From Labilibaculum antarcticum (lineage in GTDB: Bacteria > Bacteroidota > Bacteroidia > Bacteroidales > Marinifilaceae): a stretch of 64,000 bases of DNA. The notes under the pieces are model-generated. The model saw nothing but the letters and a program-made list of their open reading frames with translations. It was not told the origin of the DNA and made no database searches. The stretch covers positions 4,186,361 through 4,250,360 of the forward strand of contig NZ_AP018042.1 in assembly GCF_002356295.1 (NCBI RefSeq), written 5' to 3'. The translations under genes were made by a program, and so were the position numbers. Shown here one piece after another: positions 1 to 64,000 of this stretch (the stretch's first letter is position 1; every line of letters starts with the position of its first letter).

Positions 1-234
1 GTAGTGGTATTTTATTTTTTCATGATTCGTCCGCAAATGAAAAAGCAGAAGGATTTGAAGAAATTCCGTGAAGATTTGAAAAAAGGTGATAAGGTTGTAA
101 CTACAGGTGGTATTTACGGGAAAGTTATTGAGATTCAAGAGACTGTAATTATCATGGAAGTTGAAGGACAAAATCGTTTGAAAATTGACAAAGCAGCGGT
201 GGTTAAAGATATGAGTGATGTCGCTCAAAAATAA
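1..234 (+). CDS. yajC: YajC, preprotein translocase accessory subunit (5' truncated)
   Basis: Small inner-membrane protein of the SecDF-YajC complex that assists SecYEG-dependent export. The frame is already open at base 1. What is visible is the end of the single N-terminal membrane segment ([12 protein letters not shown]), the charged MKKQKD stretch and the soluble core with [12 protein letters not shown]. YajC proteins are usually about 100-110 residues, so some 25-30 residues lie left of the window and the GTG at base 4 is unlikely to be the start. A terminator follows, then ybbR and coaE, an order common in Bacteroidales. Confidence 0.93.
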
Positions 235-241
235 TTGTTTT

Positions 242-270
242 GACTGTGCTCTTTGAGCACAGTCTCTTTT
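242..270 (+). terminator. Intrinsic terminator after yajC
   Basis: GACTGTGCT and AGCACAGTC form a perfect 9-bp stem around CTTTG and are followed by TCTTTTT. It lies 10 bases after the yajC stop and before the ybbR start. Confidence 0.8.
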
Positions 271-285
271 TAAACTTTCCAAACA

Positions 286-1299
286 TTGGGTATTCCAGAT
301 CTTCAAAAGGTAAAGGCGTTTTTTAATACAGGAAAAATCGCTTCGAATAAGAAACTACTTGTGTATGTTTTTTTTGTTGGGATTGCTACAATATTTTGGT
401 TCTTAAATGCTCTGGGTAAAGAATATACAACTACGGTAAACTACCCGGTACGTTACATTAATTTGCCACAGAATAAGGTTCTTACCAATAAGCTACCTGA
501 ACATTTTGCCTTAAAAGTTAATGCGTATGGTTTCGATTTGCTACGCTATAAGCTAAGTTCAGCTTTTCTATCTAATCCATTTGATGTTGGCCTTTATACT
601 AACAATCGCATGGAAAATAGCTCCCTTCGCAACTATTCTCTTACTACTTCTCAAATAGTGAACCTGTTCGAGAAGGATTTATCCTCAAGTATCAAATTGA
701 TAAGTATTTTACCGGATACGATCATGTTTGAGTTTTCTCCGATCGTAGAAAAGAAAGTTCCAATTAAGAGCATGGTTTCAATTAGCTTTGAACAACAATA
801 CATGCTTGATGAAGCAATCTCATTGGAAATGGACAGTGTGGTTTTGAAAGGCCCGAGTTCGAAGCTGGATAGTGTTTATTTTGTTGAGACCGAGAGACTT
901 GTTTTAAAAGATTTAAATAAGACAGCTAAAAGGAATGTTAGTTTAAAGCAGATTAAGGGGATTAAATTTTCTCAACGGAAAATTGAGATCACTGTCCCGG
1001 TAGAACAGTTTACCGAAGAGAAAATGAACGTTCCTGTGAAAGTAAGTAATTTGCCCGATTCTCTTTTACTTAGATTGTTTCCAGGGGATGTTAAGGTGTC
1101 TTATTTTGTAGGATTTAAAAAGCACGATAAGGTTTCTGCGGATTTGTTCGATATAAGAGTAGATTATAATCAGACCTCTGAGGAGGGGAGCAATAAGTTA
1201 AAGATAAGGTTGTTGAGTAATCCTAGTTTTGTAACGAATGTTCGTTTTCATCCTCAGGAAGTTACTTACCTAATAGAGAAGAAGAAATCATTCAAATAA
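286..1299 (+). CDS. YbbR-like (CdaR-type) membrane-anchored protein
   Basis: A 337-residue protein with one membrane segment near residues 24-42 (VYVFFVGIATIFWFLNAL) and an extracytoplasmic body rich in beta strands with repeated VPVKV-like motifs, as in YbbR-domain proteins. In Firmicutes the family regulates the c-di-AMP cyclase CdaA; in Bacteroidota its role is less clear, so only the architecture is claimed. The start is the TTG at 286, because no ATG precedes the membrane segment. It lies between yajC and coaE, the usual Bacteroidales neighbourhood. Confidence 0.8.
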   Translation: MGIPDLQKVKAFFNTGKIASNKKLLVYVFFVGIATIFWFLNALGKEYTTTVNYPVRYINLPQNKVLTNKLPEHFALKVNAYGFDLLRYKLSSAFLSNPFDVGLYTNNRMENSSLRNYSLTTSQIVNLFEKDLSSSIKLISILPDTIMFEFSPIVEKKVPIKSMVSISFEQQYMLDEAISLEMDSVVLKGPSSKLDSVYFVETERLVLKDLNKTAKRNVSLKQIKGIKFSQRKIEITVPVEQFTEEKMNVPVKVSNLPDSLLLRLFPGDVKVSYFVGFKKHDKVSADLFDIRVDYNQTSEEGSNKLKIRLLSNPSFVTNVRFHPQEVTYLIEKKKSFK

Positions 1300-1345
1300 A
1301 CCAGTATTACCTTCTGGTGAAAAGGAATATAAATAGGAACCAGTA

Positions 1346-1939
1346 ATGTTGAAAATTGGCTTAACAGGAGGCATCGGATCAGGAAAATCAATTGTTGGGA
1401 AAGCATTTGAGATGATGGGAGTTCCTGTTTATGTTGCCGATATTGAGGCGAAAAGATTAATGGTTTCAAATGAGGAAGTGCGGAAATTAATAATTTCCCG
1501 TTTTGGACATGGAATTTATGATTCCAATTTAAATTTAAATCGAAAATTATTAGCCGAAATTGTATTCAATGACTCAGAATCATTAAAAGCTATTAATTCA
1601 ATTGTTCATCCTGCTGTTAGAGCTGATTTTAAAAGATGGAGTAATCAATATTCTCAAATCGCCTATGTGATACAAGAATCTGCTATTCTTTTTGATACGG
1701 GTTTATATCGGGATTTCGATAAAATTATTACGGTTACTGCTGAAGAAGAGATAAGAATTCAAAGAGTAGTTGATCGAGATTCGGCGGGTAGAGAACAAAT
1801 CGTGGAAAGAATGAGAAATCAACTTTCGGAATCTGAAAGGATTGCAAGAGCAGATTTTGTAATTTACAACAGCACGGAGTTGATCCTTCCTCAAATTGAC
1901 CTGATTGATAAGCAAATTAGGTTTCTGGCCAGCAGATAA
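1346..1939 (+). CDS. coaE: Dephospho-CoA kinase
   Basis: Catalyses the last step of coenzyme A synthesis, phosphorylating the 3'-hydroxyl of dephospho-CoA with ATP in the cytoplasm. At 197 residues it has the normal family length. The P-loop GLTGGIGSGKS is at residues 6-16, followed by the conserved YVADIEAKRLM region, HPAVRADF in the CoA-domain lid, ESAILFDTG and the RIQRVVDRD segment. The ATG at 1346 puts the P-loop in its expected place. It starts 46 bases after ybbR and is probably co-transcribed with it. Confidence 0.96.
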   Translation: MLKIGLTGGIGSGKSIVGKAFEMMGVPVYVADIEAKRLMVSNEEVRKLIISRFGHGIYDSNLNLNRKLLAEIVFNDSESLKAINSIVHPAVRADFKRWSNQYSQIAYVIQESAILFDTGLYRDFDKIITVTAEEEIRIQRVVDRDSAGREQIVERMRNQLSESERIARADFVIYNSTELILPQIDLIDKQIRFLASR

Positions 1940-2052
1940 ATTCAATACATGTTAAACTTTGTTAATAGAATCGCTTTTTTAGAAGTGCGATTTATAAATA
2001 GATTATCTTTTGTTTTCTTTGCTTACTAGAAAATAAGGATTGTCAAATAATT

Positions 2053-2784
2053 TTGGACCAGAAAATGGGAAAATACGGAAGATGGATTGCTGGAGGATTA
2101 GGTTGGGCTTTTTTAGGGCCAATTGGTGGTGTGTTAGGGTTTATGTTAGGATCGGCGATAGATACCGTTGAGATTGAGAAAGGTCACGTTCGCGGTACTA
2201 CAAGGCAAGGTGATTTTGTAATGAGCTTGCTGATTTTGGTTGCTGCTGTAATGAAGGCGGATGGAAAAATATTAAAAGCAGAATTAGATTACGTAAAAGA
2301 ATATTTGGTAAAAAGTTTTGGTGCTGGACGAGCTAGCGAGGCAATTACCATGCTGCGTGATATTTTAAAACAAAATGTATCCGTAGAAGAGGTTTGTCAG
2401 CAAATTCAGCACAATCTAGATTATTCCTCTCGATTACAATTGATGCATTTTTTGTTTGGAATTGCTCAGGCTGACGGAGCTATATCAGAAACAGAGCTGA
2501 ATTTGATTGATAAAATATCATATTACCTGAAGATTCAATCCGGTGATTATAATTCGATTAAATCCATGTTTATTCAATCGACAGAATCAAGTTATAAAAT
2601 ACTTGATTTAGCAAGGGATGCTTCTGATGATGACGTGAAAAAGGCTTATCGGAAAATGGCAGTTAAATATCATCCTGATAAAGTAAGTTACTTGGGCGAA
2701 GATGTGCAGGAGGCTGCTAAGGAAAAGTTTCAAAAACTAAGCGAAGCCTACGAAAAGCTAAAAAAGGAAAGAGGATTTGCATAA
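2053..2784 (+). CDS. TerB-like / DnaJ-domain co-chaperone (DjlA-like)
   Basis: A 243-residue protein in three parts: a glycine-rich hydrophobic N-terminus (about residues 12-35, GGLGWAFLGPIGGVLGFMLG), a TerB-type helical domain (about 55-165, with VAAVMKADGKI and GIAQADGAI), and a C-terminal J domain (about 178-243) with the HPD motif in KYHPDK. The layout matches DjlA-like membrane co-chaperones that stimulate DnaK ATPase. The listed TTG start gives four extra residues; the ATG at 2065 is an equally good start. It stands alone on the strand. Confidence 0.85.
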   Translation: MDQKMGKYGRWIAGGLGWAFLGPIGGVLGFMLGSAIDTVEIEKGHVRGTTRQGDFVMSLLILVAAVMKADGKILKAELDYVKEYLVKSFGAGRASEAITMLRDILKQNVSVEEVCQQIQHNLDYSSRLQLMHFLFGIAQADGAISETELNLIDKISYYLKIQSGDYNSIKSMFIQSTESSYKILDLARDASDDDVKKAYRKMAVKYHPDKVSYLGEDVQEAAKEKFQKLSEAYEKLKKERGFA

Positions 2785-2843
2785 TCTGTATTGATTCTAA
2801 GATTTTTTTTTGCAAAAATATTTTTTTAACTACAATGGAATTA

Positions 2844-2851
2844 TAAATTTG
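2844..2851 (+). promoter_or_regulatory. Probable -7 promoter element for the DUF5606 gene
   Basis: TAAATTTG matches the Bacteroidota -7 consensus TAnnTTTG and lies 25 bases before the ATG at 2877. The upstream -33 region is only a poly-T tract. Confidence 0.5.
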
Positions 2852-2876
2852 TGCTTCCAAATATAAAAATGAAAAT

Positions 2877-3290
2877 ATGTTGAAAGGAATATTAGCCATC
2901 GCAGGACACACAGGTCTTTTTAAAATGGTTTCTAACTCAAAGAATGCATTAATTGTAGAGTCTTTGATTGATAAAAAGCGTATGGCTGCTTATGCATCCT
3001 CTAAAATTAGTGCTTTAGAAGATATTGCTATTTTTACAGAAGAAGGAGATGTTCAATTAGCCGAGGTTTTTAAAAGTATTAAGGACAAAGAAAACGGTGG
3101 ACAAGCTATTAGTCACAAAGCCTCAGGAAATGAACTGAAAGCTTACATGGCTGAAGTATTGCCAAGTTATGATGAAGATCGTGTATATGTTTCTGACATG
3201 AAAAAGGTTTTTCAGTGGTACAATATTCTACAGGAAAATAATTTGTTAGATGTTGTTGAGGCCGTAGAAGAAACAAAAGAGGAAGAGTAA
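2877..3290 (+). CDS. DUF5606-family conserved protein
   Basis: A 137-residue soluble protein beginning MLKGILAIAGHTGLFKMV, the hallmark start of the Bacteroidota-specific DUF5606 family. The first half resembles a small beta-rich domain (ALIVESLIDKKRMAAYASSKISAL), the second half is helical and acidic. No catalytic motif or signal peptide is visible. Function is unknown. It has its own promoter-like element and terminator, so it is probably monocistronic. Confidence 0.8.
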   Translation: MLKGILAIAGHTGLFKMVSNSKNALIVESLIDKKRMAAYASSKISALEDIAIFTEEGDVQLAEVFKSIKDKENGGQAISHKASGNELKAYMAEVLPSYDEDRVYVSDMKKVFQWYNILQENNLLDVVEAVEETKEEE

Positions 3291-3307
3291 AACTTCTATA
3301 TAATTTT

Positions 3308-3342
3308 AAAAAGCTGTCTATGGTAATAGGCAGCTTTTTTTT
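3308..3342 (+). terminator. Intrinsic terminator after the DUF5606 gene
   Basis: AAAGCTGTCTA and TAGGCAGCTTT pair around a short loop and run into a nine-T tract. Confidence 0.8.
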
Positions 3343-3399
3343 TGCCGGTTTTTGATTGTTAACTATGGTTTTTTTGCGAAATTGTAAGTAAGCATTGAA

Positions 3400-3406
3400 A
3401 AAGGAG
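3400..3406 (+). promoter_or_regulatory. Shine-Dalgarno site deciding the acetyltransferase start
   Basis: AAGGAGG with a six-base spacer to the ATG at 3413. Strong Shine-Dalgarno motifs are uncommon in Bacteroidota and this one excludes the upstream TTG at 3395. Confidence 0.65.
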
Positions 3407-3412
3407 GTTTGG

Positions 3413-3934
3413 ATGATATCGGAAATTGATAAAAGGTGCATTGTGTTAAAGAGATTAAAGCCTGGAGATGAGCAGGATCTTGTTAAATATGCAAGTGATC
3501 CTGATGTGGCTCGCTTCCTAAGGAACAGCTTTTCTTATCCATATACACTTAAAGATGCTCAACGTTGGATTCATTATGTGAATCATATTGCTAAAGGATA
3601 TTTTAGAGCAATTGATTTTAATAATGAAGTAGTTGGTTGCATTGGTGTCGAAAAGGAGGAAGATGTATTTTGTAAATCGGCTGAATTGGGCTATTGGATT
3701 GGACAAAAATTTTGGAGAAAGGGGATCATGACACATGTTGTGAAAAAAACGATTGAGCATGCCTTTTTTCATATGGATATAGTAAGGTTGTATGCAAATG
3801 TTTTTGAGGGAAATATAGGATCTGTAAAGGTTTTGGAAAAAGCAGGGTTTGTTCAGGAAGCAGTTTTAAAGGATGCTGTTTATAAAAATGGTGTTTATTT
3901 AGATCAACTGATTTTCACTATTGTTAGAAGATAA
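3413..3934 (+). CDS. GNAT-family N-acetyltransferase (RimJ/RimL type)
   Basis: Predicted acetyl-CoA dependent N-acetyltransferase of the GNAT_3 (RimL-like) subgroup; the substrate cannot be told from sequence. Conserved parts are RLKPGDEQDLVKYASDPDVARF at the N-terminus, the acetyl-CoA binding segment around YWIGQKFWRKGIMTHVVK (about residues 98-115), and the NIGSVKVLEKAGFVQEA segment near the end. The frame is open from a TTG at 3395, but AAGGAGG at 3400-3406 lies six bases before the ATG at 3413, which fixes the start there. It converges with the next gene on a shared hairpin. Confidence 0.85.
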   Translation: MISEIDKRCIVLKRLKPGDEQDLVKYASDPDVARFLRNSFSYPYTLKDAQRWIHYVNHIAKGYFRAIDFNNEVVGCIGVEKEEDVFCKSAELGYWIGQKFWRKGIMTHVVKKTIEHAFFHMDIVRLYANVFEGNIGSVKVLEKAGFVQEAVLKDAVYKNGVYLDQLIFTIVRR

Positions 3935-3935
3935 A

Positions 3936-3958
3936 AAAAAGAGGCATAAGCCTCTTTC
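3936..3958. terminator. Bidirectional terminator between convergent genes
   Basis: AAAGAGGC ATAA GCCTCTTT is a perfect 8-bp stem with T-rich sequence on both sides, serving the acetyltransferase (+) and the 408-residue protein (-). Confidence 0.8.
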
Positions 3959-3959
3959 T

Positions 3960-5186
3960 TTATTTTCCATCGAAAATGATGTTGTAACTTTCCCAGAATT
4001 TTTTGTCGTAAGGCATGTTCTCGTAATAGGCTCTTTTTTCTATTATTTCCGGGTTGCTTGTATTTATTTTAGTGATCAGCATTTCAGTATTGATATCCAC
4101 TAAAGTGATTTCTTTGGTTTTTTTATCTTGCACCTTGTGATGACGCTTGTAATTCACATAGCTCAGGTAATATCTTCCTGAATGTTGCTTGTAGGTAACA
4201 CTAAAATCGTATTCTATTTTTAATGGCTTCCACTTTTGTCGTTCTTCATTCACGTAAAAACTTCTTCCTTGCGATGAATAATTGCTGGCAACCACATGCG
4301 TTTCATTTTTGATCACTGCAAAGTCTTTTATTTTGATGTAGATTTTCCCAGAATATTCTTTGGCGTAATAATCACCTGTGTTGCTTAGCATTGGTTTTTT
4401 ACTTTTGTATCCAATAACCCAGATTGAATCATTCTCGTATTCTGTGATTTGCTCTAACTTTAAATTGTAAAAGTCAATATGATTACTGTTTAGGATATTT
4501 CCGCGACCACGAACAATGTCCATCTCCAATAATTCATCTAAGTAGGTGGAGCCATCAGCAAGCGATGCGTTCTCAAAATTCTTTCGTACTTGCAGAAATT
4601 TATACCCGCGTTCTTTAAATACCTGATAGGCATCTGCTCTTTGGTATCCTTTGTCGTCGTAAATACGGATTGCCGCTTCACGAAGACGATTTAGCTCACT
4701 ATTTTTAAATTTTTCAGATCGATAATAAACGTCGTAATTAAAAGGGGTTTGTAAATAATTTTCAGAAATTCGTTCAATCGCAGTTTTTATTCTTTTCTTT
4801 AAAACTAACGATTGAGCAGTAATCTCAACTTCAGCAATGCTGTAATTCTTTGGAGTTAGTTTGATTCGTAATGTGTCTTCCTGAATGCAGTTTTTTACAC
4901 TATTTGAGAATGTGGAGTAACCAACAGCCGAAGCTTGTATGGTTTTGTCAATTAAACTACCTGGGATTTTTAGTTCGAAAACACCATCCATATTAGAGGC
5001 GGCTCCAATATATGATCCTATAACTCCAACATTAGCAAAAGGAATTGGTTCGTTGTTTTGGTCGTTAGTCAGTTTGCCGACAATTCGAATTAATTTTATA
5101 TTTTGTTCAGATTTGTTTTCCTCCTGAGCTTTAACCGAAAAGGCTAATGTGATTACAGCAAGGAACAGAGTAATGTATTTTTGCAT
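3960..5186 (-). CDS. Secreted protein with N-terminal CarboxypepD_reg-like domain
   Basis: A 408-residue envelope protein with a Sec signal peptide (MQKYITLFLAVITLAFSVKAQ) and, at about residues 33-115, a carboxypeptidase-regulatory-like domain (IRIVGKLTNDQNNEPIPFAN...NMDGVFELKIPG). This domain also begins SusC receptors, but no plug or barrel follows. The rest is a conserved Bacteroidota region of unknown function with many aromatic residues and beta strands, ending in KKFWESYN. It is likely periplasmic or outer-membrane associated. A TATCTTTG -7-like element lies at 5319-5326 on the minus strand, about 130 bases upstream. Confidence 0.7.
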   Translation of the reverse strand: MQKYITLFLAVITLAFSVKAQEENKSEQNIKLIRIVGKLTNDQNNEPIPFANVGVIGSYIGAASNMDGVFELKIPGSLIDKTIQASAVGYSTFSNSVKNCIQEDTLRIKLTPKNYSIAEVEITAQSLVLKKRIKTAIERISENYLQTPFNYDVYYRSEKFKNSELNRLREAAIRIYDDKGYQRADAYQVFKERGYKFLQVRKNFENASLADGSTYLDELLEMDIVRGRGNILNSNHIDFYNLKLEQITEYENDSIWVIGYKSKKPMLSNTGDYYAKEYSGKIYIKIKDFAVIKNETHVVASNYSSQGRSFYVNEERQKWKPLKIEYDFSVTYKQHSGRYYLSYVNYKRHHKVQDKKTKEITLVDINTEMLITKINTSNPEIIEKRAYYENMPYDKKFWESYNIIFDGK

Positions 5187-5497
5187 AAGTATAAGGAGTT
5201 TGAATATTTTTAGTAAAATTAGATTCTAAATTAGTTGTAAGCTATCAATTCTCTTGCCAGAATTGAGAACTGTGTGTAATTTTATCTTTTTATTTTAATT
5301 TGAAAGAAATATTTCTTACAAAGATATGTTTATGACAGATTCAGAAAAGTAAAAGGTGTGGTTTTCATGATAAAAAATGTTAATTTTTATCATATGAGTT
5401 TATTTTTTGTTGAATTAGAAATACCTTCGTTTGCAATAAGCTTTCAATACGACCAGATCAATTTGGTTTCTTAAACTCATTAATAAATAGTGATCCT
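5187..5497. other. Divergent intergenic region
   Basis: About 310 AT-rich bases between two divergent genes. The only recognisable element is the minus-strand TATCTTTG (5319-5326), a full match to TAnnTTTG. No ORF or convincing RNA structure is seen. Confidence 0.5.
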
Positions 5498-6184
5498 ATG
5501 AAAAAAAAAATTATTATCCTGTCAATTCTTCCATTATTTCTTCTGTCATGTGTAGTATCAAAGAAAAAGTATGAAGAATTAGAATATGCAAAACGCCGAA
5601 GTGATGCAAAAGTGGTTGCTCTCGATAATGAGAATTCGAAAAAAGGTCAACATATTAGTCAGTTGAATTCTAAGTTGGATCGAACGCTAATGGAGTATAA
5701 CGAAATGAAGAATAGCATGTCTGAGAGCAATGCTATGAAGAATACTGAAATTGATGATTTAAGTACGGACTTGATGGGACTTGCTTCGGATACGACAGAA
5801 CTTAAGGTTCGTTTGATGGAAACATTGGATAAGTATAATTCTGCCTTGAATCTAAATGATCAAAATAATGTGAAGATTTCGGGTTTGTTAAAACAAATTG
5901 AATCGTTAAAATTGGAGTCTGGTAAGTTGAGTCAGGATTTAAAGACTGCAACTATTGATGCTGATTGGGAAAAGAAAAAAATAGCTACAGAAATTAAAAA
6001 GAATAGTGATTTGATCTCAATGAAAGATAAGGAGATTGAAAACCTAAAGGCTGAAATTAAAGAAAAGGATGGTAAGCTAAGTTGGTTGCGAAAGGTTCAG
6101 GATGAAAATGAAGCTGAAATTGAAAAACTGACCAATCAAGTTAAGTTGTATAAGAAAGAGTACGAGAAGGCTGTTGCAAAATAA
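5498..6184 (+). CDS. Coiled-coil lipoprotein
   Basis: A 228-residue probable lipoprotein: signal peptide with lipobox LLSC at residues 15-18, then almost entirely heptad-rich helix (residues about 25-225, many E/K/L/N). The YEELEYAKRRSDAKV-like segment resembles the N-terminal coiled coil found before OmpA domains in Bacteroidota, but no OmpA domain follows here. A structural or tethering role in the periplasm is an inference. The following methyltransferase frame overlaps its end, although the likely methyltransferase start lies 25 bases later. Confidence 0.7.
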   Translation: MKKKIIILSILPLFLLSCVVSKKKYEELEYAKRRSDAKVVALDNENSKKGQHISQLNSKLDRTLMEYNEMKNSMSESNAMKNTEIDDLSTDLMGLASDTTELKVRLMETLDKYNSALNLNDQNNVKISGLLKQIESLKLESGKLSQDLKTATIDADWEKKKIATEIKKNSDLISMKDKEIENLKAEIKEKDGKLSWLRKVQDENEAEIEKLTNQVKLYKKEYEKAVAK

Positions 6185-6209
6185 GTTTTTTTCAAGAATA
6201 GATTATATT

Positions 6210-6812
6210 ATGAGTAAGATGTGGGATCAGCGTTATGCTGAATCGAAATATATTTATGGAAAGAAGGCCAATGCATTTTTCGAAGAGCAATTAAATCTTC
6301 TTAGTTCAGGCAAAGTATTACTGCCTGCAGAAGGAGAGGGCCGAAATGCGGCTTACGCTGCCAGCAAAGGGTGGGCCGTTGATGCCTTTGATTACAGTAA
6401 GCAGGCAGTTGAAAATGCTCGGGTATTCTTCGAGGAAAATAAGGTTGATGTAAATATGTATCATGGGAGTATTTTAGATCATCCTACAGTTGTCGAAAAA
6501 TATGATGCTCTTGCCCTACTTTATTTGCATTTGCCTTCGCAGGAAAGAATGAAAACTCATCACTTTGTTGCTGATTCCTTGAAACCTGGTGGAGTTGTTG
6601 TAATGGAAGTTTTCTCGAAAAGACAAATCGGTCGAAATTCCGGAGGACCGCAAAAGGAAGATATGCTCTACGATATTTTAGAAATCAGACGGGATTTTCA
6701 TGAATTTGACATCTCTGTTTTAGAGGAAGTTGAAATTTATCTTTCAGAAGGAAAATTGCATAATGGAAATGCGATGGTGATTCGATTTGTTGGACGGAAA
6801 AAGAACATTTAG
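6210..6812 (+). CDS. Class I SAM-dependent methyltransferase (TehB/TPMT-like)
   Basis: About 200 residues, cytoplasmic. It has the MWDQRYAESKYIYGKKANAF start typical of the TehB/thiopurine methyltransferase-like group, then the SAM-binding motif VLLPAEGEGRNAAYAASKGW (VLDxGxGxG equivalent, about residues 37-56) and the acidic VDAFDYS loop. Substrate unknown; relatives act on tellurite or thiols. The frame is open from 6174, but the extra residues are not family-like and the ATG at 6210 gives the canonical N-terminus. Confidence 0.85.
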   Translation: MSKMWDQRYAESKYIYGKKANAFFEEQLNLLSSGKVLLPAEGEGRNAAYAASKGWAVDAFDYSKQAVENARVFFEENKVDVNMYHGSILDHPTVVEKYDALALLYLHLPSQERMKTHHFVADSLKPGGVVVMEVFSKRQIGRNSGGPQKEDMLYDILEIRRDFHEFDISVLEEVEIYLSEGKLHNGNAMVIRFVGRKKNI

Positions 6813-6817
6813 ATATC

Positions 6818-6848
6818 TTGATTAATTAATTTTGAATTTTTAGCTTTG
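6818..6848 (+). promoter_or_regulatory. Promoter with very short or no leader
   Basis: CTTG ending at 6820, a 20-base spacer, then TAGCTTTG at 6841-6848 gives a -33/-7 pair of the Bacteroidota type. The ATG at 6854 is only five bases after the -7 element, so the transcript would be leaderless or nearly so. Confidence 0.5.
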
Positions 6849-6853
6849 CGCTC

Positions 6854-7252
6854 ATGGAAGTTTTATTACTAGCACTAGTGGGAATTGCGGGAATTGCATT
6901 TTTAACCACCTATTTTGGGCAGCGTTGGAAATCGAAAAAAGATGGGGATGAGGAAAGTGAAACTTCAGAAGAACCATTGGAGGAGTGCTGTGGTGCACAT
7001 GAGATTTGCGAAACTGATTTGATTAATAAAATGTCTGAGGAAATATTATATTATGAAGACCAAGAATTAGATGCGTATAGGAACTTCGAAGAAAACGATT
7101 TTAATGATGATCAAATTGATGAGTTCCGTGAGGTCCTTTATTCTTTGAAGCAAAATGAAATGGAAGGGTGGTTGAGGAGTTTAGAACTTCGAAAAATAGA
7201 ACTTCCTTCCATAATAAAATCAGAAGTTGTGTTTATGCTCGTTAATGAATGA
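6854..7252 (+). CDS. Conserved Bacteroidota membrane-anchored protein with CCGAHxxC motif
   Basis: A 132-residue protein with one N-terminal membrane segment (about residues 2-20) followed by an acidic linker and a cytoplasmic domain. The conserved ECCGAHEICETD motif (about residues 45-56) holds three cysteines and a histidine, suggesting metal binding. It resembles a small protein conserved in Bacteroides, sometimes loosely labelled phospholipase in databases, but no hydrolase motif is seen here. Function unknown. Confidence 0.7.
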   Translation: MEVLLLALVGIAGIAFLTTYFGQRWKSKKDGDEESETSEEPLEECCGAHEICETDLINKMSEEILYYEDQELDAYRNFEENDFNDDQIDEFREVLYSLKQNEMEGWLRSLELRKIELPSIIKSEVVFMLVNE

Positions 7253-7398
7253 AGAAATACTGATGACACGGATGTGCTTATCATGGGCAAGGTTTTGATT
7301 TTCAGTATAAAAAATATCAATACCGATCTGTCCGCCGCCTTATATTTTCTCCTGTGGTATAATACTATAAAAGATGGTTTAGTTCGCAATTAAATTCG

Positions 7399-7406
7399 TA
7401 CCTTTG
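7399..7406 (+). promoter_or_regulatory. -7 promoter element of the DEAD-box helicase gene
   Basis: TACCTTTG is an exact TAnnTTTG match, 20 bases before the helicase ATG at 7427. The -33 region is weak. Confidence 0.55.
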
Positions 7407-7426
7407 CGGCTCATAAATTTTATAGA

Positions 7427-9223
7427 ATGAATTCATTTGAAAATCTTGGCCTTTCTGAGGCTATCCTAGGAGCAATCAAAGAGTTAGGCTTCGAAAATCC
7501 GACACCAATCCAAGAAAAGGCAATTCCTGTTCTTTTGGAAGGTAGATCTGATTTTGTTGGTTTGGCTCAAACTGGTACTGGGAAAACGGCGGCTTATGGT
7601 TTACCTTTGCTCGAACTAATCGAGCAAGACCAAAAATTACCACAAGCTTTGATTCTGTCCCCTACTAGGGAATTGGGAATCCAAATTGCAGACGACTTAA
7701 GACTATTTTCTAAAAATATTTTGAATCTTAATGTGGTAAACGTTTATGGCGGTGCTAGCATTGATGATCAAATCCGGAAATTAAGAAGAGGAGCACATGT
7801 TATTGTTGCAACTCCTGGCCGTCTACTTGATATGATTAGACGTAAAGCAGTAGATCTATCTAAAATCGAATATTTAATTCTTGATGAAGCAGATGAAATG
7901 CTTAATATGGGATTTAAAGAGGATATTGACGTAATTCTATCTTCTACTTCTGAAAATAAATTGACCTGGTTGTTTTCTGCAACTATGCCTAATGAAGTTC
8001 GAAGAATTGCTAAAAACTACATGACAGATCCTGTTGAAGTTACTGTAGGGAAAGCGAACACTTCGAATGTAAATATTTCGCATCAGTATTATTTATTAAA
8101 TAATCGTGATCGTTACAACGTTCTGAAAAGAGTCGTTGATTATTACCCAGAAATATTCGGAATTGTTTTTTGTCGTACCCGAAAGGAAACGCAGGAAGTA
8201 GCCGAATTATTAATGAAAGATGGATATGCTGCAGATGCTTTGCATGGTGACCTTTCTCAGGTTCAGCGTGATAAAGTAATGAGAAGTTTTAAAAATAAAA
8301 CAATTCAACTTTTAGTGGCTACAGATGTTGCTGCTCGTGGAATTGATATTGATGACCTTACTCACGTAATTCATTACAACTTGCCTGATGAGTTGGAATA
8401 TTATACGCACAGAAGTGGTCGTACAGCAAGAGCAGGTAGATCTGGTATTTCTATTGCTTTGATTACTCCTCGCGATGAGAGAAAAGTAAGAGATCTTGCC
8501 AAAAAATTAAATGTTGAATTTGCTCAATTGAAGGTTCCTGGTGGTGAAGAAGTTTGTGAAAGACAATTGCTTCATTATATGAACCGTATCAAGGAGGTAA
8601 ATATTGAAGATAATAATATCGGAGCCCATTTTGAAGCCATAAACAACGAATTAAGCGAATTAAGCAGAGAGGATATCATTAAGAAATTTGTATCTCTTGA
8701 GTTCAATCGTTTTATGGATTTCTATAAAAATACTCCTGATTTGAATATGAAATCATCTACTCAAAAAAGAGCTCAAAAAACTCATGAGAGTGTTGATAGC
8801 AATGAAGATCGTATGTTTATTAATATTGGGATAAAAGATGGAATTGATGTTCCTCGTTTATTGACTTTAATTCACAAGCAATGTGGAGTTAGAGGAAAGA
8901 ATATTGGTAGAGTCGATTTAAAGGGAGTGTTTTCTTTCTTTGATGTGGAAAAAGAATTTACTAATGAGATTGTAAAAGGTTTTGCTGGTGCAGTTGTGGG
9001 AGACAGAGCTGTGCGTATTGAAGTGTCAGGAGATCGCCCATCGAGTGGTGGTGGCGAAAGTCACAGAAAAGGTAGATCATCTAGAGGATCTGATAGAGGT
9101 GGATCTGATAGAAGCAGAGGCGGATCTGATCGCGGAGGAAGCAAAAGAGAATCATTTAAAGATAGACGAAGAAAGACTAGTGATAGTCCAAGATACTCGG
9201 AAAGAAAAAAGAGGGAAGCTTAG
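7427..9223 (+). CDS. DEAD-box ATP-dependent RNA helicase (DeaD/CsdA-like)
   Basis: A 598-residue cytoplasmic RNA helicase that probably remodels rRNA or mRNA. It has a Q motif (FENLGLSEAI...NPTPIQ), motif I AQTGTGKT, Ia PTRELG, Ib TPGR, II DEAD, III SAT and VI HRSGRTARAG, all in order within residues 1-370. A DbpA-type RNA-binding domain follows at about 465-540, then a basic S/R/G-rich tail (SDRGGSDRSRGG) that likely binds RNA. The final ~25 codons are repeated just downstream (see findings). Homologues are often cold-inducible, but nothing here shows regulation. Confidence 0.93.
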   Translation: MNSFENLGLSEAILGAIKELGFENPTPIQEKAIPVLLEGRSDFVGLAQTGTGKTAAYGLPLLELIEQDQKLPQALILSPTRELGIQIADDLRLFSKNILNLNVVNVYGGASIDDQIRKLRRGAHVIVATPGRLLDMIRRKAVDLSKIEYLILDEADEMLNMGFKEDIDVILSSTSENKLTWLFSATMPNEVRRIAKNYMTDPVEVTVGKANTSNVNISHQYYLLNNRDRYNVLKRVVDYYPEIFGIVFCRTRKETQEVAELLMKDGYAADALHGDLSQVQRDKVMRSFKNKTIQLLVATDVAARGIDIDDLTHVIHYNLPDELEYYTHRSGRTARAGRSGISIALITPRDERKVRDLAKKLNVEFAQLKVPGGEEVCERQLLHYMNRIKEVNIEDNNIGAHFEAINNELSELSREDIIKKFVSLEFNRFMDFYKNTPDLNMKSSTQKRAQKTHESVDSNEDRMFINIGIKDGIDVPRLLTLIHKQCGVRGKNIGRVDLKGVFSFFDVEKEFTNEIVKGFAGAVVGDRAVRIEVSGDRPSSGGGESHRKGRSSRGSDRGGSDRSRGGSDRGGSKRESFKDRRRKTSDSPRYSERKKREA

Positions 9224-9232
9224 GCTTTTCGC

Positions 9233-9307
9233 AGAGGAGGATTATCATTTAAAGATTGACAAAGGAAGATTGGTGATAGTCCAAGATATTCAAAAAGAGG
9301 GAAGCGA
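9233..9307 (+). repeat. Degenerate copy of the helicase 3' end
   Basis: This stretch repeats 9134-9220 imperfectly: both contain GAGGA...ATCATTTAAAGAT, GTGATAGTCCAAGATA and AGAGGGAAGC. In the matching frame the downstream copy would encode SFKD-stop-QRKIGDSPRYSKRGKR, so it is an untranslated duplicate or a fossil of an older C-terminus. Confidence 0.75.
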
Positions 9308-9324
9308 AAGCTTCCTTTTTTTTT
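9299..9324 (+). terminator. Intrinsic terminator after the helicase gene
   Basis: GGAAGC GAAA GCTTCC, a 6-bp stem with a GNRA loop, followed by nine T. The stem is built from the end of the duplicated tail. Confidence 0.8.
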
Positions 9325-9556
9325 GCGTTATACTTGATTAAATTTAGTGGTTAATAATATAATGTATATATAATCTGAAGTTTATAATAAAGATCATAGT
9401 ATTGATCAAATAGGTGTTTTTTATTAGGTTAATTTTATTTAATTTAACTAAGCTGTTTTACACAATGTATTATAGTGAGTTATGTATTAACTGGATTTTA
9501 TACTTTGAATAAAAGTACAGTTCGAATTAATATTAAAATATACACAACAAAAAAAA

Positions 9557-10384
9557 ATGAAAATGGATATGGATGATCTTTTTGGTAAATCAGACCAACT
9601 TTGGACAATGGCAATGGAGTATGCCCCTAAATTATTACTTGCCTTAGTAACTTTAGTAATTGGATTATGGATTATTAAAGTAATTACAAAAGGTGTTCGT
9701 AAGGTGATGGATAAGAGAGATATGGATGCAACCTTAAAGCCTTTCTTCATAAGTCTTTTAGGGATTTCTTTGAAAGTGATGTTGTTTATTACTGTAGTAG
9801 GGATGGTTGGAGTGCAAATGACTTCATTTATTGCCATTTTAGCAGCAGCAGGTTTAGCCGTTGGTATGGCTTTATCAGGTACCTTACAGAATTTTGCAGG
9901 GGGAATAATGATTTTAATTTTTAAGCCATTTAAGGTTGGTGATGTATTGGAAGCACAGGGATTCGCTGGAGTTGTTCAGGAAATTCAACTTTTTAATACA
10001 ATAATGCTATCTTTTGATAATAAAACTATTATTATTCCAAACGGAGGTTTATCATCTGGTTCTATGATTAATTATTCAACTCAACCAACCCGCAGAGTTG
10101 ATATGAAGTTTGGAATTGGTTATTCTGATGATATTGATAAAGCAAAAGCGATTCTTAATGGATTATTAACTAATCATGACTGTGTGCTTAAAGATCCAGC
10201 TCATTTTATTGCTGTTTCAGAATTGGCTGACAGTTCAGTTAATTTTACTGTGAGAGCTTGGGTGAATGCTGCTGATTATTGGACCGTTTTCTTCTATATG
10301 CAAGAAACTGTGAAGAAAGAATTCGATAAGAATAAGGTTGGTATTCCTTTCCCACAAACCGATGTTCACCTTTATAAACATTAA
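9557..10384 (+). CDS. MscS-family mechanosensitive channel
   Basis: A 275-residue inner-membrane protein, the normal length for small MscS channels, which open under membrane tension to release solutes. There are three membrane segments (about residues 21-44, 65-85, 90-115). The third is the pore helix, with the small-residue pattern AAAGLAVGMALSGTLQNFAGG. After it come the FKPFKVGDVLEA beta domain, the IPNGGLSSGSMINYS segment and the C-terminal alpha/beta domain. The ATG at 9557 is followed in frame by another at 9563. It stands alone and ends at a terminator. Confidence 0.92.
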   Translation: MKMDMDDLFGKSDQLWTMAMEYAPKLLLALVTLVIGLWIIKVITKGVRKVMDKRDMDATLKPFFISLLGISLKVMLFITVVGMVGVQMTSFIAILAAAGLAVGMALSGTLQNFAGGIMILIFKPFKVGDVLEAQGFAGVVQEIQLFNTIMLSFDNKTIIIPNGGLSSGSMINYSTQPTRRVDMKFGIGYSDDIDKAKAILNGLLTNHDCVLKDPAHFIAVSELADSSVNFTVRAWVNAADYWTVFFYMQETVKKEFDKNKVGIPFPQTDVHLYKH

Positions 10385-10403
10385 TAAGTTAAGGATACAT
10401 TAC

Positions 10404-10429
10404 AAGGGAGGCGAAAGTCTCCTTTTTTT
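10404..10429 (+). terminator. Intrinsic terminator after the MscS gene
   Basis: AAGG(G)AG and CTCCTT pair around GCGAAAGT with one bulged base, followed by a T tract. Confidence 0.65.
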
Positions 10430-10483
10430 ATGAGTTCATTTGAGATAAGTACGAAATGATTTAATTCCAAGCAATGTATTTTC

Positions 10484-10491
10484 TATTTTTG
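10484..10491 (+). promoter_or_regulatory. -7 promoter element of the AsmA-like gene
   Basis: TATTTTTG matches TAnnTTTG and lies 22 bases before the ATG at 10514. Confidence 0.5.
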
Positions 10492-10513
10492 TTCGCTAAA
10501 CTTTAAAGATCTT

Positions 10514-12709
10514 ATGATGAAACTTACCAAAGGGAAAATAATTATTGGCTCAATTGCTATTGTGCTGTTTCTTATCTTCCTAATGTTATCTACAATTGTT
10601 AAATATTGGGTGAATGAAAATTCGGAAGAATTGACTGGTCGCAAAATTGAAATTTCAGAACTTCACTTTAATTACGCTAAGTTTTCTGTAAGGACAAATG
10701 GGTTTCGGCTTTACGAATTGGATAAGAAAAGTGATTTTATCTCTTTCGATGAGTTGTATGTAAATTTTAATCCATGGAAATTATTAGAAGGAGAGTATTC
10801 AATTAGTGAAATATTTTTGGATGGATTGAATGTTTCTGTTGTAAAGAATTTGAACGGATTTAATTTTGATGATCTAAGCAAAGAGGATGGTTTGCAAGTA
10901 ATTGATAGCACTAGTTTAAATGAAGAAAAACAAGATGTAAAGTTTGCCATTCAAAATATTAAATTCAAAAATGGGCATGTTAATTACCTTGATATTAAAA
11001 AAGATAACAACATTGATCTCAAGGATATTAATATTGAATTGCCTTTAGTTGCCTGGGATAATAAGAAATCAGAGATTGGAGTTAACTTTTCAATGGGAAA
11101 GACAGGGCGTGTTTTTATTAATGCGGATATCAACCATTCTATAAAACGATATACCATTAATTTAGGAGTTACTTCCTTGGATATTAGTCCTTTTATTGTC
11201 TATTTGAAAGATAATATGGTGGTTTCAAAAATGGAAGGCTCGTTAGACACAAAGCTTGACATTAGTGGAAGTATGAATGATTTTATGGATGTTTTTGTTA
11301 GGGGAGATGCAGCTCTTCATGAATTCTCTATATATGATTCTGAGGGAAATCCATTTGTATCAGCGAAAGCTTTAAATGTGGTTTTGGATTCGTTGCATAT
11401 TGGCTCTTCCCATTATGAAATTGGACGTGTTAGTATGGACTCGCCAGTTATTTATGCGGATTTATATTCTGATGCAAGCAATTTTGAAAAGATATTTGAG
11501 AGCTATTTGAAATCAGATATTCTTTCTGTTGACACGATTGCTAAAGAAGAACTGGAATCTTCATTGTTTTACCAGTTGGATACAATCGTTCTTACTAAAG
11601 GAGTCGTGAAATTTACGGATCATACATTAAATCGGAAATTTGTTTACGACCTGCATGATGTCAATATTAATATAGGGACTATTAACGCAGATGCATCAAA
11701 AATCCCGGTAGCCTATTCTATGAATTTAAATGGAGGAGGGAAATCTTCAGGTTCTGCTTTTTTTAGTTTAAAAGACGAAACTCAATTTAATATCCGTGGA
11801 AAGATTGAAAGACTTAATTTGATGAGCTTTTCACCATATACTGAGTTTTATATGGCAAGACCTATTACCCAAGGAGAGCTGACTTATGATTGTAGTTTGG
11901 ATATGACTTCTGTATCGCTTATAAATAGTAACAAAATAAAAGTGTCGGAATTTGATTTTGGAGATAAAACCGAAGATCCAAATGCAATAAAGACTCCGCT
12001 ACGTTTAGCTTTGTATCTATTAAAAGATCAAAATGATCAGATCAAATTTGACTTGCCTGTTTCTGGTAACCCTAAGGATCCGCAATTTAAATTGGGAGAA
12101 ATTGTATGGAAAACATTTATGAATTTTTTGGTGAAAACGGTCAGTAAACCTTTTGGAATACTGGGCGATTTAGTAGGCTCCAATCCTGAGAGAATTGAGA
12201 AAATGCCATTTCATTTTTTACAGGATAGCTTGAATTCAGATCAAATCAATACATTAGAAAAACTTGCAAAAATTTTAGAGAAGAAACCTGAATTAAAGTT
12301 CGTGTTTTCTCAGGAAACAAATATCGTCCAAGAAAAAACCTTACTTGCAGTAAGGGAATGTGTAAATCGGTATTTTCAATCAAAGGTTATAAATGATAAG
12401 ATCATCCCGAATGATCAATTAGAGATCTGGGCTGAAGAGAGTCTGGAATTTAGAACTTATATTTTTAATCAGGACAAATCAAATTCACAACAAACACTTC
12501 AAGAGAATTGTATTGCTATAATCGGTGAGCAAGTATTGAGTATTTTATTCAATAATCTCTATGAAAAAAGAAATCATATTGTCGCAAAGTCGTTGACGAA
12601 CAAATCGTTAGTTGTTAGTGATGCCTTCGAATTCAAAAGTGTTGATTTAAGAAATTTGTCTGAAGAACAGCGTACTCCAAATTTCCGAATTGAGGTATCG
12701 TTACAATAA
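10514..12709 (+). CDS. AsmA-like DUF748 membrane protein
   Basis: A 731-residue protein with one N-terminal membrane anchor (about residues 8-30) and a long beta-rich periplasmic body typical of DUF748/AsmA-like proteins, a superfamily implicated in lipid transport and outer-membrane homeostasis. Typical segments are NFNPWKLLEGEYSISEIFLDG, the LARPIT-like RPITQGELTYDCSL and LPVSGNPKDPQFKLGEIVW. The C-terminal ~150 residues resemble the OmpA-like extension seen in some DUF748 proteins but lack a clear peptidoglycan-binding motif. Two start codons are adjacent (10514 and 10517). Confidence 0.8.
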   Translation: MMKLTKGKIIIGSIAIVLFLIFLMLSTIVKYWVNENSEELTGRKIEISELHFNYAKFSVRTNGFRLYELDKKSDFISFDELYVNFNPWKLLEGEYSISEIFLDGLNVSVVKNLNGFNFDDLSKEDGLQVIDSTSLNEEKQDVKFAIQNIKFKNGHVNYLDIKKDNNIDLKDINIELPLVAWDNKKSEIGVNFSMGKTGRVFINADINHSIKRYTINLGVTSLDISPFIVYLKDNMVVSKMEGSLDTKLDISGSMNDFMDVFVRGDAALHEFSIYDSEGNPFVSAKALNVVLDSLHIGSSHYEIGRVSMDSPVIYADLYSDASNFEKIFESYLKSDILSVDTIAKEELESSLFYQLDTIVLTKGVVKFTDHTLNRKFVYDLHDVNINIGTINADASKIPVAYSMNLNGGGKSSGSAFFSLKDETQFNIRGKIERLNLMSFSPYTEFYMARPITQGELTYDCSLDMTSVSLINSNKIKVSEFDFGDKTEDPNAIKTPLRLALYLLKDQNDQIKFDLPVSGNPKDPQFKLGEIVWKTFMNFLVKTVSKPFGILGDLVGSNPERIEKMPFHFLQDSLNSDQINTLEKLAKILEKKPELKFVFSQETNIVQEKTLLAVRECVNRYFQSKVINDKIIPNDQLEIWAEESLEFRTYIFNQDKSNSQQTLQENCIAIIGEQVLSILFNNLYEKRNHIVAKSLTNKSLVVSDAFEFKSVDLRNLSEEQRTPNFRIEVSLQ

Positions 12710-12745
12710 AATTTAATGCAGATGATTATCCTGATGCATAGTATC

Positions 12746-12776
12746 TTGTAAAACTAGGTGTTTTTTTATATGTTTG
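12746..12776 (+). promoter_or_regulatory. Promoter of the padR-glpK-paralogue pair, near leaderless
   Basis: TTG (12746-12748), a 20-base spacer and TATGTTTG (12769-12776) form a canonical Bacteroidota promoter. The ATG at 12784 is seven bases further, so the message would have almost no leader. Confidence 0.55.
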
Positions 12777-12783
12777 TTAAACC

Positions 12784-13137
12784 ATGAATGAAGAAATAAA
12801 TTTATATTTTATTACGAAGTGGAAGTCTCAATTTAAAAAGGGACTTCTCGAATATATTATCCTGCTATTATTGCGGTCTAGACCGTGTTATGGATACGAG
12901 CTAATTAGTGAGATGAATCAATTTACATCACTCGAAATTGCTGAGGGGACCATTTATCCCTTATTGAATCGATTGAAGAAAGAAAAATTGGTTACCTCGG
13001 AATGGGCTGAAATGGATACAGGTATTCCTCGAAAGTATTATAAGCTTACCGAGGAGGGAACTGCCCATTTAATGGTGATGAGAGAATATGTTGATGCTTT
13101 AAATCTTTCGGTTGAAAGGATTAAAGAGAGTGTTTAA
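12784..13137 (+). CDS. PadR-family transcriptional regulator
   Basis: A 117-residue winged-helix regulator. The PadR signature is plain: LEYIILLLLRSRPCYGYELISEMN (about residues 21-44), EGTIYPLLNRLKKEKLV (about 58-74) and IPRKYYKLTEEG (about 83-94). It lacks the long C-terminal dimerisation domain of PadR-s2 proteins. The divergent glycerol kinase paralogue starts 32 bases after its stop, so the two are probably co-transcribed and the regulator may act on this or the nearby glycerol genes; the ligand is unknown. Confidence 0.9.
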   Translation: MNEEINLYFITKWKSQFKKGLLEYIILLLLRSRPCYGYELISEMNQFTSLEIAEGTIYPLLNRLKKEKLVTSEWAEMDTGIPRKYYKLTEEGTAHLMVMREYVDALNLSVERIKESV

Positions 13138-13169
13138 AATAACCAGAGAAATCATATAACTAGTAGGTG

Positions 13170-14666
13170 ATGAAAAAGTATATTTTGTCCTTGGATCAAG
13201 GAACCTCAGTATCAAAAGCGATAATAGTTAATCAGGATGGAGAAATTGTTTCTTTGGTTCAAAAAGAATATGAACAATACTACCCTAAACCTGGATGGAT
13301 TGAGCAGGATGCAAATGAAATTTGGTATTCTCAGGCATCAGTTGCTGAAGAAGTTTTGGCAAAAGCAGGTATGACCGGAGCTGATATTGCGGGTATTGGT
13401 ATAACAAATCAAAGGGAAACTACGATTATTTGGGATCGGATAACTGGTCAACCTATCTATAATGCAATTGTTTGGCAGGATAAACGGACTTCTCATATTT
13501 GTGATAAATTGAAAAAGAATGGTTATGCTTCATTGATAAAAGCGAAGACCGGTTTAATTCTGGACGCTTTCTTTTCTGCAACAAAAATAAAATGGCTTTT
13601 AAACAATGTAGAAGGAGCGAGAGAAAAAGCAGAACGAGGCGAACTTGCTTTTGGTACCGTAGATTGTTGGTTGATTTGGAAGCTTACCAAGGGGGAGAAG
13701 CACGTTACAGATGTATCTAACGCAAGCCGTACGATGCTTTATAATATTCATACATTGGAATGGGATCAGGAAATATTAGATATTATGGATATTCCGGCTT
13801 CACTTTTACCAAAAGTATGCTCATCAAGTGAAGTGTACGGATATACCAAAAGATCCATGTTCGGGACTGATATTCCAATTTCCGGAATTTGTGGAGATCA
13901 GCAGGCAGCCTTGTTTGGACAGGTTTGTTTCGAGAAAGGGATGGTGGAAAACACTTATAATACAGGTTGTTTTATTTTAATGAATACTGGAGATCACCCT
14001 GTAGAATCAAAATATGATTTAATTACTACAATTGCATGGAGTATTGGGGGCAAGGTTACTTATGCACTTGAAGGTAGCGTATTTATGGGGGGGGCCGTTG
14101 TACAGTGGCTCCGTGATGGCTTGGGTTTAATTCATTCTACCGAGGAAATTGAAACCCTTGCTCTTACCGAAAAAGATAATGGAGGCGTATACATTGTACC
14201 CGCTTTTACTGGATTAGGAGCACCTTATTGGGATCAATATGCCAGAGGAACATTTTGGGGACTGAATATGGGAACAAGTGTTGGGCATATTGCGCGAGCT
14301 TCATTAGAATCTATTGCGCATAGGTCGACAGATGTTTTACGGGCCATGGAAGCCGATTCGGGTATGAAATTTACACAATTACGGGCTGGTGGTACTATGG
14401 TGAGTAAAACCTTACTTCAGTATCAGGCTGATTATCTAGACATTCCTGTTGTTCAGCCTAAAAATAACGAAATTACAGCATTGGGGGCTGCCTATTTAGC
14501 TGGCTTGGGTGTCGGTTTCTGGGAAAGTATGGATGAAATTAGACAATATTGGAAGATTGCCAATGAATATCATGTTCAAATGGATAAAGAAACTGTGGCT
14601 CATCAAAAAAAATATTGGAATAAGGCCGTAAGCCGTTCCTTAAATTGGATCGATTCTGACGAATAA
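13170..14666 (+). CDS. Divergent glycerol kinase paralogue with altered active site
   Basis: A 498-residue FGGY-family protein, full length and clearly GlpK-like, with a canonical paralogue 2.7 kb downstream. It keeps NQRETT (residues 80-85) and GDQQAALFGQ (242-251). However, DQGTTSSR is DQGTSVSK (9-16), the glycerol-contacting Tyr in D-x-YFSGTK is Phe (134, DAFFSATK), YGTGCF is YNTGCF (263-268), and VDGGA near the C-terminal nucleotide site is shortened to AGGT (406-409). These positions contact glycerol or ATP in known GlpK structures. It may be a kinase of other specificity or a regulatory pseudo-kinase. The ATG at 13170 is preferred to the GTG at 13167. Confidence 0.85.
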   Translation: MKKYILSLDQGTSVSKAIIVNQDGEIVSLVQKEYEQYYPKPGWIEQDANEIWYSQASVAEEVLAKAGMTGADIAGIGITNQRETTIIWDRITGQPIYNAIVWQDKRTSHICDKLKKNGYASLIKAKTGLILDAFFSATKIKWLLNNVEGAREKAERGELAFGTVDCWLIWKLTKGEKHVTDVSNASRTMLYNIHTLEWDQEILDIMDIPASLLPKVCSSSEVYGYTKRSMFGTDIPISGICGDQQAALFGQVCFEKGMVENTYNTGCFILMNTGDHPVESKYDLITTIAWSIGGKVTYALEGSVFMGGAVVQWLRDGLGLIHSTEEIETLALTEKDNGGVYIVPAFTGLGAPYWDQYARGTFWGLNMGTSVGHIARASLESIAHRSTDVLRAMEADSGMKFTQLRAGGTMVSKTLLQYQADYLDIPVVQPKNNEITALGAAYLAGLGVGFWESMDEIRQYWKIANEYHVQMDKETVAHQKKYWNKAVSRSLNWIDSDE

Positions 14667-14686
14667 AAAACTCTATTTTTTTATAA

Positions 14687-14717
14687 AGAAAGCCGCACTT
14701 AATAAGTGCGGCTTTCT
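14687..14717 (+). terminator. Strong terminator after the glpK paralogue
   Basis: AAGAAAGCCGCACTT and AAGTGCGGCTTTCTT form a long near-perfect stem around AATA. Confidence 0.85.
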
Positions 14718-15035
14718 TGTTTATAGGAGTTTGTTTTGTTTTTTTTAATGAATTTTAACAGTTATTTAGAATTGTAAGCGTCTGTTAATTAGGTATTTAT
14801 AGGGTTATTTGAAGTTTAGATTAAATAAGAATTAACAATTATAATACTACATACCTTGCAAAGCCAAGTATTTTATTTAGCTTTGTAAGGAAGGATTTAT
14901 TAAAGGCTTTAGAAACATCTAAATATTTCAATAATAATTCACCGGAAGTAAGACTTCCTATTTTTTTCGCAAAGAACATAGTTATGCTATGTACTGTGTA
15001 TACAGATTTAATTTTTAAATGAAAATTATTTAGCA
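14718..15035 (+). promoter_or_regulatory. Structured leader or small-RNA region before the 48-residue ORF and glpD
   Basis: About 320 bases lacking a clear gene. They hold a 10-bp hairpin (CCTTGCAAAG 14854-14863 with CTTTGTAAGG 14881-14890) and then an intrinsic terminator (14944-14967). GGAAG at 14889-14893 could pair with CTTCC at 14954-14958 instead of the terminator stem, so the arrangement resembles an attenuator or a small RNA with its own terminator. A 65-codon minus-strand frame also spans the region but shows no recognisable motif. Confidence 0.4.
14944..14967 (+). terminator. Intrinsic terminator upstream of the glpD transcription unit
   Basis: GGAAGT AAG ACTTCC is a 6-bp stem with a three-base loop followed by TATTTTTTT. 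It cannot serve the glpK paralogue, which has its own terminator 230 bases earlier. Confidence 0.6.
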
Positions 15036-15182
15036 ATGGAAGATCAGAGATTTAATTTAGAAGTAGGCGATCGCCTTTACGACTTTTTCCTCGACATTAT
15101 GGTACTGCAAAATAATAACTGTGTTCGAGATGAAGAAAATTCATATGGGAGTATTTGGGAGTTTTGGGAAAAAGAACTTTAG
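15036..15182 (+). CDS. Small 48-residue hypothetical protein
   Basis: A short ORF starting ATG at 15036 and ending TAG at 15182, encoding an acidic protein beginning MEDQRFNLEVGDRLYDFF and ending SIWEFWEKEL, with three tryptophan/phenylalanine-rich turns near the C-terminus. I do not recognise a family. Its codon use is not random and it ends just before glpD, so it may be translated with it. It could be a small regulator of the glycerol genes, but nothing proves this. Confidence 0.45.
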   Translation: MEDQRFNLEVGDRLYDFFLDIMVLQNNNCVRDEENSYGSIWEFWEKEL

Positions 15183-15224
15183 TAGAGCAAATCAAAGGTG
15201 AGAACTGTTTACAGAGCTGTTATG

Positions 15225-16784
15225 GAAAGAGATAAGATGATTCGGGAAATTGAAGAAATCGATTGTAAGTGGGATGTTATTATCATTGGTGGTGGTGCTT
15301 CAGGTTTGGGAGCTGCTATTGAATCAACTACAAGAGGTTATAAGACCTTATTGTTGGAGCAAGGTGATTTTGCAAAGGGGACATCAAGCAGAAGTACCAA
15401 ATTGGTGCATGGAGGAGTTCGTTATTTAGCCCAGGGAAATATTTCACTCGTTTTGGAAGCTCTTCGTGAAAGAGGGTTGATGAAGCAGAATGCTCCTCAC
15501 TTAGTTAAAGATCAATCATTTATCATTCCTAATTATACTTGGTGGGGGACTCCTTACTACACCTTGGGGCTTACCATGTACGATTTGATGGCCGGGAAAT
15601 TAAGTTATGGTCGTTCATTACCATTCTCAAAAAAACGTACTTTAAAACACATTCCAACTCTACAGGATAAGAACCTTTGCGGTGGAGTTGTTTATCATGA
15701 TGGTCAGTTTGATGACGCCCGATTGGCAATTAATTTGTGCCAAACATTTGTAGAAAATGGCGGTGTTGCCATAAACTACATGAAAGTGGGTGGCTTAAAG
15801 AAAACCAACGGGAAAGTAAATGCCGTTTTTGTAACAGATATGGAAAGCGGTTCTAAATATACTTTGGAAGCAAAGGTGATTTTAAATGCCACAGGTGTAT
15901 TCGTTGATGAAATCATCAAAATGGATGAACCAAAAGCAAGAGATATCGTAAAAGTTAGCCAAGGAGTTCATTTGGTGTTGGATAAGGAGTTTGTACCTGG
16001 TGATCATGCTATTATGATTCCAAAAACATCAGACGGGCGTGTATTGTTTGCAGTGCCTTGGCATGGTAAGGTTGTAGTTGGTACAACAGATGTACCGAAA
16101 GATAGTGCAGAGTTGGAACCAAGAGCCTTAGAAGAGGAAGTTGACTTTATTTTAGAAACAGCAGGTCGGTTTTTAACAAAACCTCCAAAAAGATCTGACG
16201 TAAGAAGTGTATTTGCAGGTTTAAGACCTTTGGCTGCACCGAGTGGTGAAGGTAAAAAGACCAAAGAGATTTCGAGAGGACACAAAATCGTTGTTTCAAA
16301 ATCGGGAATGGTAACTATAACAGGAGGTAAGTGGACTACTTATCGTCAAATGGCAGAGGACGTTATTGACACTGTAGCAAAAACAGGTGAGTTTCCTGAA
16401 AAGAAATCGATTACCCGTAATTTAAAAATACATGGCTATAAGAACGGCGTAGATCTAAACAATCCATTGTATTTCTATGGTGCTGATGAGGAACAGATTT
16501 TGGCTCTAGCTAAAAAAGAAGTAGGATTAGAAGAGTACTTGAGCGAAAAATTAAAAGTGATTAACGCTCAGGTGGTTTGGGGAGCAAGACACGAGATGGC
16601 CAGAACGGTTGAAGATATATTATCCCGTAGAACAAGATGTTTGCTTTTGGATGCAAAAGAAAGTATTGTGATGGCACCTAAAGTTGCTGAATTGTTGGCC
16701 AAAGAATTAGGCTACGACAAACAATGGGAAGAAAATCAGATTAAAGAATATAGTGAGTTAGCATCTCGATATATATTAAAATAG
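15225..16784 (+). CDS. glpD: FAD-dependent glycerol-3-phosphate dehydrogenase
   Basis: Membrane-associated enzyme oxidising sn-glycerol-3-phosphate to dihydroxyacetone phosphate and passing electrons to quinone. The Rossmann FAD motif DVIIIGGGASGLGAAIES lies near residues 18-35, then GTSSRSTKLVHGGVRYLAQ, the GlpD signature, and GGKWTTYRQMAEDV before the C-terminal helical domain. Length about 520 is typical. The frame opens with a GTG at 15198; the ATGs at 15225 or 15240 fit the family better. It lies between the two glycerol kinase genes. Confidence 0.95.
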   Translation, partial: ERDKMIREIEEIDCKWDVIIIGGGASGLGAAIESTTRGYKTLLLEQGDFAKGTSSRSTKLVHGGVRYLAQGNISLVLEALRERGLMKQNAPHLVKDQSFIIPNYTWWGTPYYTLGLTMYDLMAGKLSYGRSLPFSKKRTLKHIPTLQDKNLCGGVVYHDGQFDDARLAINLCQTFVENGGVAINYMKVGGLKKTNGKVNAVFVTDMESGSKYTLEAKVILNATGVFVDEIIKMDEPKARDIVKVSQGVHLVLDKEFVPGDHAIMIPKTSDGRVLFAVPWHGKVVVGTTDVPKDSAELEPRALEEEVDFILETAGRFLTKPPKRSDVRSVFAGLRPLAAPSGEGKKTKEISRGHKIVVSKSGMVTITGGKWTTYRQMAEDVIDTVAKTGEFPEKKSITRNLKIHGYKNGVDLNNPLYFYGADEEQILALAKKEVGLEEYLSEKLKVINAQVVWGARHEMARTVEDILSRRTRCLLLDAKESIVMAPKVAELLAKELGYDKQWEENQIKEYSELASRYILK

Positions 16785-18869
<2,085 letters not shown>

Positions 18870-18899
18870 GAGTAATCTTAAACTAAAACTATTTGAATT

Positions 18900-18950
18900 A
18901 ATGCCGGATTGGGAGATGGATTGAACTGAGAAGAGGAACAATCCGGCATT
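18900..18950 (+). other. Inverted repeat in the glpK-glpF spacer
   Basis: AATGCCGGATTG (18900-18911) and CAATCCGGCATT (18939-18950) pair perfectly over 12 bp around a 27-base loop, followed by TTATCTTTTA. It may be a partial terminator or an mRNA-stabilising structure setting the glpK:glpF ratio. Confidence 0.6.
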
Positions 18951-18990
18951 TTATCTTTTAAATACAAAAACCCGTTTAATCTTTTATATT

Positions 18991-19725
18991 ATGAATGAAT
19001 TTATTGCAGAATTTTTAGGAACAATGCTACTAATTTTACTAGGTAATGGAGTAGTAGCGAATGTTGTATTAAATAAAACAAAAGGAAATAACAGTGGTTG
19101 GATCGTGATCGCTTTTGGTTGGGGATTAGCTGTATTTGTTGGGGTTGCAGTTGCAGGTCCTGTTTCAGGAGCTCATATTAACCCTGCTGTTACTATTGGT
19201 CTAGCTGTTGCTGGCATGTTTGCATGGTCGAAGGTTGCTCTTTATATTGCAGCTCAAATGTTAGGTGCAGCCGTGGGAGCATTCCTTGTATGGTTGATGT
19301 ACCGCGATTACTTTAATGCTACAGAAGATGGTGGAGCTAAATTGGCTTGTTTCTCTACAGGTCCAGCTATCAGAAACCTTCCTAGTAATGCAATTAGTGA
19401 AATTATTGGAACCTTTGTATTGGTTTTCGTAATCTTTTATTTAGCAGGTCCTTCATTCATAGGTGCAGGTGGAGAAGGTGCTAAAATTGGATTGGGAACT
19501 ATAGGAGCTTTACCTGTTGCATTATTAATTGTTGCTATTGGTCTTTCTTTAGGGGGAACTACAGGATATGCAATTAACCCTGCACGAGATTTAGGTCCAA
19601 GAATTATGCATGCTATTCTTCCTATGGATAACAAAGGAACAAGTGACTGGGGATATTCTTTAGTACCTATCGTTGCTCCTGTTATAGGCGCAGTTATGGC
19701 AGCGGCACTTTTCATGGCATTATAA
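18991..19725 (+). CDS. glpF: Glycerol facilitator / aquaglyceroporin
   Basis: A 244-residue MIP-family channel with six membrane segments and both half-helix motifs, GAHINPAVTIG (about residues 61-71) and GYAINPARDLGPR (about 192-204). The Asp after the second NPAR is the glycerol-facilitator marker that separates it from water-specific aquaporins. It brings glycerol in for GlpK trapping. It is downstream of glpK, probably in one transcript through the inverted repeat. Confidence 0.96.
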   Translation: MNEFIAEFLGTMLLILLGNGVVANVVLNKTKGNNSGWIVIAFGWGLAVFVGVAVAGPVSGAHINPAVTIGLAVAGMFAWSKVALYIAAQMLGAAVGAFLVWLMYRDYFNATEDGGAKLACFSTGPAIRNLPSNAISEIIGTFVLVFVIFYLAGPSFIGAGGEGAKIGLGTIGALPVALLIVAIGLSLGGTTGYAINPARDLGPRIMHAILPMDNKGTSDWGYSLVPIVAPVIGAVMAAALFMAL

Positions 19726-19814
19726 TAAAATTAACCACTACAAAAATTAACCTATCTAATGAGATTTGGATTAGTATTTATTTCAAATCTCATTAGAATC
19801 TAATTTAAATTAAG

Positions 19815-20537
19815 ATGAAAAAAATTACATTTAAAATATCAGCACTATTGGTTCTGGTAATAATAATGGCTTCAAACCTTACTGTTAACGCACAAGGTAA
19901 AGTAACAGTCAGCCCATCGGTTACTACTCGTCATTACTGGAGAGGTATCATGGTAAGTAATTCTACAAACTATGAAATGGATCTTGCTTATACCAACAAT
20001 AACTTCACATTTGGAGCTTGGGGTGGATATGCATTCGATAATACTTATTCAGAGTTCGATTTCCATGTAGGATACAAGTTTAGCGATCATTTTAATGTTG
20101 CAGTTTGGGATCTATTCGCAAACAGAGATAGAACTTCTATTGATGACTACAACTATCTTGATTTTGATAAAAGCACAACCAATCACTTAATTGATGCGAG
20201 TTTTAATTTTTACGTTACTGAGCAATTTCCTTTAAGTATTAGCGTAGCTACAATGCTTTATGGTCGCGATTTAGATGCTAGCGGAGATCAGAATTATTCA
20301 ACTTATGTTGAGTTTGGTTACCCTGTTAAAATTGGTGGTGAGACTGTTTCTTTATTTGCTGGTCTTAATCCTTTTGCAAATCAGGTTTATGGAGAGAGCT
20401 TCGGTTTTGTAAATGTTGGAGCAACTGCTACAAGAGAAATCAAAATTACAGATAGCTTTTCTTTGAATACATGGGCTAAGATCGGTATTAACCCACAAGC
20501 AGAAACTGCAAACCTTATTTTAGGTATCGGTTTCTAA
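19815..20537 (+). CDS. Outer-membrane beta-barrel protein of the glycerol cluster (Gcw_chp/TorF-like)
   Basis: A 240-residue exported protein: signal peptide cut after VNAQ (about residue 27), then alternating-strand sequence with many aromatics, ending IGINPQAETANLILGIGF. The terminal Phe and strand pattern indicate an outer-membrane barrel of about 10-12 strands. The start of the mature part, VSPSVTTRHYWRGI, resembles the SxYxWRG opening of the Gcw_chp (TIGR02001) family. The gene lies 89 bases after glpF and before a strong terminator, so it may form an outer-membrane pore for glycerol; this is inference. Confidence 0.65.
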   Translation: MKKITFKISALLVLVIIMASNLTVNAQGKVTVSPSVTTRHYWRGIMVSNSTNYEMDLAYTNNNFTFGAWGGYAFDNTYSEFDFHVGYKFSDHFNVAVWDLFANRDRTSIDDYNYLDFDKSTTNHLIDASFNFYVTEQFPLSISVATMLYGRDLDASGDQNYSTYVEFGYPVKIGGETVSLFAGLNPFANQVYGESFGFVNVGATATREIKITDSFSLNTWAKIGINPQAETANLILGIGF

Positions 20538-20607
20538 ATTAGAACAATTAGTCGGAATACTGCTTTCCGATTTACCATAGGTTCAAAATAAATTAACGAT
20601 CAACATT

Positions 20608-20639
20608 AAAATCCCGCCTTCTAAAAGGCGGGATTTTTT
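20608..20639. terminator. Bidirectional terminator
   Basis: AAAATCCCGCCTT and AAGGCGGGATTTT form a perfect stem around CTAA, with T runs on both strands, between convergent genes. Confidence 0.85.
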
Positions 20640-20643
20640 GTTT

Positions 20644-21357
20644 TTACCAAACTATTTCCCTGTATTCAACAGTTTCACTGTTAATGTCAGATCCATTATT
20701 GGCTGTTGCACTTTCAAATTCGTAGGCAAATACGCCTACCCAATAAGTGGTGCCCACGGCTAATTGAACTCCGTAGTTCCAGTTTTTTGAGTTTTCGTTA
20801 AACTCATATTCTGTTGCAGCTATCCGATCAGAAATGTAAAGAACTTTGCCATCTTTCTCAGTCATTAATTCTACAACATAGGTATCTGCATTATCTAATT
20901 CGTTCCACAAAATAGTAAAAGTATGGCCTTCTTTTTTGTAAGTGAAATCAGTAATCTCCATGGCTTCAATTCTTGAATCTAATAGTTTATCCTGAACTCG
21001 AATTGTTTCTTGTCCTACTGAAACTAATTCAAATTTGTAAATGCCATTCGCGATGTCAGTGGTTGAATAATCAGCTGTTTCAGGTAATAATCTGAACCAT
21101 CTTTTATCGACGGTATAATCACTTAATTCGTAATTGGGTATTTCAGCGACAGGACTTTCGACCAATACTTCTGATAAATTCTCATTTGCGAAAGCATGAA
21201 AGGCTGGAGCGTAATGCGTTTCGTCGCCCACCTTACTACAACGAACAAACACATCGCCAATGCCATTAAATTCCGGTTCCTCATACTCATTTGTCTCACA
21301 TGAAGACAGTATCGATATTGAGATCAATAAGAGAAGGCTAAATTTTAAACTTTTCAT
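20644..21357 (-). CDS. Lipoprotein with fibronectin-III-like fold
   Basis: A 237-residue protein with a lipoprotein signal (lipobox SSC at about residues 18-20) and a beta-rich mature part. The segment TFTILWNELDNADTYVVELMTEKDGK...SDRIAATEYEF looks like a fibronectin type III domain (about residues 148-195). It is likely surface or periplasmic. No catalytic residues are evident and no functional neighbour is obvious. Confidence 0.6.
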   Translation of the reverse strand: MKSLKFSLLLLISISILSSCETNEYEEPEFNGIGDVFVRCSKVGDETHYAPAFHAFANENLSEVLVESPVAEIPNYELSDYTVDKRWFRLLPETADYSTTDIANGIYKFELVSVGQETIRVQDKLLDSRIEAMEITDFTYKKEGHTFTILWNELDNADTYVVELMTEKDGKVLYISDRIAATEYEFNENSKNWNYGVQLAVGTTYWVGVFAYEFESATANNGSDINSETVEYREIVW

Positions 21358-21581
21358 TTTTAATAGATAATAAATTAATATTTAATTTGACTTATTCTTC
21401 TGATGCTTAAAAATGAAATAGGTTGCTTTGGAGTTTTGTGATTTTTGTTGATTTAGCTGTGGACAATAACAAAAGAGGATCGAGGATTAAAAGATTTAAA
21501 AAAATTGTAATTTTAACGCAACCCATTTGTAATTGCAACAACTAATAGATAAATCTGTTTTGCGCTAAACCACGAAAGAAG

Positions 21582-22145
21582 TTGGAAAACCATCAATTGG
21601 ATCAAATCATAAAGGATTGCATCAAGGGAAAATCGAAAGCACAAGAATTTCTCTATGTAGAATTTGCCTCTAAAATGCTAGGGGTGAGTTTGCGCTATTC
21701 CAAAGATTTGGCCGAGGCTGAAGACACTTTACAGGATGGGTTCATTAAAATTTTCCAGAATATTAAATCTTATCAGTTTAAAGGCTCGTTTGAAGGATGG
21801 ATGAGGAGAATAATTGTGAATACTGCACTTGAAAAATTTCGAAAAGCAAAGAAAATTCAAATTGTAGAGGAGTTTGCCGATATCGAAGACGATGGTGATG
21901 AGAATTATTCCGAATCGGATATTTCTATAGATATTTTACTGAAAATGGTACAGGAATTACCCGATCGATATCGAATGGTATTTAGTTTATATGTTCTGGA
22001 TGGATATCCGCACAACGAAATTGCTGAAGTAATGAATATTTCAGTTGGAACATCAAAATCTAATTTGGCTCGGGGCAGAGCTATTTTAAAACAAAAAGTA
22101 AGGGATTATTTACGTGTGAAAGAGAATAATTTAAGAGTATGCTAA
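21582..22145 (+). CDS. ECF-type RNA polymerase sigma factor
   Basis: A 187-residue sigma-70 family factor of the extracytoplasmic-function type. Region 2 (about residues 22-90) includes the DLAEAEDTLQDGFIKIFQNI core recognition segment, and region 4 (about 125-180) includes LPDRYRMVFSLYVLDGYPHNEIAE and the HTH ISVGTSKSNLARGRAIL. The start is a TTG at 21582; no ATG is available before region 2. It overlaps the following membrane protein gene by seven bases, pointing to translational coupling with a protein that likely controls it. Confidence 0.93.
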   Translation: MENHQLDQIIKDCIKGKSKAQEFLYVEFASKMLGVSLRYSKDLAEAEDTLQDGFIKIFQNIKSYQFKGSFEGWMRRIIVNTALEKFRKAKKIQIVEEFADIEDDGDENYSESDISIDILLKMVQELPDRYRMVFSLYVLDGYPHNEIAEVMNISVGTSKSNLARGRAILKQKVRDYLRVKENNLRVC

Positions 22146-23653
22146 AGGACAATAAACATATGGATAGTCTTTTTGCCGATGGATTAAAAAATCTGTCTGT
22201 TCCTCCCAGCCCTAAGGTGTGGCAAGGAATAAATAGCCAGCTGATGGCCGCCAAAAAGAAGAGATTGTTTGCTATTTATGTGTGGACAGGTGTTGCCGCG
22301 TCTATTCTTTTGCTCTTGGCCATAGGCAATCATTATTTTAGCGGGCAGCCAAATTACAACATGCAATTAAATACTATTTCCGAAAATAGTGCATCCCCTC
22401 AAAACGATTCTGAGCAAAACTTATATCAGCAAACAGATAGCAAAGCCAATACTTCAACAAAAAAAGAAGTAGCCGATCATGCAAATTCTTCAGAGGAGTT
22501 ACTTGCATCTGAAAATAAGCAAGAGGAAATGACGACTGCAAATCAGGCATCTCAGAGTTCGAATTCAAGAGAGGCCAACTCGCAGGAATTATTTACCAAT
22601 GGCAATACAGGCAGCGCTCTTAGCAAGTTTACCGGTTCAAATGGTGCCGAAATTAAAACATCGAAGGTAAACATCGCATTTCTATCCGAAGAAAAAGAGG
22701 CGACTTTTTTAGATAGCGATTTTGTAAATGAATTGATGAATAGCAAAACGGAGGAAAAGCTTTCAAATTTTGAATACGATCTTCCCACACATTTAGTCCC
22801 GAATACGAGTCAGTTAACTAAGACACAGGATTATGCGCTTATAGCGGATGAAATACAAATTCAGAAAAATATTCTGACCATTGAGCAACTAGGTGAGGAG
22901 AAAAACAATAAAAATAGATGGTCGATTATAGGTCAGGTATCTTCCAGTTATTCTTCTTATTCGGGCGACAGTAAAGGGAGTAATATGGAATCTGGTATTT
23001 GGAGTGTAGGGGGAGGAGCGAAAGTGAATTTTGCTGTGAATGAGAAGTTTGCTTTCCAGACAGGAATTGTTTACAATCGTTTTGGTCAGGATTTAAGTTC
23101 TGGTGGAGGCCGGGATTTGATGAGTGCTGACGCAAATCCGATTCCAGAAGATAAAACGATAAGTCGTGAAGTTTCCTATCCATCCGAAACTTCTGCAGGT
23201 TCAATTAGGCTAAGTGGAGGAAGCAATCTGCCAATGGCTGATCCGTCTTCTTCCTATAATGAATTTACAAGTTTTAATTCGTATTCATCATCGGCAGATT
23301 TAATTCAAAGTTTTAAAGCAATTGAAATTCCTTTTTTGATGCGTTACAATTTAGTTCAAAAACAGATTGGAGTGTTCGTTTCCGGAGGAGTAAGTGCCAA
23401 CATGATTGTTGGAAACGGTGTGTACGATCAATCCAACGGAGGAAATAGGAAGATTGGGGAAATTGAAGGAATTCGAGCCACTAATTTTAGTTCTCAGTTT
23501 AGCTTCGGATTGGAATACAGGCTGAATTCAAAACTTCAAATTGGAGTAGAGCCTTCTTTTAAATATTATCTGAATTCCATAAATACAAGTAGTCAGTATC
23601 AGTACAAGCCTTACTCAATTGGTATTTTCACAGGTATTCGTTACGATTTTTAA
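22139..23653 (+). CDS. Membrane-anchored outer-membrane beta-barrel-domain protein coupled to the sigma factor
   Basis: A 504-residue protein with a short cytoplasmic N-terminus (residues 1-42, including LKNLSVPPSPKVWQGI, like anti-sigma tails in Bacteroidota), one membrane segment (about 43-63), a low-complexity S/N/E/Q linker (about 75-280) and a C-terminal PorT-like beta-barrel domain (about 285-504, ending YSIGIFTGIRYDF). It may sense the envelope and hold the sigma factor encoded just upstream; this rests on architecture and overlap, not on a recognised anti-sigma motif. Confidence 0.7.
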   Translation: MLKDNKHMDSLFADGLKNLSVPPSPKVWQGINSQLMAAKKKRLFAIYVWTGVAASILLLLAIGNHYFSGQPNYNMQLNTISENSASPQNDSEQNLYQQTDSKANTSTKKEVADHANSSEELLASENKQEEMTTANQASQSSNSREANSQELFTNGNTGSALSKFTGSNGAEIKTSKVNIAFLSEEKEATFLDSDFVNELMNSKTEEKLSNFEYDLPTHLVPNTSQLTKTQDYALIADEIQIQKNILTIEQLGEEKNNKNRWSIIGQVSSSYSSYSGDSKGSNMESGIWSVGGGAKVNFAVNEKFAFQTGIVYNRFGQDLSSGGGRDLMSADANPIPEDKTISREVSYPSETSAGSIRLSGGSNLPMADPSSSYNEFTSFNSYSSSADLIQSFKAIEIPFLMRYNLVQKQIGVFVSGGVSANMIVGNGVYDQSNGGNRKIGEIEGIRATNFSSQFSFGLEYRLNSKLQIGVEPSFKYYLNSINTSSQYQYKPYSIGIFTGIRYDF

Positions 23654-23853
23654 AGATAATACCGAACTGCATATGAGGTTCATTCACCTGCTATAATTTA
23701 GCCCGGCAACTTGTGTGGGCTTTTTTATAAAAAAACAGCTGTCTCTTTAAACCATTTCCCGATTTTGCAGTCTTAGCATTCAGTTCGTAATAAGCGATCG
23801 AACTTCTGACAGTTGGCAGAAGTAAAATTTAGTTTCACAATAAAAAGAATCAA

Positions 23854-24147
23854 ATGAAAGTTAATTTTTTAAAATTAGGTGTACTGGCCATAGGCCTGGT
23901 TGTTTTTTCTCAAGTGAATGCTCAAGAACAAAAGCCTAAAAAGGCAACTGTTTTTGCAAAAATGGATGCCAATTCAGACGGCTTTTTGGATAAGGCTGAA
24001 TATGTTGCAGGAATGAAAGGAAAAAAGAATAAAAAAGGAGAAGAATTGGATGCTGCAAAATTGGAGAAAATGTTTGCTAGAAAAGATGTGAACTCCGACA
24101 AGAAGATCGATTTGGCTGAATTTAAAGCCAAAAAAAAGAAGAAATAA
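23854..24147 (+). CDS. Exported EF-hand protein
   Basis: A 97-residue protein with a signal peptide (about residues 1-23, cut after VNAQ) and two EF-hand loops. DANSDGFLDKAE (about 38-49) and DVNSDKKIDLAE (about 75-86) both have Asp at 1, Asn at 3, Asp at 5, Asp at 9 and Glu at 12, so both should bind calcium. The mature protein is very lysine-rich and ends KKKKK. Function in the periplasm or outside the cell is unknown. A hairpin terminator follows. Confidence 0.75.
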   Translation: MKVNFLKLGVLAIGLVVFSQVNAQEQKPKKATVFAKMDANSDGFLDKAEYVAGMKGKKNKKGEELDAAKLEKMFARKDVNSDKKIDLAEFKAKKKKK

Positions 24148-24154
24148 GGAAAGG

Positions 24155-24191
24155 TAAAGGTGCTGTTCAGTTTTGAATTGCACCTTTTTTA
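24155..24191 (+). terminator. Probable terminator after the EF-hand gene
   Basis: AAAGGTGC and GCACCTTT pair around a 16-base loop and run into a T tract. Confidence 0.55.
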
Positions 24192-24327
24192 TGCCAATAC
24201 TACTGATGCTATCTTTTAATGGAGTTGAACCCGCGAAGCAAGGAAGTTATGCATGCCGCCTTTAGAATCTATCGCCTGAAGATAAAGCATCAAATTGGAC
24301 CAAAAAAGCATCTCAATAAACAGCTTG

Positions 24328-25059
24328 TTAGGGTAGAGTTTCTGCGCTTGGCTCTTCCTTCTCGTTCAAAGAGTAAGACAAACGAGCATTGCTCATACTT
24401 TTCGATATGTGATTGTTCAATTGATCAATCAAATCGACAAGTACAGGATTGGCAGTAGCTTGTACCTGCAAACTGATCATGCTAAGCAAGGATCTTACTG
24501 CACAAGTAGTTGATTTTCGGGTACTACCAATAGTATTGGTATTCTGATCGCTGGTTTCGCTGCGTTCCTGGTTCAGAGCTTTGTATTCCTGCTCTGCTTC
24601 CACCATTTCATCCATCCAATCATTCGCCTGTATAGTTACAACAGCTGTTTTGCATGGCTCGGTTTGCAATTCAGCAATCATATTGTCCAAAGCTGCCGAT
24701 TCTTCGGCAAAGGCCATTCTGTACAATTCGTTGCCATAGCGGGCAATTAAGCGTTCCAGTTCTTCGGCTGCGAGTCCCCAGCTTTCTGCTTTGCGATATT
24801 TGCACACACCAGTATAGCCTTTAAAGCCTAAAAATCGATCGTCTCTTTTCTGATCTGCCATCACCAATTTCTCAGTAAATGGATCGATATAATCGCGTTT
24901 TAAGGCCGATTCGAACAGACTGAATTCCGTTTTAGTTTTCTCGAGGAATATCTTAAAACCCAATTCTTCTGCGTTTGTTTTCCCTACAAGATCGATAATT
25001 CCTCCAATAAAAGTAAAGAGTGCCTTGTGCGAAAATAGGTAGTATGATATATTTTTCAT
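24328..25059 (-). CDS. Helical protein, probably DUF6261 family
   Basis: A 243-residue, largely alpha-helical protein without signal peptide or membrane segment. The length and motifs such as GFKGYTGVCKYRKAESWGLAAEELERLI and QANDWMDEMVEAEQEYKALNQERSE suit the Bacteroidota DUF6261 family, which I recall rather than can verify. Function unknown. It is followed on its 5' side by a degenerate tandem repeat array. The 180 bases after its stop, up to the EF-hand terminator, hold no clear gene. Confidence 0.55.
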   Translation of the reverse strand: MKNISYYLFSHKALFTFIGGIIDLVGKTNAEELGFKIFLEKTKTEFSLFESALKRDYIDPFTEKLVMADQKRDDRFLGFKGYTGVCKYRKAESWGLAAEELERLIARYGNELYRMAFAEESAALDNMIAELQTEPCKTAVVTIQANDWMDEMVEAEQEYKALNQERSETSDQNTNTIGSTRKSTTCAVRSLLSMISLQVQATANPVLVDLIDQLNNHISKSMSNARLSYSLNEKEEPSAETLP

Positions 25060-25169
25060 ACGTGTTTTTGTTTGATTTTATAACATATTTAAAGCGTATA
25101 ATAGCCTGTTGGCTATGCAAGAGAAGTAAGGATAAGGGATGATTTTGTTTGCAGAGACAGCTTACCTTT

Positions 25170-25420
25170 TGAAAATTGTCCTTTACCACTTGCGTGGATC
25201 AAATGGTAACTGGTAAAATGAATATGATCCACTGCGTGGTCGATTTTCAAATTAAAAAATCGTCTTGATCGACGATGATGATCGAAAAATAATTTCTAAA
25301 ATGAATAGGATCCACTGCGCGGTCGATTTTTAAGTTGAAAAATGGCAATGACCGCTTGCGCGATCAAAATTCAAATTGTAAAACGAGTCTGATCGACGGT
25401 GCGATTCAAAAAACAATTAA
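25170..25420. repeat. Degenerate tandem array, about six units of ~41 bp
   Basis: Units begin near 25170, 25214, 25255, 25298, 25338 and 25379. They share the form AAAATG-n-TGATC-n-ACTGCG-GGTCGATTTTCAAATT. Most units carry a small inverted repeat at the same place: CCACTTGCGTGG, CCACTGCGTGG, CCACTGCGCGG, CGCTTGCG, or GATCGACGATGATGATC. Symmetry is mostly kept while the bases change, which hints at structured RNA or a protein-binding array. There is no coding frame through it. Confidence 0.65.
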
Positions 25421-26015
25421 TTTTTGAGTCTGACCTACGTGTATGGACATTTACCGAAAAACGAAGCTTCTTACAATCCCTCTTTATCCTTCTAAAATAA
25501 GTACTGTTTAGTAAATAGAGATGCTTTTTATCTGGTTCCAAATTTGTCAAAGAACTATTGTCGCGGCAGGGAAATAGGTATTGGCTTAATCAATAGTTTT
25601 CACCGATTTGTTATGCTATAGATTGCCTTTCTGTTATTTGCCTATAAAAAAAAACAGTCTTTATTTAACCTGTGTTTTTAACGAATATTTAAATTAATAA
25701 AAATTAATGAAACTGGAGGGTGTCAAATGTGCCAAGTTTTGTTAAGTGTGTATTTAGATTTGTTATGCATTATGTTTTAGGAGAGAGATGACTCTCCTTT
25801 ATTGGCAGAGCAGATGGAAAACAGGAACCGTTCGGAGCTTTTAATAATTGGTTTTTAATTGCAAAACAAGCAGCTGTTCGTATTGTGATTTCAGAATTAA
25901 TTATAAAGTTTGAGCAATTGGTAAGATTATATTTTTTTCTAATTGAAGTTCAGCCTATTAAAGATGCTGTCAAAATATCGGTTATTATTCCCTTTGATTT
26001 TATAACCATTGTTTA
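25421..26015. other. Non-coding remainder of a ~950-base gap
   Basis: AT-rich sequence after the tandem array and before the methyltransferase relic. No ORF with recognisable content and no clear terminator are visible. Confidence 0.4.
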
Positions 26016-26410
26016 ATGTTGACTAAGTTGGTTATGGGTGAGTATATTACATTATCTAATACTTCAAAGCTTATTGGTACTAGTAAAGAAACTTTGAGAA
26101 GATGGGATAGGGAAGGCAAATTGATTGCTGTAAAAGAACCTATATCAAATTGCAGGGTTTATAGAAAAAGAGACATGCAGGAATTTATGGGGGAGTTATT
26201 TGTGACAGAAGAGGAGTCTAATGAGGCTAAACCAAGTAAGGACTTTACAGTTTTTGGGCTCTTTGCAGTTGGTGGCCTGGTAATTGGAATGGAATTGGCG
26301 GGGTTTAAATGTATAGTCTTAAATGAAATTTGTATCGTTTCATTAGGTTATTATGGAATACTTGAAAGATACCCTTTAACGAATGTTCAGTTGTCTGATA
26401 CCTTTTTAAT
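26016..26410 (+). pseudogene. N-terminal remnant of a MerR-HTH / DNA cytosine-5 methyltransferase
   Basis: The frame starts with a MerR-like HTH (about residues 8-65: YITLSNTSKLIGTSKETL, RRWDREGKL, YRKRDMQEF), which fronts some Bacteroidota cytosine methyltransferases. It continues with DFTVFGLFAVGGLVIGMELAGFKC, a damaged copy of motif I (normally DLFAGAGG; here the Asp is Gly and a residue is missing), then VLNEI. The catalytic PCQ motif and the target-recognition domain are absent. The open frame runs to 26504, but a terminator hairpin inside it and overlap with the next gene show that coding ended earlier. It is a restriction-modification relic. Confidence 0.7.
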
Positions 26411-26412
26411 AA

Positions 26413-26455
26413 GCACAGGATTAAAGCGAATCAATAATCCTGTGCAATTCTTATT
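26413..26455. terminator. Hairpin terminator between the relic and the OmpA-family gene
   Basis: GCACAGGATTA (26413-26423) and TAATCCTGTGC (26435-26445) form a perfect 11-bp stem followed by a T-rich run on the plus strand. Confidence 0.65.
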
Positions 26456-26471
26456 TTGTTTTACCGATATG

Positions 26472-27998
26472 CTAGTTTGTCGTAATTGGTTTAGCAGTAT
26501 ATAATACTCTTTTTACTTTAATTACAACATCTATACGCCTGTTTTTTGACCTACCGTATTTTGTTTCATTGTTTTCAATGGGTTTGCTTTCACCAAATCC
26601 AACAGATGCAATATTTGACTGGTTATAATCCGGCATATTTGCCATTAAATATGCTTTTACAGCATCGGCTCTTTTTTGAGATAGAGTCAAATTCAAACTA
26701 TCCCCTCCCTGAGAATCTGTATGCCCCTGAATTACAATCTTGCTTTCGGAGAATATGTTGATGGCATTTTGAACTTTTGCCAGTAAGGGATAATTATCAG
26801 GTTTCACTCCGGCGCTTCCTATATCAAAATTGAAACCGGTCATTCGTAAAATTATGTCATTCCCCTGACGAAGCACATTGGCTTCAGTCATATCAAACAT
26901 ATTGAATACCTCATCAAATTTTTCAACAATCTTTTCTTCATAAGCTATTTGATCTTCCAGCATCTGTTGTTTCATTGAGGCATCAGAAATTTGTTCTTTT
27001 TGCTTGCTACCCATCGCTTTAATTTGTTGGGCACTTGCAGCAATTTGCTTTATTTGGTTAGCATTGGTTGTTTCGTAAATATCCAGGTTATGCTTAAGCT
27101 TGAAAATACTGTCTTTAAGTATGATTACATTTGCCGATATTTTCTCAGCAGCAATGCTGCTGCCTTTATTAAATTTAACCGAAATACCTGTAACATCACC
27201 AATTTGTGTAAGATAGGATTCACCCCTTAAGATTAAATCTTCAATTTCCTTATCCTGATCATCAATCTCCTTAATATAATTTACAAGGTAAATAGCATGG
27301 CTTGCTTCGTATTCAGCATTTTTTGCAAGCATACGTGGCTTATCTGTATCGTAGCGTTCAGTTTCCAAAGCTGTTTGACCCTCCTTCAGATTTTTTTTAG
27401 CTTTTGCAAGGGTTTTGGGAGCATATTTTTCGGCTCTCATATCTTCTGCTTTGGCAATTAATTCCCTGGCATGATTGAATAAATTTGATTTAATAGCAGC
27501 AAGTTCTGCCTTGCGGTATAAATCATATGCCTCTTTACCCTTTTCTTTTGCCTTATCTGAATTGCCTTGCTCGTATTTGTGGGTTGCATTTTTAAATTCA
27601 TCTTGTGCATCCTCCCACAACTCTTTTTCGTATACATCCGCTTCAGCGTCAAGTGCATCATCTCTTGAATTCAGGGTTTCAGCGAAAAGAACTTCCATTA
27701 CATCAATTTCCTCAGTAGATTTCTGGAAATAATTAACAGCTTCCTTCAAATATTCTTTGATATCAGCTAGGTTGTCTTCGCTTTCATAGGCCGAATGAGC
27801 TTTTTTATAATACTTTAATCCGTCATAAAAATTTGAAGGGGATAATATTTCTGCCCGTTTGTCGATAGCGTATTGATATGCTTTTTTTGCATCATTAAAT
27901 ATTATCGACTTAGCATCTTGGGAAAATAGATTAGAAGTGTAAAACATACTTACAAGTATGCTTACAATCACCAACTTGTTTTTTGTGAAAGTTTTCAT
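26472..27998 (-). CDS. OmpA-family outer-membrane/peptidoglycan-binding protein
   Basis: A 508-residue exported protein: signal peptide (about residues 1-27), long helical and coiled-coil region rich in A/E/K with tetratricopeptide-like spacing (about 30-370), and a C-terminal OmpA domain (about 385-500). The OmpA domain shows FNFDIGSAGVKPDNYPLLAKV, IVIQGHTDSQGGDSLNLTLSQKRADAV and SKNRRIDVVI, the residues that hold diaminopimelate in peptidoglycan. It probably ties the envelope to the cell wall. It is transcribed alone. Confidence 0.85.
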   Translation of the reverse strand: MKTFTKNKLVIVSILVSMFYTSNLFSQDAKSIIFNDAKKAYQYAIDKRAEILSPSNFYDGLKYYKKAHSAYESEDNLADIKEYLKEAVNYFQKSTEEIDVMEVLFAETLNSRDDALDAEADVYEKELWEDAQDEFKNATHKYEQGNSDKAKEKGKEAYDLYRKAELAAIKSNLFNHARELIAKAEDMRAEKYAPKTLAKAKKNLKEGQTALETERYDTDKPRMLAKNAEYEASHAIYLVNYIKEIDDQDKEIEDLILRGESYLTQIGDVTGISVKFNKGSSIAAEKISANVIILKDSIFKLKHNLDIYETTNANQIKQIAASAQQIKAMGSKQKEQISDASMKQQMLEDQIAYEEKIVEKFDEVFNMFDMTEANVLRQGNDIILRMTGFNFDIGSAGVKPDNYPLLAKVQNAINIFSESKIVIQGHTDSQGGDSLNLTLSQKRADAVKAYLMANMPDYNQSNIASVGFGESKPIENNETKYGRSKNRRIDVVIKVKRVLYTAKPITTN

Positions 27999-28346
27999 AG
28001 TTGTTTTTTTTTAATTTTCATTATCCCTGTTATTCAGGTTCATATGTGAATTTAAGATCACGATAAAAAGGGGGTATTATTGCCGGAAAGTGTTACATCA
28101 TTATGGTCGTAAAACAAGATTTTTATTCACTGAGTTCTGCACTTTCCCTGCAAATACAAGTATTGAAGTATACTGAAAATAATATGTTTTTTCGCTTTTA
28201 TATTAAAGGTTTATAAAATGGCCTAAACGACTCTGTATCAAGTTACAACTTTATTTTAAGAAAGCGTTATACAATTAAAGAAAAAGAGTTGCATTATTCA
28301 CACATTAAGATTACCACGACTCATTTAATTTAGCGGGGTATTTTAA
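27999..28346. other. Intergenic region upstream of the OmpA-family gene
   Basis: About 350 AT-rich bases between the OmpA-family gene and the regulator pseudogene. It includes AAAAAGGGGGTATT near 28070, about 70 bases before the OmpA-family start. No gene is seen. Confidence 0.4.
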
Positions 28347-29219
28347 TTCAGAGTTTGGAGAAAAGTATTATTTCAACAAATTAAAGGTAGTCTTGCCCCA
28401 AATTTATTCTTAGTTCATGAAATAGCTCAGGTTCTCGAAATAAGTTACGATAGCTCTTATCGTAGAATTCGAGGCGATAAAGTATTGTCTTTCGAGGAGC
28501 TCTATGCCCTGTGCAGTCATTATCGAATATCGGTTGATTCTTATTGCGGTATTGCTTCAAATAAAGTGGTTTCCGATTGTAGAATTGTTGAACCGGAAAG
28601 TTTTTGTGTTATCGATTGGTTACGCTTCGTTCTTCGCAATGTAGAAACCTTTCGGGCAGCAAGTGAGAGTGAAATTATCTACTCAGCAAAGGATCCTCCT
28701 ATTTTTCATTATTTTCAGTTTCCGGAAATCTCTGCCTTTAAAGTTTTCTTTTTGGAAAAAACGCTATATAAGTTTCCGAACCATAAGGAGAGTTTATTCT
28801 GTTTGGATGATGTGAATCCTGAGATTCAAATAGTGGGAAGGCAGATTCTTTCTCTTTCAATAAAAATTCCAACAATTGAGATTTGCAATCAGGATACTTT
28901 TGATATTACTCTTAGTCAGATTGAGTATAATTGAGAACCTGCTGAGGGATTAGAAGATTCGTTTCAGTTGTACGAAAATGAATTGGGCGATAATACCATT
29001 TTCGTGAAGTTGGATGGTGTTCCGAATGTTTTCAAGGCGTTTAATTCTTTAAATCTTCTTCATACTACAAACCCCGATTTTTGCCATAGTGTAGAGGCGT
29101 ACTTGCGTGGTTTAATTTCATCGTCGAACCTGATTAGTCGGGTTCGAGAAAAAGAGAGGCCTGAATTCTTCAACAGGTTGTTGAGTTCGGTTAAAACTTT
29201 TCGGGAACGATCTGCCTAA
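28347..29219 (+). pseudogene. Broken Bacteroidota HTH transcriptional regulator
   Basis: One frame reads QQIKGSLAPNLFLVHEIAQV, LEISYDSSYRRIRGDKVLSF and EELYALCSHYRISVDS, an N-terminal HTH of a common Bacteroidota regulator type. After 28934 the same frame continues with EPAEGLEDSFQLYENELGDN and ends RLLSSVKTFRERSA. A TGA at 28932-28934 interrupts it, and no ATG, GTG or TTG start exists in frame between the upstream stop at 28344 and the HTH. Two independent lesions make this a pseudogene. Confidence 0.75.
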
Positions 29220-29564
29220 GCTTCCCTCTTTCTAACTTAGATTTCTTTAGTTATATTTGTGTATTGTATCGTTTTCAGACACTTACTTTCCTTTTGAATT
29301 GTTGGTGGAAAAGTAATCGAAGCTTTAAAATCATTAGGTTGTGTATTCTAAAATTTACAATAATTTCCAAAGCAAGCGTAAATTTTTAACGAAATAGGAT
29401 TGTTTGTATGGAGTTAATATTGCTGCGTAACAATTAGCAATTCGTCAAAAAAGCGAAGGAAGGATTTGTACGTGCCTGTGGGTGATATGCGGAAGTTATT
29501 GTAATTTAGTAATGGAAAGCAGATGTGGTTTTTATGTTCTTTTATATTCTTACTAATAAGAACA
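29220..29564. other. Intergenic stretch between two relics
   Basis: About 345 bases without a readable gene. TATATTTG at 29252-29259 fits the -7 consensus and may be the orphaned promoter of the following relic. Confidence 0.35.
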
Positions 29565-30002
29565 ATGGAACACAATTCGGAAAAGGATTTTAAACATCTC
29601 TTGCGAAAAGTGAAATCGATGCGTCAGAATATTTTTTAGTCTTAAAGATAAGCCAGATAAAATTGCCAAAGAATTAGCTTGCTTCGTCCGTTAGTATGAC
29701 TACTTTTGTTGCATTGTATTTGGTCGTATCATTAGGATTGATCAGTCTTTTAAAATGGAACCGGATTGCGGCGGGCATAGCTGCTTTTACTACGAATATC
29801 GTAATGGGCATTTTCATCTTTAGCTTAACTATTATCTGGGATCGCAAATTATTTTGGGAAATCAGATTTTGCTTTTCCTGATCATTTGGATACGTTATTC
29901 TTTTTTACGTTAATCGATTCCGGTTCTTATGTTTTACTTCCACTTGTTGTGGGAGGGGTCATTATGGTAATAATTCCTGCTTTCATTTTTTATATTTGGT
30001 GA
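29565..30002 (+). pseudogene. Frameshifted small membrane protein
   Basis: Pieces in different frames look like one former protein: MEHNSEKDFKHLLRKVKSMR (from 29565), then SLKDKPDKIAKELACF after a shift at a T6 run near 29636. Next comes MTTFVALYLVVSLGLISLLK (29696 on), and after another shift near 29840 TLIDSGSYVLLPLVVGGVIM to a TGA at 30000-30002. Two to four membrane segments are implied. I do not recognise the family. Confidence 0.5.
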
Positions 30003-30058
30003 AAAGGATTATAAAAAAAAGGAACGGACTTGTTGTTAATCAGCAATACAGAGAAATT

Positions 30059-30856
30059 ATGAAGGAAAATAAATATGCACTGATAACAGGAGCAAGCAAA
30101 GGATTAGGCAAAGCATTTGCATTTAGATTGGCTTCGGGGGGTATTAATTTGCTCTTGGTTGCTTTACACGGGGAGGGTTTACCAGAATTGAGTGCCAAAA
30201 TAAAGAACCAGTTTGGGGTTGAGGTTGATTATCTTGAGATTAATTTGAGAGACTCTTCTGCTGTTCATGAAATTGCCGATTGGTCAAGTAAAGTTGATGT
30301 AAGCATACTTATTAACAATGCTGGCATAGGAGGGGCAAAACCATTTGAATTGGCTAGTGTCGAGTATTTGGATGCTATGATTTCGATTAATATTAGAAGT
30401 CTGACCTTACTAACCTATTTGTTATTGCCAAATTTAAAAAAACAGCCTAAATCGTATATTCTTAATGTTGCCAGTATGGCTTCGTTTAGCCCTATTGCAT
30501 TTAAAACCGTGTATCCTGCATCTAAGTCTTTTGTTTACAGTTTTTCGCGCTGTTTGAAAGAGGAATTGAAGAATACGAGTGTTTCCGTTAGTGTTTTGCA
30601 TCCAGGTCCTATGAAAACAAATGCGGAGGTAAGTAAACGAATCGAATCACAAGGTTTTTTGGCTAAATTAGGAATTCAGTCTCCCGAAGAAGTTGCAGAA
30701 ATTGCCATTCGTAATTTAATAGGAGGGAAGACGATGATTATTCCTGGCTACATGAATAAGTTCAATTGGTTGATGATGAAGATCATTCCCACAAGAATTG
30801 GAGTCCCAATAATTTCGAATATTGTAAAACGGGAGATTGTGACACAATTGAAATAA
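30059..30856 (+). CDS. Short-chain dehydrogenase/reductase
   Basis: A 265-residue classical SDR: cofactor motif TGASKGLGKAFA near residues 9-20, NNAGIGG near 86-92, catalytic Ser in NVASMASF and the catalytic YPASK near 155-159. Substrate not predictable. The frame is open from a TTG at 29996, which overlaps the relic upstream; the ATG at 30059 gives the normal N-terminus MKENKYALITGAS. It starts a run of three same-strand genes with a CPBP protease homologue and an extended SDR. Confidence 0.88.
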   Translation: MKENKYALITGASKGLGKAFAFRLASGGINLLLVALHGEGLPELSAKIKNQFGVEVDYLEINLRDSSAVHEIADWSSKVDVSILINNAGIGGAKPFELASVEYLDAMISINIRSLTLLTYLLLPNLKKQPKSYILNVASMASFSPIAFKTVYPASKSFVYSFSRCLKEELKNTSVSVSVLHPGPMKTNAEVSKRIESQGFLAKLGIQSPEEVAEIAIRNLIGGKTMIIPGYMNKFNWLMMKIIPTRIGVPIISNIVKREIVTQLK

Positions 30857-30896
30857 TTGATTTGTATAGATATAACTTATTTTTAAATTGATTATA

Positions 30897-31616
30897 ATGT
30901 TACAAACATATTTTGACAATATCGAGATTATTGTCGTGCTGTTGTATGTTGTGCTTGGAATATCTCTTAATTCCTACCTTTTAACTTTTGCAAAACCATT
31001 TCGTTTTTTGCTGGCAAAATATTCCGGCGAAACAGCAGCCAAACGGAGCGTTTATCTGCAACGATTTATGGGGATGTTTTTCTATGGCATTGTGCCGCTT
31101 GTAATCGTGCTGATACTGCTGCAGGGCACTCTTCGAGATTATGGTACCGTGCTTACAGATCCATCAGAAACATTGTTGTGGGGAATCCTGTTTGCGGCTA
31201 TCATCATTCCGTTAACACTCTACAATGCTAAGTCACCTTCTAATCTGGCTGTATATCCGCAAATCCGTTCAAAGAAGTGGACGTTAAACACCTTGCTTCT
31301 TAGTGGTTTAACCTGGGCTGGCTATCTGCTTTTTTATGAGTTTTTATTCAGAGGCTTCTTACTGTTTGCCTGCCTAAGAGAATTTGGTGCGGTGCCTGCA
31401 GTTGCAATTAATATGATGATTTATTCCGTAGCACATATTCCTAAAGGAAAATTAGAAACAATTGGAGCCATTCCTTTGGGCTTGCTTCTTTGTGTTGTTA
31501 CCCTTGCTACAGGATCGATTTGGTTTGCTTTTCTGGCGCATGTAATTATGGCGCTAAGCAATGAGTGGATCTCATTGTATCACAACAAGGATATAAAATT
31601 GGCAATTAAGTTTTAA
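30897..31616 (+). CDS. CPBP-family intramembrane protease homologue (Abi/CAAX)
   Basis: About 239 residues with seven or so membrane segments. The CPBP motifs are present in modified form: YEFLFRGFLL (usual EExxxR with the first Glu replaced by Tyr), then YSVAHIPKG and FLAHVIMALSNEW supplying the two histidine sites. Members process prenylated or other membrane peptides, or have only scaffolding roles. It lies between two SDR genes and may share a transcript with them. The ATG at 30897 is preferred to the frame opening at 30888. Confidence 0.8.
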   Translation: MLQTYFDNIEIIVVLLYVVLGISLNSYLLTFAKPFRFLLAKYSGETAAKRSVYLQRFMGMFFYGIVPLVIVLILLQGTLRDYGTVLTDPSETLLWGILFAAIIIPLTLYNAKSPSNLAVYPQIRSKKWTLNTLLLSGLTWAGYLLFYEFLFRGFLLFACLREFGAVPAVAINMMIYSVAHIPKGKLETIGAIPLGLLLCVVTLATGSIWFAFLAHVIMALSNEWISLYHNKDIKLAIKF

Positions 31617-31629
31617 TAATGGTGATAAA

Positions 31630-32622
31630 ATGAATATTCTGATTACAGGAGCTACGGGCTTCATAGGGACAAGACTAACGCTAAAGTTAGCAGAGAAAGG
31701 GCATTGTGTGCATGCTTTGTATCGCTCGGAAGAGAAGGCGAAAGCGATTAAACACCCAAATGTAATCTTGTTTAAAGGGGACATTACTGATTACCGATCT
31801 GTTGAAAAGGCTGTGAAATCATGCGAAGTGATATTTCATATGGCTGCCTATGCCAAAGCTTGGGCGAAAGATGCCGCTACTTTCAACAGAATAAATGTTC
31901 AGGGAACTGTGAACGTACTGGATGCCGCCCAAAAGGAAGGAGTCCGGAAAATAGTTTACACTTCTACGGCCGGGGTTATAGGACCATCGAATTGTGAAAG
32001 GGTTACTGAGGATACGCAACGGGATATAGAATATTTCAGCGAATATGAAATAACGAAAGCACTGGCAGAAGAAAAGGTGCTGGAATACATTCACAAGGGA
32101 CTTGAAATTGTTATTGTTAATCCAACCCGGGTTTACGGACCGGGATTGCTAAGTGTAAGCAATGGGGTAACGAAAATGATTAAGCTTTATTCAGAGGGTA
32201 AATTCAGATGGATTCCGGGAGATGGGGAAAGTGTTGGGAACTACGTTTATGTAGATGATGTTGTTGAAGGGCATATTTTGGCTCTTGAAGAAGGCAAGTC
32301 GGGTGAAAGATACATTTTGGGAGGTGCCAATTTCTCATACAATGATTTTTTTGAACTTCTGGCTAAAGTTTCTGAACGAAAACTTCGGATGATGAAGCTT
32401 TCTCTTTCTTTAATGCTTGGTGTAGCACACCTGTTTCTGCTGCGAACAAAGCTATTTGGAACACCACCATTGATCACTTCGGACTGGGCGAAACGCTTTC
32501 TTTATAATTGGGAGGTCTCAAGTGCAAAAGCACAAGAGGAGCTCAATTATCAAATAACTCCGCTGGATGAGGGGTTCAGAAAAACTCTTGACTGGCTGAA
32601 AAGCAATGAGGGTAACAGTTAA
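31630..32622 (+). CDS. NAD(P)-dependent epimerase/dehydratase (extended SDR)
   Basis: A 330-residue extended SDR with ITGATGFIGTRL at residues 4-15, HMAAYAKAW, the catalytic Ser region YTSTAGVIG and YEITK (catalytic Tyr and Lys). The C-terminal part (ITSDWAKRFLYNWEVSSAKAQEELNY) resembles HpnA and 3-beta-hydroxysteroid-dehydrogenase-like proteins that act on lipid or sugar substrates. It begins 13 bases after the CPBP gene. The pairing with an SDR and a membrane protein suggests modification of a membrane lipid; this is inference. Confidence 0.85.
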   Translation: MNILITGATGFIGTRLTLKLAEKGHCVHALYRSEEKAKAIKHPNVILFKGDITDYRSVEKAVKSCEVIFHMAAYAKAWAKDAATFNRINVQGTVNVLDAAQKEGVRKIVYTSTAGVIGPSNCERVTEDTQRDIEYFSEYEITKALAEEKVLEYIHKGLEIVIVNPTRVYGPGLLSVSNGVTKMIKLYSEGKFRWIPGDGESVGNYVYVDDVVEGHILALEEGKSGERYILGGANFSYNDFFELLAKVSERKLRMMKLSLSLMLGVAHLFLLRTKLFGTPPLITSDWAKRFLYNWEVSSAKAQEELNYQITPLDEGFRKTLDWLKSNEGNS

Positions 32623-32733
32623 ACTGATTTACGATGAAAACGTTCAGGATAATTTTGCTCAATATATTCTTTTGTAAACAGATGAGTAGAAAAGTAGAAT
32701 ACTAATGGAGATGCTTGCAGCCAATACCCCTAT

Positions 32734-35700
32734 TTATGGTTTTAATGCTGTAATCATGTTAATTAGTTTATTCTTATCTATTGGTTTGGAAATGTATTTG
32801 TCAAAACCAGAAGCAAGTATTTTTTCTTTATCGTTTGATAGTGCAAAGGCAGTTTGAGCAATAATAGGTATGTTACGATCAAATTCTCTAATTCTTCGTG
32901 TTGCTTCATATCCATCCATAACAGGCATGTTAATGTCCATTAAAATAAGGTCAATATCCCTTTGATTACTGTATATTTCAAGCGCTTCAGCTCCATTTTT
33001 TGCAAGTATTATTTCGCGGCTAATATCTTTGAGGATAATTGATAAATATTTAGAAATTGCTTTTTCATCCTCGGCAATCAGTATTTTAATTCCGTTTTTG
33101 TCAGACTGCTCTTCATTCTGTGATTGAAAATCTATGATTGATTTTGTTTGTGTCATCGAACTTAGAGGTAAAGTAAATTGAAAATTTGAACCTTTTGATT
33201 TTTCAGAATCAACCCATATTTGGCCTCCTAATGCTTCTACATAGGCCTTTGCAATAGTCAAACCTATTCCCGATCCGTCATAACTTTTTGAATTCGTAAT
33301 ATCTTCTTGTTCGAATCTATTAAAAACACGATCGAGTTTGTCGTGTGCAATACCTACGCCTTGGTCTTTTACCGAAAACTTAGCATGTCCTTTATTTCTT
33401 CCTTCTAAACACTCACATTCAATTTGTATCGTGCCCTTCATTGAAAATTTAATTGCGTTTTTAATCAAATTCGTAAGAATAGAGGTGAATTTTGCTTCAT
33501 CTGTTTCCATTACTAAATCGTTGTTTTCAGATTCAGTAATGAATTCTAGTTGTATCCCTTTTGCTCCAGCTTCCGGTTTAAAAAAAGAACACAAATTTTC
33601 TATTTGTTTCGTAACATTTAATTCGGTCTTCGAGATTTTAATTTGCCCCGCTTCAATCATCGAAATATCAATTAAATCATTCACGGTATTTAGAAGCCGA
33701 TCACCACTTTGTTTAATAATGTTGATGAACTCATCTTTTTCTTCCCCCGTAAAATCGGAATCTTGCAATAGGCTTGTAAAGCCTAAAATGCCATTCATTG
33801 GAGTTCTGATTTCGTGACTCATGTTGGCTAAAAATGCTGATTTTAAGCGGTCACTTTCCTCTGCATTTTCTTTCGCTTCAATCAATTCTTTTTTGATTTT
33901 TAACTCTTTTGTGATGTCACGGGAAGCTTTTGTGAACTGTAGTAATTTATGATTTTCATCAAAAACAGGTGAAATATTGACTTGCTCAATATATAGTTCC
34001 CCATTTTTCTTTTTATTGGTGATTTCACCGCTCCAAATTTCTCCTTTCAAAATTGTCTGCCATAAATCATTGTATATTTGTTTTGGTGTTTCTCCCGATT
34101 TATGAATGCTGGTGGACTGACCAATGAGTTCTTCCTTTGAATATCCGGAAGTGTAACAATAGCCTGGATTTGCATAAGTAATAACACCCTTTAAATCGGT
34201 AAGAGCAATTGGGGAAAGACTTTGATCAATTGCCGAGTACAGACGTTGAATTTCCAATTCATTCTTTTTTCGGGTGCTGATGTCGTTAATAATTGAATAG
34301 ATAAAAGATTTACCATGAAGCATGATTTTCCCACTAAATACCTCTACATCTCTTATTTCATTGTTTGCTAGTTTGTGTTTGTATTCTGCGCTGAAGTTCC
34401 CGCATTTTGCTGTTTTATTTATTTCGTTGGTTACAAGCGAAGCAGGATCTATACTAAGATCCTGAATAAAAAGTGTCAATATTTCCTGTTTGGTATAGCC
34501 GTAAAAGTTACAGGCAGATTGGTTTGCATCTTCAATTTTCGCATTCTTAGCATCGATCAATATCATTGCCGATGCGTTTTCGTTGAAGAGCGATTCGTAT
34601 ACCAGTTTGCTTTCTTCAGCTTGTTCTTTCGCCCTTTTCAGTAGCTCGATGTATTTAACCCGCCTAATAAATATACCGATGTTGTGGGTGATTATTTCCA
34701 GAATTTTAAGATCATTATCAGAATATGCCTTCTGATTGGTGTAATCCTGCACCGCAATCACCCCAATGGCTTGATTGGTTTCCTTGTTGATGATTGGAGC
34801 ACCCATCCATACTGCTGAAGGTTCTTCAATTACTTGCTCATTGCTATCAGCATATACTTGTTCTTGTTCTTTACCAACAAAAATTTTACCGATTTTGTTC
34901 CGACGCACCAAATCGGTTAAGCTGCCTCTTAATTCGGAAGAATAGTTTTCCGGGTAAGACGCACAGGCATCAACGCAGTAGGGGAAGGAATATTCTTGAG
35001 ACTCTGAATCGTACAAGGCAATGTAAAAATTATTGGCGCTTATCAGCTTTTTAATTCCCTGATGAATTTTCCCCAGGTAATTCGAGAGTGAGTTTTCGGT
35101 AAATGATAATTCCGAAATCTCATAAAGAAAGTGCTGAATTTTTTCTTGCTTTGTTTGTTCTGTTATGTCACTGTAAATACCTCCGGATCTTAATTTTCCA
35201 GCAACAGTAACCGGGAAATTTGATAGTTCAAAAATACGATCCTTAATCTGAACTGTTTTCCGAATTATCGTGTCGTTTGTAAGTACGTTTTTAGGTGAAG
35301 CAGTAGAAGCAAGATGAAAAGGATTGTTTGGTATTTCTTCATCTCGTTTGTACTTTATTTCATCTTTACTTTTGTTTATAAATTCGCATAGACTCTTATT
35401 TACATTCAGGTATTTCTCATTTTCGTCCTTAATGTATATCATATTGGAAGATGCGTCCACAAATGCGGATAAATGATTATTACTTTCATTCAAACGTTCC
35501 TGATCTTCCTTTTTATTGGTAATATCAATTATGAAACCATCATAACTCTCCGTTTTATAATCTTTGTTTTTAATGGCCTTGGCGGTCATTAAAATCCAGA
35601 TAGGACTCCCATCTTTTCTTTTAAATTTAATCTCTTTATTTTTAATCTGAGCTTTTGGTGAAATATCATATTTGGCAATTAATTTTTCCCTTGTATGGGC

Positions 35701-35880
35701 TTCAAAATAAAAATCAGCTATGTTTTTGGAGAGCAATTCCTCATCTTCCACAAAACCAAGTATGGAAAGCATTTCATTATTTACCATTGTGAATCTACCA
35801 TTCTGGCTTGTCTGAAAGAAACCAATGGGGGCAAAATCGATAATGTTTTTGTAATATTTATCGTTTGAATTAGTTGTCAT
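32734..35880 (-). CDS. Hybrid sensor histidine kinase (PAS-PAS-GAF-PAS-PAS-HisKA-HATPase-REC)
   Basis: A 1048-residue soluble hybrid kinase without membrane segments, so it probably senses a cytoplasmic signal. Domains in order: PAS (about 8-125), PAS (about 135-245), GAF (about 265-410), PAS (about 430-540), PAS (about 550-665), HisKA with FLANMSHEIRTPMNG (about 690-755), HATPase (VGIAHDKLDRVFNRFEQED and GSGIGLTIAKAYVEALGG, about 800-905), and a C-terminal receiver with LILMDINMPVMDG (about 930-1045). No output regulator is adjacent. Three AGGGGGC motifs lie upstream. Confidence 0.92.
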   Translation of the reverse strand: MTTNSNDKYYKNIIDFAPIGFFQTSQNGRFTMVNNEMLSILGFVEDEELLSKNIADFYFEAHTREKLIAKYDISPKAQIKNKEIKFKRKDGSPIWILMTAKAIKNKDYKTESYDGFIIDITNKKEDQERLNESNNHLSAFVDASSNMIYIKDENEKYLNVNKSLCEFINKSKDEIKYKRDEEIPNNPFHLASTASPKNVLTNDTIIRKTVQIKDRIFELSNFPVTVAGKLRSGGIYSDITEQTKQEKIQHFLYEISELSFTENSLSNYLGKIHQGIKKLISANNFYIALYDSESQEYSFPYCVDACASYPENYSSELRGSLTDLVRRNKIGKIFVGKEQEQVYADSNEQVIEEPSAVWMGAPIINKETNQAIGVIAVQDYTNQKAYSDNDLKILEIITHNIGIFIRRVKYIELLKRAKEQAEESKLVYESLFNENASAMILIDAKNAKIEDANQSACNFYGYTKQEILTLFIQDLSIDPASLVTNEINKTAKCGNFSAEYKHKLANNEIRDVEVFSGKIMLHGKSFIYSIINDISTRKKNELEIQRLYSAIDQSLSPIALTDLKGVITYANPGYCYTSGYSKEELIGQSTSIHKSGETPKQIYNDLWQTILKGEIWSGEITNKKKNGELYIEQVNISPVFDENHKLLQFTKASRDITKELKIKKELIEAKENAEESDRLKSAFLANMSHEIRTPMNGILGFTSLLQDSDFTGEEKDEFINIIKQSGDRLLNTVNDLIDISMIEAGQIKISKTELNVTKQIENLCSFFKPEAGAKGIQLEFITESENNDLVMETDEAKFTSILTNLIKNAIKFSMKGTIQIECECLEGRNKGHAKFSVKDQGVGIAHDKLDRVFNRFEQEDITNSKSYDGSGIGLTIAKAYVEALGGQIWVDSEKSKGSNFQFTLPLSSMTQTKSIIDFQSQNEEQSDKNGIKILIAEDEKAISKYLSIILKDISREIILAKNGAEALEIYSNQRDIDLILMDINMPVMDGYEATRRIREFDRNIPIIAQTAFALSNDKEKILASGFDKYISKPIDKNKLINMITALKP

Positions 35881-36849
35881 TTAAGAGTTATTTTTACAAA
35901 ATCAGTAACTATTTGAGCTGTTTTCCTTATTGAAAAGACTCTTTCGTTTTACAATTTTAAACTGCTACTGTTTTAAGATTTCAATAAAATAAGACTGCCT
36001 ATTTTTCATACTCAATAGAAAAAAACACAGGTGCCAATATAATGATACTAATGATTAAACGGCGGTAAAAAGAAAATGTTTCAAGCTTTTATTTAGTAAG
36101 GGGGCATTTTTTTATTTGTGAATTTCTACGGGCTTTTACCTGTATAACATATTTGTTATGTTTGTTTTTCTACTTAATAGGATTATTTTTTTAGTGTAAA
36201 ATATTAGAGGGGGCGTAATTGGTTATTTAAAGGGGGCGAATGGGCTATTGTGTGCTTGTGTTGAGTTTTACCAGTATCGTTTGAATGTTTATTTATAATC
36301 AAAATAATAGATATGATTGAGTGTAGTTATGTTTTGCGTGAGGATTTAAAAAAATATTAAAAAAAAGCAGTTTACTAAGTCTTTACTCAAAAGACCCCCA
36401 TTGCTGGCAATGAGATTGTATTAAAATTGAGGAGGGTTTGTTTTTATCTGCCCGTTTTGCGACTATTTGTGACAAAACTTTTGAATTACATTTCTAATGT
36501 TTTTATCGAATGGCAGGTGCTTTACTCGAGTAAATAAGAAGAATACTGATTGAAATACTCGCAGCCAAAACTTCTGCAAGTAAAATGTATTTCGGCCCAA
36601 TTTTTTCATCCATGTAAATGGCTTTTGTAATTCCCAAAAAGAAAAGAACATTCCGGTTTGGTTGAATTGCCGAGCTTGATTGGATGAGTAAAGCAACACT
36701 TGGGATAATGGGAATGTTCCTTTACATATGTTTGTGTTTGATGATGCGGATTACGGAAACTCTCGAGATGCTACCTATGTTTATGGGACAATTTCTCCAA
36801 GAACGATTTTTTTTGAATCAGTTTAGGAAATGTTTTATAGGCTAATAGA
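35881..36849. other. Long intergenic region with possible gene relics
   Basis: Nearly 1 kb. The right part may hold relics: a plus-frame ILIEILAAKTSASKMYFGPI near 36540-36600, and a 32-codon ORF at 36728-36826 (MFVFDDADYGNSRDATYVYG...). Neither is recognisable. The left part is AT-rich and carries AGGGGGC at 36208 and 36231 and AAGGGGGC near 36098, possibly controlling the hybrid kinase. Confidence 0.4.
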
Positions 36850-36889
36850 ATAAAGGTGGCGAACTGATTTTCATCGGTACCGCCACCTT
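36850..36889 (-). terminator. Terminator of the VTC-DUF4956-DUF2490-CotH operon
   Basis: On the minus strand AAGGTGGCG and CGCCACCTT pair around an 18-base loop and are followed by TTATT. It lies 33 bases after the cotH stop. Confidence 0.65.
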
Positions 36890-36922
36890 CCTTCTAACTA
36901 AATGTGTATCGATTATGAATGT

Positions 36923-38314
36923 TTATTTTAAGTAACTAGTCACTGCATCCTTTCTTTCCTGAGCGTGAGATTTAAGTGTTTCCACAGCTGAGTCGAAACT
37001 AGAATTGGATCCAAGAAAAGAGTATCCTGATTCTTCTGCGTAAGCATAATCTTTAATTAAATTGTAATAAGTTGTGTATGTATCGCTAAGTTCTGATGGA
37101 ATAAATACCTCGTTTACAAATTGTAGTAAGTAGTCATCATATATTTGTTTGTACTCTTCATCATCAATTAGGTAGCTGATCAAAGGCCACGAGGAGCTAA
37201 CTTCATTTAATGAGAAGCTTAAAGCACCTTGCAGTTTTCCGGCCTGGAAAGCTTCATTATTGTCCCAAGGAATCCATGTTAGTTTGTTTGTATTTAGATC
37301 GTTGTATAGATAATAATTGTGTGTCATGTTGCCGTAAGTATCCCAGTTTTGAATTACAGTATTGGCAGCTAGCCATTTTAAGAATCCGTCTACGTTAAAA
37401 ATATTTTCCAAATTACTTTTCCATTGAGCTATATCGCTAGTTCTGTCACTACTGTTGATGATGGTGTAGAGTGATTTTACATCCGTATAGTCAGCTTCGT
37501 CTTCGTTGGTTTTCTTTTCCATTTCGCTCTCGTCAAAACTACCACTTGCAAAACTTGCAGCATCACCATCTGGTTTGTACAAATTACCCGAACCATCGGT
37601 AAATTGGGTATCTATAACCGTATCATCAACTTCTTCCACCAAAGTGTATACTCCATAGTATTGGGAACCGGAACCATTGTCTACGTAAATAACACAAAAG
37701 GTAGTTTGGGATGAGGCCAATCCGAACTCACGGAACAAATCAGCTCCCACTTTTTCGCGCATTAATGACAAATCGTCGAAGTTATTGTTCAGGTTTAGTT
37801 GTTTAAAACCATAAAAACGTTGGTTCTTTAAAGATGGGTAATCATCTTCAAACTCATCAAAATCAAGCTTGAAAGATAGCTTCTTATTTCCTGATTGATA
37901 AGCAGAGCTTAAGCTTGAGTTTCCTTTGTAACGAACGCCAACATGGTACCATTCTGTATCGTTAAAATTAAAAGAACAAGGCACCCAAATTGGATCGAAA
38001 TCGCTTGTTGTTACCTGGCCTGGTCTTCCGGAATTACCACCTAAATTTGAAGATAAGTCTGATTGCATATCCGACCAATCGTCCGAATCTATTTTGATAT
38101 CGAAACGCAATACTTCGTTTTGATTAAAAACAGTAGCGTAATCCAATTCTGCACTTTTACTGTGCGTTGCATCTGTCCAGTCAGGATAAGTTTCGGTATC
38201 AACAATAACTTCTTCTTCACTTGTTTCGGTTGTCTCTTCAATTGCTTCATCATCGCGACAAGCGAATGTTATTCCTATTAAAAGGGCCAGTAGGTATAGA
38301 TATTTTGATTTCAT
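36923..38314 (-). CDS. CotH-family lipoprotein (atypical kinase fold)
   Basis: A 463-residue lipoprotein (lipobox TFAC at about residues 16-19), acidic linker, then a CotH domain from about residue 65. Typical parts are VGVRYKGNSSLSSAY, KLSFKLDFDEF, LNLNNNFDDLSLMREKVGADLF, YGVYTLVEEVDDTVI, NLYKPDGDAA and NYYLYNDLNTNKLTWIPWDNN. Bacillus CotH is a protein kinase acting on spore-coat proteins; bacterial envelope homologues are largely uncharacterised. It is the last gene of a four-gene operon whose promoter carries a LytTR-type site. Confidence 0.9.
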   Translation of the reverse strand: MKSKYLYLLALLIGITFACRDDEAIEETTETSEEEVIVDTETYPDWTDATHSKSAELDYATVFNQNEVLRFDIKIDSDDWSDMQSDLSSNLGGNSGRPGQVTTSDFDPIWVPCSFNFNDTEWYHVGVRYKGNSSLSSAYQSGNKKLSFKLDFDEFEDDYPSLKNQRFYGFKQLNLNNNFDDLSLMREKVGADLFREFGLASSQTTFCVIYVDNGSGSQYYGVYTLVEEVDDTVIDTQFTDGSGNLYKPDGDAASFASGSFDESEMEKKTNEDEADYTDVKSLYTIINSSDRTSDIAQWKSNLENIFNVDGFLKWLAANTVIQNWDTYGNMTHNYYLYNDLNTNKLTWIPWDNNEAFQAGKLQGALSFSLNEVSSSWPLISYLIDDEEYKQIYDDYLLQFVNEVFIPSELSDTYTTYYNLIKDYAYAEESGYSFLGSNSSFDSAVETLKSHAQERKDAVTSYLK

Positions 38315-38324
38315 AATATTTCGT

Positions 38325-38975
38325 TTAAAATTTTAGTTTATAACCCAAACTTACAATGTGTTTGTTTTTGAATTCATTCTGAAAGTAATCGAACTTGTAA
38401 CTGGCTTCGATGTAATTTTTCTTGCATATTTTATAATCCGCACCTAGAAAATAACGCATTTTACTAAGGTCACCGCCGCTTACTTCCTGAAAAGCTTCCA
38501 GACCTGCAAAAGGTGTTATTTTGCATTTTTTGATGTTGTATTTTAACTCGGTTTTGTAGCGTAGTAAATTACCGTTTGAATCATCATCAGAGTCGTTGGT
38601 GTAACTAATCTTAAGCGATGGCTCGAATCGGAGGTATGATTTTTCGTATTTTACATTGAATGAATACCGATTGTCGTATTCGGTGCTTTTGCTTTCTCTT
38701 TCATTTGCATAAAACCGATAGCCTGTTCCTAGTGATAGGTTATCTGTTAAGCTGTAAGAAAGTTTTCCTTCCAGTAAGTATTTGTCTAAAGAAAAGCTAT
38801 CGTCGAATCGAAATTCTGGACTGATACTCAACTTCAGATTTTTAAGCAACTTGGTGCTCGCAGTAAATGAGGTTCTGCTTTGAAAATCATTTTCAACTTC
38901 CTGAGCAATTGCAGTGTTCGCAATTATCAAAAGGAATAGAATAAGGTAGTGAGTCTTTTGTGTTATATTTTTCAT
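38325..38975 (-). CDS. DUF2490-family outer-membrane protein
   Basis: A 216-residue exported beta-barrel protein: signal peptide cut after IAQE (about residue 25), then alternating strands with LSISPEFRFDDS, LSLGTGYRFYANERES and YDNRYSFNVKYEKS, closing with IVSLGYKLKF. This is the pattern of the DUF2490 family in Bacteroidota outer membranes. It sits between DUF4956 and CotH with 10- and 24-base gaps, so it is in the operon and may place the CotH product at the outer membrane. Confidence 0.8.
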   Translation of the reverse strand: MKNITQKTHYLILFLLIIANTAIAQEVENDFQSRTSFTASTKLLKNLKLSISPEFRFDDSFSLDKYLLEGKLSYSLTDNLSLGTGYRFYANERESKSTEYDNRYSFNVKYEKSYLRFEPSLKISYTNDSDDDSNGNLLRYKTELKYNIKKCKITPFAGLEAFQEVSGGDLSKMRYFLGADYKICKKNYIEASYKFDYFQNEFKNKHIVSLGYKLKF

Positions 38976-38999
38976 GGTTTTAATTTTCCGGTTTGATAC

Positions 39000-39692
39000 T
39001 TACTTTTGGCCATTAATATTGTAGTAGAGAGTTATTTCTGCTACATCTCGTAGGAAATCAATCTTTTCAATTTCGTATCGACTGATGTTGATACCTGTTC
39101 TTTCCTGAAAATCAAGTAGCATCTCCTCATGTTTATTTTGGTGAACAAATTCAATTTTTTCATAAATGAGCTTGATCGATTTCTCTTGTTTTAACATCAG
39201 TTTTTTCTCTAAAAACCAAAGACCTGCAACGATGAGCGAGTTGGTGAGTATTAGTTCTGCATAACTTACTTTCTTATTCGAAAGGGCATTCATTACTGAT
39301 ATTCCGATAATGATGAACAGGTAAGTCATTTCCTTGATTGGAATGGCATCGGTTCGGTAACGAATAATTCCAAAAATGGCGAACAAACCAAGAGCAAATC
39401 CCAACTCCAGTTTCACACTATTCAAAAGGAAGCAGAGTAAAAAGACGATTACACCAATGGCGAGATAGCTGAAATAGAAATCTTTTCGACTGCTGTTTTT
39501 CGCATACATACAATGTGTTACCAAGAAAAGTAGAAAAGTGTTAAAGGAGAATCGAACGATTAGTTCGGTGAAATCACCAACATTAATTAGTTTGATTCCT
39601 AAAAAACGCAATTCCTCTTCCCAATTACTTATTTCGGTTACGAGTGGTACTGCATTTGTAATGGTGTCTGAAATTTGAATTAAATCGAGCAT
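39000..39692 (-). CDS. DUF4956 membrane protein
   Basis: A 230-residue inner-membrane protein with four predicted membrane segments between about residues 45 and 165 and a cytoplasmic C-terminal domain. The conserved core LGLFAIFGIIRYRTDAIPIKEMTYLFIIIGISVMNAL, with its RYRT segment, identifies DUF4956. Across bacteria this family is usually encoded beside a VTC-domain polyphosphate polymerase-like protein and CotH, as here. It ends 24 bases before the DUF2490 gene and starts six bases after the VTC gene. Confidence 0.9.
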   Translation of the reverse strand: MLDLIQISDTITNAVPLVTEISNWEEELRFLGIKLINVGDFTELIVRFSFNTFLLFLVTHCMYAKNSSRKDFYFSYLAIGVIVFLLCFLLNSVKLELGFALGLFAIFGIIRYRTDAIPIKEMTYLFIIIGISVMNALSNKKVSYAELILTNSLIVAGLWFLEKKLMLKQEKSIKLIYEKIEFVHQNKHEEMLLDFQERTGINISRYEIEKIDFLRDVAEITLYYNINGQK

Positions 39693-39698
39693 ATTTAA

Positions 39699-40451
39699 TT
39701 AGATTAGTTGATAGTTTGTTTGAGTAACTTTTTCAATGTTTCTTATTTTTGCTTTAAAGGCATTTTGCTTAAGGTTTGGATTCGTCATGCTTCTGCCTAC
39801 GCAGTATTTGCTAAATCCATTGTTCTTAATTCTATTTTTGCGTAAGGCCAATCCTAATGGAGAGGAACTTGATTTCCCATCCGATTTAATTTCAACAATT
39901 ACCAAGTTATCGAGCGAAACAATACTGTTCGATACTTCAAATTCGATATTTAAATCAATGGTGCATCTTTCTTTAAAATTTTTGTTCACCAAGGTCAGAC
40001 GGGTAAACTTATTTTCTAGAGAGGGTTTTAATTCTGCCGCAGAAAACGGTGTTTTTGAATTAATAAATTGATCCTCTGTACTTGTGAATTCAGAATAGCT
40101 TTGAGTACTGGGAATTCGTTTTTTAATGGTTCGACCCTTGTTGTTTTTGAATTTGATCTCCAAAAAACTGATTCCCGAATTAACGTAGCTTCTTCTTCTA
40201 ATTTTGAAGCGATTCAATTTGCCATTGTGATGTGCCGAAAACATGAAGTTTTTCTTCGTATCATAGTAAGTCGTTGCGTATGGTAATTGATATTCACCAT
40301 CAATATGTAAGAGATAATAATCTTCTTCCACCTGTTTTAATAGATCTGGCAGATAAGCACCATGAAACCAAAATTTATGATCGGTTCGGTTCATCAATTT
40401 CACCTTGTCCATCTCCTTTAGCTCTATTGAATCAAAATATTTTGTATTCAT
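39699..40451 (-). CDS. VTC-domain protein (polyphosphate polymerase-like)
   Basis: A 250-residue cytoplasmic protein with the VTC fold of the CYTH superfamily. The tunnel residues are recognisable: LMNRTDHKFWFHGAYLPD (about 18-35), TTYYDTKKNFMFSAHHNG, FKIRRRSYVNSG and FLEIKFKNNKGRTIKKR. Further on are VEIKSDG and a C-terminal FSKYCVGRSM. The yeast VTC4 domain makes polyphosphate from ATP; bacterial stand-alone VTC proteins may do the same. It is the first gene of the operon, with a promoter and LytTR-type repeats just upstream. Confidence 0.88.
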   Translation of the reverse strand: MNTKYFDSIELKEMDKVKLMNRTDHKFWFHGAYLPDLLKQVEEDYYLLHIDGEYQLPYATTYYDTKKNFMFSAHHNGKLNRFKIRRRSYVNSGISFLEIKFKNNKGRTIKKRIPSTQSYSEFTSTEDQFINSKTPFSAAELKPSLENKFTRLTLVNKNFKERCTIDLNIEFEVSNSIVSLDNLVIVEIKSDGKSSSSPLGLALRKNRIKNNGFSKYCVGRSMTNPNLKQNAFKAKIRNIEKVTQTNYQLI

Positions 40452-40480
40452 AATTGCCTTTGTTTTAATTAATGATGTTT

Positions 40481-40488
40481 CAAAAATA
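40481..40488 (-). promoter_or_regulatory. -7 promoter element of the VTC operon
   Basis: On the minus strand TATTTTTG matches TAnnTTTG exactly, 30 bases before the VTC start and 30 bases downstream of the LytTR-type repeats, a normal activator distance. Confidence 0.6.
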
Positions 40489-40517
40489 TTACAGAAGAGG
40501 GTCTTTTGGAAAAGGAA

Positions 40518-40549
40518 TCAACGAATGGGCGGATTTTATCAACGAATGG
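40518..40549 (-). promoter_or_regulatory. LytTR-type direct repeat, site 1
   Basis: TCAACGAATGG occurs at 40518-40528 and 40539-40549, 21 bp start to start. On the gene strand each half reads TTCGTTGAT, close to the known LytTR half-site (T/A)(A/C)(C/A)GTTN(A/G)(T/C) with a 12-base spacer. It begins 67 bases before the VTC start codon. Confidence 0.75.
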
Positions 40550-40765
40550 ACATTTTTATTTATTAGTTGTTTTTGATACCACAATGCTATTTCAAAATGA
40601 GTGGATTTATTTGGCATTCGAATTGTTCTTTAATCTGTGAAAACAATACTGATTTACTGTAAGTCTTGTTTTTATTGGGGTTGAAAAGAGTCCTGAATAT
40701 GACTTTTCCTACACAATTGTAGGATATCGCTCAGAAGTGCTAACCGAAATGTAAAATGAAAGCAT

Positions 40766-41017
40766 ATGTCGATAGGGAATGCAATAAGGTTTATGAATAA
40801 TGCGGATCGTGATTCCAGTTTTAGAAAATCGCTTTATAAAATAAATGGGATCGAAGAATTTCAAAAGTTTCAGAACAGTGAGGATCTGGAGTTTTCAAAT
40901 GATGAATTTGAAGAAGCTTTTAATCATTTGCATTCTGAATGTCAGTTTGCTGAACAGGCAGATACGCTTTTTAACCTGAAACATTTATTTGAATTAATCA
41001 TTTGTGATACAAAATAA
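40766..41017 (+). CDS. Nif11-like small protein
   Basis: An 83-residue protein whose first ~55 residues follow the Nif11 leader-domain pattern: MSIGNAIRFMNNADRDSSFRKSL, a helix-breaking stretch, then LEFSNDEFEEAFNHL in place of the usual GFxFTxxEL. Nif11 domains serve as leader peptides of some ribosomal natural products and also occur in nitrogen-fixation clusters. No GG cleavage motif, Cys-rich core or modification enzyme is visible, so a peptide product is not claimed. The next gene starts seven bases after its stop. Confidence 0.55.
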   Translation: MSIGNAIRFMNNADRDSSFRKSLYKINGIEEFQKFQNSEDLEFSNDEFEEAFNHLHSECQFAEQADTLFNLKHLFELIICDTK

Positions 41018-41024
41018 TACATCT

Positions 41025-41339
41025 ATGAGTACTATATACCGGGAGTTAACAAAAATAAAAGGTCTGATTGAAGAATTGGGATTTACAATTTCTTACCCTT
41101 ATGATGATTTGTTATTTGTAGATAGTAATGCTTTCTTGATTCAGTTTGATGATTCGAAGAAAGATTCCTTTTTTGCTTTTTTTAATGAAAGCATGAATGA
41201 TGCTGTTGTGGCCGATCTGGTGGAAAAAATGAAAGGATTGGCTCTTGCTAAAAAGCTTGAAATTAAATCGAAAGGTAGGTTTCAAATGAAACAAAAGGAG
41301 GGAAGCGATGAAGAATTGGAGTTGGAATTTATTTCCTGA
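41025..41339 (+). CDS. Hypothetical protein paired with the Nif11-like gene
   Basis: About 104 residues, soluble, beginning MSTIYRELTKIKGLIEELGF and ending in an acidic EGSDEELELEFIS tail. I recognise no family. The middle, YPYDDLLFVDSNAFLIQFDDS, suggests a small alpha/beta domain. The frame opens at 41004, overlapping the Nif11-like gene, but the ATG at 41025 is the likely start. The pair forms a two-gene unit converging on the LytTR regulator, with a hairpin over both stop codons. Confidence 0.6.
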   Translation: MSTIYRELTKIKGLIEELGFTISYPYDDLLFVDSNAFLIQFDDSKKDSFFAFFNESMNDAVVADLVEKMKGLALAKKLEIKSKGRFQMKQKEGSDEELELEFIS

Positions 41340-41358
41340 TCATCTAGATCAGGAAATT
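41332..41358. terminator. Hairpin across convergent stop codons
   Basis: ATTTCCTGATC (41332-41342) and GATCAGGAAAT (41348-41358) form a perfect 11-bp stem with a five-base loop, covering the stop codons of both convergent genes. T tracts are weak, so termination efficiency is uncertain. Confidence 0.55.
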
Positions 41359-42057
41359 GTTATCGATAAAATTCTGGAACTTTTCTTTGTATTGATCACT
41401 TATGGGAATGTAAACATCATTAAAAATAATTCGGTTACGTTCTATGGTCGTTATTTTTTGCAGGTTTACAATGTAGGAGCGGTGAACTCTCATGAATGTT
41501 GAAGAGGGCAGTTTTTCTTCGATCTTTTTCATGCTAAGCAATGTCATTAAGGGTTTGGCATTTTCAAGATGAATGCGCACATACTCCCTCATTCCTTCAA
41601 TGTAAAGAATATTTTCAATCTCGATTCGGATGATTTTGTATTCGGATTTAATAAACAAATGGTTCGAGCTTGCTTTAAGATCTTCAGTGCCAATTTTTAT
41701 ACGATCGAAGTGTGTTTGCGCCTTTAGTGCAGATTTTAAAAAAGTAGCATAATCAAGCGGTTTTAGTATGTAATCAAGTGCATTTACCTTAAATCCATCA
41801 AGTGCATATTCACTATAGGCAGTCGTGAATATAATTTCAGGACCATTGTTTAGCGATTTAGCCATGTCCATTCCATTCAAATCGGGCATGTGAATGTCCA
41901 GAAAAATCAGGTCTATCTTGTTTTCATTGATGTACTGTAAAGCATCCATGGCATTGTCGAAACCGGCTTGTAAATTTAGAAAAGCAGTTTTCTCAATATA
42001 TCCTGTAATTTGCTTCAGAGCCAATGGCTCATCGTCTATGGCTATGCAGTTAATCAT
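41344..42057 (-). CDS. LytTR-family response regulator
   Basis: A 237-residue regulator with a receiver domain (about 1-115; acidic pair IDDEP, phosphoacceptor Asp in LIFLDIHMPDLNG, conserved Lys in LDYILKPLDY) and a LytTR DNA-binding domain (about 135-235; KIIRIEIENILYIEGMREYV, FMRVHRSYIVNL). LytTR proteins bind pairs of 9-bp direct repeats 21-22 bp apart; three such sites lie in this window near its own gene. It overlaps the kinase gene by eight bases. Confidence 0.95.
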   Translation of the reverse strand: MINCIAIDDEPLALKQITGYIEKTAFLNLQAGFDNAMDALQYINENKIDLIFLDIHMPDLNGMDMAKSLNNGPEIIFTTAYSEYALDGFKVNALDYILKPLDYATFLKSALKAQTHFDRIKIGTEDLKASSNHLFIKSEYKIIRIEIENILYIEGMREYVRIHLENAKPLMTLLSMKKIEEKLPSSTFMRVHRSYIVNLQKITTIERNRIIFNDVYIPISDQYKEKFQNFIDNNFLI

Positions 42058-43174
42058 TTTTTAAAGGTATAATTAGTTTTACTTGATATTCATTTTCAGA
42101 TTCAATAATGTCGAAGCTTTGCTCACCATCGAATAATATATCCAGTTGTTTACGCAAATTGACCAATCCTACACCAGTTCCTTTTTCTATTTTGGACTTA
42201 GGTGAAACACTGTTTTTTATTTCAAAAGATAGCTGTTCTTGATCTTGTTTTGCATGAATGGAAATATAGGATTCTTTGGAATAACTAATGCCATATTTAA
42301 AGGCATTTTCTACTAAAGAGATAAAGAGTAAGGATGGGATTTTTTGATGATCATCTGGTATCTCAAAATTGACATCAATCTTCACTTTGTCTGAATATCT
42401 AATTCGCATCAAGTCGATGTATGAGTTTAAAAATTCAAATTCGGCTCTGATTGTTGCTGTTCCCTGTTGAGATTCATTGAGCAAATATCTCATCAGTTTT
42501 GACAGTTCAATTACCGATTTTTGTGCTTGAACTTGGTCTATTTCAATTAGTGCATGGATGTTATTAAGTGTGTTCATGAAAAAGTGCGGGCTAATTTGAG
42601 TTCTCAGAAAAGAGAGTTCTGTTTCCAGATGAATCTTCTCTTTTTCCTCGCGTTGCAATTCTTCTTTTTGTCTGCTGATTCCCAGTTTAATTGCATTGTT
42701 AAAGCCAACAACCAAAAATGAAATAATCATATTCTCAAATATGAGATAACTGAAAGGTTTGTTTCCTCTTAGTTGTGAATGCCTGCCAAAGGGTGGCGGT
42801 TCGGGAAACGCACCCATCGAATCAGGTGACATTGGTCCTTCTGGATGCATTGGGATTCTTTCTGGACCTGGCCCTTGAAACAAAAAATCGTGTAATATTT
42901 GGGGTAAATTGTTAAAAACAGAAAATAAAATAACAATTGTTAATATTGAAATAGAATACCCAATCAGCTTTTGTTTGAAAAAAAGTTTGGGAGCCAATAA
43001 GCTGTTGTTGATAATGAAAATCAGTAAAAAAGGAAGGATACGAATCCACTCCAGAATAACTCTGTCCCAATTGAATTCATCGCCGCCTTTTAGGGTGAAA
43101 ACAGGTAGGGATAAAACCATCAACCATAGCAATGCATAGATCAGATTCTCGCTTCGTTTTTGTGTAATTATCAT
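42050..43174 (-). CDS. LytS-type sensor histidine kinase with Pro/Met/His-rich loop
   Basis: A 374-residue His_kinase-family sensor (PF06580). It has four predicted membrane segments (about residues 10-165), then a cytoplasmic coiled coil, the phosphoacceptor motif SPHFFMNTLNNIH (about 196-208) and a HATPase with LVENAFKYG and GVGLVNLRKQL. Between membrane segments 3 and 4, about residues 100-140 form an unusual extracytoplasmic loop rich in Pro, Met, Gly and His (PERIPMHPEGPMSPDSMG), a plausible metal or redox sensor. It is co-transcribed with the LytTR regulator. Confidence 0.92.
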   Translation of the reverse strand: MIITQKRSENLIYALLWLMVLSLPVFTLKGGDEFNWDRVILEWIRILPFLLIFIINNSLLAPKLFFKQKLIGYSISILTIVILFSVFNNLPQILHDFLFQGPGPERIPMHPEGPMSPDSMGAFPEPPPFGRHSQLRGNKPFSYLIFENMIISFLVVGFNNAIKLGISRQKEELQREEKEKIHLETELSFLRTQISPHFFMNTLNNIHALIEIDQVQAQKSVIELSKLMRYLLNESQQGTATIRAEFEFLNSYIDLMRIRYSDKVKIDVNFEIPDDHQKIPSLLFISLVENAFKYGISYSKESYISIHAKQDQEQLSFEIKNSVSPKSKIEKGTGVGLVNLRKQLDILFDGEQSFDIIESENEYQVKLIIPLKND

Positions 43175-43292
43175 ATTAGGTAAAGATTGTTTCTGTAAAA
43201 ATATCCAAATAATTCATTTTTTTGTGAGAGAGATGCAAATAGTTCTTTTATTTATGATTCGTTTTTATCATTTCTTAGAAAGGCATCCAATT

Positions 43293-45068
43293 TTAAATTG
43301 AATTAGGCTTTGGCCAGCTTCCGAATGGCTGTTTCTCAAATTGCATACTGCCATCATCTCCTTTAAAAATATTAATCCAGGCCTGCCAGTTTTCATTGTC
43401 CATTTCAGGATAATCCATGCGATAATGACTGCAACGGCTTTCTTTCCGCATCAGGGATGCTTTCAGTTTCATTTCAGCAGTTGTAATCATATTAACCGTT
43501 TCGTGGGCCAATCGCAATTCGTGCATATCAGCTGCTCTTAGCATGGGAACATGGTGATCGCGTAATTCTTCAACATAGGCTAGAGCAGCCTTAAGCATGT
43601 TCTCTTTTTTTACATACAAAACAAAGTTCGGAATCATGATTCCTTGTAAGGTTTGGGTTACCCAAGCCGGACTGTAACCTGCTTCCCGATGCAAGGGAGC
43701 CAATATTTTTTCTTTAATGTCTTGAATTTTACCTTTAGAAATTACATGCGTGCTTATATTGGCAGAATATTCTGCAGCAGCTTCGCCGGCAATTGCCCCC
43801 TGAACAGCTGAGCCTGCTAATGATGAGCCTATTTGAGTATAAATACCTCCAGACATGTGAGAGCCGAGAGCATCGCCCGCAGCATACAATCCAGGAATGT
43901 TCGATTCACATTTGTCGTTAATGGGTACGAGTCCTTCCGATTTGTGTATGGCCATTCCTGCAGATGATCCACCTACTGATACACCACCCATTCCTGGAGG
44001 GCCTCCACCTTCACCTGACTTTTCTCCTCTTGGCGGTCTTTTACCATCTTCGGGTCCATTCATAGGTCCCTCTTTACGATTTTCTTGTCCACTTCGATTG
44101 AATTCATCTGGAGTGAATGGTCCACCAGAAGTTTTCTTATTGGCTCCAGCACCCGGAGGACTCATTTGCACAGGATTTCCATTGGTGTAGGCTACGTAGT
44201 TCAAGTCAACACCTAAATCGTGATGGACTTCAATACCATTCACACTTGGTTTGCGTTCGAACATATTGTGCCATCCATTGAAACAGTCAGCGGCATTTGT
44301 GGCTTGTCCCAGGTGGCCATCATTCCATTCTTTTCCTGTTACTTTGGCTCCAATATTATAAGCCATTATTGTTCCATCGTGAGTAAGGTCACAAATGGGG
44401 AACCCATTAGGTTTAAACCCTCCAGCTCCGGTACAAAGAATAACACTTTTTGCATTAAAAATGTAAACCTTCTCATCATCGAGACTAAAACCTGCAGCGC
44501 CGACAATTTTACCCTGCTCTTTTATTAAACTGGTGATTACAATTCGTTCCAGTAAAGCAATTTTTCTTTCGTTTATCGGTTTGCTGAATGACTTGTTGTA
44601 CAATGCAGAATCGAAAAATCCCCATTCGCGAAGCTCTTGAACTCTTGCGAACGAGTGTTCAGCCATTTGTTTGGTGTATACCGAGTTGTTCGATCCCAAT
44701 GCGGAACGAGAAACCGTAGCAGTAAATTCATCAATGGAGACTTTCGCTGTGTTTGGATCGTAAGCAAAAATACCTTTGGCAAAAGGCGTTTGCCCCGATG
44801 AACCAAGTCTTCCTTTTGAAATCATCACTGTTTTCGCGCCGGCATCATGTCCCTTAACAGCTGCAAATAGTCCAGCCATTCCACCGCCAATAACCAAAAT
44901 GTCAGTTTCTTCTTCTATGTATTTTAATGATTTTAGATCAATATCTGTTTTGTTTGCAGCCCAACCTGCAATACCCATTGAGGCAAGAGTCGCCATGCCA
45001 ATTGCTCCGCCGGCCAGTCCCATAAATTTTCTACGGGTTATTTCATTTCTGTTATTTGTATTTGTCAT
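43293..45068 (-). CDS. Tat-exported FAD-dependent oxidoreductase (fumarate-reductase/FrdA type)
   Basis: A 591-residue flavoprotein. The N-terminus has a twin-arginine signal (TRRKFMGLAGGAIG, about residues 11-24), so it works in the periplasm. The FAD-binding domain starts with DILVIGGGMAGLFAAVKGHDAG (about 55-76) and SSGQTPFAKG follows. A Gly/Pro-rich insertion of about 60 residues (near 320-380: SPPGAGANKKTSGG, EGGGPPGMGG) interrupts the capping region. The C-terminal helical domain has SRCSHYRMDYPE, where a catalytic Arg is expected. Electron partners are the membrane protein and ferredoxin encoded just upstream; its start overlaps the membrane gene by four bases. Confidence 0.88.
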   Translation of the reverse strand: MTNTNNRNEITRRKFMGLAGGAIGMATLASMGIAGWAANKTDIDLKSLKYIEEETDILVIGGGMAGLFAAVKGHDAGAKTVMISKGRLGSSGQTPFAKGIFAYDPNTAKVSIDEFTATVSRSALGSNNSVYTKQMAEHSFARVQELREWGFFDSALYNKSFSKPINERKIALLERIVITSLIKEQGKIVGAAGFSLDDEKVYIFNAKSVILCTGAGGFKPNGFPICDLTHDGTIMAYNIGAKVTGKEWNDGHLGQATNAADCFNGWHNMFERKPSVNGIEVHHDLGVDLNYVAYTNGNPVQMSPPGAGANKKTSGGPFTPDEFNRSGQENRKEGPMNGPEDGKRPPRGEKSGEGGGPPGMGGVSVGGSSAGMAIHKSEGLVPINDKCESNIPGLYAAGDALGSHMSGGIYTQIGSSLAGSAVQGAIAGEAAAEYSANISTHVISKGKIQDIKEKILAPLHREAGYSPAWVTQTLQGIMIPNFVLYVKKENMLKAALAYVEELRDHHVPMLRAADMHELRLAHETVNMITTAEMKLKASLMRKESRCSHYRMDYPEMDNENWQAWINIFKGDDGSMQFEKQPFGSWPKPNSI

Positions 45069-45700
45069 TTGGTATCCTCCGATTTTTTTAAAAGGTAGGT
45101 TTTTAGTAATAAAAATATTCCGATCCCCGAAAGGACAATAATGAAGATGAACATAGCTGAGTGGATGTGTCGTCCCAGATCAATTATGTGCCATGCGGCT
45201 GTTGCAATAAAAGCAATCGATAAAATTCCATGAAAGACTCTCCATGTTTTGTAATTCATTCCTAATCTATTTCGAAAAATAGAGCTTACACCTAAAATTA
45301 GCATCAAACACCATGCGATTATCCCAAGAACTATTCCTGTACTGTTTAAGCTTGTGATGATGGTGAAAAAAGCATCAATTGGTTCTACTCCCGATTCAAA
45401 ATACCGAGGAAGAACAAGTAGAAAAGGATGAATCAGCAAAATAGATACAAATACATATCCAAGGTATTTGTGCAGTTTCAGTACTTTGCTCATTTTATGA
45501 TCTTTTAGGATGTTTTTGTTGCTGCGAGCCAGATAAAATTGGGCTAACATCATGCAAAAGGCAATGATAGTGAGTAATGAAATTCCCTCCTTCAGAATAC
45601 TGCGTGCAGGGTAATTTCCTAAGCCCAGAAAGAGGATTGGCAATCCAAGAAAGATAAATACTGCCGCTATGATATTAATTTTTTTAATTCGTTTTTCCAT
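45065..45700 (-). CDS. Ferric-reductase-like haem b membrane protein
   Basis: About 211 residues with six predicted membrane helices and no soluble domain. Histidine pairs spaced on two helices (KLHKYLGYVFVSILLIHPF and WRVFHGILSIAFIATAAWHI) fit haem coordination in the ferric-reductase-like transmembrane family. It would carry electrons from the cytoplasmic ferredoxin to the periplasmic flavoprotein. The open frame reaches 45895, but that part lies over the ferredoxin gene; the ATG at 45700, two bases after the ferredoxin stop, is the start. Confidence 0.8.
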   Translation of the reverse strand: MEKRIKKINIIAAVFIFLGLPILFLGLGNYPARSILKEGISLLTIIAFCMMLAQFYLARSNKNILKDHKMSKVLKLHKYLGYVFVSILLIHPFLLVLPRYFESGVEPIDAFFTIITSLNSTGIVLGIIAWCLMLILGVSSIFRNRLGMNYKTWRVFHGILSIAFIATAAWHIIDLGRHIHSAMFIFIIVLSGIGIFLLLKTYLLKKSEDTK

Positions 45701-45702
45701 AA

Positions 45703-45918
45703 TTACCCCCATGAAACAATTACTGGTATCGATTTTTCCGGAGTAATTGTAATGGCATCTACCGGACAATACATTCTGCATAAGTGGCAAATTTGACAAT
45801 CTGCCGGATATTTTATAGTCGCTTTTTTTGTTTCCGGATCCAAACGAATTACGTCGGTAGGGCAGGTTTTTACGCAAATTCCGCAACCTATACATCCGTT
45901 TATATTTTCTATAGCCAT
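45703..45918 (-). CDS. 2[4Fe-4S] ferredoxin-like protein
   Basis: A 71-residue cytoplasmic iron-sulphur protein with two cluster motifs: CIGCGICVKTCP (about residues 9-20) and CQICHLCRMYCP (about 41-52). Both keep four cysteines, so two [4Fe-4S] clusters are expected. No signal peptide is present. It is the first gene of a three-gene electron-transfer operon with the haem membrane protein and Tat flavoprotein, and its upstream region carries LytTR-type repeats. Confidence 0.92.
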   Translation of the reverse strand: MAIENINGCIGCGICVKTCPTDVIRLDPETKKATIKYPADCQICHLCRMYCPVDAITITPEKSIPVIVSWG

Positions 45919-45991
45919 CGCTTTGTTTTATGTGATGATATTACCTTTATATGGTAAAGTAACATGATCGTATCCAAGGGAGGAAATCGGA

Positions 45992-46023
45992 TCAACGAAT
46001 GGGCAAATTTTATCAACGAATGG
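45992..46023 (-). promoter_or_regulatory. LytTR-type direct repeat, site 2
   Basis: TCAACGAATGG at 45992-46002 and again at 46013-46023, exactly 21 bp apart, identical in half-site sequence and spacing to site 1. It begins 74 bases before the ferredoxin start codon. A weak -7-like TTACTTTA (45955-45962, minus strand) lies at the same distance as in the VTC promoter. Confidence 0.75.
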
Positions 46024-46088
46024 GGGAATTAGAATTACAGGAGGGGAGTTTCTTGCTTCGGGAAATATAGCTTTAAACTGTATGTAAT

Positions 46089-46133
46089 GAAAAAAAAATA
46101 CCAGAACACCCACATTAGGGTAGTTCTGGTAAC
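46089..46133 (-). terminator. Terminator after the Spy-like gene
   Basis: On the minus strand TTACCAGAAC...GTTCTGGTA, extended by CTACCC/GGGTG, forms a strong hairpin followed by eight T. Confidence 0.85.
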
Positions 46134-46156
46134 TAGCACACTACTATTATTCTTTC

Positions 46157-46552
46157 TTAACGTCTTTTTTGAGGGCCATTTTGTTTGGGCTTATTCTCTT
46201 TCAGAAAAGCTTCAAACTGTTCTTGTTGTTCGGGTGATAAAATTGCTTTCACTTCTTTCTCAAATTTTGATTCGAACGCATCCATTTCGTTTTTACTCGG
46301 TTTTGAGTTTTTTACTTTCGCAGATATTTCTTTGAAATGAGCAGTGTATAAATCTGAAAGCTGTTCGCTTTTTTCATCTGTTAAATCAAGAGTTTTGCTT
46401 AATTCGCTCACCATTTTCTTGATTTGTGTTGTGTTTGGAATTGGAGGAGGTCCTTGCTGTCCTCCCGGTTGGGCTTGCAAAAGGTTTCCGCTAATCGCTG
46501 TTATAGCTACTATCATTAGTATGCTTGCGATTTTCTTTATATCTGTTTTCAT
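46157..46552 (-). CDS. Spy/CpxP-like periplasmic protein
   Basis: A 131-residue exported helical protein: signal peptide cut after LQAQ (about residue 28), Pro/Gln-rich linker PGGQQGPPPIP, then helices with LTDEKSEQLSDLYTAHF and ILSPEQQEQFEAFLKE. The LSPEQQxxF pattern is that of LTXXQ-motif proteins related to Spy and CpxP, which act as periplasmic chaperones or metal-stress sensors in enterobacteria. It lies 38 bases after the DUF1566 gene and before a strong terminator, so it is the distal gene of that operon. Confidence 0.75.
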   Translation of the reverse strand: MKTDIKKIASILMIVAITAISGNLLQAQPGGQQGPPPIPNTTQIKKMVSELSKTLDLTDEKSEQLSDLYTAHFKEISAKVKNSKPSKNEMDAFESKFEKEVKAILSPEQQEQFEAFLKENKPKQNGPQKRR

Positions 46553-46590
46553 GATTGTAAAATATTAATATTTGTGTTTTTATCGTCAAA

Positions 46591-47943
46591 TTATTTGGTG
46601 TCACGTACTAAGCGGATGTAATTCAGAATGCGTACTGCATCGCCCTGTGGACCGTGCCCTTCGGAATATTCACTTGGATCACCCGATTTAGGATCGCTAC
46701 GCTGTGCTCCGGCACCGTGCACGTCTGTCCAATTGATTGAATCCGAAGAAGAATCGATATTGTCTGTAGGAGGAGGTCCTTGTTCACCTTCCGTTGGGGG
46801 GTTTTGATCATCTGGCAGTATAGTAGACTCGTTTCCCATGGCGCGACCAAAAGCAACATAGGCTCCCCAACCACCGTTATTATCATTACCTGTAGTTGCG
46901 TGTGTTGTTCCACTCCAGTAAAAAGGATAATCAACTTCACCAGCTTCGTTCGTTATTTGTGTGCAGTTAAAAATTGGATTGATAGCTGCAGAAGCAGATG
47001 ATTGTGGAGAACGGGAATAGTCAACAATACTCTGCAATTCTTTTGCACTTGGTAAGCGCCAGTCTGAACGACCTGCGAATTCAAAGCTTTCGGCATAAGC
47101 AAGAGCATTTTGCCAATTCATACCTTCGTCACTATCATCCTGCATCCACATTAAATCTGTTGCTAAATCGCTTATTGTTCCATCGGCATTGTCCGAAAAA
47201 TTATTTTCACCATATGTCGTGTTACCACGAACCATCAAATAGTTAAATACTTTCGCTTGTCCCATCATAGTTGTTCCGTAGCCTTTAATACGTCCATCTG
47301 CAAAGTTGACACCAAAAACCATCTCGATTTCAGTATTACCAACAGATACATTAGTTGAGGCACATTGTACATCGATCAAGCGTTCGCCTGCATCGGTATC
47401 ACCATAATTGAAGCCAAAATAATCGGTATTGATAAAAGGTGTTAATCCTTCGGTTGAAGTTCCTTCATAACCACTAATATCGCGACCGCTGAACATCATT
47501 AAGGAGTATTGTTCTTTGATTGTAGGTACTCTCCAATCGGTATAATCTCCTGTAGCCACCTCACTGGCTAAAGCTAGTATTTCGGCATAAGTTAATTTGT
47601 CGTCATAATTGATAAGTCCATCACTGTTGTGATCCAATGTGTTTTGCCACATGAGTCCGGTTACCATATCTGTTACGGTTCCATCTCCATTGTCAACATA
47701 TTGCGGTGTAGTTCCTGGATAATTCGCATTTTGGCCATAAAAATCATCGCCCGAAGAGGGAGTCGAGATATTTGTTGTATTGTTGAAAGCGGTAGATTGA
47801 TTTGTTCCAACAATAGGGTAGCCAGAAATGTCTGGTAAGTTTTCAGTTATATTTTCACTATCAGAAATAGTGTCATCATCGCTACAAGCGAATGTGCTGG
47901 CTAATAATGCTAAAGAGCTTATTAAAATCCAATTTAGTCTCAT
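46591..47943 (-). CDS. DUF1566 (Lcl-type) lipoprotein, two domains
   Basis: A 450-residue lipoprotein (lipobox TFAC at about residues 17-20). Two DUF1566 units are visible: NGDGTVTDMVTGLMWQNTLD...YTDWRVPTIKEQYSLM (about 85-150) and NADGTISDLATDLMWMQDD...RSDWRLPSAKELQSIV (about 250-310). Near the end lies a Pro-rich stretch, EGEQGPPPTDN. The family occurs in envelope and secreted proteins and its biochemical role is not settled. It heads an operon with the Spy-like gene and has a LytTR-type site 67 bases before its start. Confidence 0.8.
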   Translation of the reverse strand: MRLNWILISSLALLASTFACSDDDTISDSENITENLPDISGYPIVGTNQSTAFNNTTNISTPSSGDDFYGQNANYPGTTPQYVDNGDGTVTDMVTGLMWQNTLDHNSDGLINYDDKLTYAEILALASEVATGDYTDWRVPTIKEQYSLMMFSGRDISGYEGTSTEGLTPFINTDYFGFNYGDTDAGERLIDVQCASTNVSVGNTEIEMVFGVNFADGRIKGYGTTMMGQAKVFNYLMVRGNTTYGENNFSDNADGTISDLATDLMWMQDDSDEGMNWQNALAYAESFEFAGRSDWRLPSAKELQSIVDYSRSPQSSASAAINPIFNCTQITNEAGEVDYPFYWSGTTHATTGNDNNGGWGAYVAFGRAMGNESTILPDDQNPPTEGEQGPPPTDNIDSSSDSINWTDVHGAGAQRSDPKSGDPSEYSEGHGPQGDAVRILNYIRLVRDTK

Positions 47944-48009
47944 ACCTTAGAGTTTTAGTTTCTAATTTGATACTAAGGAATGAGATTTTATTTTTATACT
48001 AAAAAGGAA

Positions 48010-48042
48010 TCAATGAATACTCGAATTTCATCTACGAATTGG
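48010..48042 (-). promoter_or_regulatory. LytTR-type direct repeat, site 3 (divergent)
   Basis: TCAATGAAT (48010-48018) and TCTACGAAT (48031-48039) are degenerate copies of the half-site at exactly the same 21-bp phase. The element begins 67 bases before the DUF1566 start codon, the same offset as site 1. Confidence 0.55.
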
Positions 48043-48104
48043 TTTATCGTGTCAATTTACTATTTGTTAATGGTGGGTTAGGTAAGCAATCTTAAATTGT
48101 AATT

Positions 48105-48938
48105 CTAATGACTCACCCAAAGATCATATATTTCAACTTCGCCGTATGCTGTTGCTTTATCTCCTTTACTCACATTTGATTGTGTGTAGCAACCAGCCTT
48201 AAAATAACATCCATTAGCATTTACTTTGTAGGTGTAGATGTATTCATCATTGTAATAGCATTTTACGCCTCCCTCTTCAGCGATGAATTTAACTGTGAAA
48301 ATATCTCCTAATTGATAATCGGAAGTAAGAACAGGACCATCATTTCCATTTTCATCAATAAACAGCTTGTCGTTTTCCAGACGGAAAACAATCACATCAT
48401 CATTGGCATCGTGGATTTGCCCAGCAACTACATGTTTTTTGTAATCGGGTAGGTGAGTAATGGCTTGTTTGATATACATCGTATGTGTGCCTGAAGTTGT
48501 GCTCCAGCTAGCTTTTGAATTTGAACCGGCGTAGTTGGGATTCATCTCACGAAGCTCACTTCTGGGGTAGCCCGAACCAGATGTGGTAACACCTCCACAA
48601 TGTGCTCTGAACACAACACCATCTTCCGAACTGTTTACATGGAAATAGGTGTCGTGCTTAAAAATTTCGAGTTCCGGCTGATAAATGTCCATTGGATTAT
48701 CGTTATCGTCAATTTCCGAAATAGGTAATGTCTCTTCCCAGCAGCTTAAATTAAGGATTGAAGCTGGATATTTAGTGGAAGCGATATTCTCATCGTCATT
48801 CTCGGGTTCTTCAATTTTTGCTTCAGTGGAATCTTCCTCTGTACTATTCTCTTTTGAACAAGCTAAAGTAAATGTTATTAACAGAGCAAAGAATGAAAGT
48901 CGTACAATTTGTTTGAAGAATGAATTTTTAAGAATCAT
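48105..48938 (-). CDS. Alginate lyase, polysaccharide lyase family 7, lipoprotein
   Basis: About 277 residues: lipoprotein signal (lipobox LAC near residues 25-27 from the ATG), acidic linker, then a PL7 jelly-roll. The three PL7 motifs are present: RSELREM (about residues 130-136), QIH (about 172-174) and YFKAGCYTQ (about 250-258), supplying the catalytic Arg, Gln, His and Tyr. It would cut alginate by beta-elimination at the cell surface. The frame opens with a GTG at 48962, but the ATG at 48938 gives a compact lipoprotein signal. A TTGGTAGACCAA palindrome overlaps its promoter. Confidence 0.9.
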   Translation of the reverse strand: MILKNSFFKQIVRLSFFALLITFTLACSKENSTEEDSTEAKIEEPENDDENIASTKYPASILNLSCWEETLPISEIDDNDNPMDIYQPELEIFKHDTYFHVNSSEDGVVFRAHCGGVTTSGSGYPRSELREMNPNYAGSNSKASWSTTSGTHTMYIKQAITHLPDYKKHVVAGQIHDANDDVIVFRLENDKLFIDENGNDGPVLTSDYQLGDIFTVKFIAEEGGVKCYYNDEYIYTYKVNANGCYFKAGCYTQSNVSKGDKATAYGEVEIYDLWVSH

Positions 48939-48985
48939 AAGGCTTGTTTTTTTGATTTTCACTTCGTTAAATTACATTAATTTAA

Positions 48986-48997
48986 TTGGTAGACCAA
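48986..48997. promoter_or_regulatory. Probable GntR/FCD operator at the PL7 promoter
   Basis: TTGGT AG ACCAA, a perfect palindrome with a two-base centre. It overlaps a TTATTTTG -7-like element on the minus strand, 24 bases before the GTG and 48 before the ATG of the PL7 gene. The same sequence, as its complement, occurs at 50283. Confidence 0.65.
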
Positions 48998-49155
48998 AAT
49001 AAATAAAAATAATTTTGTCAGATCTTTGCGTTTAGGTTTCGTTGCATTTTAGTTAGTTCTGTGCTAATTGTGGTCTGTGTTCATTTTTTTTATGGATCGT
49101 TTTTTAAGCTTATGGAATCGATTGTTAATTGCGTAATTTAAAATAGTTTTACGTA

Positions 49156-49167
49156 TTGGTCAACCAA
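49156..49167. promoter_or_regulatory. Second TTGGTnnACCAA palindrome
   Basis: TTGGT CA ACCAA lies beside the breakpoint of the acyl-CoA dehydrogenase relic, about 160 bases further upstream of the PL7 gene than the first site. It may be an auxiliary operator for looping. Confidence 0.55.
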
Positions 49168-49195
49168 AAGGTTGTTCGTTTGTATCAATGTGATG

Positions 49196-49730
49196 CTTTT
49201 CATTTGTTCCTTCAAAAATTTGAAACGGGTGACTATCTATAATTCCTCTACCGCCAATATGACTAAGATGATAGCCTTTTTCGCCAGATAGTTGAACTAG
49301 CGTCTGGGCAGATTCCTGCATTAAATCGTTCACAATGGTTTTCACACTATTGGGCTCAATTTCATCTGCCGAAAGATCATTTTAGATACTGCTTTTTTTA
49401 CTGCTTCGCGAGCAAAATGCCGAGCATATGGTGAAGGCAGTCTGAATTTTAGAAATTTGAAATTGTACCTGATCGTAAGAGATTAAACTCTTGCCTCCAA
49501 CCATTATGTTTTTACATTGATCCAAAGCTTCAGCCATCATTCTTTTTATAATACCGAGTCCCATGCCTGGGGATTGCATTCTGCTTCGATGCAAAATATC
49601 TAGCATCATTTTAATACCAGTAGTTTCTGGTTCTAGTTTGAACTGTTTTGGGATTTCTAAATCCAGCTTGTTTTTGCCGTAAGGGATCATGTATAATCCA
49701 AGGTTGTTGTAGTACTCCTCAACAACAACT
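49196..49730 (-). pseudogene. Acyl-CoA dehydrogenase C-terminal fragment
   Basis: On the minus strand the frame reads ILHRSRMQSPGMGLGIIKRM, IMVGGKSLISYDQVQFQISK, AFTICSAFCSRSSKKSSI, a TAA at 49384-49382, then NDLSADEIEPNSVKTIVNDL and HPFQIFEGTNE. This is the C-terminal helical domain of an acyl-CoA dehydrogenase, interrupted by one nonsense codon. The N-terminal two thirds is missing, and similarity to the copy at the right window edge stops right after FEGxNE. Over 40 comparable bases (49197-49236 against 63961-64000) three differ. Confidence 0.8.
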
Positions 49731-50445
49731 TATTGGTTTTTTTGAGTCACATCGCAAATGAAAAAACCGACATCTCTTCCCAGTTGTCCATCCTGTTTAC
49801 AGATGCTTTGGGTTTCTATTGTTGGTTAAAGAATGTATAGGTATGTTGAAATCCTTATTATTTATTTGTCGTGTTTTTTTTTCGATTAGTTTGGTTTGTA
49901 ATATTGCTTTTTATTTAAATCACTCATCAGTAGTGTTATATGGCGGATTTCAATGAGGTGTGCGGAGTAGGTTTATTAATAAATGTTAAAAATAGGATGG
50001 TTTCGGAGTGGCATTTACCTTGTTTGTATTAGTCGAGTAAATCTGCAATACGGGTAAATTTATTGATTAGTCTTTTGTGTGGAAATACAGACGACTCAAT
50101 ATTTTCTAACTCTTAATGTGTATTGGTTGATTGTGTTTATGTTTTAAAAGGTATCTGTTACGATATGAAATATTACAATCAGATTGTAATAAATGTATCT
50201 AATCCGATTTTCGGGTTTCTCTTTATTGCATCTCAAGAGCAATAAAGGGTGTTTGTTTTACTTTAATTTCAGCAAGGCTAAATTGGTCTACCAAATTATT
50301 GTTTGTGCTTTTCTATTGTTTTTTTCCAAATCACAACACTCTAAGTAGTTTTTTTTATAAAAACTACAACGTTTGCAACACTACTATGCATAGGTGATGT
50401 GGCGGTTACGATTTTGTGTTATTGATTGTCTTTGAGTAGTTGTGT
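49731..50445. other. Long control region before the alginate locus
   Basis: About 700 bases without a gene. It contains a 21-bp perfect palindrome TATTACAATC-A-GATTGTAATA (50171-50191), a 9-bp hairpin CTTTATTGC/GCAATAAAG (50221-50247), the TTGGTCTACCAA operator (50283-50294), and a 9-bp hairpin GTAGTTTTT/AAAAACTAC (50345-50367). Confidence 0.6.
50283..50294. promoter_or_regulatory. TTGGTCTACCAA operator upstream of the GntR gene
   Basis: A perfect palindrome with a two-base centre, the exact reverse complement of the site at the PL7 promoter (48986-48997). Such 12-mers should be rare by chance, yet three lie within 1.3 kb. Confidence 0.65.
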
Positions 50446-50483
50446 TTTGTGTTTTAAGAAATGTTTATAACTTTGGTGCACCA
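50446..50483 (+). promoter_or_regulatory. Promoter and overlapping operator of the GntR-family gene
   Basis: TTTG (50446-50449), an 18-base spacer and TAACTTTG (50468-50475) form a Bacteroidota promoter. TGGTGCACCA (50474-50483), a perfect palindrome of the same TGGT..ACCA type, overlaps the end of the -7 element, as expected for autorepression. The ATG is at 50524. Confidence 0.65.
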
Positions 50484-50523
50484 GTTAAGGGTTGAGCAGA
50501 TTCTTGCTGGTTAAATTTGTGTT

Positions 50524-51237
50524 ATGGAGATTTTGGAGAGTTTTAAAACTATTGAGGTAGAAAGTCCAGTTGACAAAATAATCCGTCAGATCAGAGATTT
50601 GATCATTGCAGGATATTTAAAAACAGGGGATAAATTACCATCGGAAAGAAGGCTTTCGGAGAAATTCGGTATTGGTAGAACTCACATTAGAAATGCGATA
50701 AAAAAATTGGAGTTCTATGGTATATTAACAGCAAATCCACAAAGCGGTGTAATTGTTAATGGTACCGACATGGTTGCTATGCAAGGTTTGATTACAAATG
50801 TAATGAAGATTGAAAGTCCTGATTTCTTTTCCTTGGTGGAAACAAGATGCTTTATGGAGGCGTTTTCTGTTCAACAAGCAGCAGTAAGGAGGACTGAAGT
50901 TGACATTTTAAAACTTAGAGAAGCTCTTGCCAATTTCGAGGAGAAGGTGATTAATAACCTACCTGCCGAAAATGAAGATTTCATATTTCATCTAAAAATT
51001 GCAGAAGCATGTCACAATTCTGTGATTAAAACTCTAATGTTAATTGTTTTACCTGATATTCTTGAGATGTATCGTCGTGAAAATCTTTGTGCTAAAGAGG
51101 AAGCTGGAAAATCATTAAAGGAGCATCGGAACATTTTAGAAGCCATAGTAAGTCGAAATTCAAATGTGGCAAAAGATTATATGAATGAGCATCTTAAGGA
51201 TGTTCTGGAATTCAGTAAAAGGAAACTAAATCTCTGA
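50524..51237 (+). CDS. GntR-family regulator, FadR/FCD subgroup
   Basis: A 237-residue regulator with an N-terminal winged helix (about residues 15-80: VDKIIRQIRDLIIAGYLKTG, LPSERRLSEKFGIGRTHIRN) and an all-helical FCD ligand domain (about 95-230) with metal-binding histidines in FIFHLKIAEACHN and KEHRNILEAI. FCD regulators commonly sense sugar acids; a GntR repressor of an alginate locus has been described in Zobellia. Its position ahead of susCD and lyases, and TTGGTnnACCAA sites around it, suggest control of this locus by an alginate-derived uronate. Confidence 0.9.
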   Translation: MEILESFKTIEVESPVDKIIRQIRDLIIAGYLKTGDKLPSERRLSEKFGIGRTHIRNAIKKLEFYGILTANPQSGVIVNGTDMVAMQGLITNVMKIESPDFFSLVETRCFMEAFSVQQAAVRRTEVDILKLREALANFEEKVINNLPAENEDFIFHLKIAEACHNSVIKTLMLIVLPDILEMYRRENLCAKEEAGKSLKEHRNILEAIVSRNSNVAKDYMNEHLKDVLEFSKRKLNL

Positions 51238-51285
51238 AATTACCTGGTTTAGTAAATGGATTTCCAATTATTAAACCAAGTGTAC

Positions 51286-51303
51286 GAATACAAAATAGTA
51301 TTC
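51286..51303. promoter_or_regulatory. Inverted repeat upstream of susC
   Basis: GAATAC AAAATA GTATTC, a 6-bp perfect inverted repeat about 120 bases before the susC start. It does not match the TTGGTnnACCAA type; possible binding site for another regulator. Confidence 0.3.
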
Positions 51304-51425
51304 AAATTATTGTTAATCACTTTTCTGTTGAACCGTGTCGTAATGGGCCCTTTGCATTGTTTAACTTTTTTTAAGTGTTGAATAAAAAATCTAATAACTA
51401 ACTAATTTTACTAAAATCAAGTGAA

Positions 51426-54400
51426 ATGAAAAGAAAAATTCTAATGCTAATGGTTTTATTAACGGGATTCTCTTCCTATTTGTTTGCTCAGCAAACGATT
51501 ACGGGGAATGTCATTGATAAAACAGATAAGTCAACTTTAATAGGAGTGAGTGTATATGAAAAAGGTACAACAAACGGTACAGTAACTGATTTTGATGGAA
51601 ATTACACAATAAGTGTTGCCGGATCAGAAAGTGTTCTAGTTTACTCATTTGTAGGCTATGAGACAATTAAAAAACTAGTAGGAACTCTATCTGCAATCGA
51701 TGTAGCAATGGGTGTTGATGCCGAAAGTTTGGATGAAGTAGTAGTTGTAGGTTATGGTACTCAGAAAAAATCACATCTTACCGGAGCTATTTCAAAAGTT
51801 GTGAATGAAAAATTAGATCAAGTGGTTGTTTCAAGGGTAGATGATGCTTTAATTGGTCAAGTTTCTGGTGTAAACATTCAAGCAACTTCTGCTGAGGCTG
51901 GTGCTGCTCCAACAATTACAATTAGAGGTGTTGGATCAATAACGGCTGATTCAGGACCTGCAGTTGTAGTTGATGGTATGGTGGTCGATGCTAGTTATCT
52001 TGGAACCCTAGATATGAATGATATAGAGTCTTTTGAGATATTAAAAGATGCCGCATCTGCAGCTATTTATGGTAGTGAAGGGTCTAATGGAGTAATTCTG
52101 ATTACTACAAAGACCGGAAAAGTAGGGAAAGTAAAATTATCGTATAACACTTATACAGGATATAAATCTGCTTTTGGAAGTGATGACTATAAGAAAAATC
52201 TAGGTGATTGGGCTGCCAAAGAGTTCGCTGCTACGGGTGAAATTTCAGAAGCTACCCAATATGCACAAAAAATAGCTGAAGTAACTGGTATTGACAGAGA
52301 TTGGCAAGATGTTTTCTTTAACGGTGGAATAATCACCAGTCACTCTATAGCAGCAAGTGGAGGAACTGAAGATACTAAATATTCTACTTCATTAAGATAT
52401 TTACATGACGAAGGTGTTGTTATTACAGATGACTACAAACTGTATTCTGCAAAAGTGAAAATAGATAGTAAAATAAGCGAAAAAATGAAATTTGGCTTGA
52501 GTGTGACACCTTCCTATTCAAAAAGAAGAGCTTTACCTACTTCTGTTCATAATCCATTAAGACAATCTCCTTGGTTGCCTATATATCATACAGAGGAAAC
52601 ATTACAATTTATAAATAGAGATGCTTATCCAAATGTGGGTGTAGGAGATTATTTCTATGAGAATCATTTAGTTGAATTGGATTTAAATGGTGATGGTAGT
52701 GATAGTAGACCGCGTACTACAGGTGATTCAAACCCTTATGCACAATATGTAGAAAGAGAACATTATGAGTATAACACCAAACTATTAGGTTCTACTTATT
52801 TGAGTTATAAAATTATGGATGGACTTACTGCTAAGACATCTTTAGGGGTAACTTTAGAGCAACGAAAAAGAACAAGATGGGATGGAACAAAACACCATGC
52901 ATCTGGAAGTAGTAGAGCTGCATATTTATTAAATAATAGATATAAAACCAGGATGATTTCTGATAATACTTTATCATACAACACAAAAATTGGTGATCAT
53001 GAGATTAGCGCTTTGGCAGGTATAACTATCCAAAAAAGAAAAGAAGAAACCAGTCAACTTGTAGGTACAGGATATTCTAACGATTTACTTAAAAATTTAC
53101 AAGGAGCAACTACTGTTACTTCAGAAGGAGAATACAATATTGAAAAGAATAAAATAGGATATTTTGGTAGAGTCACATATGCTTATGCTAATAAGTACTT
53201 AGTAAATGCATCGTTTAGACGTGATGGTAGTTCTGTTTTTGGAGTACAATCTAAGTGGGGTAACTTTCCTGCGGCATCTTTAGGATGGAATGTGCATAAT
53301 GAAGATTTCTTGAGTGGAAGCGATGTTCTAAGCAAATTAAAGATTAGAGTTAGTTATGGACTTACAGGTGCTGAAAACTTTAGTGTAGGAGACGACTTAG
53401 TTAACGCATATCCTTATTTAGCACAATTGGATAATACCAATGCAATTATTGACGGTGGTATTTCAACGGGTGTTTCTCCTAAAAATATTGCTAACCTATT
53501 ATTACAATGGGAAGCTTCGGAGGAATTTAACCCAGGTATAGATTTTGGATTTTTAAATGGCAGATTTTCAGGTTCGTTAGATTATTATAAAAGAACCAGC
53601 GACAAGTTATTACTCAACAACCCTGTGTCTTATGTTACTGGTTTTAATAGTGGTATTGTAAATTTAGGGAAAGTAGAAAACAGTGGTTGGGAATTTGAAT
53701 TAAGAACCAAAAATATTATAACCGAGAATTTTTCTTGGAAAACTACTTTTATAGCCTCTACTAATAAAAATGAATTGCTTGATTATGGTGATTCTGATGG
53801 TGCATTAACTGAAGATGGATTTGGTAGAAATTCACAATGGATAAATTCTGTAGGTAATCCTATCTCTTCTTTTTATGGTTATGTTGTAGATAAAGAATTC
53901 GCAGCTGAATATTGGGATTCTCCTTGGCTTCCAATTAATGGAATATCAGAAGATGTTATCGTTAAAGATTTGAATGGTGATGGTTTAATTACCGATGATG
54001 ATAAAACTATTCTAGGAGATCCATACCCAGAAATTACTTGGAGTGTAACTAACGAATTCAAATATAAAAATATAGATTTTTCTTTTATGATTCAAGGTAG
54101 CCAAGGAGCTGAAGTGAAAAATATTGGAGATCAATACTTTTTCTCTGAGTGGAACGGACCTACTACCAGTGACCAGGCTGTTGTAGATGCAGGAATCATT
54201 TCTGATGCTTCTTTCCTTAAGGCTAGAGTTCTTACTGATGATGTTGTTATGAGTGCAGGTTATTTCTCATTGAGAAATGTAAACATTGGCTATACTTTAT
54301 CAGATTATGTATTATCAAAATTAGGAATAGAATCATTAAGAATTTTTGCAACAGGTCAGAATTTACTATACATCACTTCGGATGATTATCATGGTTTTAA

Positions 54401-54506
54401 CCCCGAGTTTGTTGATAGTAATAATACACCTCAGTCTTATGGTGCTCAAAGATCGGGTACACCATTATTTAGAACTGTATCAGTTGGTTTAAATGTTAAT
54501 TTTTAA
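51426..54506 (+). CDS. SusC-like TonB-dependent receptor
   Basis: A 1026-residue outer-membrane transporter for oligosaccharide import. It has a signal peptide (about 1-22), a carboxypeptidase-regulatory-like domain (about 24-100: ITGNVIDKTDKSTLIGVSVY, TDFDGNYTISV), the SusC plug signature VVVGYGTQKKSHLTGAIS and RVDDALIGQVSGVNIQ (about 108-155), and the C-terminal barrel ending FRTVSVGLNVNF. Length is typical. Placed before susD and three alginate lyase genes, it most likely imports alginate oligosaccharides with the SusD protein. It begins about 190 bases after the GntR gene. Confidence 0.95.
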   Translation: MKRKILMLMVLLTGFSSYLFAQQTITGNVIDKTDKSTLIGVSVYEKGTTNGTVTDFDGNYTISVAGSESVLVYSFVGYETIKKLVGTLSAIDVAMGVDAESLDEVVVVGYGTQKKSHLTGAISKVVNEKLDQVVVSRVDDALIGQVSGVNIQATSAEAGAAPTITIRGVGSITADSGPAVVVDGMVVDASYLGTLDMNDIESFEILKDAASAAIYGSEGSNGVILITTKTGKVGKVKLSYNTYTGYKSAFGSDDYKKNLGDWAAKEFAATGEISEATQYAQKIAEVTGIDRDWQDVFFNGGIITSHSIAASGGTEDTKYSTSLRYLHDEGVVITDDYKLYSAKVKIDSKISEKMKFGLSVTPSYSKRRALPTSVHNPLRQSPWLPIYHTEETLQFINRDAYPNVGVGDYFYENHLVELDLNGDGSDSRPRTTGDSNPYAQYVEREHYEYNTKLLGSTYLSYKIMDGLTAKTSLGVTLEQRKRTRWDGTKHHASGSSRAAYLLNNRYKTRMISDNTLSYNTKIGDHEISALAGITIQKRKEETSQLVGTGYSNDLLKNLQGATTVTSEGEYNIEKNKIGYFGRVTYAYANKYLVNASFRRDGSSVFGVQSKWGNFPAASLGWNVHNEDFLSGSDVLSKLKIRVSYGLTGAENFSVGDDLVNAYPYLAQLDNTNAIIDGGISTGVSPKNIANLLLQWEASEEFNPGIDFGFLNGRFSGSLDYYKRTSDKLLLNNPVSYVTGFNSGIVNLGKVENSGWEFELRTKNIITENFSWKTTFIASTNKNELLDYGDSDGALTEDGFGRNSQWINSVGNPISSFYGYVVDKEFAAEYWDSPWLPINGISEDVIVKDLNGDGLITDDDKTILGDPYPEITWSVTNEFKYKNIDFSFMIQGSQGAEVKNIGDQYFFSEWNGPTTSDQAVVDAGIISDASFLKARVLTDDVVMSAGYFSLRNVNIGYTLSDYVLSKLGIESLRIFATGQNLLYITSDDYHGFNPEFVDSNNTPQSYGAQRSGTPLFRTVSVGLNVNF

Positions 54507-54522
54507 TCAAAAAAACTAAATC

Positions 54523-55998
54523 ATGAAATATACAAAATTTTTATTTTTTGCTATTACAGGAATCTTATTTGGTTCTTGTGATACAGAGGAGTTTTTGAAT
54601 CCATTACCAGACTCTGCTATTGTTGCTGAAAGCTATTTTCAATCAGACGATGATGTTTTATCTGGAATTATTGGGATGTATGATGCCCTACAAGGGGTTA
54701 ATGAAAATACTGAATCAAGTTCAGCAAGATACAATAGAGGAGTACAATTAGAGTATCTTTTGACTGAACACCGATCTGATAATACAAGAAGTAAAACACT
54801 TGAAGGTTCAAGAGCTGATTTTCAAAGATATATCGTGGAGGCTGATAATGTTCAGTCTGAAGATTATTACCAATCTATGTTTGAAATTATTTTTAGAGCA
54901 AATAATGTCTTGAAATATGTTGATAAGGCTGATGCTACAAACATTAATAAATATGCTGCCGAGGCTAAGTTTTTAAGAGGGTATGCATATTTTAACTTAG
55001 TAAGATTGTACGGGCCAGTACCATTGGTAACTACTGTAGTTGGCGCTGACGAAAAAGAATTGCTATTTACTAGAATAGAGGAATCAATAGTTTATGAGCA
55101 AATTGTATCAGATTTACAAGAAGGGGTTACTTATTTAGATAACACACATAAGTCTAGAGCTTCTAAAGCTGCGGCGCAAGGAATTTTAGCTAAAGTGTAC
55201 TTAACACAACCAACACGTAACTATTCAGGTGCAAAACAATTGTGTGAGGACATTATGAACAGTGGTTTTGCTTTAGAATCTAATTTTAAGGATGTATTCT
55301 ACAACGAGTTAAACGACGAAATTATTTTTGCTGTTCAGTACTTATCTGGAAACCCAGCAGAAAGTCAAGGTTTTTCATCTGAATTTACTTCTTACAAACG
55401 TCAAGGTAAACAGGATGGACTTAATATAGTTAATCCAAATCTTGCTGTAGATTTTATTGCTAATGGAGGAAATAGAACGGCTGTGTCTTATGCTGCTTTT
55501 GGTGATGATGCTGATCTTCCTATACCGGAGATAGCCGAAGTCATAAAGTTTTTACCAGATGGGTATGACATTTCTGATACAAACCTTCCTACTTATGGAG
55601 GAGCTCCTTCACTAGCGGGTAACGACTGGATTATTTTACGTTATTCTGATGTGTTATTAATGCATGCAGAGGCTATTATGGAAGGTGGAGATTATACTGC
55701 AGATAATGATGCTATAAATTCTTTTATGGAAGTTAGAGTTAGAGCAGGGTTTGATGCTATAGCAGATCGCCCTTCAGTTTTAACTAAAGATGATTTATTG
55801 CTTGAAAGAAGAGTAGAATTAGCTTTTGAAAATCATCGTTTCTTTGATTTAGTAAGGTTTGGTGTTGCACATGAAGTATTGGGTGCACATGCCGAAGCAA
55901 TGGGCTATAGTAGTTATAATATTAGAAAATTATTATTACCAATTCCTTCAAGGGAAATTAATTTAAGTGATGGTATTTTAACTCAAAATCCTCAATAA
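54523..55998 (+). CDS. SusD/RagB-like surface glycan-binding lipoprotein
   Basis: A 491-residue lipoprotein (lipobox FGSC at about 16-19) with SusD architecture: N-terminal PLPDSAIVAESYFQSDDDV, TPR-like helices including AEAKFLRGYAYFNLVRLYG (about 145-163), and C-terminal LLERRVELAFENHRFFDLVR followed by KLLLPIPSREINLSDGILTQ. It forms the lid on the SusC barrel and captures oligosaccharide at the surface. It follows susC after 16 bases. Confidence 0.95.
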   Translation: MKYTKFLFFAITGILFGSCDTEEFLNPLPDSAIVAESYFQSDDDVLSGIIGMYDALQGVNENTESSSARYNRGVQLEYLLTEHRSDNTRSKTLEGSRADFQRYIVEADNVQSEDYYQSMFEIIFRANNVLKYVDKADATNINKYAAEAKFLRGYAYFNLVRLYGPVPLVTTVVGADEKELLFTRIEESIVYEQIVSDLQEGVTYLDNTHKSRASKAAAQGILAKVYLTQPTRNYSGAKQLCEDIMNSGFALESNFKDVFYNELNDEIIFAVQYLSGNPAESQGFSSEFTSYKRQGKQDGLNIVNPNLAVDFIANGGNRTAVSYAAFGDDADLPIPEIAEVIKFLPDGYDISDTNLPTYGGAPSLAGNDWIILRYSDVLLMHAEAIMEGGDYTADNDAINSFMEVRVRAGFDAIADRPSVLTKDDLLLERRVELAFENHRFFDLVRFGVAHEVLGAHAEAMGYSSYNIRKLLLPIPSREINLSDGILTQNPQ

Positions 55999-56018
55999 TA
56001 TTTAAAACTTTAAAGATT

Positions 56019-56966
56019 ATGAAAAATCGATTAAATATTTTCAAAAACACCATGAAGGTGGTGTTGTGCATATCGGTAATGTTTTTATCGGTAAGCTGTG
56101 AAGAAACTTTCGAGTTTGATTTGCCTGAGGCTGGTTCTTTAGAAGATACTAGTTTACCAGTAGCTGATTTTGCTTATATTCCAGATGCAGAGGATTTCAA
56201 AACCGTAGAATTCAATAATTTGTCAATGGAATCTATCAAATATCTTTGGGACTTTGGAGGTGGAGCTACATCAGAAGAAAAAGACCCTACCTATACTTTT
56301 GCAGCTGGAGAAGGAAGTTATCCAGTAACATTGACTGCTCTTGATGCAAATAATGCAGCAACTAGTGTAACACTAGATGTTGAGGTAGTTGATCAATTTG
56401 TAGCACTTCCAGTAAATGTTATAAATGGAGCTTTTGAAGATAGTAGAGATGGCTGGGAAATAGCAAGTTTTACAGATGGAACTACAACATCATTCGATGC
56501 TAGTGGTGATGGGTCTTGGACAAGCTATGATGGTGTAGAGGGTACTAGTAAAACAAGAGGTGCAAAATGGAAGGCTACTACCTCTATTAATGCAGACGGA
56601 ACAAGAAATGCAGCTAGTAGATTTGCTTACCAACCAATTTTTGTATCACCTACATTAGTAGATCGTACAGTTAAATATTTCATAGAATATGAATATTCTA
56701 TTGAAACTGCTGGAGGTAAAATAATAGTTGAAATTTTAGACGGCCACTTTACTGATGGAGCTGATGCTTTTGATAGTACTCCATTGGTACAGAGTATTGG
56801 AACAGATGCGAATGGTAAGTTAAGTGCTTCAGCGGGAATGGGAACAGTAGTTAGAAAAGAATTTACGACGAACTCTAGTGGTGCAGTTTCTATATGGATT
56901 TATGGACAAAATATTACCGCGGGTAATGCATATGTTGATAATGTTAAAGTTTATCCAGCAAACTAA
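56019..56966 (+). CDS. PKD-domain surface lipoprotein, probable glycan binder
   Basis: A 315-residue lipoprotein: signal and lipobox VSC (about residue 27), a PKD-like domain (about 45-125: SIKYLWDFGGGATSEEKDPT), then a C-terminal jelly-roll-like domain (about 135-315) opening with NGAFEDSRDGWEIASFTDGT and closing NAYVDNVKVYPAN. The C-terminal domain resembles carbohydrate-binding modules and is shared with the next gene product. Its place after susD fits an alginate-binding SusE/F-like role; this is inference from position. Starts at 56019 or 56052 are both possible. Confidence 0.75.
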   Translation: MKNRLNIFKNTMKVVLCISVMFLSVSCEETFEFDLPEAGSLEDTSLPVADFAYIPDAEDFKTVEFNNLSMESIKYLWDFGGGATSEEKDPTYTFAAGEGSYPVTLTALDANNAATSVTLDVEVVDQFVALPVNVINGAFEDSRDGWEIASFTDGTTTSFDASGDGSWTSYDGVEGTSKTRGAKWKATTSINADGTRNAASRFAYQPIFVSPTLVDRTVKYFIEYEYSIETAGGKIIVEILDGHFTDGADAFDSTPLVQSIGTDANGKLSASAGMGTVVRKEFTTNSSGAVSIWIYGQNITAGNAYVDNVKVYPAN

Positions 56967-56994
56967 TTTTCAGAAAAAGAAAAAATAACAACAA

Positions 56995-58485
56995 ATGATT
57001 ATGGATTTATATAAAAAAGGAATATTTGCCTTGCTAATAATGGGTCTTATAGTATCATGTGATGATACTATATCGCCAGAGGACGAGAGTTCTGTAGGGA
57101 CGGGTCTTACTGAAATTACATTTTCAAGTTTTGAGGCAACTACAGGTCCTGACGAGAATGGAGTAGAAGATGGTACCTATATGACTGTTAAGCCACTAGC
57201 TATCGGAGTTACTTCTTATGATGTAGACTTTGGAAACGGCGGTTCTCTTGTAACTATAGAGCCGGGAGGTTCGGCTTCTTACGATTATCCTAACGAAGTT
57301 GAAGAAGTTATATATACGATAACAGTGACTGCAAAATCTGATGAAGGTTTAGAGAGCATTACTAAAACGGAAGATGTAACAGTTATACATGAAGTTGCAG
57401 CTGTAACTTCAGCACCTGACTCCCCAACTGAAGGTCTTGAGGAAGTATTATATATTTATAGTAATGGTATTGAAAATGATGGTTCTTTTATATCATACAG
57501 ATATAAAGCGGCAGGAGTTGATTTTACCAAAGGAGCTGCTCAACAGGGTGAAGTTACTATGGAATCAGGAAATAAAGTAATGCAATACTCACGACTAAGT
57601 GAACAGGTTGCAGCATCTATTCAATTAGATGAAATTATTGTTGCAGATGCTTTTGAATCAGGTATTGCTGCTACACACTTACGTTTAGATGTTCATTCTG
57701 ATTTTGCTGTTGGTATTAATAAGTTGAAAGTAACTTTGGTTAATGGAGATACAGAGTATGTCTTTAATCAAGATTTAGTAGATGGTGAGTGGGTAAGTTT
57801 AGATTTAGATTTGGACACTGATTTTTCAGCACCGGTTGTTCAGTTTGATGAAATAAAATTTGAATTAGGTACTGAAGGTATGGCAAATGATGCTGCAACG
57901 CTAAATGTAGATAATGTTTATTTACATAAACCAATTACTTCCGTTATTCTAAATGGAGATTTTGATGCTAAAACAGATCATTGGAGGTTTACTACTTTTA
58001 CAGATGGAACCACAACTCCATTTGGCTCAAGTTCTGATGGTTCTTGGACTAATTATGACGAATCAGATAACGGAAGTAAAACAGCAGGGGCAAAATGGTC
58101 CGCAAGTCAATCTGGAGGATCTCTTCAAAGTTCTGACTCGAGATACGCATACCAAGCGCTTAATTTATTGCCAAATACTGACTATGTTTTAGAGTATGAA
58201 TATACTATCAAAAGTGATGAAGCTGATGATCCTATTGGAGGCAGAAGCATTGTTGGGCTCGTTCTAGATGATCACTACATTGATGGTGCAGATGCTGTTG
58301 CTAATATCAGTTCTAACTTAGGTAATCACGTTGGAACTATAGCTGAGGGTAAATTTTCTGATACAAGAGGAACATTAGTTCAGCTTCAATTTACTACTAA
58401 TGATAGTGGTGAAGTTGCAGTAATGTTTTATGCAGTTACTCCAGTAGATGCTTGGATTGATAATGTTAAAGTCTATCAAGATTAG
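56995..58485 (+). CDS. Two-module surface lipoprotein, probable glycan binder
   Basis: A 496-residue lipoprotein (lipobox VSC at about residue 22). After an Ig/PKD-like domain (about 35-135, VDFGNGGSLVTIEPGGSASY) lies a middle jelly-roll-like module (about 145-310, SNGIENDGSFISYRYKAAG to LNVDNVYLH). The C-terminal module (about 317-496, NGDFDAKTDHWRFTTFTDGT to AWIDNVKVYQD) is homologous to the end of the previous gene product. It starts 28 bases after its neighbour and was probably derived from it by duplication of the C-terminal domain. Confidence 0.75.
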   Translation: MIMDLYKKGIFALLIMGLIVSCDDTISPEDESSVGTGLTEITFSSFEATTGPDENGVEDGTYMTVKPLAIGVTSYDVDFGNGGSLVTIEPGGSASYDYPNEVEEVIYTITVTAKSDEGLESITKTEDVTVIHEVAAVTSAPDSPTEGLEEVLYIYSNGIENDGSFISYRYKAAGVDFTKGAAQQGEVTMESGNKVMQYSRLSEQVAASIQLDEIIVADAFESGIAATHLRLDVHSDFAVGINKLKVTLVNGDTEYVFNQDLVDGEWVSLDLDLDTDFSAPVVQFDEIKFELGTEGMANDAATLNVDNVYLHKPITSVILNGDFDAKTDHWRFTTFTDGTTTPFGSSSDGSWTNYDESDNGSKTAGAKWSASQSGGSLQSSDSRYAYQALNLLPNTDYVLEYEYTIKSDEADDPIGGRSIVGLVLDDHYIDGADAVANISSNLGNHVGTIAEGKFSDTRGTLVQLQFTTNDSGEVAVMFYAVTPVDAWIDNVKVYQD

Positions 58486-58597
58486 AACCATTTAAATAAT
58501 TCAATTTAATGAAACGACCATGAGAATATTTTTCGTGCAAACGCGAATGATTATTATCATGGGAGTTTCATCTGTTACCAAAAACAATTATAAACAG

Positions 58598-59512
58598 ATG
58601 AAAATCTTCCGAAGAAATATATTACTAATTGGTTTAATAGCATTTCTATCTGTTAACGCTACTTCTCAAAACGAGAAAAGTAGCGTTACAGAATCGGAAA
58701 GTAAAATTGAAAAACGAGATAAAAGAAAGAAAAAGAAAGTTAAGCTTCCTAATATAGATTTAAGCCATTGGAAAGTAACCTTACCTGTATCAAACGATGC
58801 AGGAAAACCAGTTGAAATTGAACCACCTGAAATTTTAGATTTTGCAAAAATGGAGGTAGCAAAACCTTATATGTATATCGATTCTACTAGAGGAGCTATT
58901 GTATTTCACGCAAAGCCAACGAATTCTAAAACAAAAAACACCAAGTATACCCGTTCCGAATTAAGAGAGCAAATAGTGCCAGGTGAAAATAATGTGAATT
59001 GGACCTTTAAACAAGGAGCTTATATGAAGGGGAAATTATCGATGGAGGCAACATCTAGAGATTCTGATGGTAAATACCATAGAACCATTATTATGCAAAT
59101 TCACGGTAGGCTAACGAATGAACAACGTGATTTAATTGGTGCCGATGACAATAACGCGCCACCAATATTAAAAATTTATTGGGATAAAGGAAAGATACGG
59201 GTTAAAACAAAGGTGCTTAAAAATTTAAATGCTTCATATGAAGAGATGTTACATGAAGATGCCTGGGGAAATGACAAAGGATTTAATTTTGAACAAGAAG
59301 TTGGATTTAGAAAATTCACTTTGGAGGTTAAAGTTTCTGATGGGAAAATGGTTGTTGTTTTAAATAAAAATGAATATAAAGTTTATGAAAATGTTCACAT
59401 GAAAAAATGGGGGATTTTTGAAAACTACTTTAAAGCTGGAAATTATTTTCAAACCAGAGATGAAGGAGCTTATTCATCTGTAAAATTTTATGAGTTAAGT
59501 GTCAGTCATTAA
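58598..59512 (+). CDS. Alginate lyase, PL7, secreted
   Basis: About 304 residues: signal peptide from MKIFRRNILLIGLIAFLSVN cut after TSQ, a Lys-rich linker (KRDKRKKKKVK), then one PL7 domain. Motifs: YTRSELREQ, MQIHGRLTNEQRDLIGADDN and YFKAGNYFQ, with the catalytic Arg, Gln, His and Tyr all present. The frame is open from 58520, but the ATG at 58598 yields a clean signal peptide. It has no lipobox, so it may be periplasmic or secreted, complementing the lipoprotein PL7 that follows ten bases later. Confidence 0.9.
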   Translation: MKIFRRNILLIGLIAFLSVNATSQNEKSSVTESESKIEKRDKRKKKKVKLPNIDLSHWKVTLPVSNDAGKPVEIEPPEILDFAKMEVAKPYMYIDSTRGAIVFHAKPTNSKTKNTKYTRSELREQIVPGENNVNWTFKQGAYMKGKLSMEATSRDSDGKYHRTIIMQIHGRLTNEQRDLIGADDNNAPPILKIYWDKGKIRVKTKVLKNLNASYEEMLHEDAWGNDKGFNFEQEVGFRKFTLEVKVSDGKMVVVLNKNEYKVYENVHMKKWGIFENYFKAGNYFQTRDEGAYSSVKFYELSVSH

Positions 59513-59521
59513 TTTTTTTAA

Positions 59522-60400
59522 ATGTTAAAGAGAAAAAGCTATTATATATTATTGTTTCTAATGATTCCTTTCGTGCTTATTGTAGAAAGCTGTCATAAAA
59601 ATAATGATGAGCCTAATGTTGAAGATGATGTTCGGTATGAAGTACCAGAAATAGATTTAAGCAACTGGAAAGTAACACTTCCGATTGGAAACCCATCGGA
59701 AGTATTACCTCCAGAAATATTAGATTATGCAACTAATGAAACGCTAAAACCTTTTATGTATAATGATTCTATAGAAGGAGCATTAGTGTTTTATACTTAT
59801 CCAGAAGCAACGACTACCAATACGGCTTACTCAAGAACTGAATTAAGAGAGTTAATGAACCCCGAAGATAAAGGGGAAACGAATTGGACATTTGCTCAGG
59901 GTGGATCTATGAAAGGAACTTTGGCCATGTCAGATATTTCTAAAGATGACGAAGGGGAATATCACAGAGCCATCATTATGCAAATTCATGGTAGGTTAAC
60001 TGATGAGCAGAGAGATTTAATAGGAGAAAACGATAACAATGCACCTCCAATGCTAAAAATATATTGGACTGATGGATTTGTTAGAGTAAAAACAAAAGTT
60101 CTAAAAGATCTAAATGCTTCTTATGAAGACTTACTTGAAACAGATGCTTGGGGAGATGATGATGGACACACTTTTTCAGAATCTGTTGGTTTTGAACAAT
60201 TCACTTTAGAAGTGATAGTTACCGATGGAAGAATGGAGGTTATTCTGAATGATAATGAGTCAGTTGTATATGATGATATTCACATTGAAAAATGGGGTGT
60301 ATTCGAAAACTATTTTAAGGCAGGGAATTATTTAGTTACAAAAGATTCTGATGCTTTTTCAAAAGTTAAATACTTTGAATTAGAAGTGAATCATGATTAA
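59522..60400 (+). CDS. Alginate lyase, PL7, lipoprotein
   Basis: A 292-residue PL7 lyase with lipobox ESC at about residues 22-24. Motifs are YSRTELRELM, MQIHGRLTDEQRDLIGENDN and YFKAGNYLV; the last normally ends in Gln, which is Val here, while the catalytic Tyr remains. It is closely related to the preceding lyase along its whole length, so the pair arose by duplication, then one copy became membrane-anchored. Directly after its stop codon the same frame continues into the fossil of a SusD C-terminus. Confidence 0.9.
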   Translation: MLKRKSYYILLFLMIPFVLIVESCHKNNDEPNVEDDVRYEVPEIDLSNWKVTLPIGNPSEVLPPEILDYATNETLKPFMYNDSIEGALVFYTYPEATTTNTAYSRTELRELMNPEDKGETNWTFAQGGSMKGTLAMSDISKDDEGEYHRAIIMQIHGRLTDEQRDLIGENDNNAPPMLKIYWTDGFVRVKTKVLKDLNASYEDLLETDAWGDDDGHTFSESVGFEQFTLEVIVTDGRMEVILNDNESVVYDDIHIEKWGVFENYFKAGNYLVTKDSDAFSKVKYFELEVNHD

Positions 60401-60478
60401 ATACAGGATTCTTTACTTCCAATTCCAATCCCACAAACAGAAATCAATGTGAGTAATGGTGAACTAACTAAAAAATAG
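60401..60478 (+). pseudogene. Fossil C-terminus of a second SusD protein
   Basis: Immediately after the PL7 stop, the frame reads DSLLPIPIPQTEINVSNGEL and ends in TKK-stop. This matches the end of SusD-like proteins (LLLPIPSREINLSDGILTQ in the intact SusD of this locus). It marks a deletion of a second susCD pair or a recombination joint. Confidence 0.7.
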
Positions 60479-60503
60479 AGAATATTAAATTAGTGGTGAA
60501 TTA

Positions 60504-60560
60504 GTGTTAGTAAAAAAGTAATGAAGTTCGCAAGCCGACTTGCGGACTCCATACTAACAC
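60504..60560. repeat. Nested inverted repeats before the oligoalginate lyase gene
   Basis: Outer arms GTGTTAGTA (60504-60512) and TACTAACAC (60552-60560) pair perfectly. Inside, GTTCGCAAG (60526-60534) and CTTGCGGAC (60539-60547) pair with one G-T around CCGA. No T tract follows. It may be a folded mRNA leader or a decayed mobile-repeat end. Confidence 0.55.
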
Positions 60561-60612
60561 AATCCATCCATAGTTACAAATAAGTATTGTGTATCAAATT
60601 GCATTAAAGAAT

Positions 60613-62886
60613 ATGGCTAAATATCTTACTTTTATCTTTTTACTGATTACTTTAACCGTTTCAGCTCAAGATCTTATTATTCCACACGATCATGTCTTAG
60701 GAAATGCGGAATTAGTCAGTATGTTGAATGTTGAGTCGAATACTGAACTGAAAAAGATTCAGTCTACCTACCAAGCAGGCAAAGAAGATAAGGCATTAAT
60801 TGCCTTAACTCAGTATTTTAAACATAAATTATCGGATCGTTATTTTTTCAGTTCTAATGATTTTCGTCAGCGTTTCGAGGAGTATAACAAGATGTATTCC
60901 GGCAGATTTGAATACCATGAAAAGAAAGCAAAGCAACATCTTGAATTGTATCCTGCATGGACCGAATGGAAAATACCTTTTACTAATTTAAAAGGGGAAG
61001 AGGTGAGTTCATATCCATACAGGCATTTAACAAGACAGCACAAGGCTGGAGATATTGCATTGCTTTTTTATTTTACAAACGACACTACTTATCTGCACTA
61101 CATACCCAAACAGGCGGAATCATTAAATGAAGCTTTTAATCAAGGGAAAGTAGAGACTATTGCAGATGGAAATGGTGCTTATGAAGCTTACAGAGCCGGA
61201 AACAGAATGTACAACTGGCTGTTTGCTCATCAATGTTTATTGGCATCCGATCAATATACCTGGCAAGAGCAGCTTGTCATGATTAAGAATTTTTTGCACA
61301 CAGGTGCTAAATTATACCATCACAATTCAGAGTATCGCGAAGGCAATCATCAAACCAGGGGCATGAGTGCTTTGGGAATGTTAGCGATTCTATTCAAAGA
61401 ATTTAAAGGTGCAGATGAATGGTGGACCCGAGCTACCAATCGATTGGAAGAACATCTGGAAAAGGAAGTTTATGCCGATGGATTTCAATTTGAGAGATCT
61501 GTACATTATCACATTGATGATATCGATAATTACTTCTATCCATATCAGTTAGCAAAAATGAATGGCGTAAGCCTCAACCCAATATGGGATCAAAGATTAA
61601 AAGCAATGTTTCAGGTATTCGTAAAAATAGCATTGCCAACTAAAAATGCACCAGTCTTTCAGGATGATACGAATGATCCGTGGGCTGAGTACAATAAAAT
61701 TGAAGATATTATGGCTTTAGGATCAGTACTAATTGCCAATAAAGAATTTAAATATTTTGCTGGAAAGAAACTTCCTTCAAAGTATTACTGGTTGTTGAGT
61801 AATGCTCAGCTTGAAGATTTCAAAAATAGAAAAGCATCTAAACCCAAGCTTAAGAGTACGGAGTTGCCCGAGACTGGTTACTATATCATGCGAAATGGCT
61901 GGGAGAAAGATGATTTGTATATGGCTATAAGTGCCGGAATAACAGAAGAAAAACCAGATCATCAGCATGGAGATATGTTGGGAGTACAAGCCTATGCATA
62001 TGGCAATATGGTTTTGCCAAATTATCAGGTGAGATATTATTTAGAGGATTTAGAGGAGTTCAAGAACTCTTGGACAAAAAATGTAGGTCTGGTTGATTCT
62101 GTTCCTCATGGTAGAAAATGGACAGGCAATAAAGGTGGCAGTGGATTCGGAAAATGGGGACAGTTGCCAGTTCCAAAAGTGTTGAACTGGACAAAAGGCG
62201 ATCAAGTTGATTTCTTTATTGGTACACATGATGGATATAAGGATATGGGTGTTGAGACTTTTCGTCAGGTTTTCTTTTTGAAAGATGGTTTTTGGTTGGT
62301 TCGTGATCATTTCATTTCCGATGGAACTCAACACAACTATCAGCAAGTTTGGCAAGGGCATTACGACACTGAAAATAAAGTGCATGTTCGATCTGTATTT
62401 CCAAATGGAGCAGGCTTAGATATCATTCAATTGGGAGATGTTCCGAATGTAATTACAAAAGGTTCTGCCCGAGGAAAAGGGCGTATAGTGTTCGAATCAG
62501 AAAAAATGAACAAAGCAACTTATTCAAGCTTGTTATTTCCCTTTAAAGGATTTGAGGAGCGAATTCAGAAGCAAGATCAATATGAAAACTTAAAACTGTG
62601 TGGCTGGCAAATCAGCAAATCAGATCAAATAAATAAAACAGAATATTTAGAGTCAGATGCATCTTTGGTTCTAGCAAAAGATAAGGTGATTCTGTTATTC
62701 GATGGATCAAAAATTCAATTCAAATCTGGTGATGTGATGACAACAAACAAGAAAAGTGATTTGCTCCTAAAATGGGAAAAAGGCAGCTGGAATGTTACCA
62801 ATTGCGGTATCTTAGGAGTTCGGTTAACGGTATCAAGTCAGTATATAGACTTAGAACCTGGAAAATCAGTTCAAATAGATTTATAA
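60613..62886 (+). CDS. Oligoalginate lyase, heparinase II/III fold (PL17-like)
   Basis: About 757 residues: signal peptide (cut after VSAQ, about residue 18), an N-terminal alpha/alpha-barrel (to about 350) and a C-terminal beta-sandwich of the heparinase II/III type. Likely active-site regions are REGNHQTRGMSALG (Asn-His), FERSVHYHIDD (Tyr, His) and DHQHGDMLG, comparable to exolytic PL17 lyases that release unsaturated uronate from alginate oligomers. PL39 or another heparinase-like family cannot be excluded. The frame opens with a GTG at 60589; the ATG at 60613 gives the clean signal peptide. Confidence 0.8.
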   Translation: MAKYLTFIFLLITLTVSAQDLIIPHDHVLGNAELVSMLNVESNTELKKIQSTYQAGKEDKALIALTQYFKHKLSDRYFFSSNDFRQRFEEYNKMYSGRFEYHEKKAKQHLELYPAWTEWKIPFTNLKGEEVSSYPYRHLTRQHKAGDIALLFYFTNDTTYLHYIPKQAESLNEAFNQGKVETIADGNGAYEAYRAGNRMYNWLFAHQCLLASDQYTWQEQLVMIKNFLHTGAKLYHHNSEYREGNHQTRGMSALGMLAILFKEFKGADEWWTRATNRLEEHLEKEVYADGFQFERSVHYHIDDIDNYFYPYQLAKMNGVSLNPIWDQRLKAMFQVFVKIALPTKNAPVFQDDTNDPWAEYNKIEDIMALGSVLIANKEFKYFAGKKLPSKYYWLLSNAQLEDFKNRKASKPKLKSTELPETGYYIMRNGWEKDDLYMAISAGITEEKPDHQHGDMLGVQAYAYGNMVLPNYQVRYYLEDLEEFKNSWTKNVGLVDSVPHGRKWTGNKGGSGFGKWGQLPVPKVLNWTKGDQVDFFIGTHDGYKDMGVETFRQVFFLKDGFWLVRDHFISDGTQHNYQQVWQGHYDTENKVHVRSVFPNGAGLDIIQLGDVPNVITKGSARGKGRIVFESEKMNKATYSSLLFPFKGFEERIQKQDQYENLKLCGWQISKSDQINKTEYLESDASLVLAKDKVILLFDGSKIQFKSGDVMTTNKKSDLLLKWEKGSWNVTNCGILGVRLTVSSQYIDLEPGKSVQIDL

Positions 62887-63156
62887 GAAACAAGATATAC
62901 TTCACAATCCTTTTATTATGCAAATGGTAAGTTTAAGTTCACAATTGGTGATGATGTTAAGCTTGTAGAAGAAGGAGATGGTGTTTACATTAAGCCGAAT
63001 TTGCCTCATGGTGCTATTTGCCTGGAGGAAGGTATTCTGATTGATGTATTTAGTCCGGTTCGTGAAGATTTTTGGGAAGGTAGCGCTGTTTATTATTTTG
63101 TAATGCAAGCTAAAATTCTAATTATCAGATTGTCATACTTTCAGAACCAACACTAA
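62887..63156 (+). pseudogene. Fossil of KdgF-like cupin (uronate ring-opening)
   Basis: Directly after the lyase stop, the frame encodes QSFYYANGKFKFTIGDDVKL, YIKPNLPHGAICLEEGILID and VFSPVREDF. That is the C-terminal half of a KdgF-type cupin, which opens unsaturated uronates to linear keto sugars in pectin and alginate degradation. The N-terminal half, with most metal ligands, is gone and no start codon with upstream signals exists, so it is a relic. Confidence 0.75.
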
Positions 63157-63174
63157 AAAGTTGTCTTTATAACA

Positions 63175-63317
63175 TGGCGGAATTTATAGGAGTAGATAGA
63201 AATCAACGAACGCTAATTGGTACTGATATTATTCTTGGAAACGTGGCGATTTTGCACATGAAGTATTCGATGAATTGATTAAATGGTCGATTATTAATAA
63301 CCCTAAAACTTTTTAGT
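63175..63317 (+). pseudogene. Frameshifted protein relic of unknown family
   Basis: MAEFIGVDRNQRTLIGTDII starts at 63175; after a shift near 63245 the sequence DFAHEVFDELIKWSIINNPK ends at a TAG at 63315-63317. The pieces look like one C-terminal segment, but I cannot name the family. Confidence 0.35.
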
Positions 63318-63329
63318 ATGTAGACAATT

Positions 63330-63366
63330 GGAAGGCATCTTCGGTAATTCGGGGTGCCTTTCCTTT
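63330..63366 (+). terminator. Possible terminator after the relic region
   Basis: GGAAGGCA and TGCCTTTCC pair with one bulge around a 17-base loop and are followed by TTTG. Confidence 0.4.
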
Positions 63367-63369
63367 GTT

Positions 63370-63486
63370 ATGGAGACAAGGTGTAAAAGAGATATGAGAG
63401 AGTTTTATGAGTGTGATTGCAATACTGGCATTTATTGTAGTGAAGAAAGTAAACTTAAGACCAGAGGAATGAAGCGGGAGATTTAA
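63370..63486 (+). other. Small cysteine-containing ORF (38 codons), doubtful
   Basis: Reads METRCKRDMREFYECDCNTG... with four cysteines. It has no clear ribosome signals and lies in a relic-rich stretch, so it may be chance. Confidence 0.2.
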
Positions 63487-63524
63487 TGGTAATAGAAAAT
63501 CGTTTTCTATTGCTTGAAAATAGT

Positions 63525-63556
63525 AATGGCCATCTGCAGCAGATGGCCATTGTTTT
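63525..63556. terminator. Long palindromic hairpin before the acyl-CoA dehydrogenase gene end
   Basis: AATGGCCATCTGC and GCAGATGGCCATT form a perfect 13-bp stem with a one-base centre, followed on the plus strand by GTTTTT. It sits 34 bases past the stop of the minus-strand gene. Confidence 0.65.
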
Positions 63557-63584
63557 TAAGATTCGATTTGTTGAGAATAGAGTA

Positions 63585-64000
63585 TTAGGAGAATTCAAGC
63601 CAGGAACTTCCGTCTTGATATTCATTAACACTCGTAATTTTACTGTTGTTGTGGTAAGAATAGATCAGGTTACTTATGTCTTGATCAAGAGAAGATAAAC
63701 AGTTTTCAATTAAGTCTTTTCTGAATCCTTTTTCATCGAGGTCAATTACTAATCCTGCCGATACAATTCTACCTATTGCTCTTCCCAGATCAACTAATTT
63801 ACGTTGTGGTAAATCGGTGTTTAAAGAAAAATTGGTTTGCTTTTTAAAGAATTCAGATGCTTTACTTGTTAAATCGAAGTTTTTTAGAAATTGAAACAAG
63901 TTGAATTCCTTTTTCTTCTTCATTAGTTTTATTACCATTTCCGAAATTTGAGTGTAGAGCATTTCATTTGCTCCTTCAAAAATTTGAAACGGGCGACTAT
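63585..64000 (-). CDS. Acyl-CoA dehydrogenase, C-terminal part (runs off the window)
   Basis: Read from the right edge on the minus strand: SRPFQIFEGANEMLYTQISE, then MVIKLMKKKKEFNLFQFLKN and a C-terminal extension ending SSWLEFS. QIFEGANE is the end of the acyl-CoA dehydrogenase catalytic fold, which oxidises fatty acyl-CoA with FAD. The visible part has no internal stop, so the gene may be intact outside the window. An interrupted, 5'-truncated relative lies at 49.2-49.7 kb in the same orientation. An ATG at 63962 is internal, not a start. Confidence 0.75.
   Translation of the reverse strand, partial: SRPFQIFEGANEMLYTQISEMVIKLMKKKKEFNLFQFLKNFDLTSKASEFFKKQTNFSLNTDLPQRKLVDLGRAIGRIVSAGLVIDLDEKGFRKDLIENCLSSLDQDISNLIYSYHNNSKITSVNEYQDGSSWLEFS

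What the first reader, a model, noticed from the sequence alone, without database searches (positions are those of the whole stretch)
36923..48042. Three operons share a 21-bp-phased direct repeat: a predicted LytTR regulon around its own regulator
TCAACGAATGG occurs twice, 21 bp apart, at 40518 and 45992; a degraded pair with the same 21-bp phase is at 48010. They start 67, 74 and 67 bases before the first codons of the VTC operon, the ferredoxin operon and the DUF1566 operon, all on the minus strand. On the gene strand the half-site TTCGTTGAT fits 8 of 9 positions of the published LytTR half-site, and a LytTR regulator with its kinase lies between the operons. In the VTC promoter a perfect -7 element follows at 30 bases, a normal activator geometry. 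This ties otherwise unrelated genes into one regulon by sequence evidence.
Basis: partly seen in the sequence, partly recalled or inferred. Interest (0 to 1): 0.87.

Follow-up and report, generated by a model that had tools for sequence, protein, structure and literature searches.

The report
LytTR regulon of envelope genes
Three gene groups around a two-component regulator carry the same repeated DNA tag at a fixed distance from their promoters, and related bacteria keep the tag, so the regulator very probably switches them on together; this is a new example of a known kind of control, over a poorly understood cell-surface system.

Summary
Two promoters carry TTCGTTGAT-N12-TTCGTTGAT perfectly, a third in degraded form. 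They are the only three places in the 5.7-Mb genome that match a degenerate consensus without mismatch. The element recurs in relatives (Labilibaculum, Ancylomarina, wider Bacteroidota) before the same genes: VTC-DUF4956-DUF2490-CotH, ferredoxin/ferric-reductase/FAD, DUF1566/LTXXQ, and in some the HK-LytTR pair itself. Outside the columns used to find sites, 52 of 56 non-redundant sites have a -7-like T...TTn[G/A] exactly 28 bases after the right half-site; the next best offset has 8. A close LytTR relative is present in 11 of 12 checked genomes with the site before the VTC operon and 2 of 12 without. In one relative an HK-LytTR pair without the other genes nearby has the site as its own promoter. 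Most likely the adjacent LytTR response regulator binds the repeat just upstream of the -33 region, recruits RNA polymerase, and in some relatives activates its own operon. No binding or expression was measured. New member of a known kind; the regulated envelope system is the more interesting part.

The parts
40512..40549 (-). LytTR-type element of the VTC promoter: half-sites TTCGTTGAT at 40546-40538 and 40525-40517, 21 bp apart
   Evidence: (54.0 bits)
40481..40488 (-). -7 element TATTTTTG of the VTC promoter, 28 bases after the right half-site
39699..40451 (-). VTC-domain protein (polyphosphate polymerase-like), first gene of the operon
   Evidence: PF09359, 7.3e-23
39000..39692 (-). DUF4956 membrane protein
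   Evidence: PF16316, 1e-49; hydrophobic segments
38325..38975 (-). DUF2490 protein, probably an outer-membrane barrel (inferred)
   Evidence: PF10677, 1.8e-20; OMP_b-brl below its cut-off
36923..38314 (-). CotH kinase-like protein, probably exported (inferred)
   Evidence: PF08757, 1.7e-71
41344..42057 (-). response regulator, receiver plus LytTR domain: proposed binder of the elements
   Evidence: PF00072 and PF04397; receiver box LIFLDIHMPDLNG (its Asp recalled as the phosphorylated kind)
42050..43174 (-). LytS-type sensor histidine kinase with a Pro/Gly-rich stretch between hydrophobic segments
   Evidence: PF06580, 1.6e-23; hydropathy and His box
43293..45068 (-). FAD protein like SdhA/FrdA, Tat-like N-terminus (motif recalled), Pro/Gly-rich insert
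45065..45700 (-). ferric-reductase-like membrane protein (start inferred, inside a longer ORF)
   Evidence: PF01794, 4.4e-15
45703..45918 (-). two-cluster 4Fe-4S ferredoxin, first gene of the operon
   Evidence: PF12838, 3.8e-11
45986..46023 (-). LytTR-type element of the ferredoxin promoter: half-sites 46020-46012 and 45999-45991
   Evidence: (40.0 bits)
45955..45962 (-). -7-like element TTACTTTA at the same 28-base offset
46157..46552 (-). LTXXQ/CpxP-like small protein downstream of DUF1566
   Evidence: PF07813, 1e-4, just below its cut-off
46591..47943 (-). DUF1566 (Lcl_C) protein, probably a lipoprotein (inferred), first gene of its operon
   Evidence: PF07603, 1e-37
48004..48041 (-). degraded LytTR-type element of the DUF1566 promoter: TTCGTAGAT 48038-48030 and TTCATTGAT 48017-48009
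   Evidence: (34.0 bits)
47973..47980 (-). -7-like element TTCCTTAG at the same 28-base offset

Best explanation
The three repeats are operators of the two-component system encoded between them. The kinase (42050-43174) senses an unknown envelope signal and phosphorylates the LytTR regulator (41344-42057). The regulator binds the two half-sites, two helical turns apart, immediately upstream of the -33 region, and recruits RNA polymerase to promoters whose -7 elements are often weak. It thus turns on together (1) VTC-DUF4956-DUF2490-CotH, (2) ferredoxin/ferric-reductase-like/FAD protein, probably with its own kinase and regulator genes downstream, which would make a positive feedback loop, and (3) DUF1566-LTXXQ. 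Shown by sequence: the sites, their conservation, the fixed promoter geometry, and the co-occurrence with this LytTR. Inferred: binding, phosphorylation, activation rather than repression, and operon extents.
For: Only three 0-mismatch matches to the degenerate consensus in 5.7 Mb. Half-site test in 300 bases upstream of VTC, no weight matrix: at gap 21, 18 of 27 loci of group A score at least 14 of 18 and 14 of 27 at least 15; in 57 loci of group B, 0 and 0. Other gaps from 15 to 28 give at most 7 and 2 of 27, at gap 25 (groups defined in Tried and rejected). A matrix trained only on VTC sites finds sites before other genes: ferredoxin, LTXXQ, DUF1566, second CotH, HK-LytTR. In the 964,456 bases of group B it hits once at 14 bits or more. 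T...TTn[G/A] at +28 in 52 of 56 non-redundant sites and 33 of 35 not used in training; next best offsets 8 and 7. Own site before HK-LytTR in L054, L055, L090 and in G011. LytTR relative of at least 55% identity in 11 of 12 genomes with the site before the VTC operon against 2 of 12 without, Fisher p = 0.0006. Four of the 11 were already known as neighbours of VTC; without them 7 of 8 against 2 of 12, p = 0.0045.
Against: No binding or expression data. The genome has 13 LytTR-domain matches, and one paralog (L005) is 52% identical with a similar binding domain. L095 has a site (30.3 bits, before LTXXQ-VTC) but its genome's best LytTR is 38%. L098, L100 and L110 have no site of 14 bits; L105 has one only before DUF1566. 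L156 and L160 have the LytTR relative but no site before the VTC found there. G006 has an HK-LytTR pair (36%, 42%) without any site of 12 bits in its 15-kb stretch. Among 14 short loci around LytTR relatives of at least 55% (L257-L269, L277), only L260 and L277 show a site of 12 bits. In the tree the site-linked regulators are clustered but not one clade: 3 changes against a shuffled mean of 10.6. Half-site position 2 departs from the published consensus.
Confidence: 0.87

Rival explanations
1. The element is a real shared operator, but the acting protein is another LytTR paralog or a different regulator of the same genome.
For: 13 LytTR matches in the genome; paralog L005 is 52% identical overall with a related binding domain; L095 has a site without a close LytTR.
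Against: No near-identical 20-23-bp-phased repeat upstream of the L005-type kinase gene and no site of at least 14 bits in the 3.3-kb loci of 11 other LytTR genes, L003 and L005-L014 (L015 not scored). The sites accompany this LytTR in linked and unlinked cases, and the site before the G011 pair has no other known target in the stretch.
Confidence: 0.09
2. The element is a repressor site, or the regulator acts as both activator and repressor.
For: Position near a promoter does not by itself fix the sign of control.
Against: The repeat ends upstream of the promoter elements: TTT begins 4 bases after it in 46 of 51 sites and the -7-like TT at +32/+33 is in 51 of 51. Many -7 elements are weak (A at position 2 in 20 of 51), which suits activation. 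In S. mutans the LRS repeats lie 4-11 bp upstream of -35, and HdrR activates its operon through them (PMC6193735, passages).
Confidence: 0.07
3. The three promoters are alike because a promoter was duplicated recently, not because one protein binds them.
For: All three sites lie within about 7.5 kb.
Against: The site is kept while spacers, flanks and -7 elements differ between the promoters. In the family each promoter type largely keeps its own -7 variant: VTC mostly TATTTTTG, ferredoxin mostly TTACTTTA, LTXXQ/DUF1566 mostly TTCCTTAG.
Confidence: 0.02
4. The match is a chance repeat.
For: The exact 11-mer is short, and loose patterns do hit coding DNA.
Against: Genome-wide and comparative tests.
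Confidence: 0.01

Closest known systems
LytTR Regulatory Systems (LRS) and LytTR direct repeats of Streptococcus mutans and Bacteroides (PMC6193735, passages read)
   Same: Two 9-bp direct repeats with a 12-bp spacer just upstream of the -35/-33 region, and autoregulation. In B. thetaiotaomicron 11-bp repeats with an 11-bp spacer lie upstream of TGTA-19 bp-TATCTTTG; here TTT-21 bp-TAnnTTTG-like.
   Different: S. mutans-type LRS regulators lack a receiver and pair with a membrane inhibitor; here the regulator has a receiver domain and pairs with a histidine kinase. The targets are different genes.
AgrA-type half-site consensus (TA)(AC)(CA)GTTN(AG)(TG) (PMC8826819, one passage read)
   Same: TTCGTTGAT fits 8 of 9 positions.
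   Different: Position 2 is T in 48 of 51 left half-sites; in right half-sites T 31, A or C 20 of 51.
YpdA/YpdB, a LytS/LytTR system of E. coli (PMC4847170, passages read)
   Same: LytS-type kinase with LytTR regulator; the paper gives repeats of 9-11 nt with 11-13 nt spacers for almost all such regulators.
   Different: YpdB half-site is GGCATTTCAT at the yhjX promoter.
CotH / polyphosphate polymerase / DUF4956 accessory genes of Gram-positive Pel clusters (PMC7112168 and PMC12345266, passages read)
   Same: The same three protein kinds side by side. In S. intermedius, mutants of the CotH-like gene and of the neighbouring four-TM gene (its match to DUF4956 is my inference) change Pel levels and reduce aggregation.
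   Different: Here with DUF2490 in Bacteroidota and, by this reading, under LytTR control; no hit for PF11997 in this genome.

Membership tests
LytTR two-component regulon | Response regulator with receiver and LytTR domain | tested here: met
   PF00072 1.1e-19, PF04397 2.3e-21
LytTR two-component regulon | Cognate LytS-type histidine kinase | tested here: met
   PF06580 1.6e-23, overlapping gene, His box present
LytTR two-component regulon | 9-11 nt direct repeats with 11-13 nt spacer | tested here: met
   9 nt, 12 nt spacer
LytTR two-component regulon | Half-site consensus (TA)(AC)(CA)GTTN(AG)(TG) | tested here: inconclusive
   8 of 9; position 2 is T in 48 of 51 left and 31 of 51 right half-sites. 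PMC4847170 says that LytTR sites share no common consensus.
LytTR two-component regulon | Repeats 4-11 bp upstream of the -35/-33 region (range given for S. mutans) | tested here: met
   TTT starts 4 bases after the right half-site in 46 of 51 sites
LytTR two-component regulon | Regulator binds the repeats and changes transcription | not testable with these tools
   needs binding and expression assays
LRS (LytTR Regulatory System) | Regulator without receiver domain, paired with a membrane inhibitor | tested here: not met
   receiver domain and kinase present
Sigma-ABfr promoter | -7 element TAnnTTTG | tested here: inconclusive
   first T 48, TT 51, G or A at the last position 49 of 51, but A at position 2 only 20 of 51
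Pel-associated CotH/PPP/DUF4956 module | Adjacent Pel synthesis genes | tested here: not met
   PF11997 (PelF-type, recalled) has no match in the whole genome; other Pel genes were not searched

The most novel reading that the evidence does not exclude
The regulon defines one unrecognised envelope system of marine and sediment Bacteroidota. In it a cytoplasmic VTC polymerase, a membrane and an outer-membrane partner, an exported CotH kinase, a ferredoxin-to-periplasm electron path and Pro/Gly-rich surface proteins work together, and its sensor kinase carries the same kind of Pro/Gly-rich stretch as proteins it controls, which may be how it monitors their assembly.
Probability: 0.3. Interest if true: 0.75.

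Novelty: new member of a known kind. Interest (0 to 1): 0.56.

Why it matters
It gives a readable promoter code (TTCGTTGATAAAAT-N7-TTCGTTGAT, TTT, -7 at +28) that can assign genes to one regulon across many Bacteroidota genomes. It ties the VTC-DUF4956-CotH module, whose role is unexplained, to a periplasmic redox path and to surface proteins, so the module's function can be approached through one regulator deletion.

Tried and rejected
Order-wide pattern search (393 genomes, 62 with a match) gave hits of which 30 loci were looked at: most lie in coding DNA; those next to regulon genes were L063, L077, L082 and L086, chosen for that reason and added. Only the + strand of each 3-kb locus was scored, so reverse sites there were judged by position and blast. 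A search for repeats upstream of the paralogous kinase genes (L223, second pair of L055) found none with 9 of 10 identity at gaps 20-23. Of the 47 loose own-genome hits, 26 loci (L231-L256) were scored with the matrix; one, L241, passed 14 bits (19.5) but has no -7 element at +28 and was rejected; 17 hits came without a locus in that answer. The site in L112 (24.7 bits) has TACTTTTG at +29 beside genes of another kind; left open. Paper searches for LytTR with CotH/VTC/DUF4956; DUF4956; LytTR with Bacteroidetes and direct repeat; CotH with polyphosphate polymerase and operon; LytTR with Bacteroides and regulon; and Cthe_2159/CotH/polyphosphate/DUF4956 listed no title or abstract on this regulon; only open-licence papers are held and most listed papers were not opened. 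Structure prediction was not used.

Groups and dropped rows. Group A (27): window, L051-L056, L090, L092-L110. Group B (57): L057 and L111-L167 without L164. I drew this line. L056 (VTC 44%) is in A because HK-LytTR follows it; moved to B, A would be 17 and 13 of 26 and B 1 and 1 of 58. L112 (VTC 49%) is in B though L110 (49%) is in A. L088, L089 and L091 are the same contigs as L051, L053 and L055; L164 had too short an upstream stretch. I excluded three sites above 20 bits from the promoter counts: L053 + 8050 (inside the DUF2490 gene, antisense), L105 + 4327 and L101 - 9173 (no known target). None of these three fits the +28 rule, so keeping them would give 52 of 59. The overlapping L105 + 4348 (22.9 bits), dropped with 4327, does fit: TAAGTTTG. 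Near-identical flanks were removed (54 to 51 sites). The matrix was trained on 20 VTC sites chosen by half-site score, so VTC sites are not independent of it; left out one at a time they score 11.2 to 52.4 bits, 19 of 20 at least 18.6. The 24 genomes are 24 of the 80 loci, picked by hand; completeness of those genomes is not given.
Full report
WHAT IS THERE. The window lies in a 5.7-Mb single-contig genome; named relatives with this locus at 71-76% VTC identity are Labilibaculum and Ancylomarina. On the minus strand the VTC promoter reads TTCGTTGAT-AAAATCCGCCCA-TTCGTTGAT and the ferredoxin promoter TTCGTTGAT-AAAATTTGCCCA-TTCGTTGAT. The DUF1566 promoter has TTCGTAGAT and TTCATTGAT in the same 21-bp phase. 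Genes: CotH, DUF2490, DUF4956 and VTC; LytTR regulator and LytS-type kinase; FAD protein; ferric-reductase-like membrane protein; ferredoxin; LTXXQ-like; DUF1566. The ferredoxin is a separate 71-codon frame at 45918-45703.

IS IT MORE THAN CHANCE. In the whole genome the two perfect pairs are unique and the DUF1566 pair is one of six with 2 mismatches. Of the 23 other hits at up to 3 mismatches, 22 lie at long stop-free runs and the one that does not (L035) scores 4.3 bits. With a consensus allowing the variants seen in relatives, exactly three places match without mismatch and all are in this cluster; the next two have 2 mismatches, and 47 hits at up to 3 mismatches compare with 23 for the reversed control.

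CONSERVATION. VTC relatives were found in 9 of 56 genomes of the family, the own one included. Five others are 71-76% identical (G049, G050, G028, G026, G029), and all five have the 21-bp pair before VTC. Pairs also stand before the ferredoxin operon in the four that have it there (G049, G050, G028, G026) and before LTXXQ in G049, G050, G028 and G029, but not before LTXXQ in G026. Among the 80 named loci, most with the extended module carry it, whereas loci with little more than a distant VTC-DUF4956 pair do not. By plain half-site counting in 300 bases upstream of VTC, gap 21 gives 18 of 27 at 14 or more matches and 14 of 27 at 15 or more in group A, against 0 of 57 for both in group B. Among the other gaps from 15 to 28 the best is gap 25, with 7 and 2 of 27. 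How I drew the groups, and the failures, are told in Tried and rejected and the Against line.

SITES BEFORE OTHER GENES. A 38-column matrix trained on 20 VTC sites finds further sites 28-234 bases before ferredoxin, LTXXQ, DUF1566, a second CotH (with a secretion tail in L104) and HK-LytTR. It also finds sites away from the main cluster before DUF1566 paralogs in G026, G049 and G050, and before a 702-residue TPR sensor kinase in G026 and a protein of the same length in G028 (only the G026 one was scanned). In the DNA of the 57 group-B loci it hits once in 964,456 bases at 14 bits or more.

PROMOTER GEOMETRY. This is the strongest independent evidence. Columns from +5 after the right half-site were not part of the matrix. 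Yet in 51 non-redundant sites T at +32 and +33 is invariant, T at +28 occurs in 48, and G or A at +35 in 49; in a T-rich -33-like patch +4, +5 and +6 are T in 48, 51 and 49. Counted as T...TTn[G/A], offset 28 has 52 of 56 sites and the next best offset 8; for sites not used in training it is 33 of 35, next best 7. This matches the Bacteroidota -7 and -33 elements TAnnTTTG and TTTG (PMC7366714, passages and one section) and the published LytTR layout, repeats 4-11 bp upstream of -35 in S. mutans (PMC6193735, passages). The -7 elements are often poor: position 2 is A in only 20 of 51, and the DUF1566 type is TTCCTTAG. That suits promoters needing an activator (inference).

WHICH REGULATOR. The genome has 13 LytTR matches, so adjacency alone is weak. 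Further facts point to the adjacent one. Some relatives have a site before HK-LytTR itself (L054, L055, L090). In G011 an HK-LytTR pair (39% and 52% identical) stands without the other genes in its 16-kb stretch and has the site at 41.4 bits. In G009 the same two neighbour genes and the site (43.7 bits) are present but no HK-LytTR frame is seen there, as if the pair had been lost and its promoter left (inference). Against this, G006 has a more distant pair (36%, 42%) and no site. In 24 genomes checked, a LytTR relative of at least 55% identity is present in 11 of 12 with the site before the VTC operon and 2 of 12 without, Fisher p = 0.0006. Four of the 11 were known beforehand to have it beside VTC; without them it is 7 of 8 against 2 of 12, p = 0.0045. 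The genomes are related and 55% is my cut. In those seven the regulator lies outside the fetched stretch around VTC (I did not match contig numbers to names), and in five of the seven loci it stands beside DUF1566 or LTXXQ genes. The tree of 32 regulators clusters the site-linked ones, 3 changes against a shuffled mean of 10.6, but does not make them one clade, and several forks are weak.

HOW IT PROBABLY WORKS. The kinase senses, the regulator is phosphorylated and binds two half-sites two turns of DNA apart next to the -33 region, and polymerase is recruited. In the window the regulator genes follow the FAD gene by 118 bases on the same strand without their own site (best -7.1 bits), so feedback would run through the ferredoxin promoter. 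None of these steps was measured.

WHAT IT CONTROLS. A cytoplasmic VTC enzyme, a membrane protein, a probable outer-membrane protein and a probable exported CotH kinase form one operon. CotH, polyphosphate polymerase and DUF4956 genes also accompany Gram-positive Pel clusters (PMC7112168, passages), and mutants of two such genes change Pel levels and reduce aggregation in S. intermedius (PMC12345266, passages). That paper says it failed to find the three genes together outside Pel loci; here they are, in a genome without a PF11997 (PelF-type, recalled) hit. The second operon looks like an electron path from ferredoxin through a membrane haem protein to an exported SdhA-like flavoprotein (inference from families). 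A role in making or modifying a surface polymer, with redox input, is my guess.

A SHARED ODDITY. A Pro/Gly-rich stretch (at least 12 of 30 residues) occurs in 31 of 79 homologues of HK, FAD, DUF1566, CotH and LTXXQ, against 2 of 294 other frames in the same loci; one of those 2 lies just before VTC in L098. I chose the five classes after seeing the table; the VTC, DUF4956, DUF2490, LytTR and HK1048 homologues have none. Homologues are related, so the Fisher p overstates it. In the kinase the stretch lies between hydrophobic segments at about 70-93 and 140-162.

VERDICT. The finding is real and the interpretation supported; binding and the sign of control are untested. It is a new member of a known kind of regulon around a poorly understood envelope system.

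Noticed in passing
window 42050-43174, 43293-45068, 46157-46552, 46591-47943: The sensor kinase and several regulon proteins share Pro/Gly-rich stretches (31 of 79 homologues against 2 of 294 other frames), in unrelated folds.
   Followed up: partly
L224 7424 (-) and L225 6328 (+): G009 keeps the site and neighbours of the G011 HK-LytTR pair but no HK-LytTR frame is seen in the stretch: apparently an orphan promoter.
   Followed up: partly
window 40766-41339 (+): Two small genes between LytTR and VTC on the other strand, the first with a weak Nif11 match (1.3e-4, just below its cut-off); both kept in L055.
   Followed up: no
L226 9493-11775, L229 4541-6994: Sites before a 702-residue TPR sensor kinase (G026) and a protein of the same length (G028), away from the main cluster, suggest that the regulon includes a second sensor.
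   Followed up: no
L112 6074 (-): A similar element (24.7 bits) near a TetR-like gene and an outer-membrane efflux-like gene (both named by eye) in Paludibacter sp. 221, with TACTTTTG at +29; perhaps a related LytTR's site.
   Followed up: no
window 48105-48962 (-): Alginate lyase-family gene (PF08787, 3.4e-38) directly upstream of the DUF1566 operon, without a site of 14 bits of its own.
   Followed up: no
L054 13197-14945, L056 13515-15488: Cthe_2159 carbohydrate-binding proteins next to the VTC module in G026 and G010.
   Followed up: no
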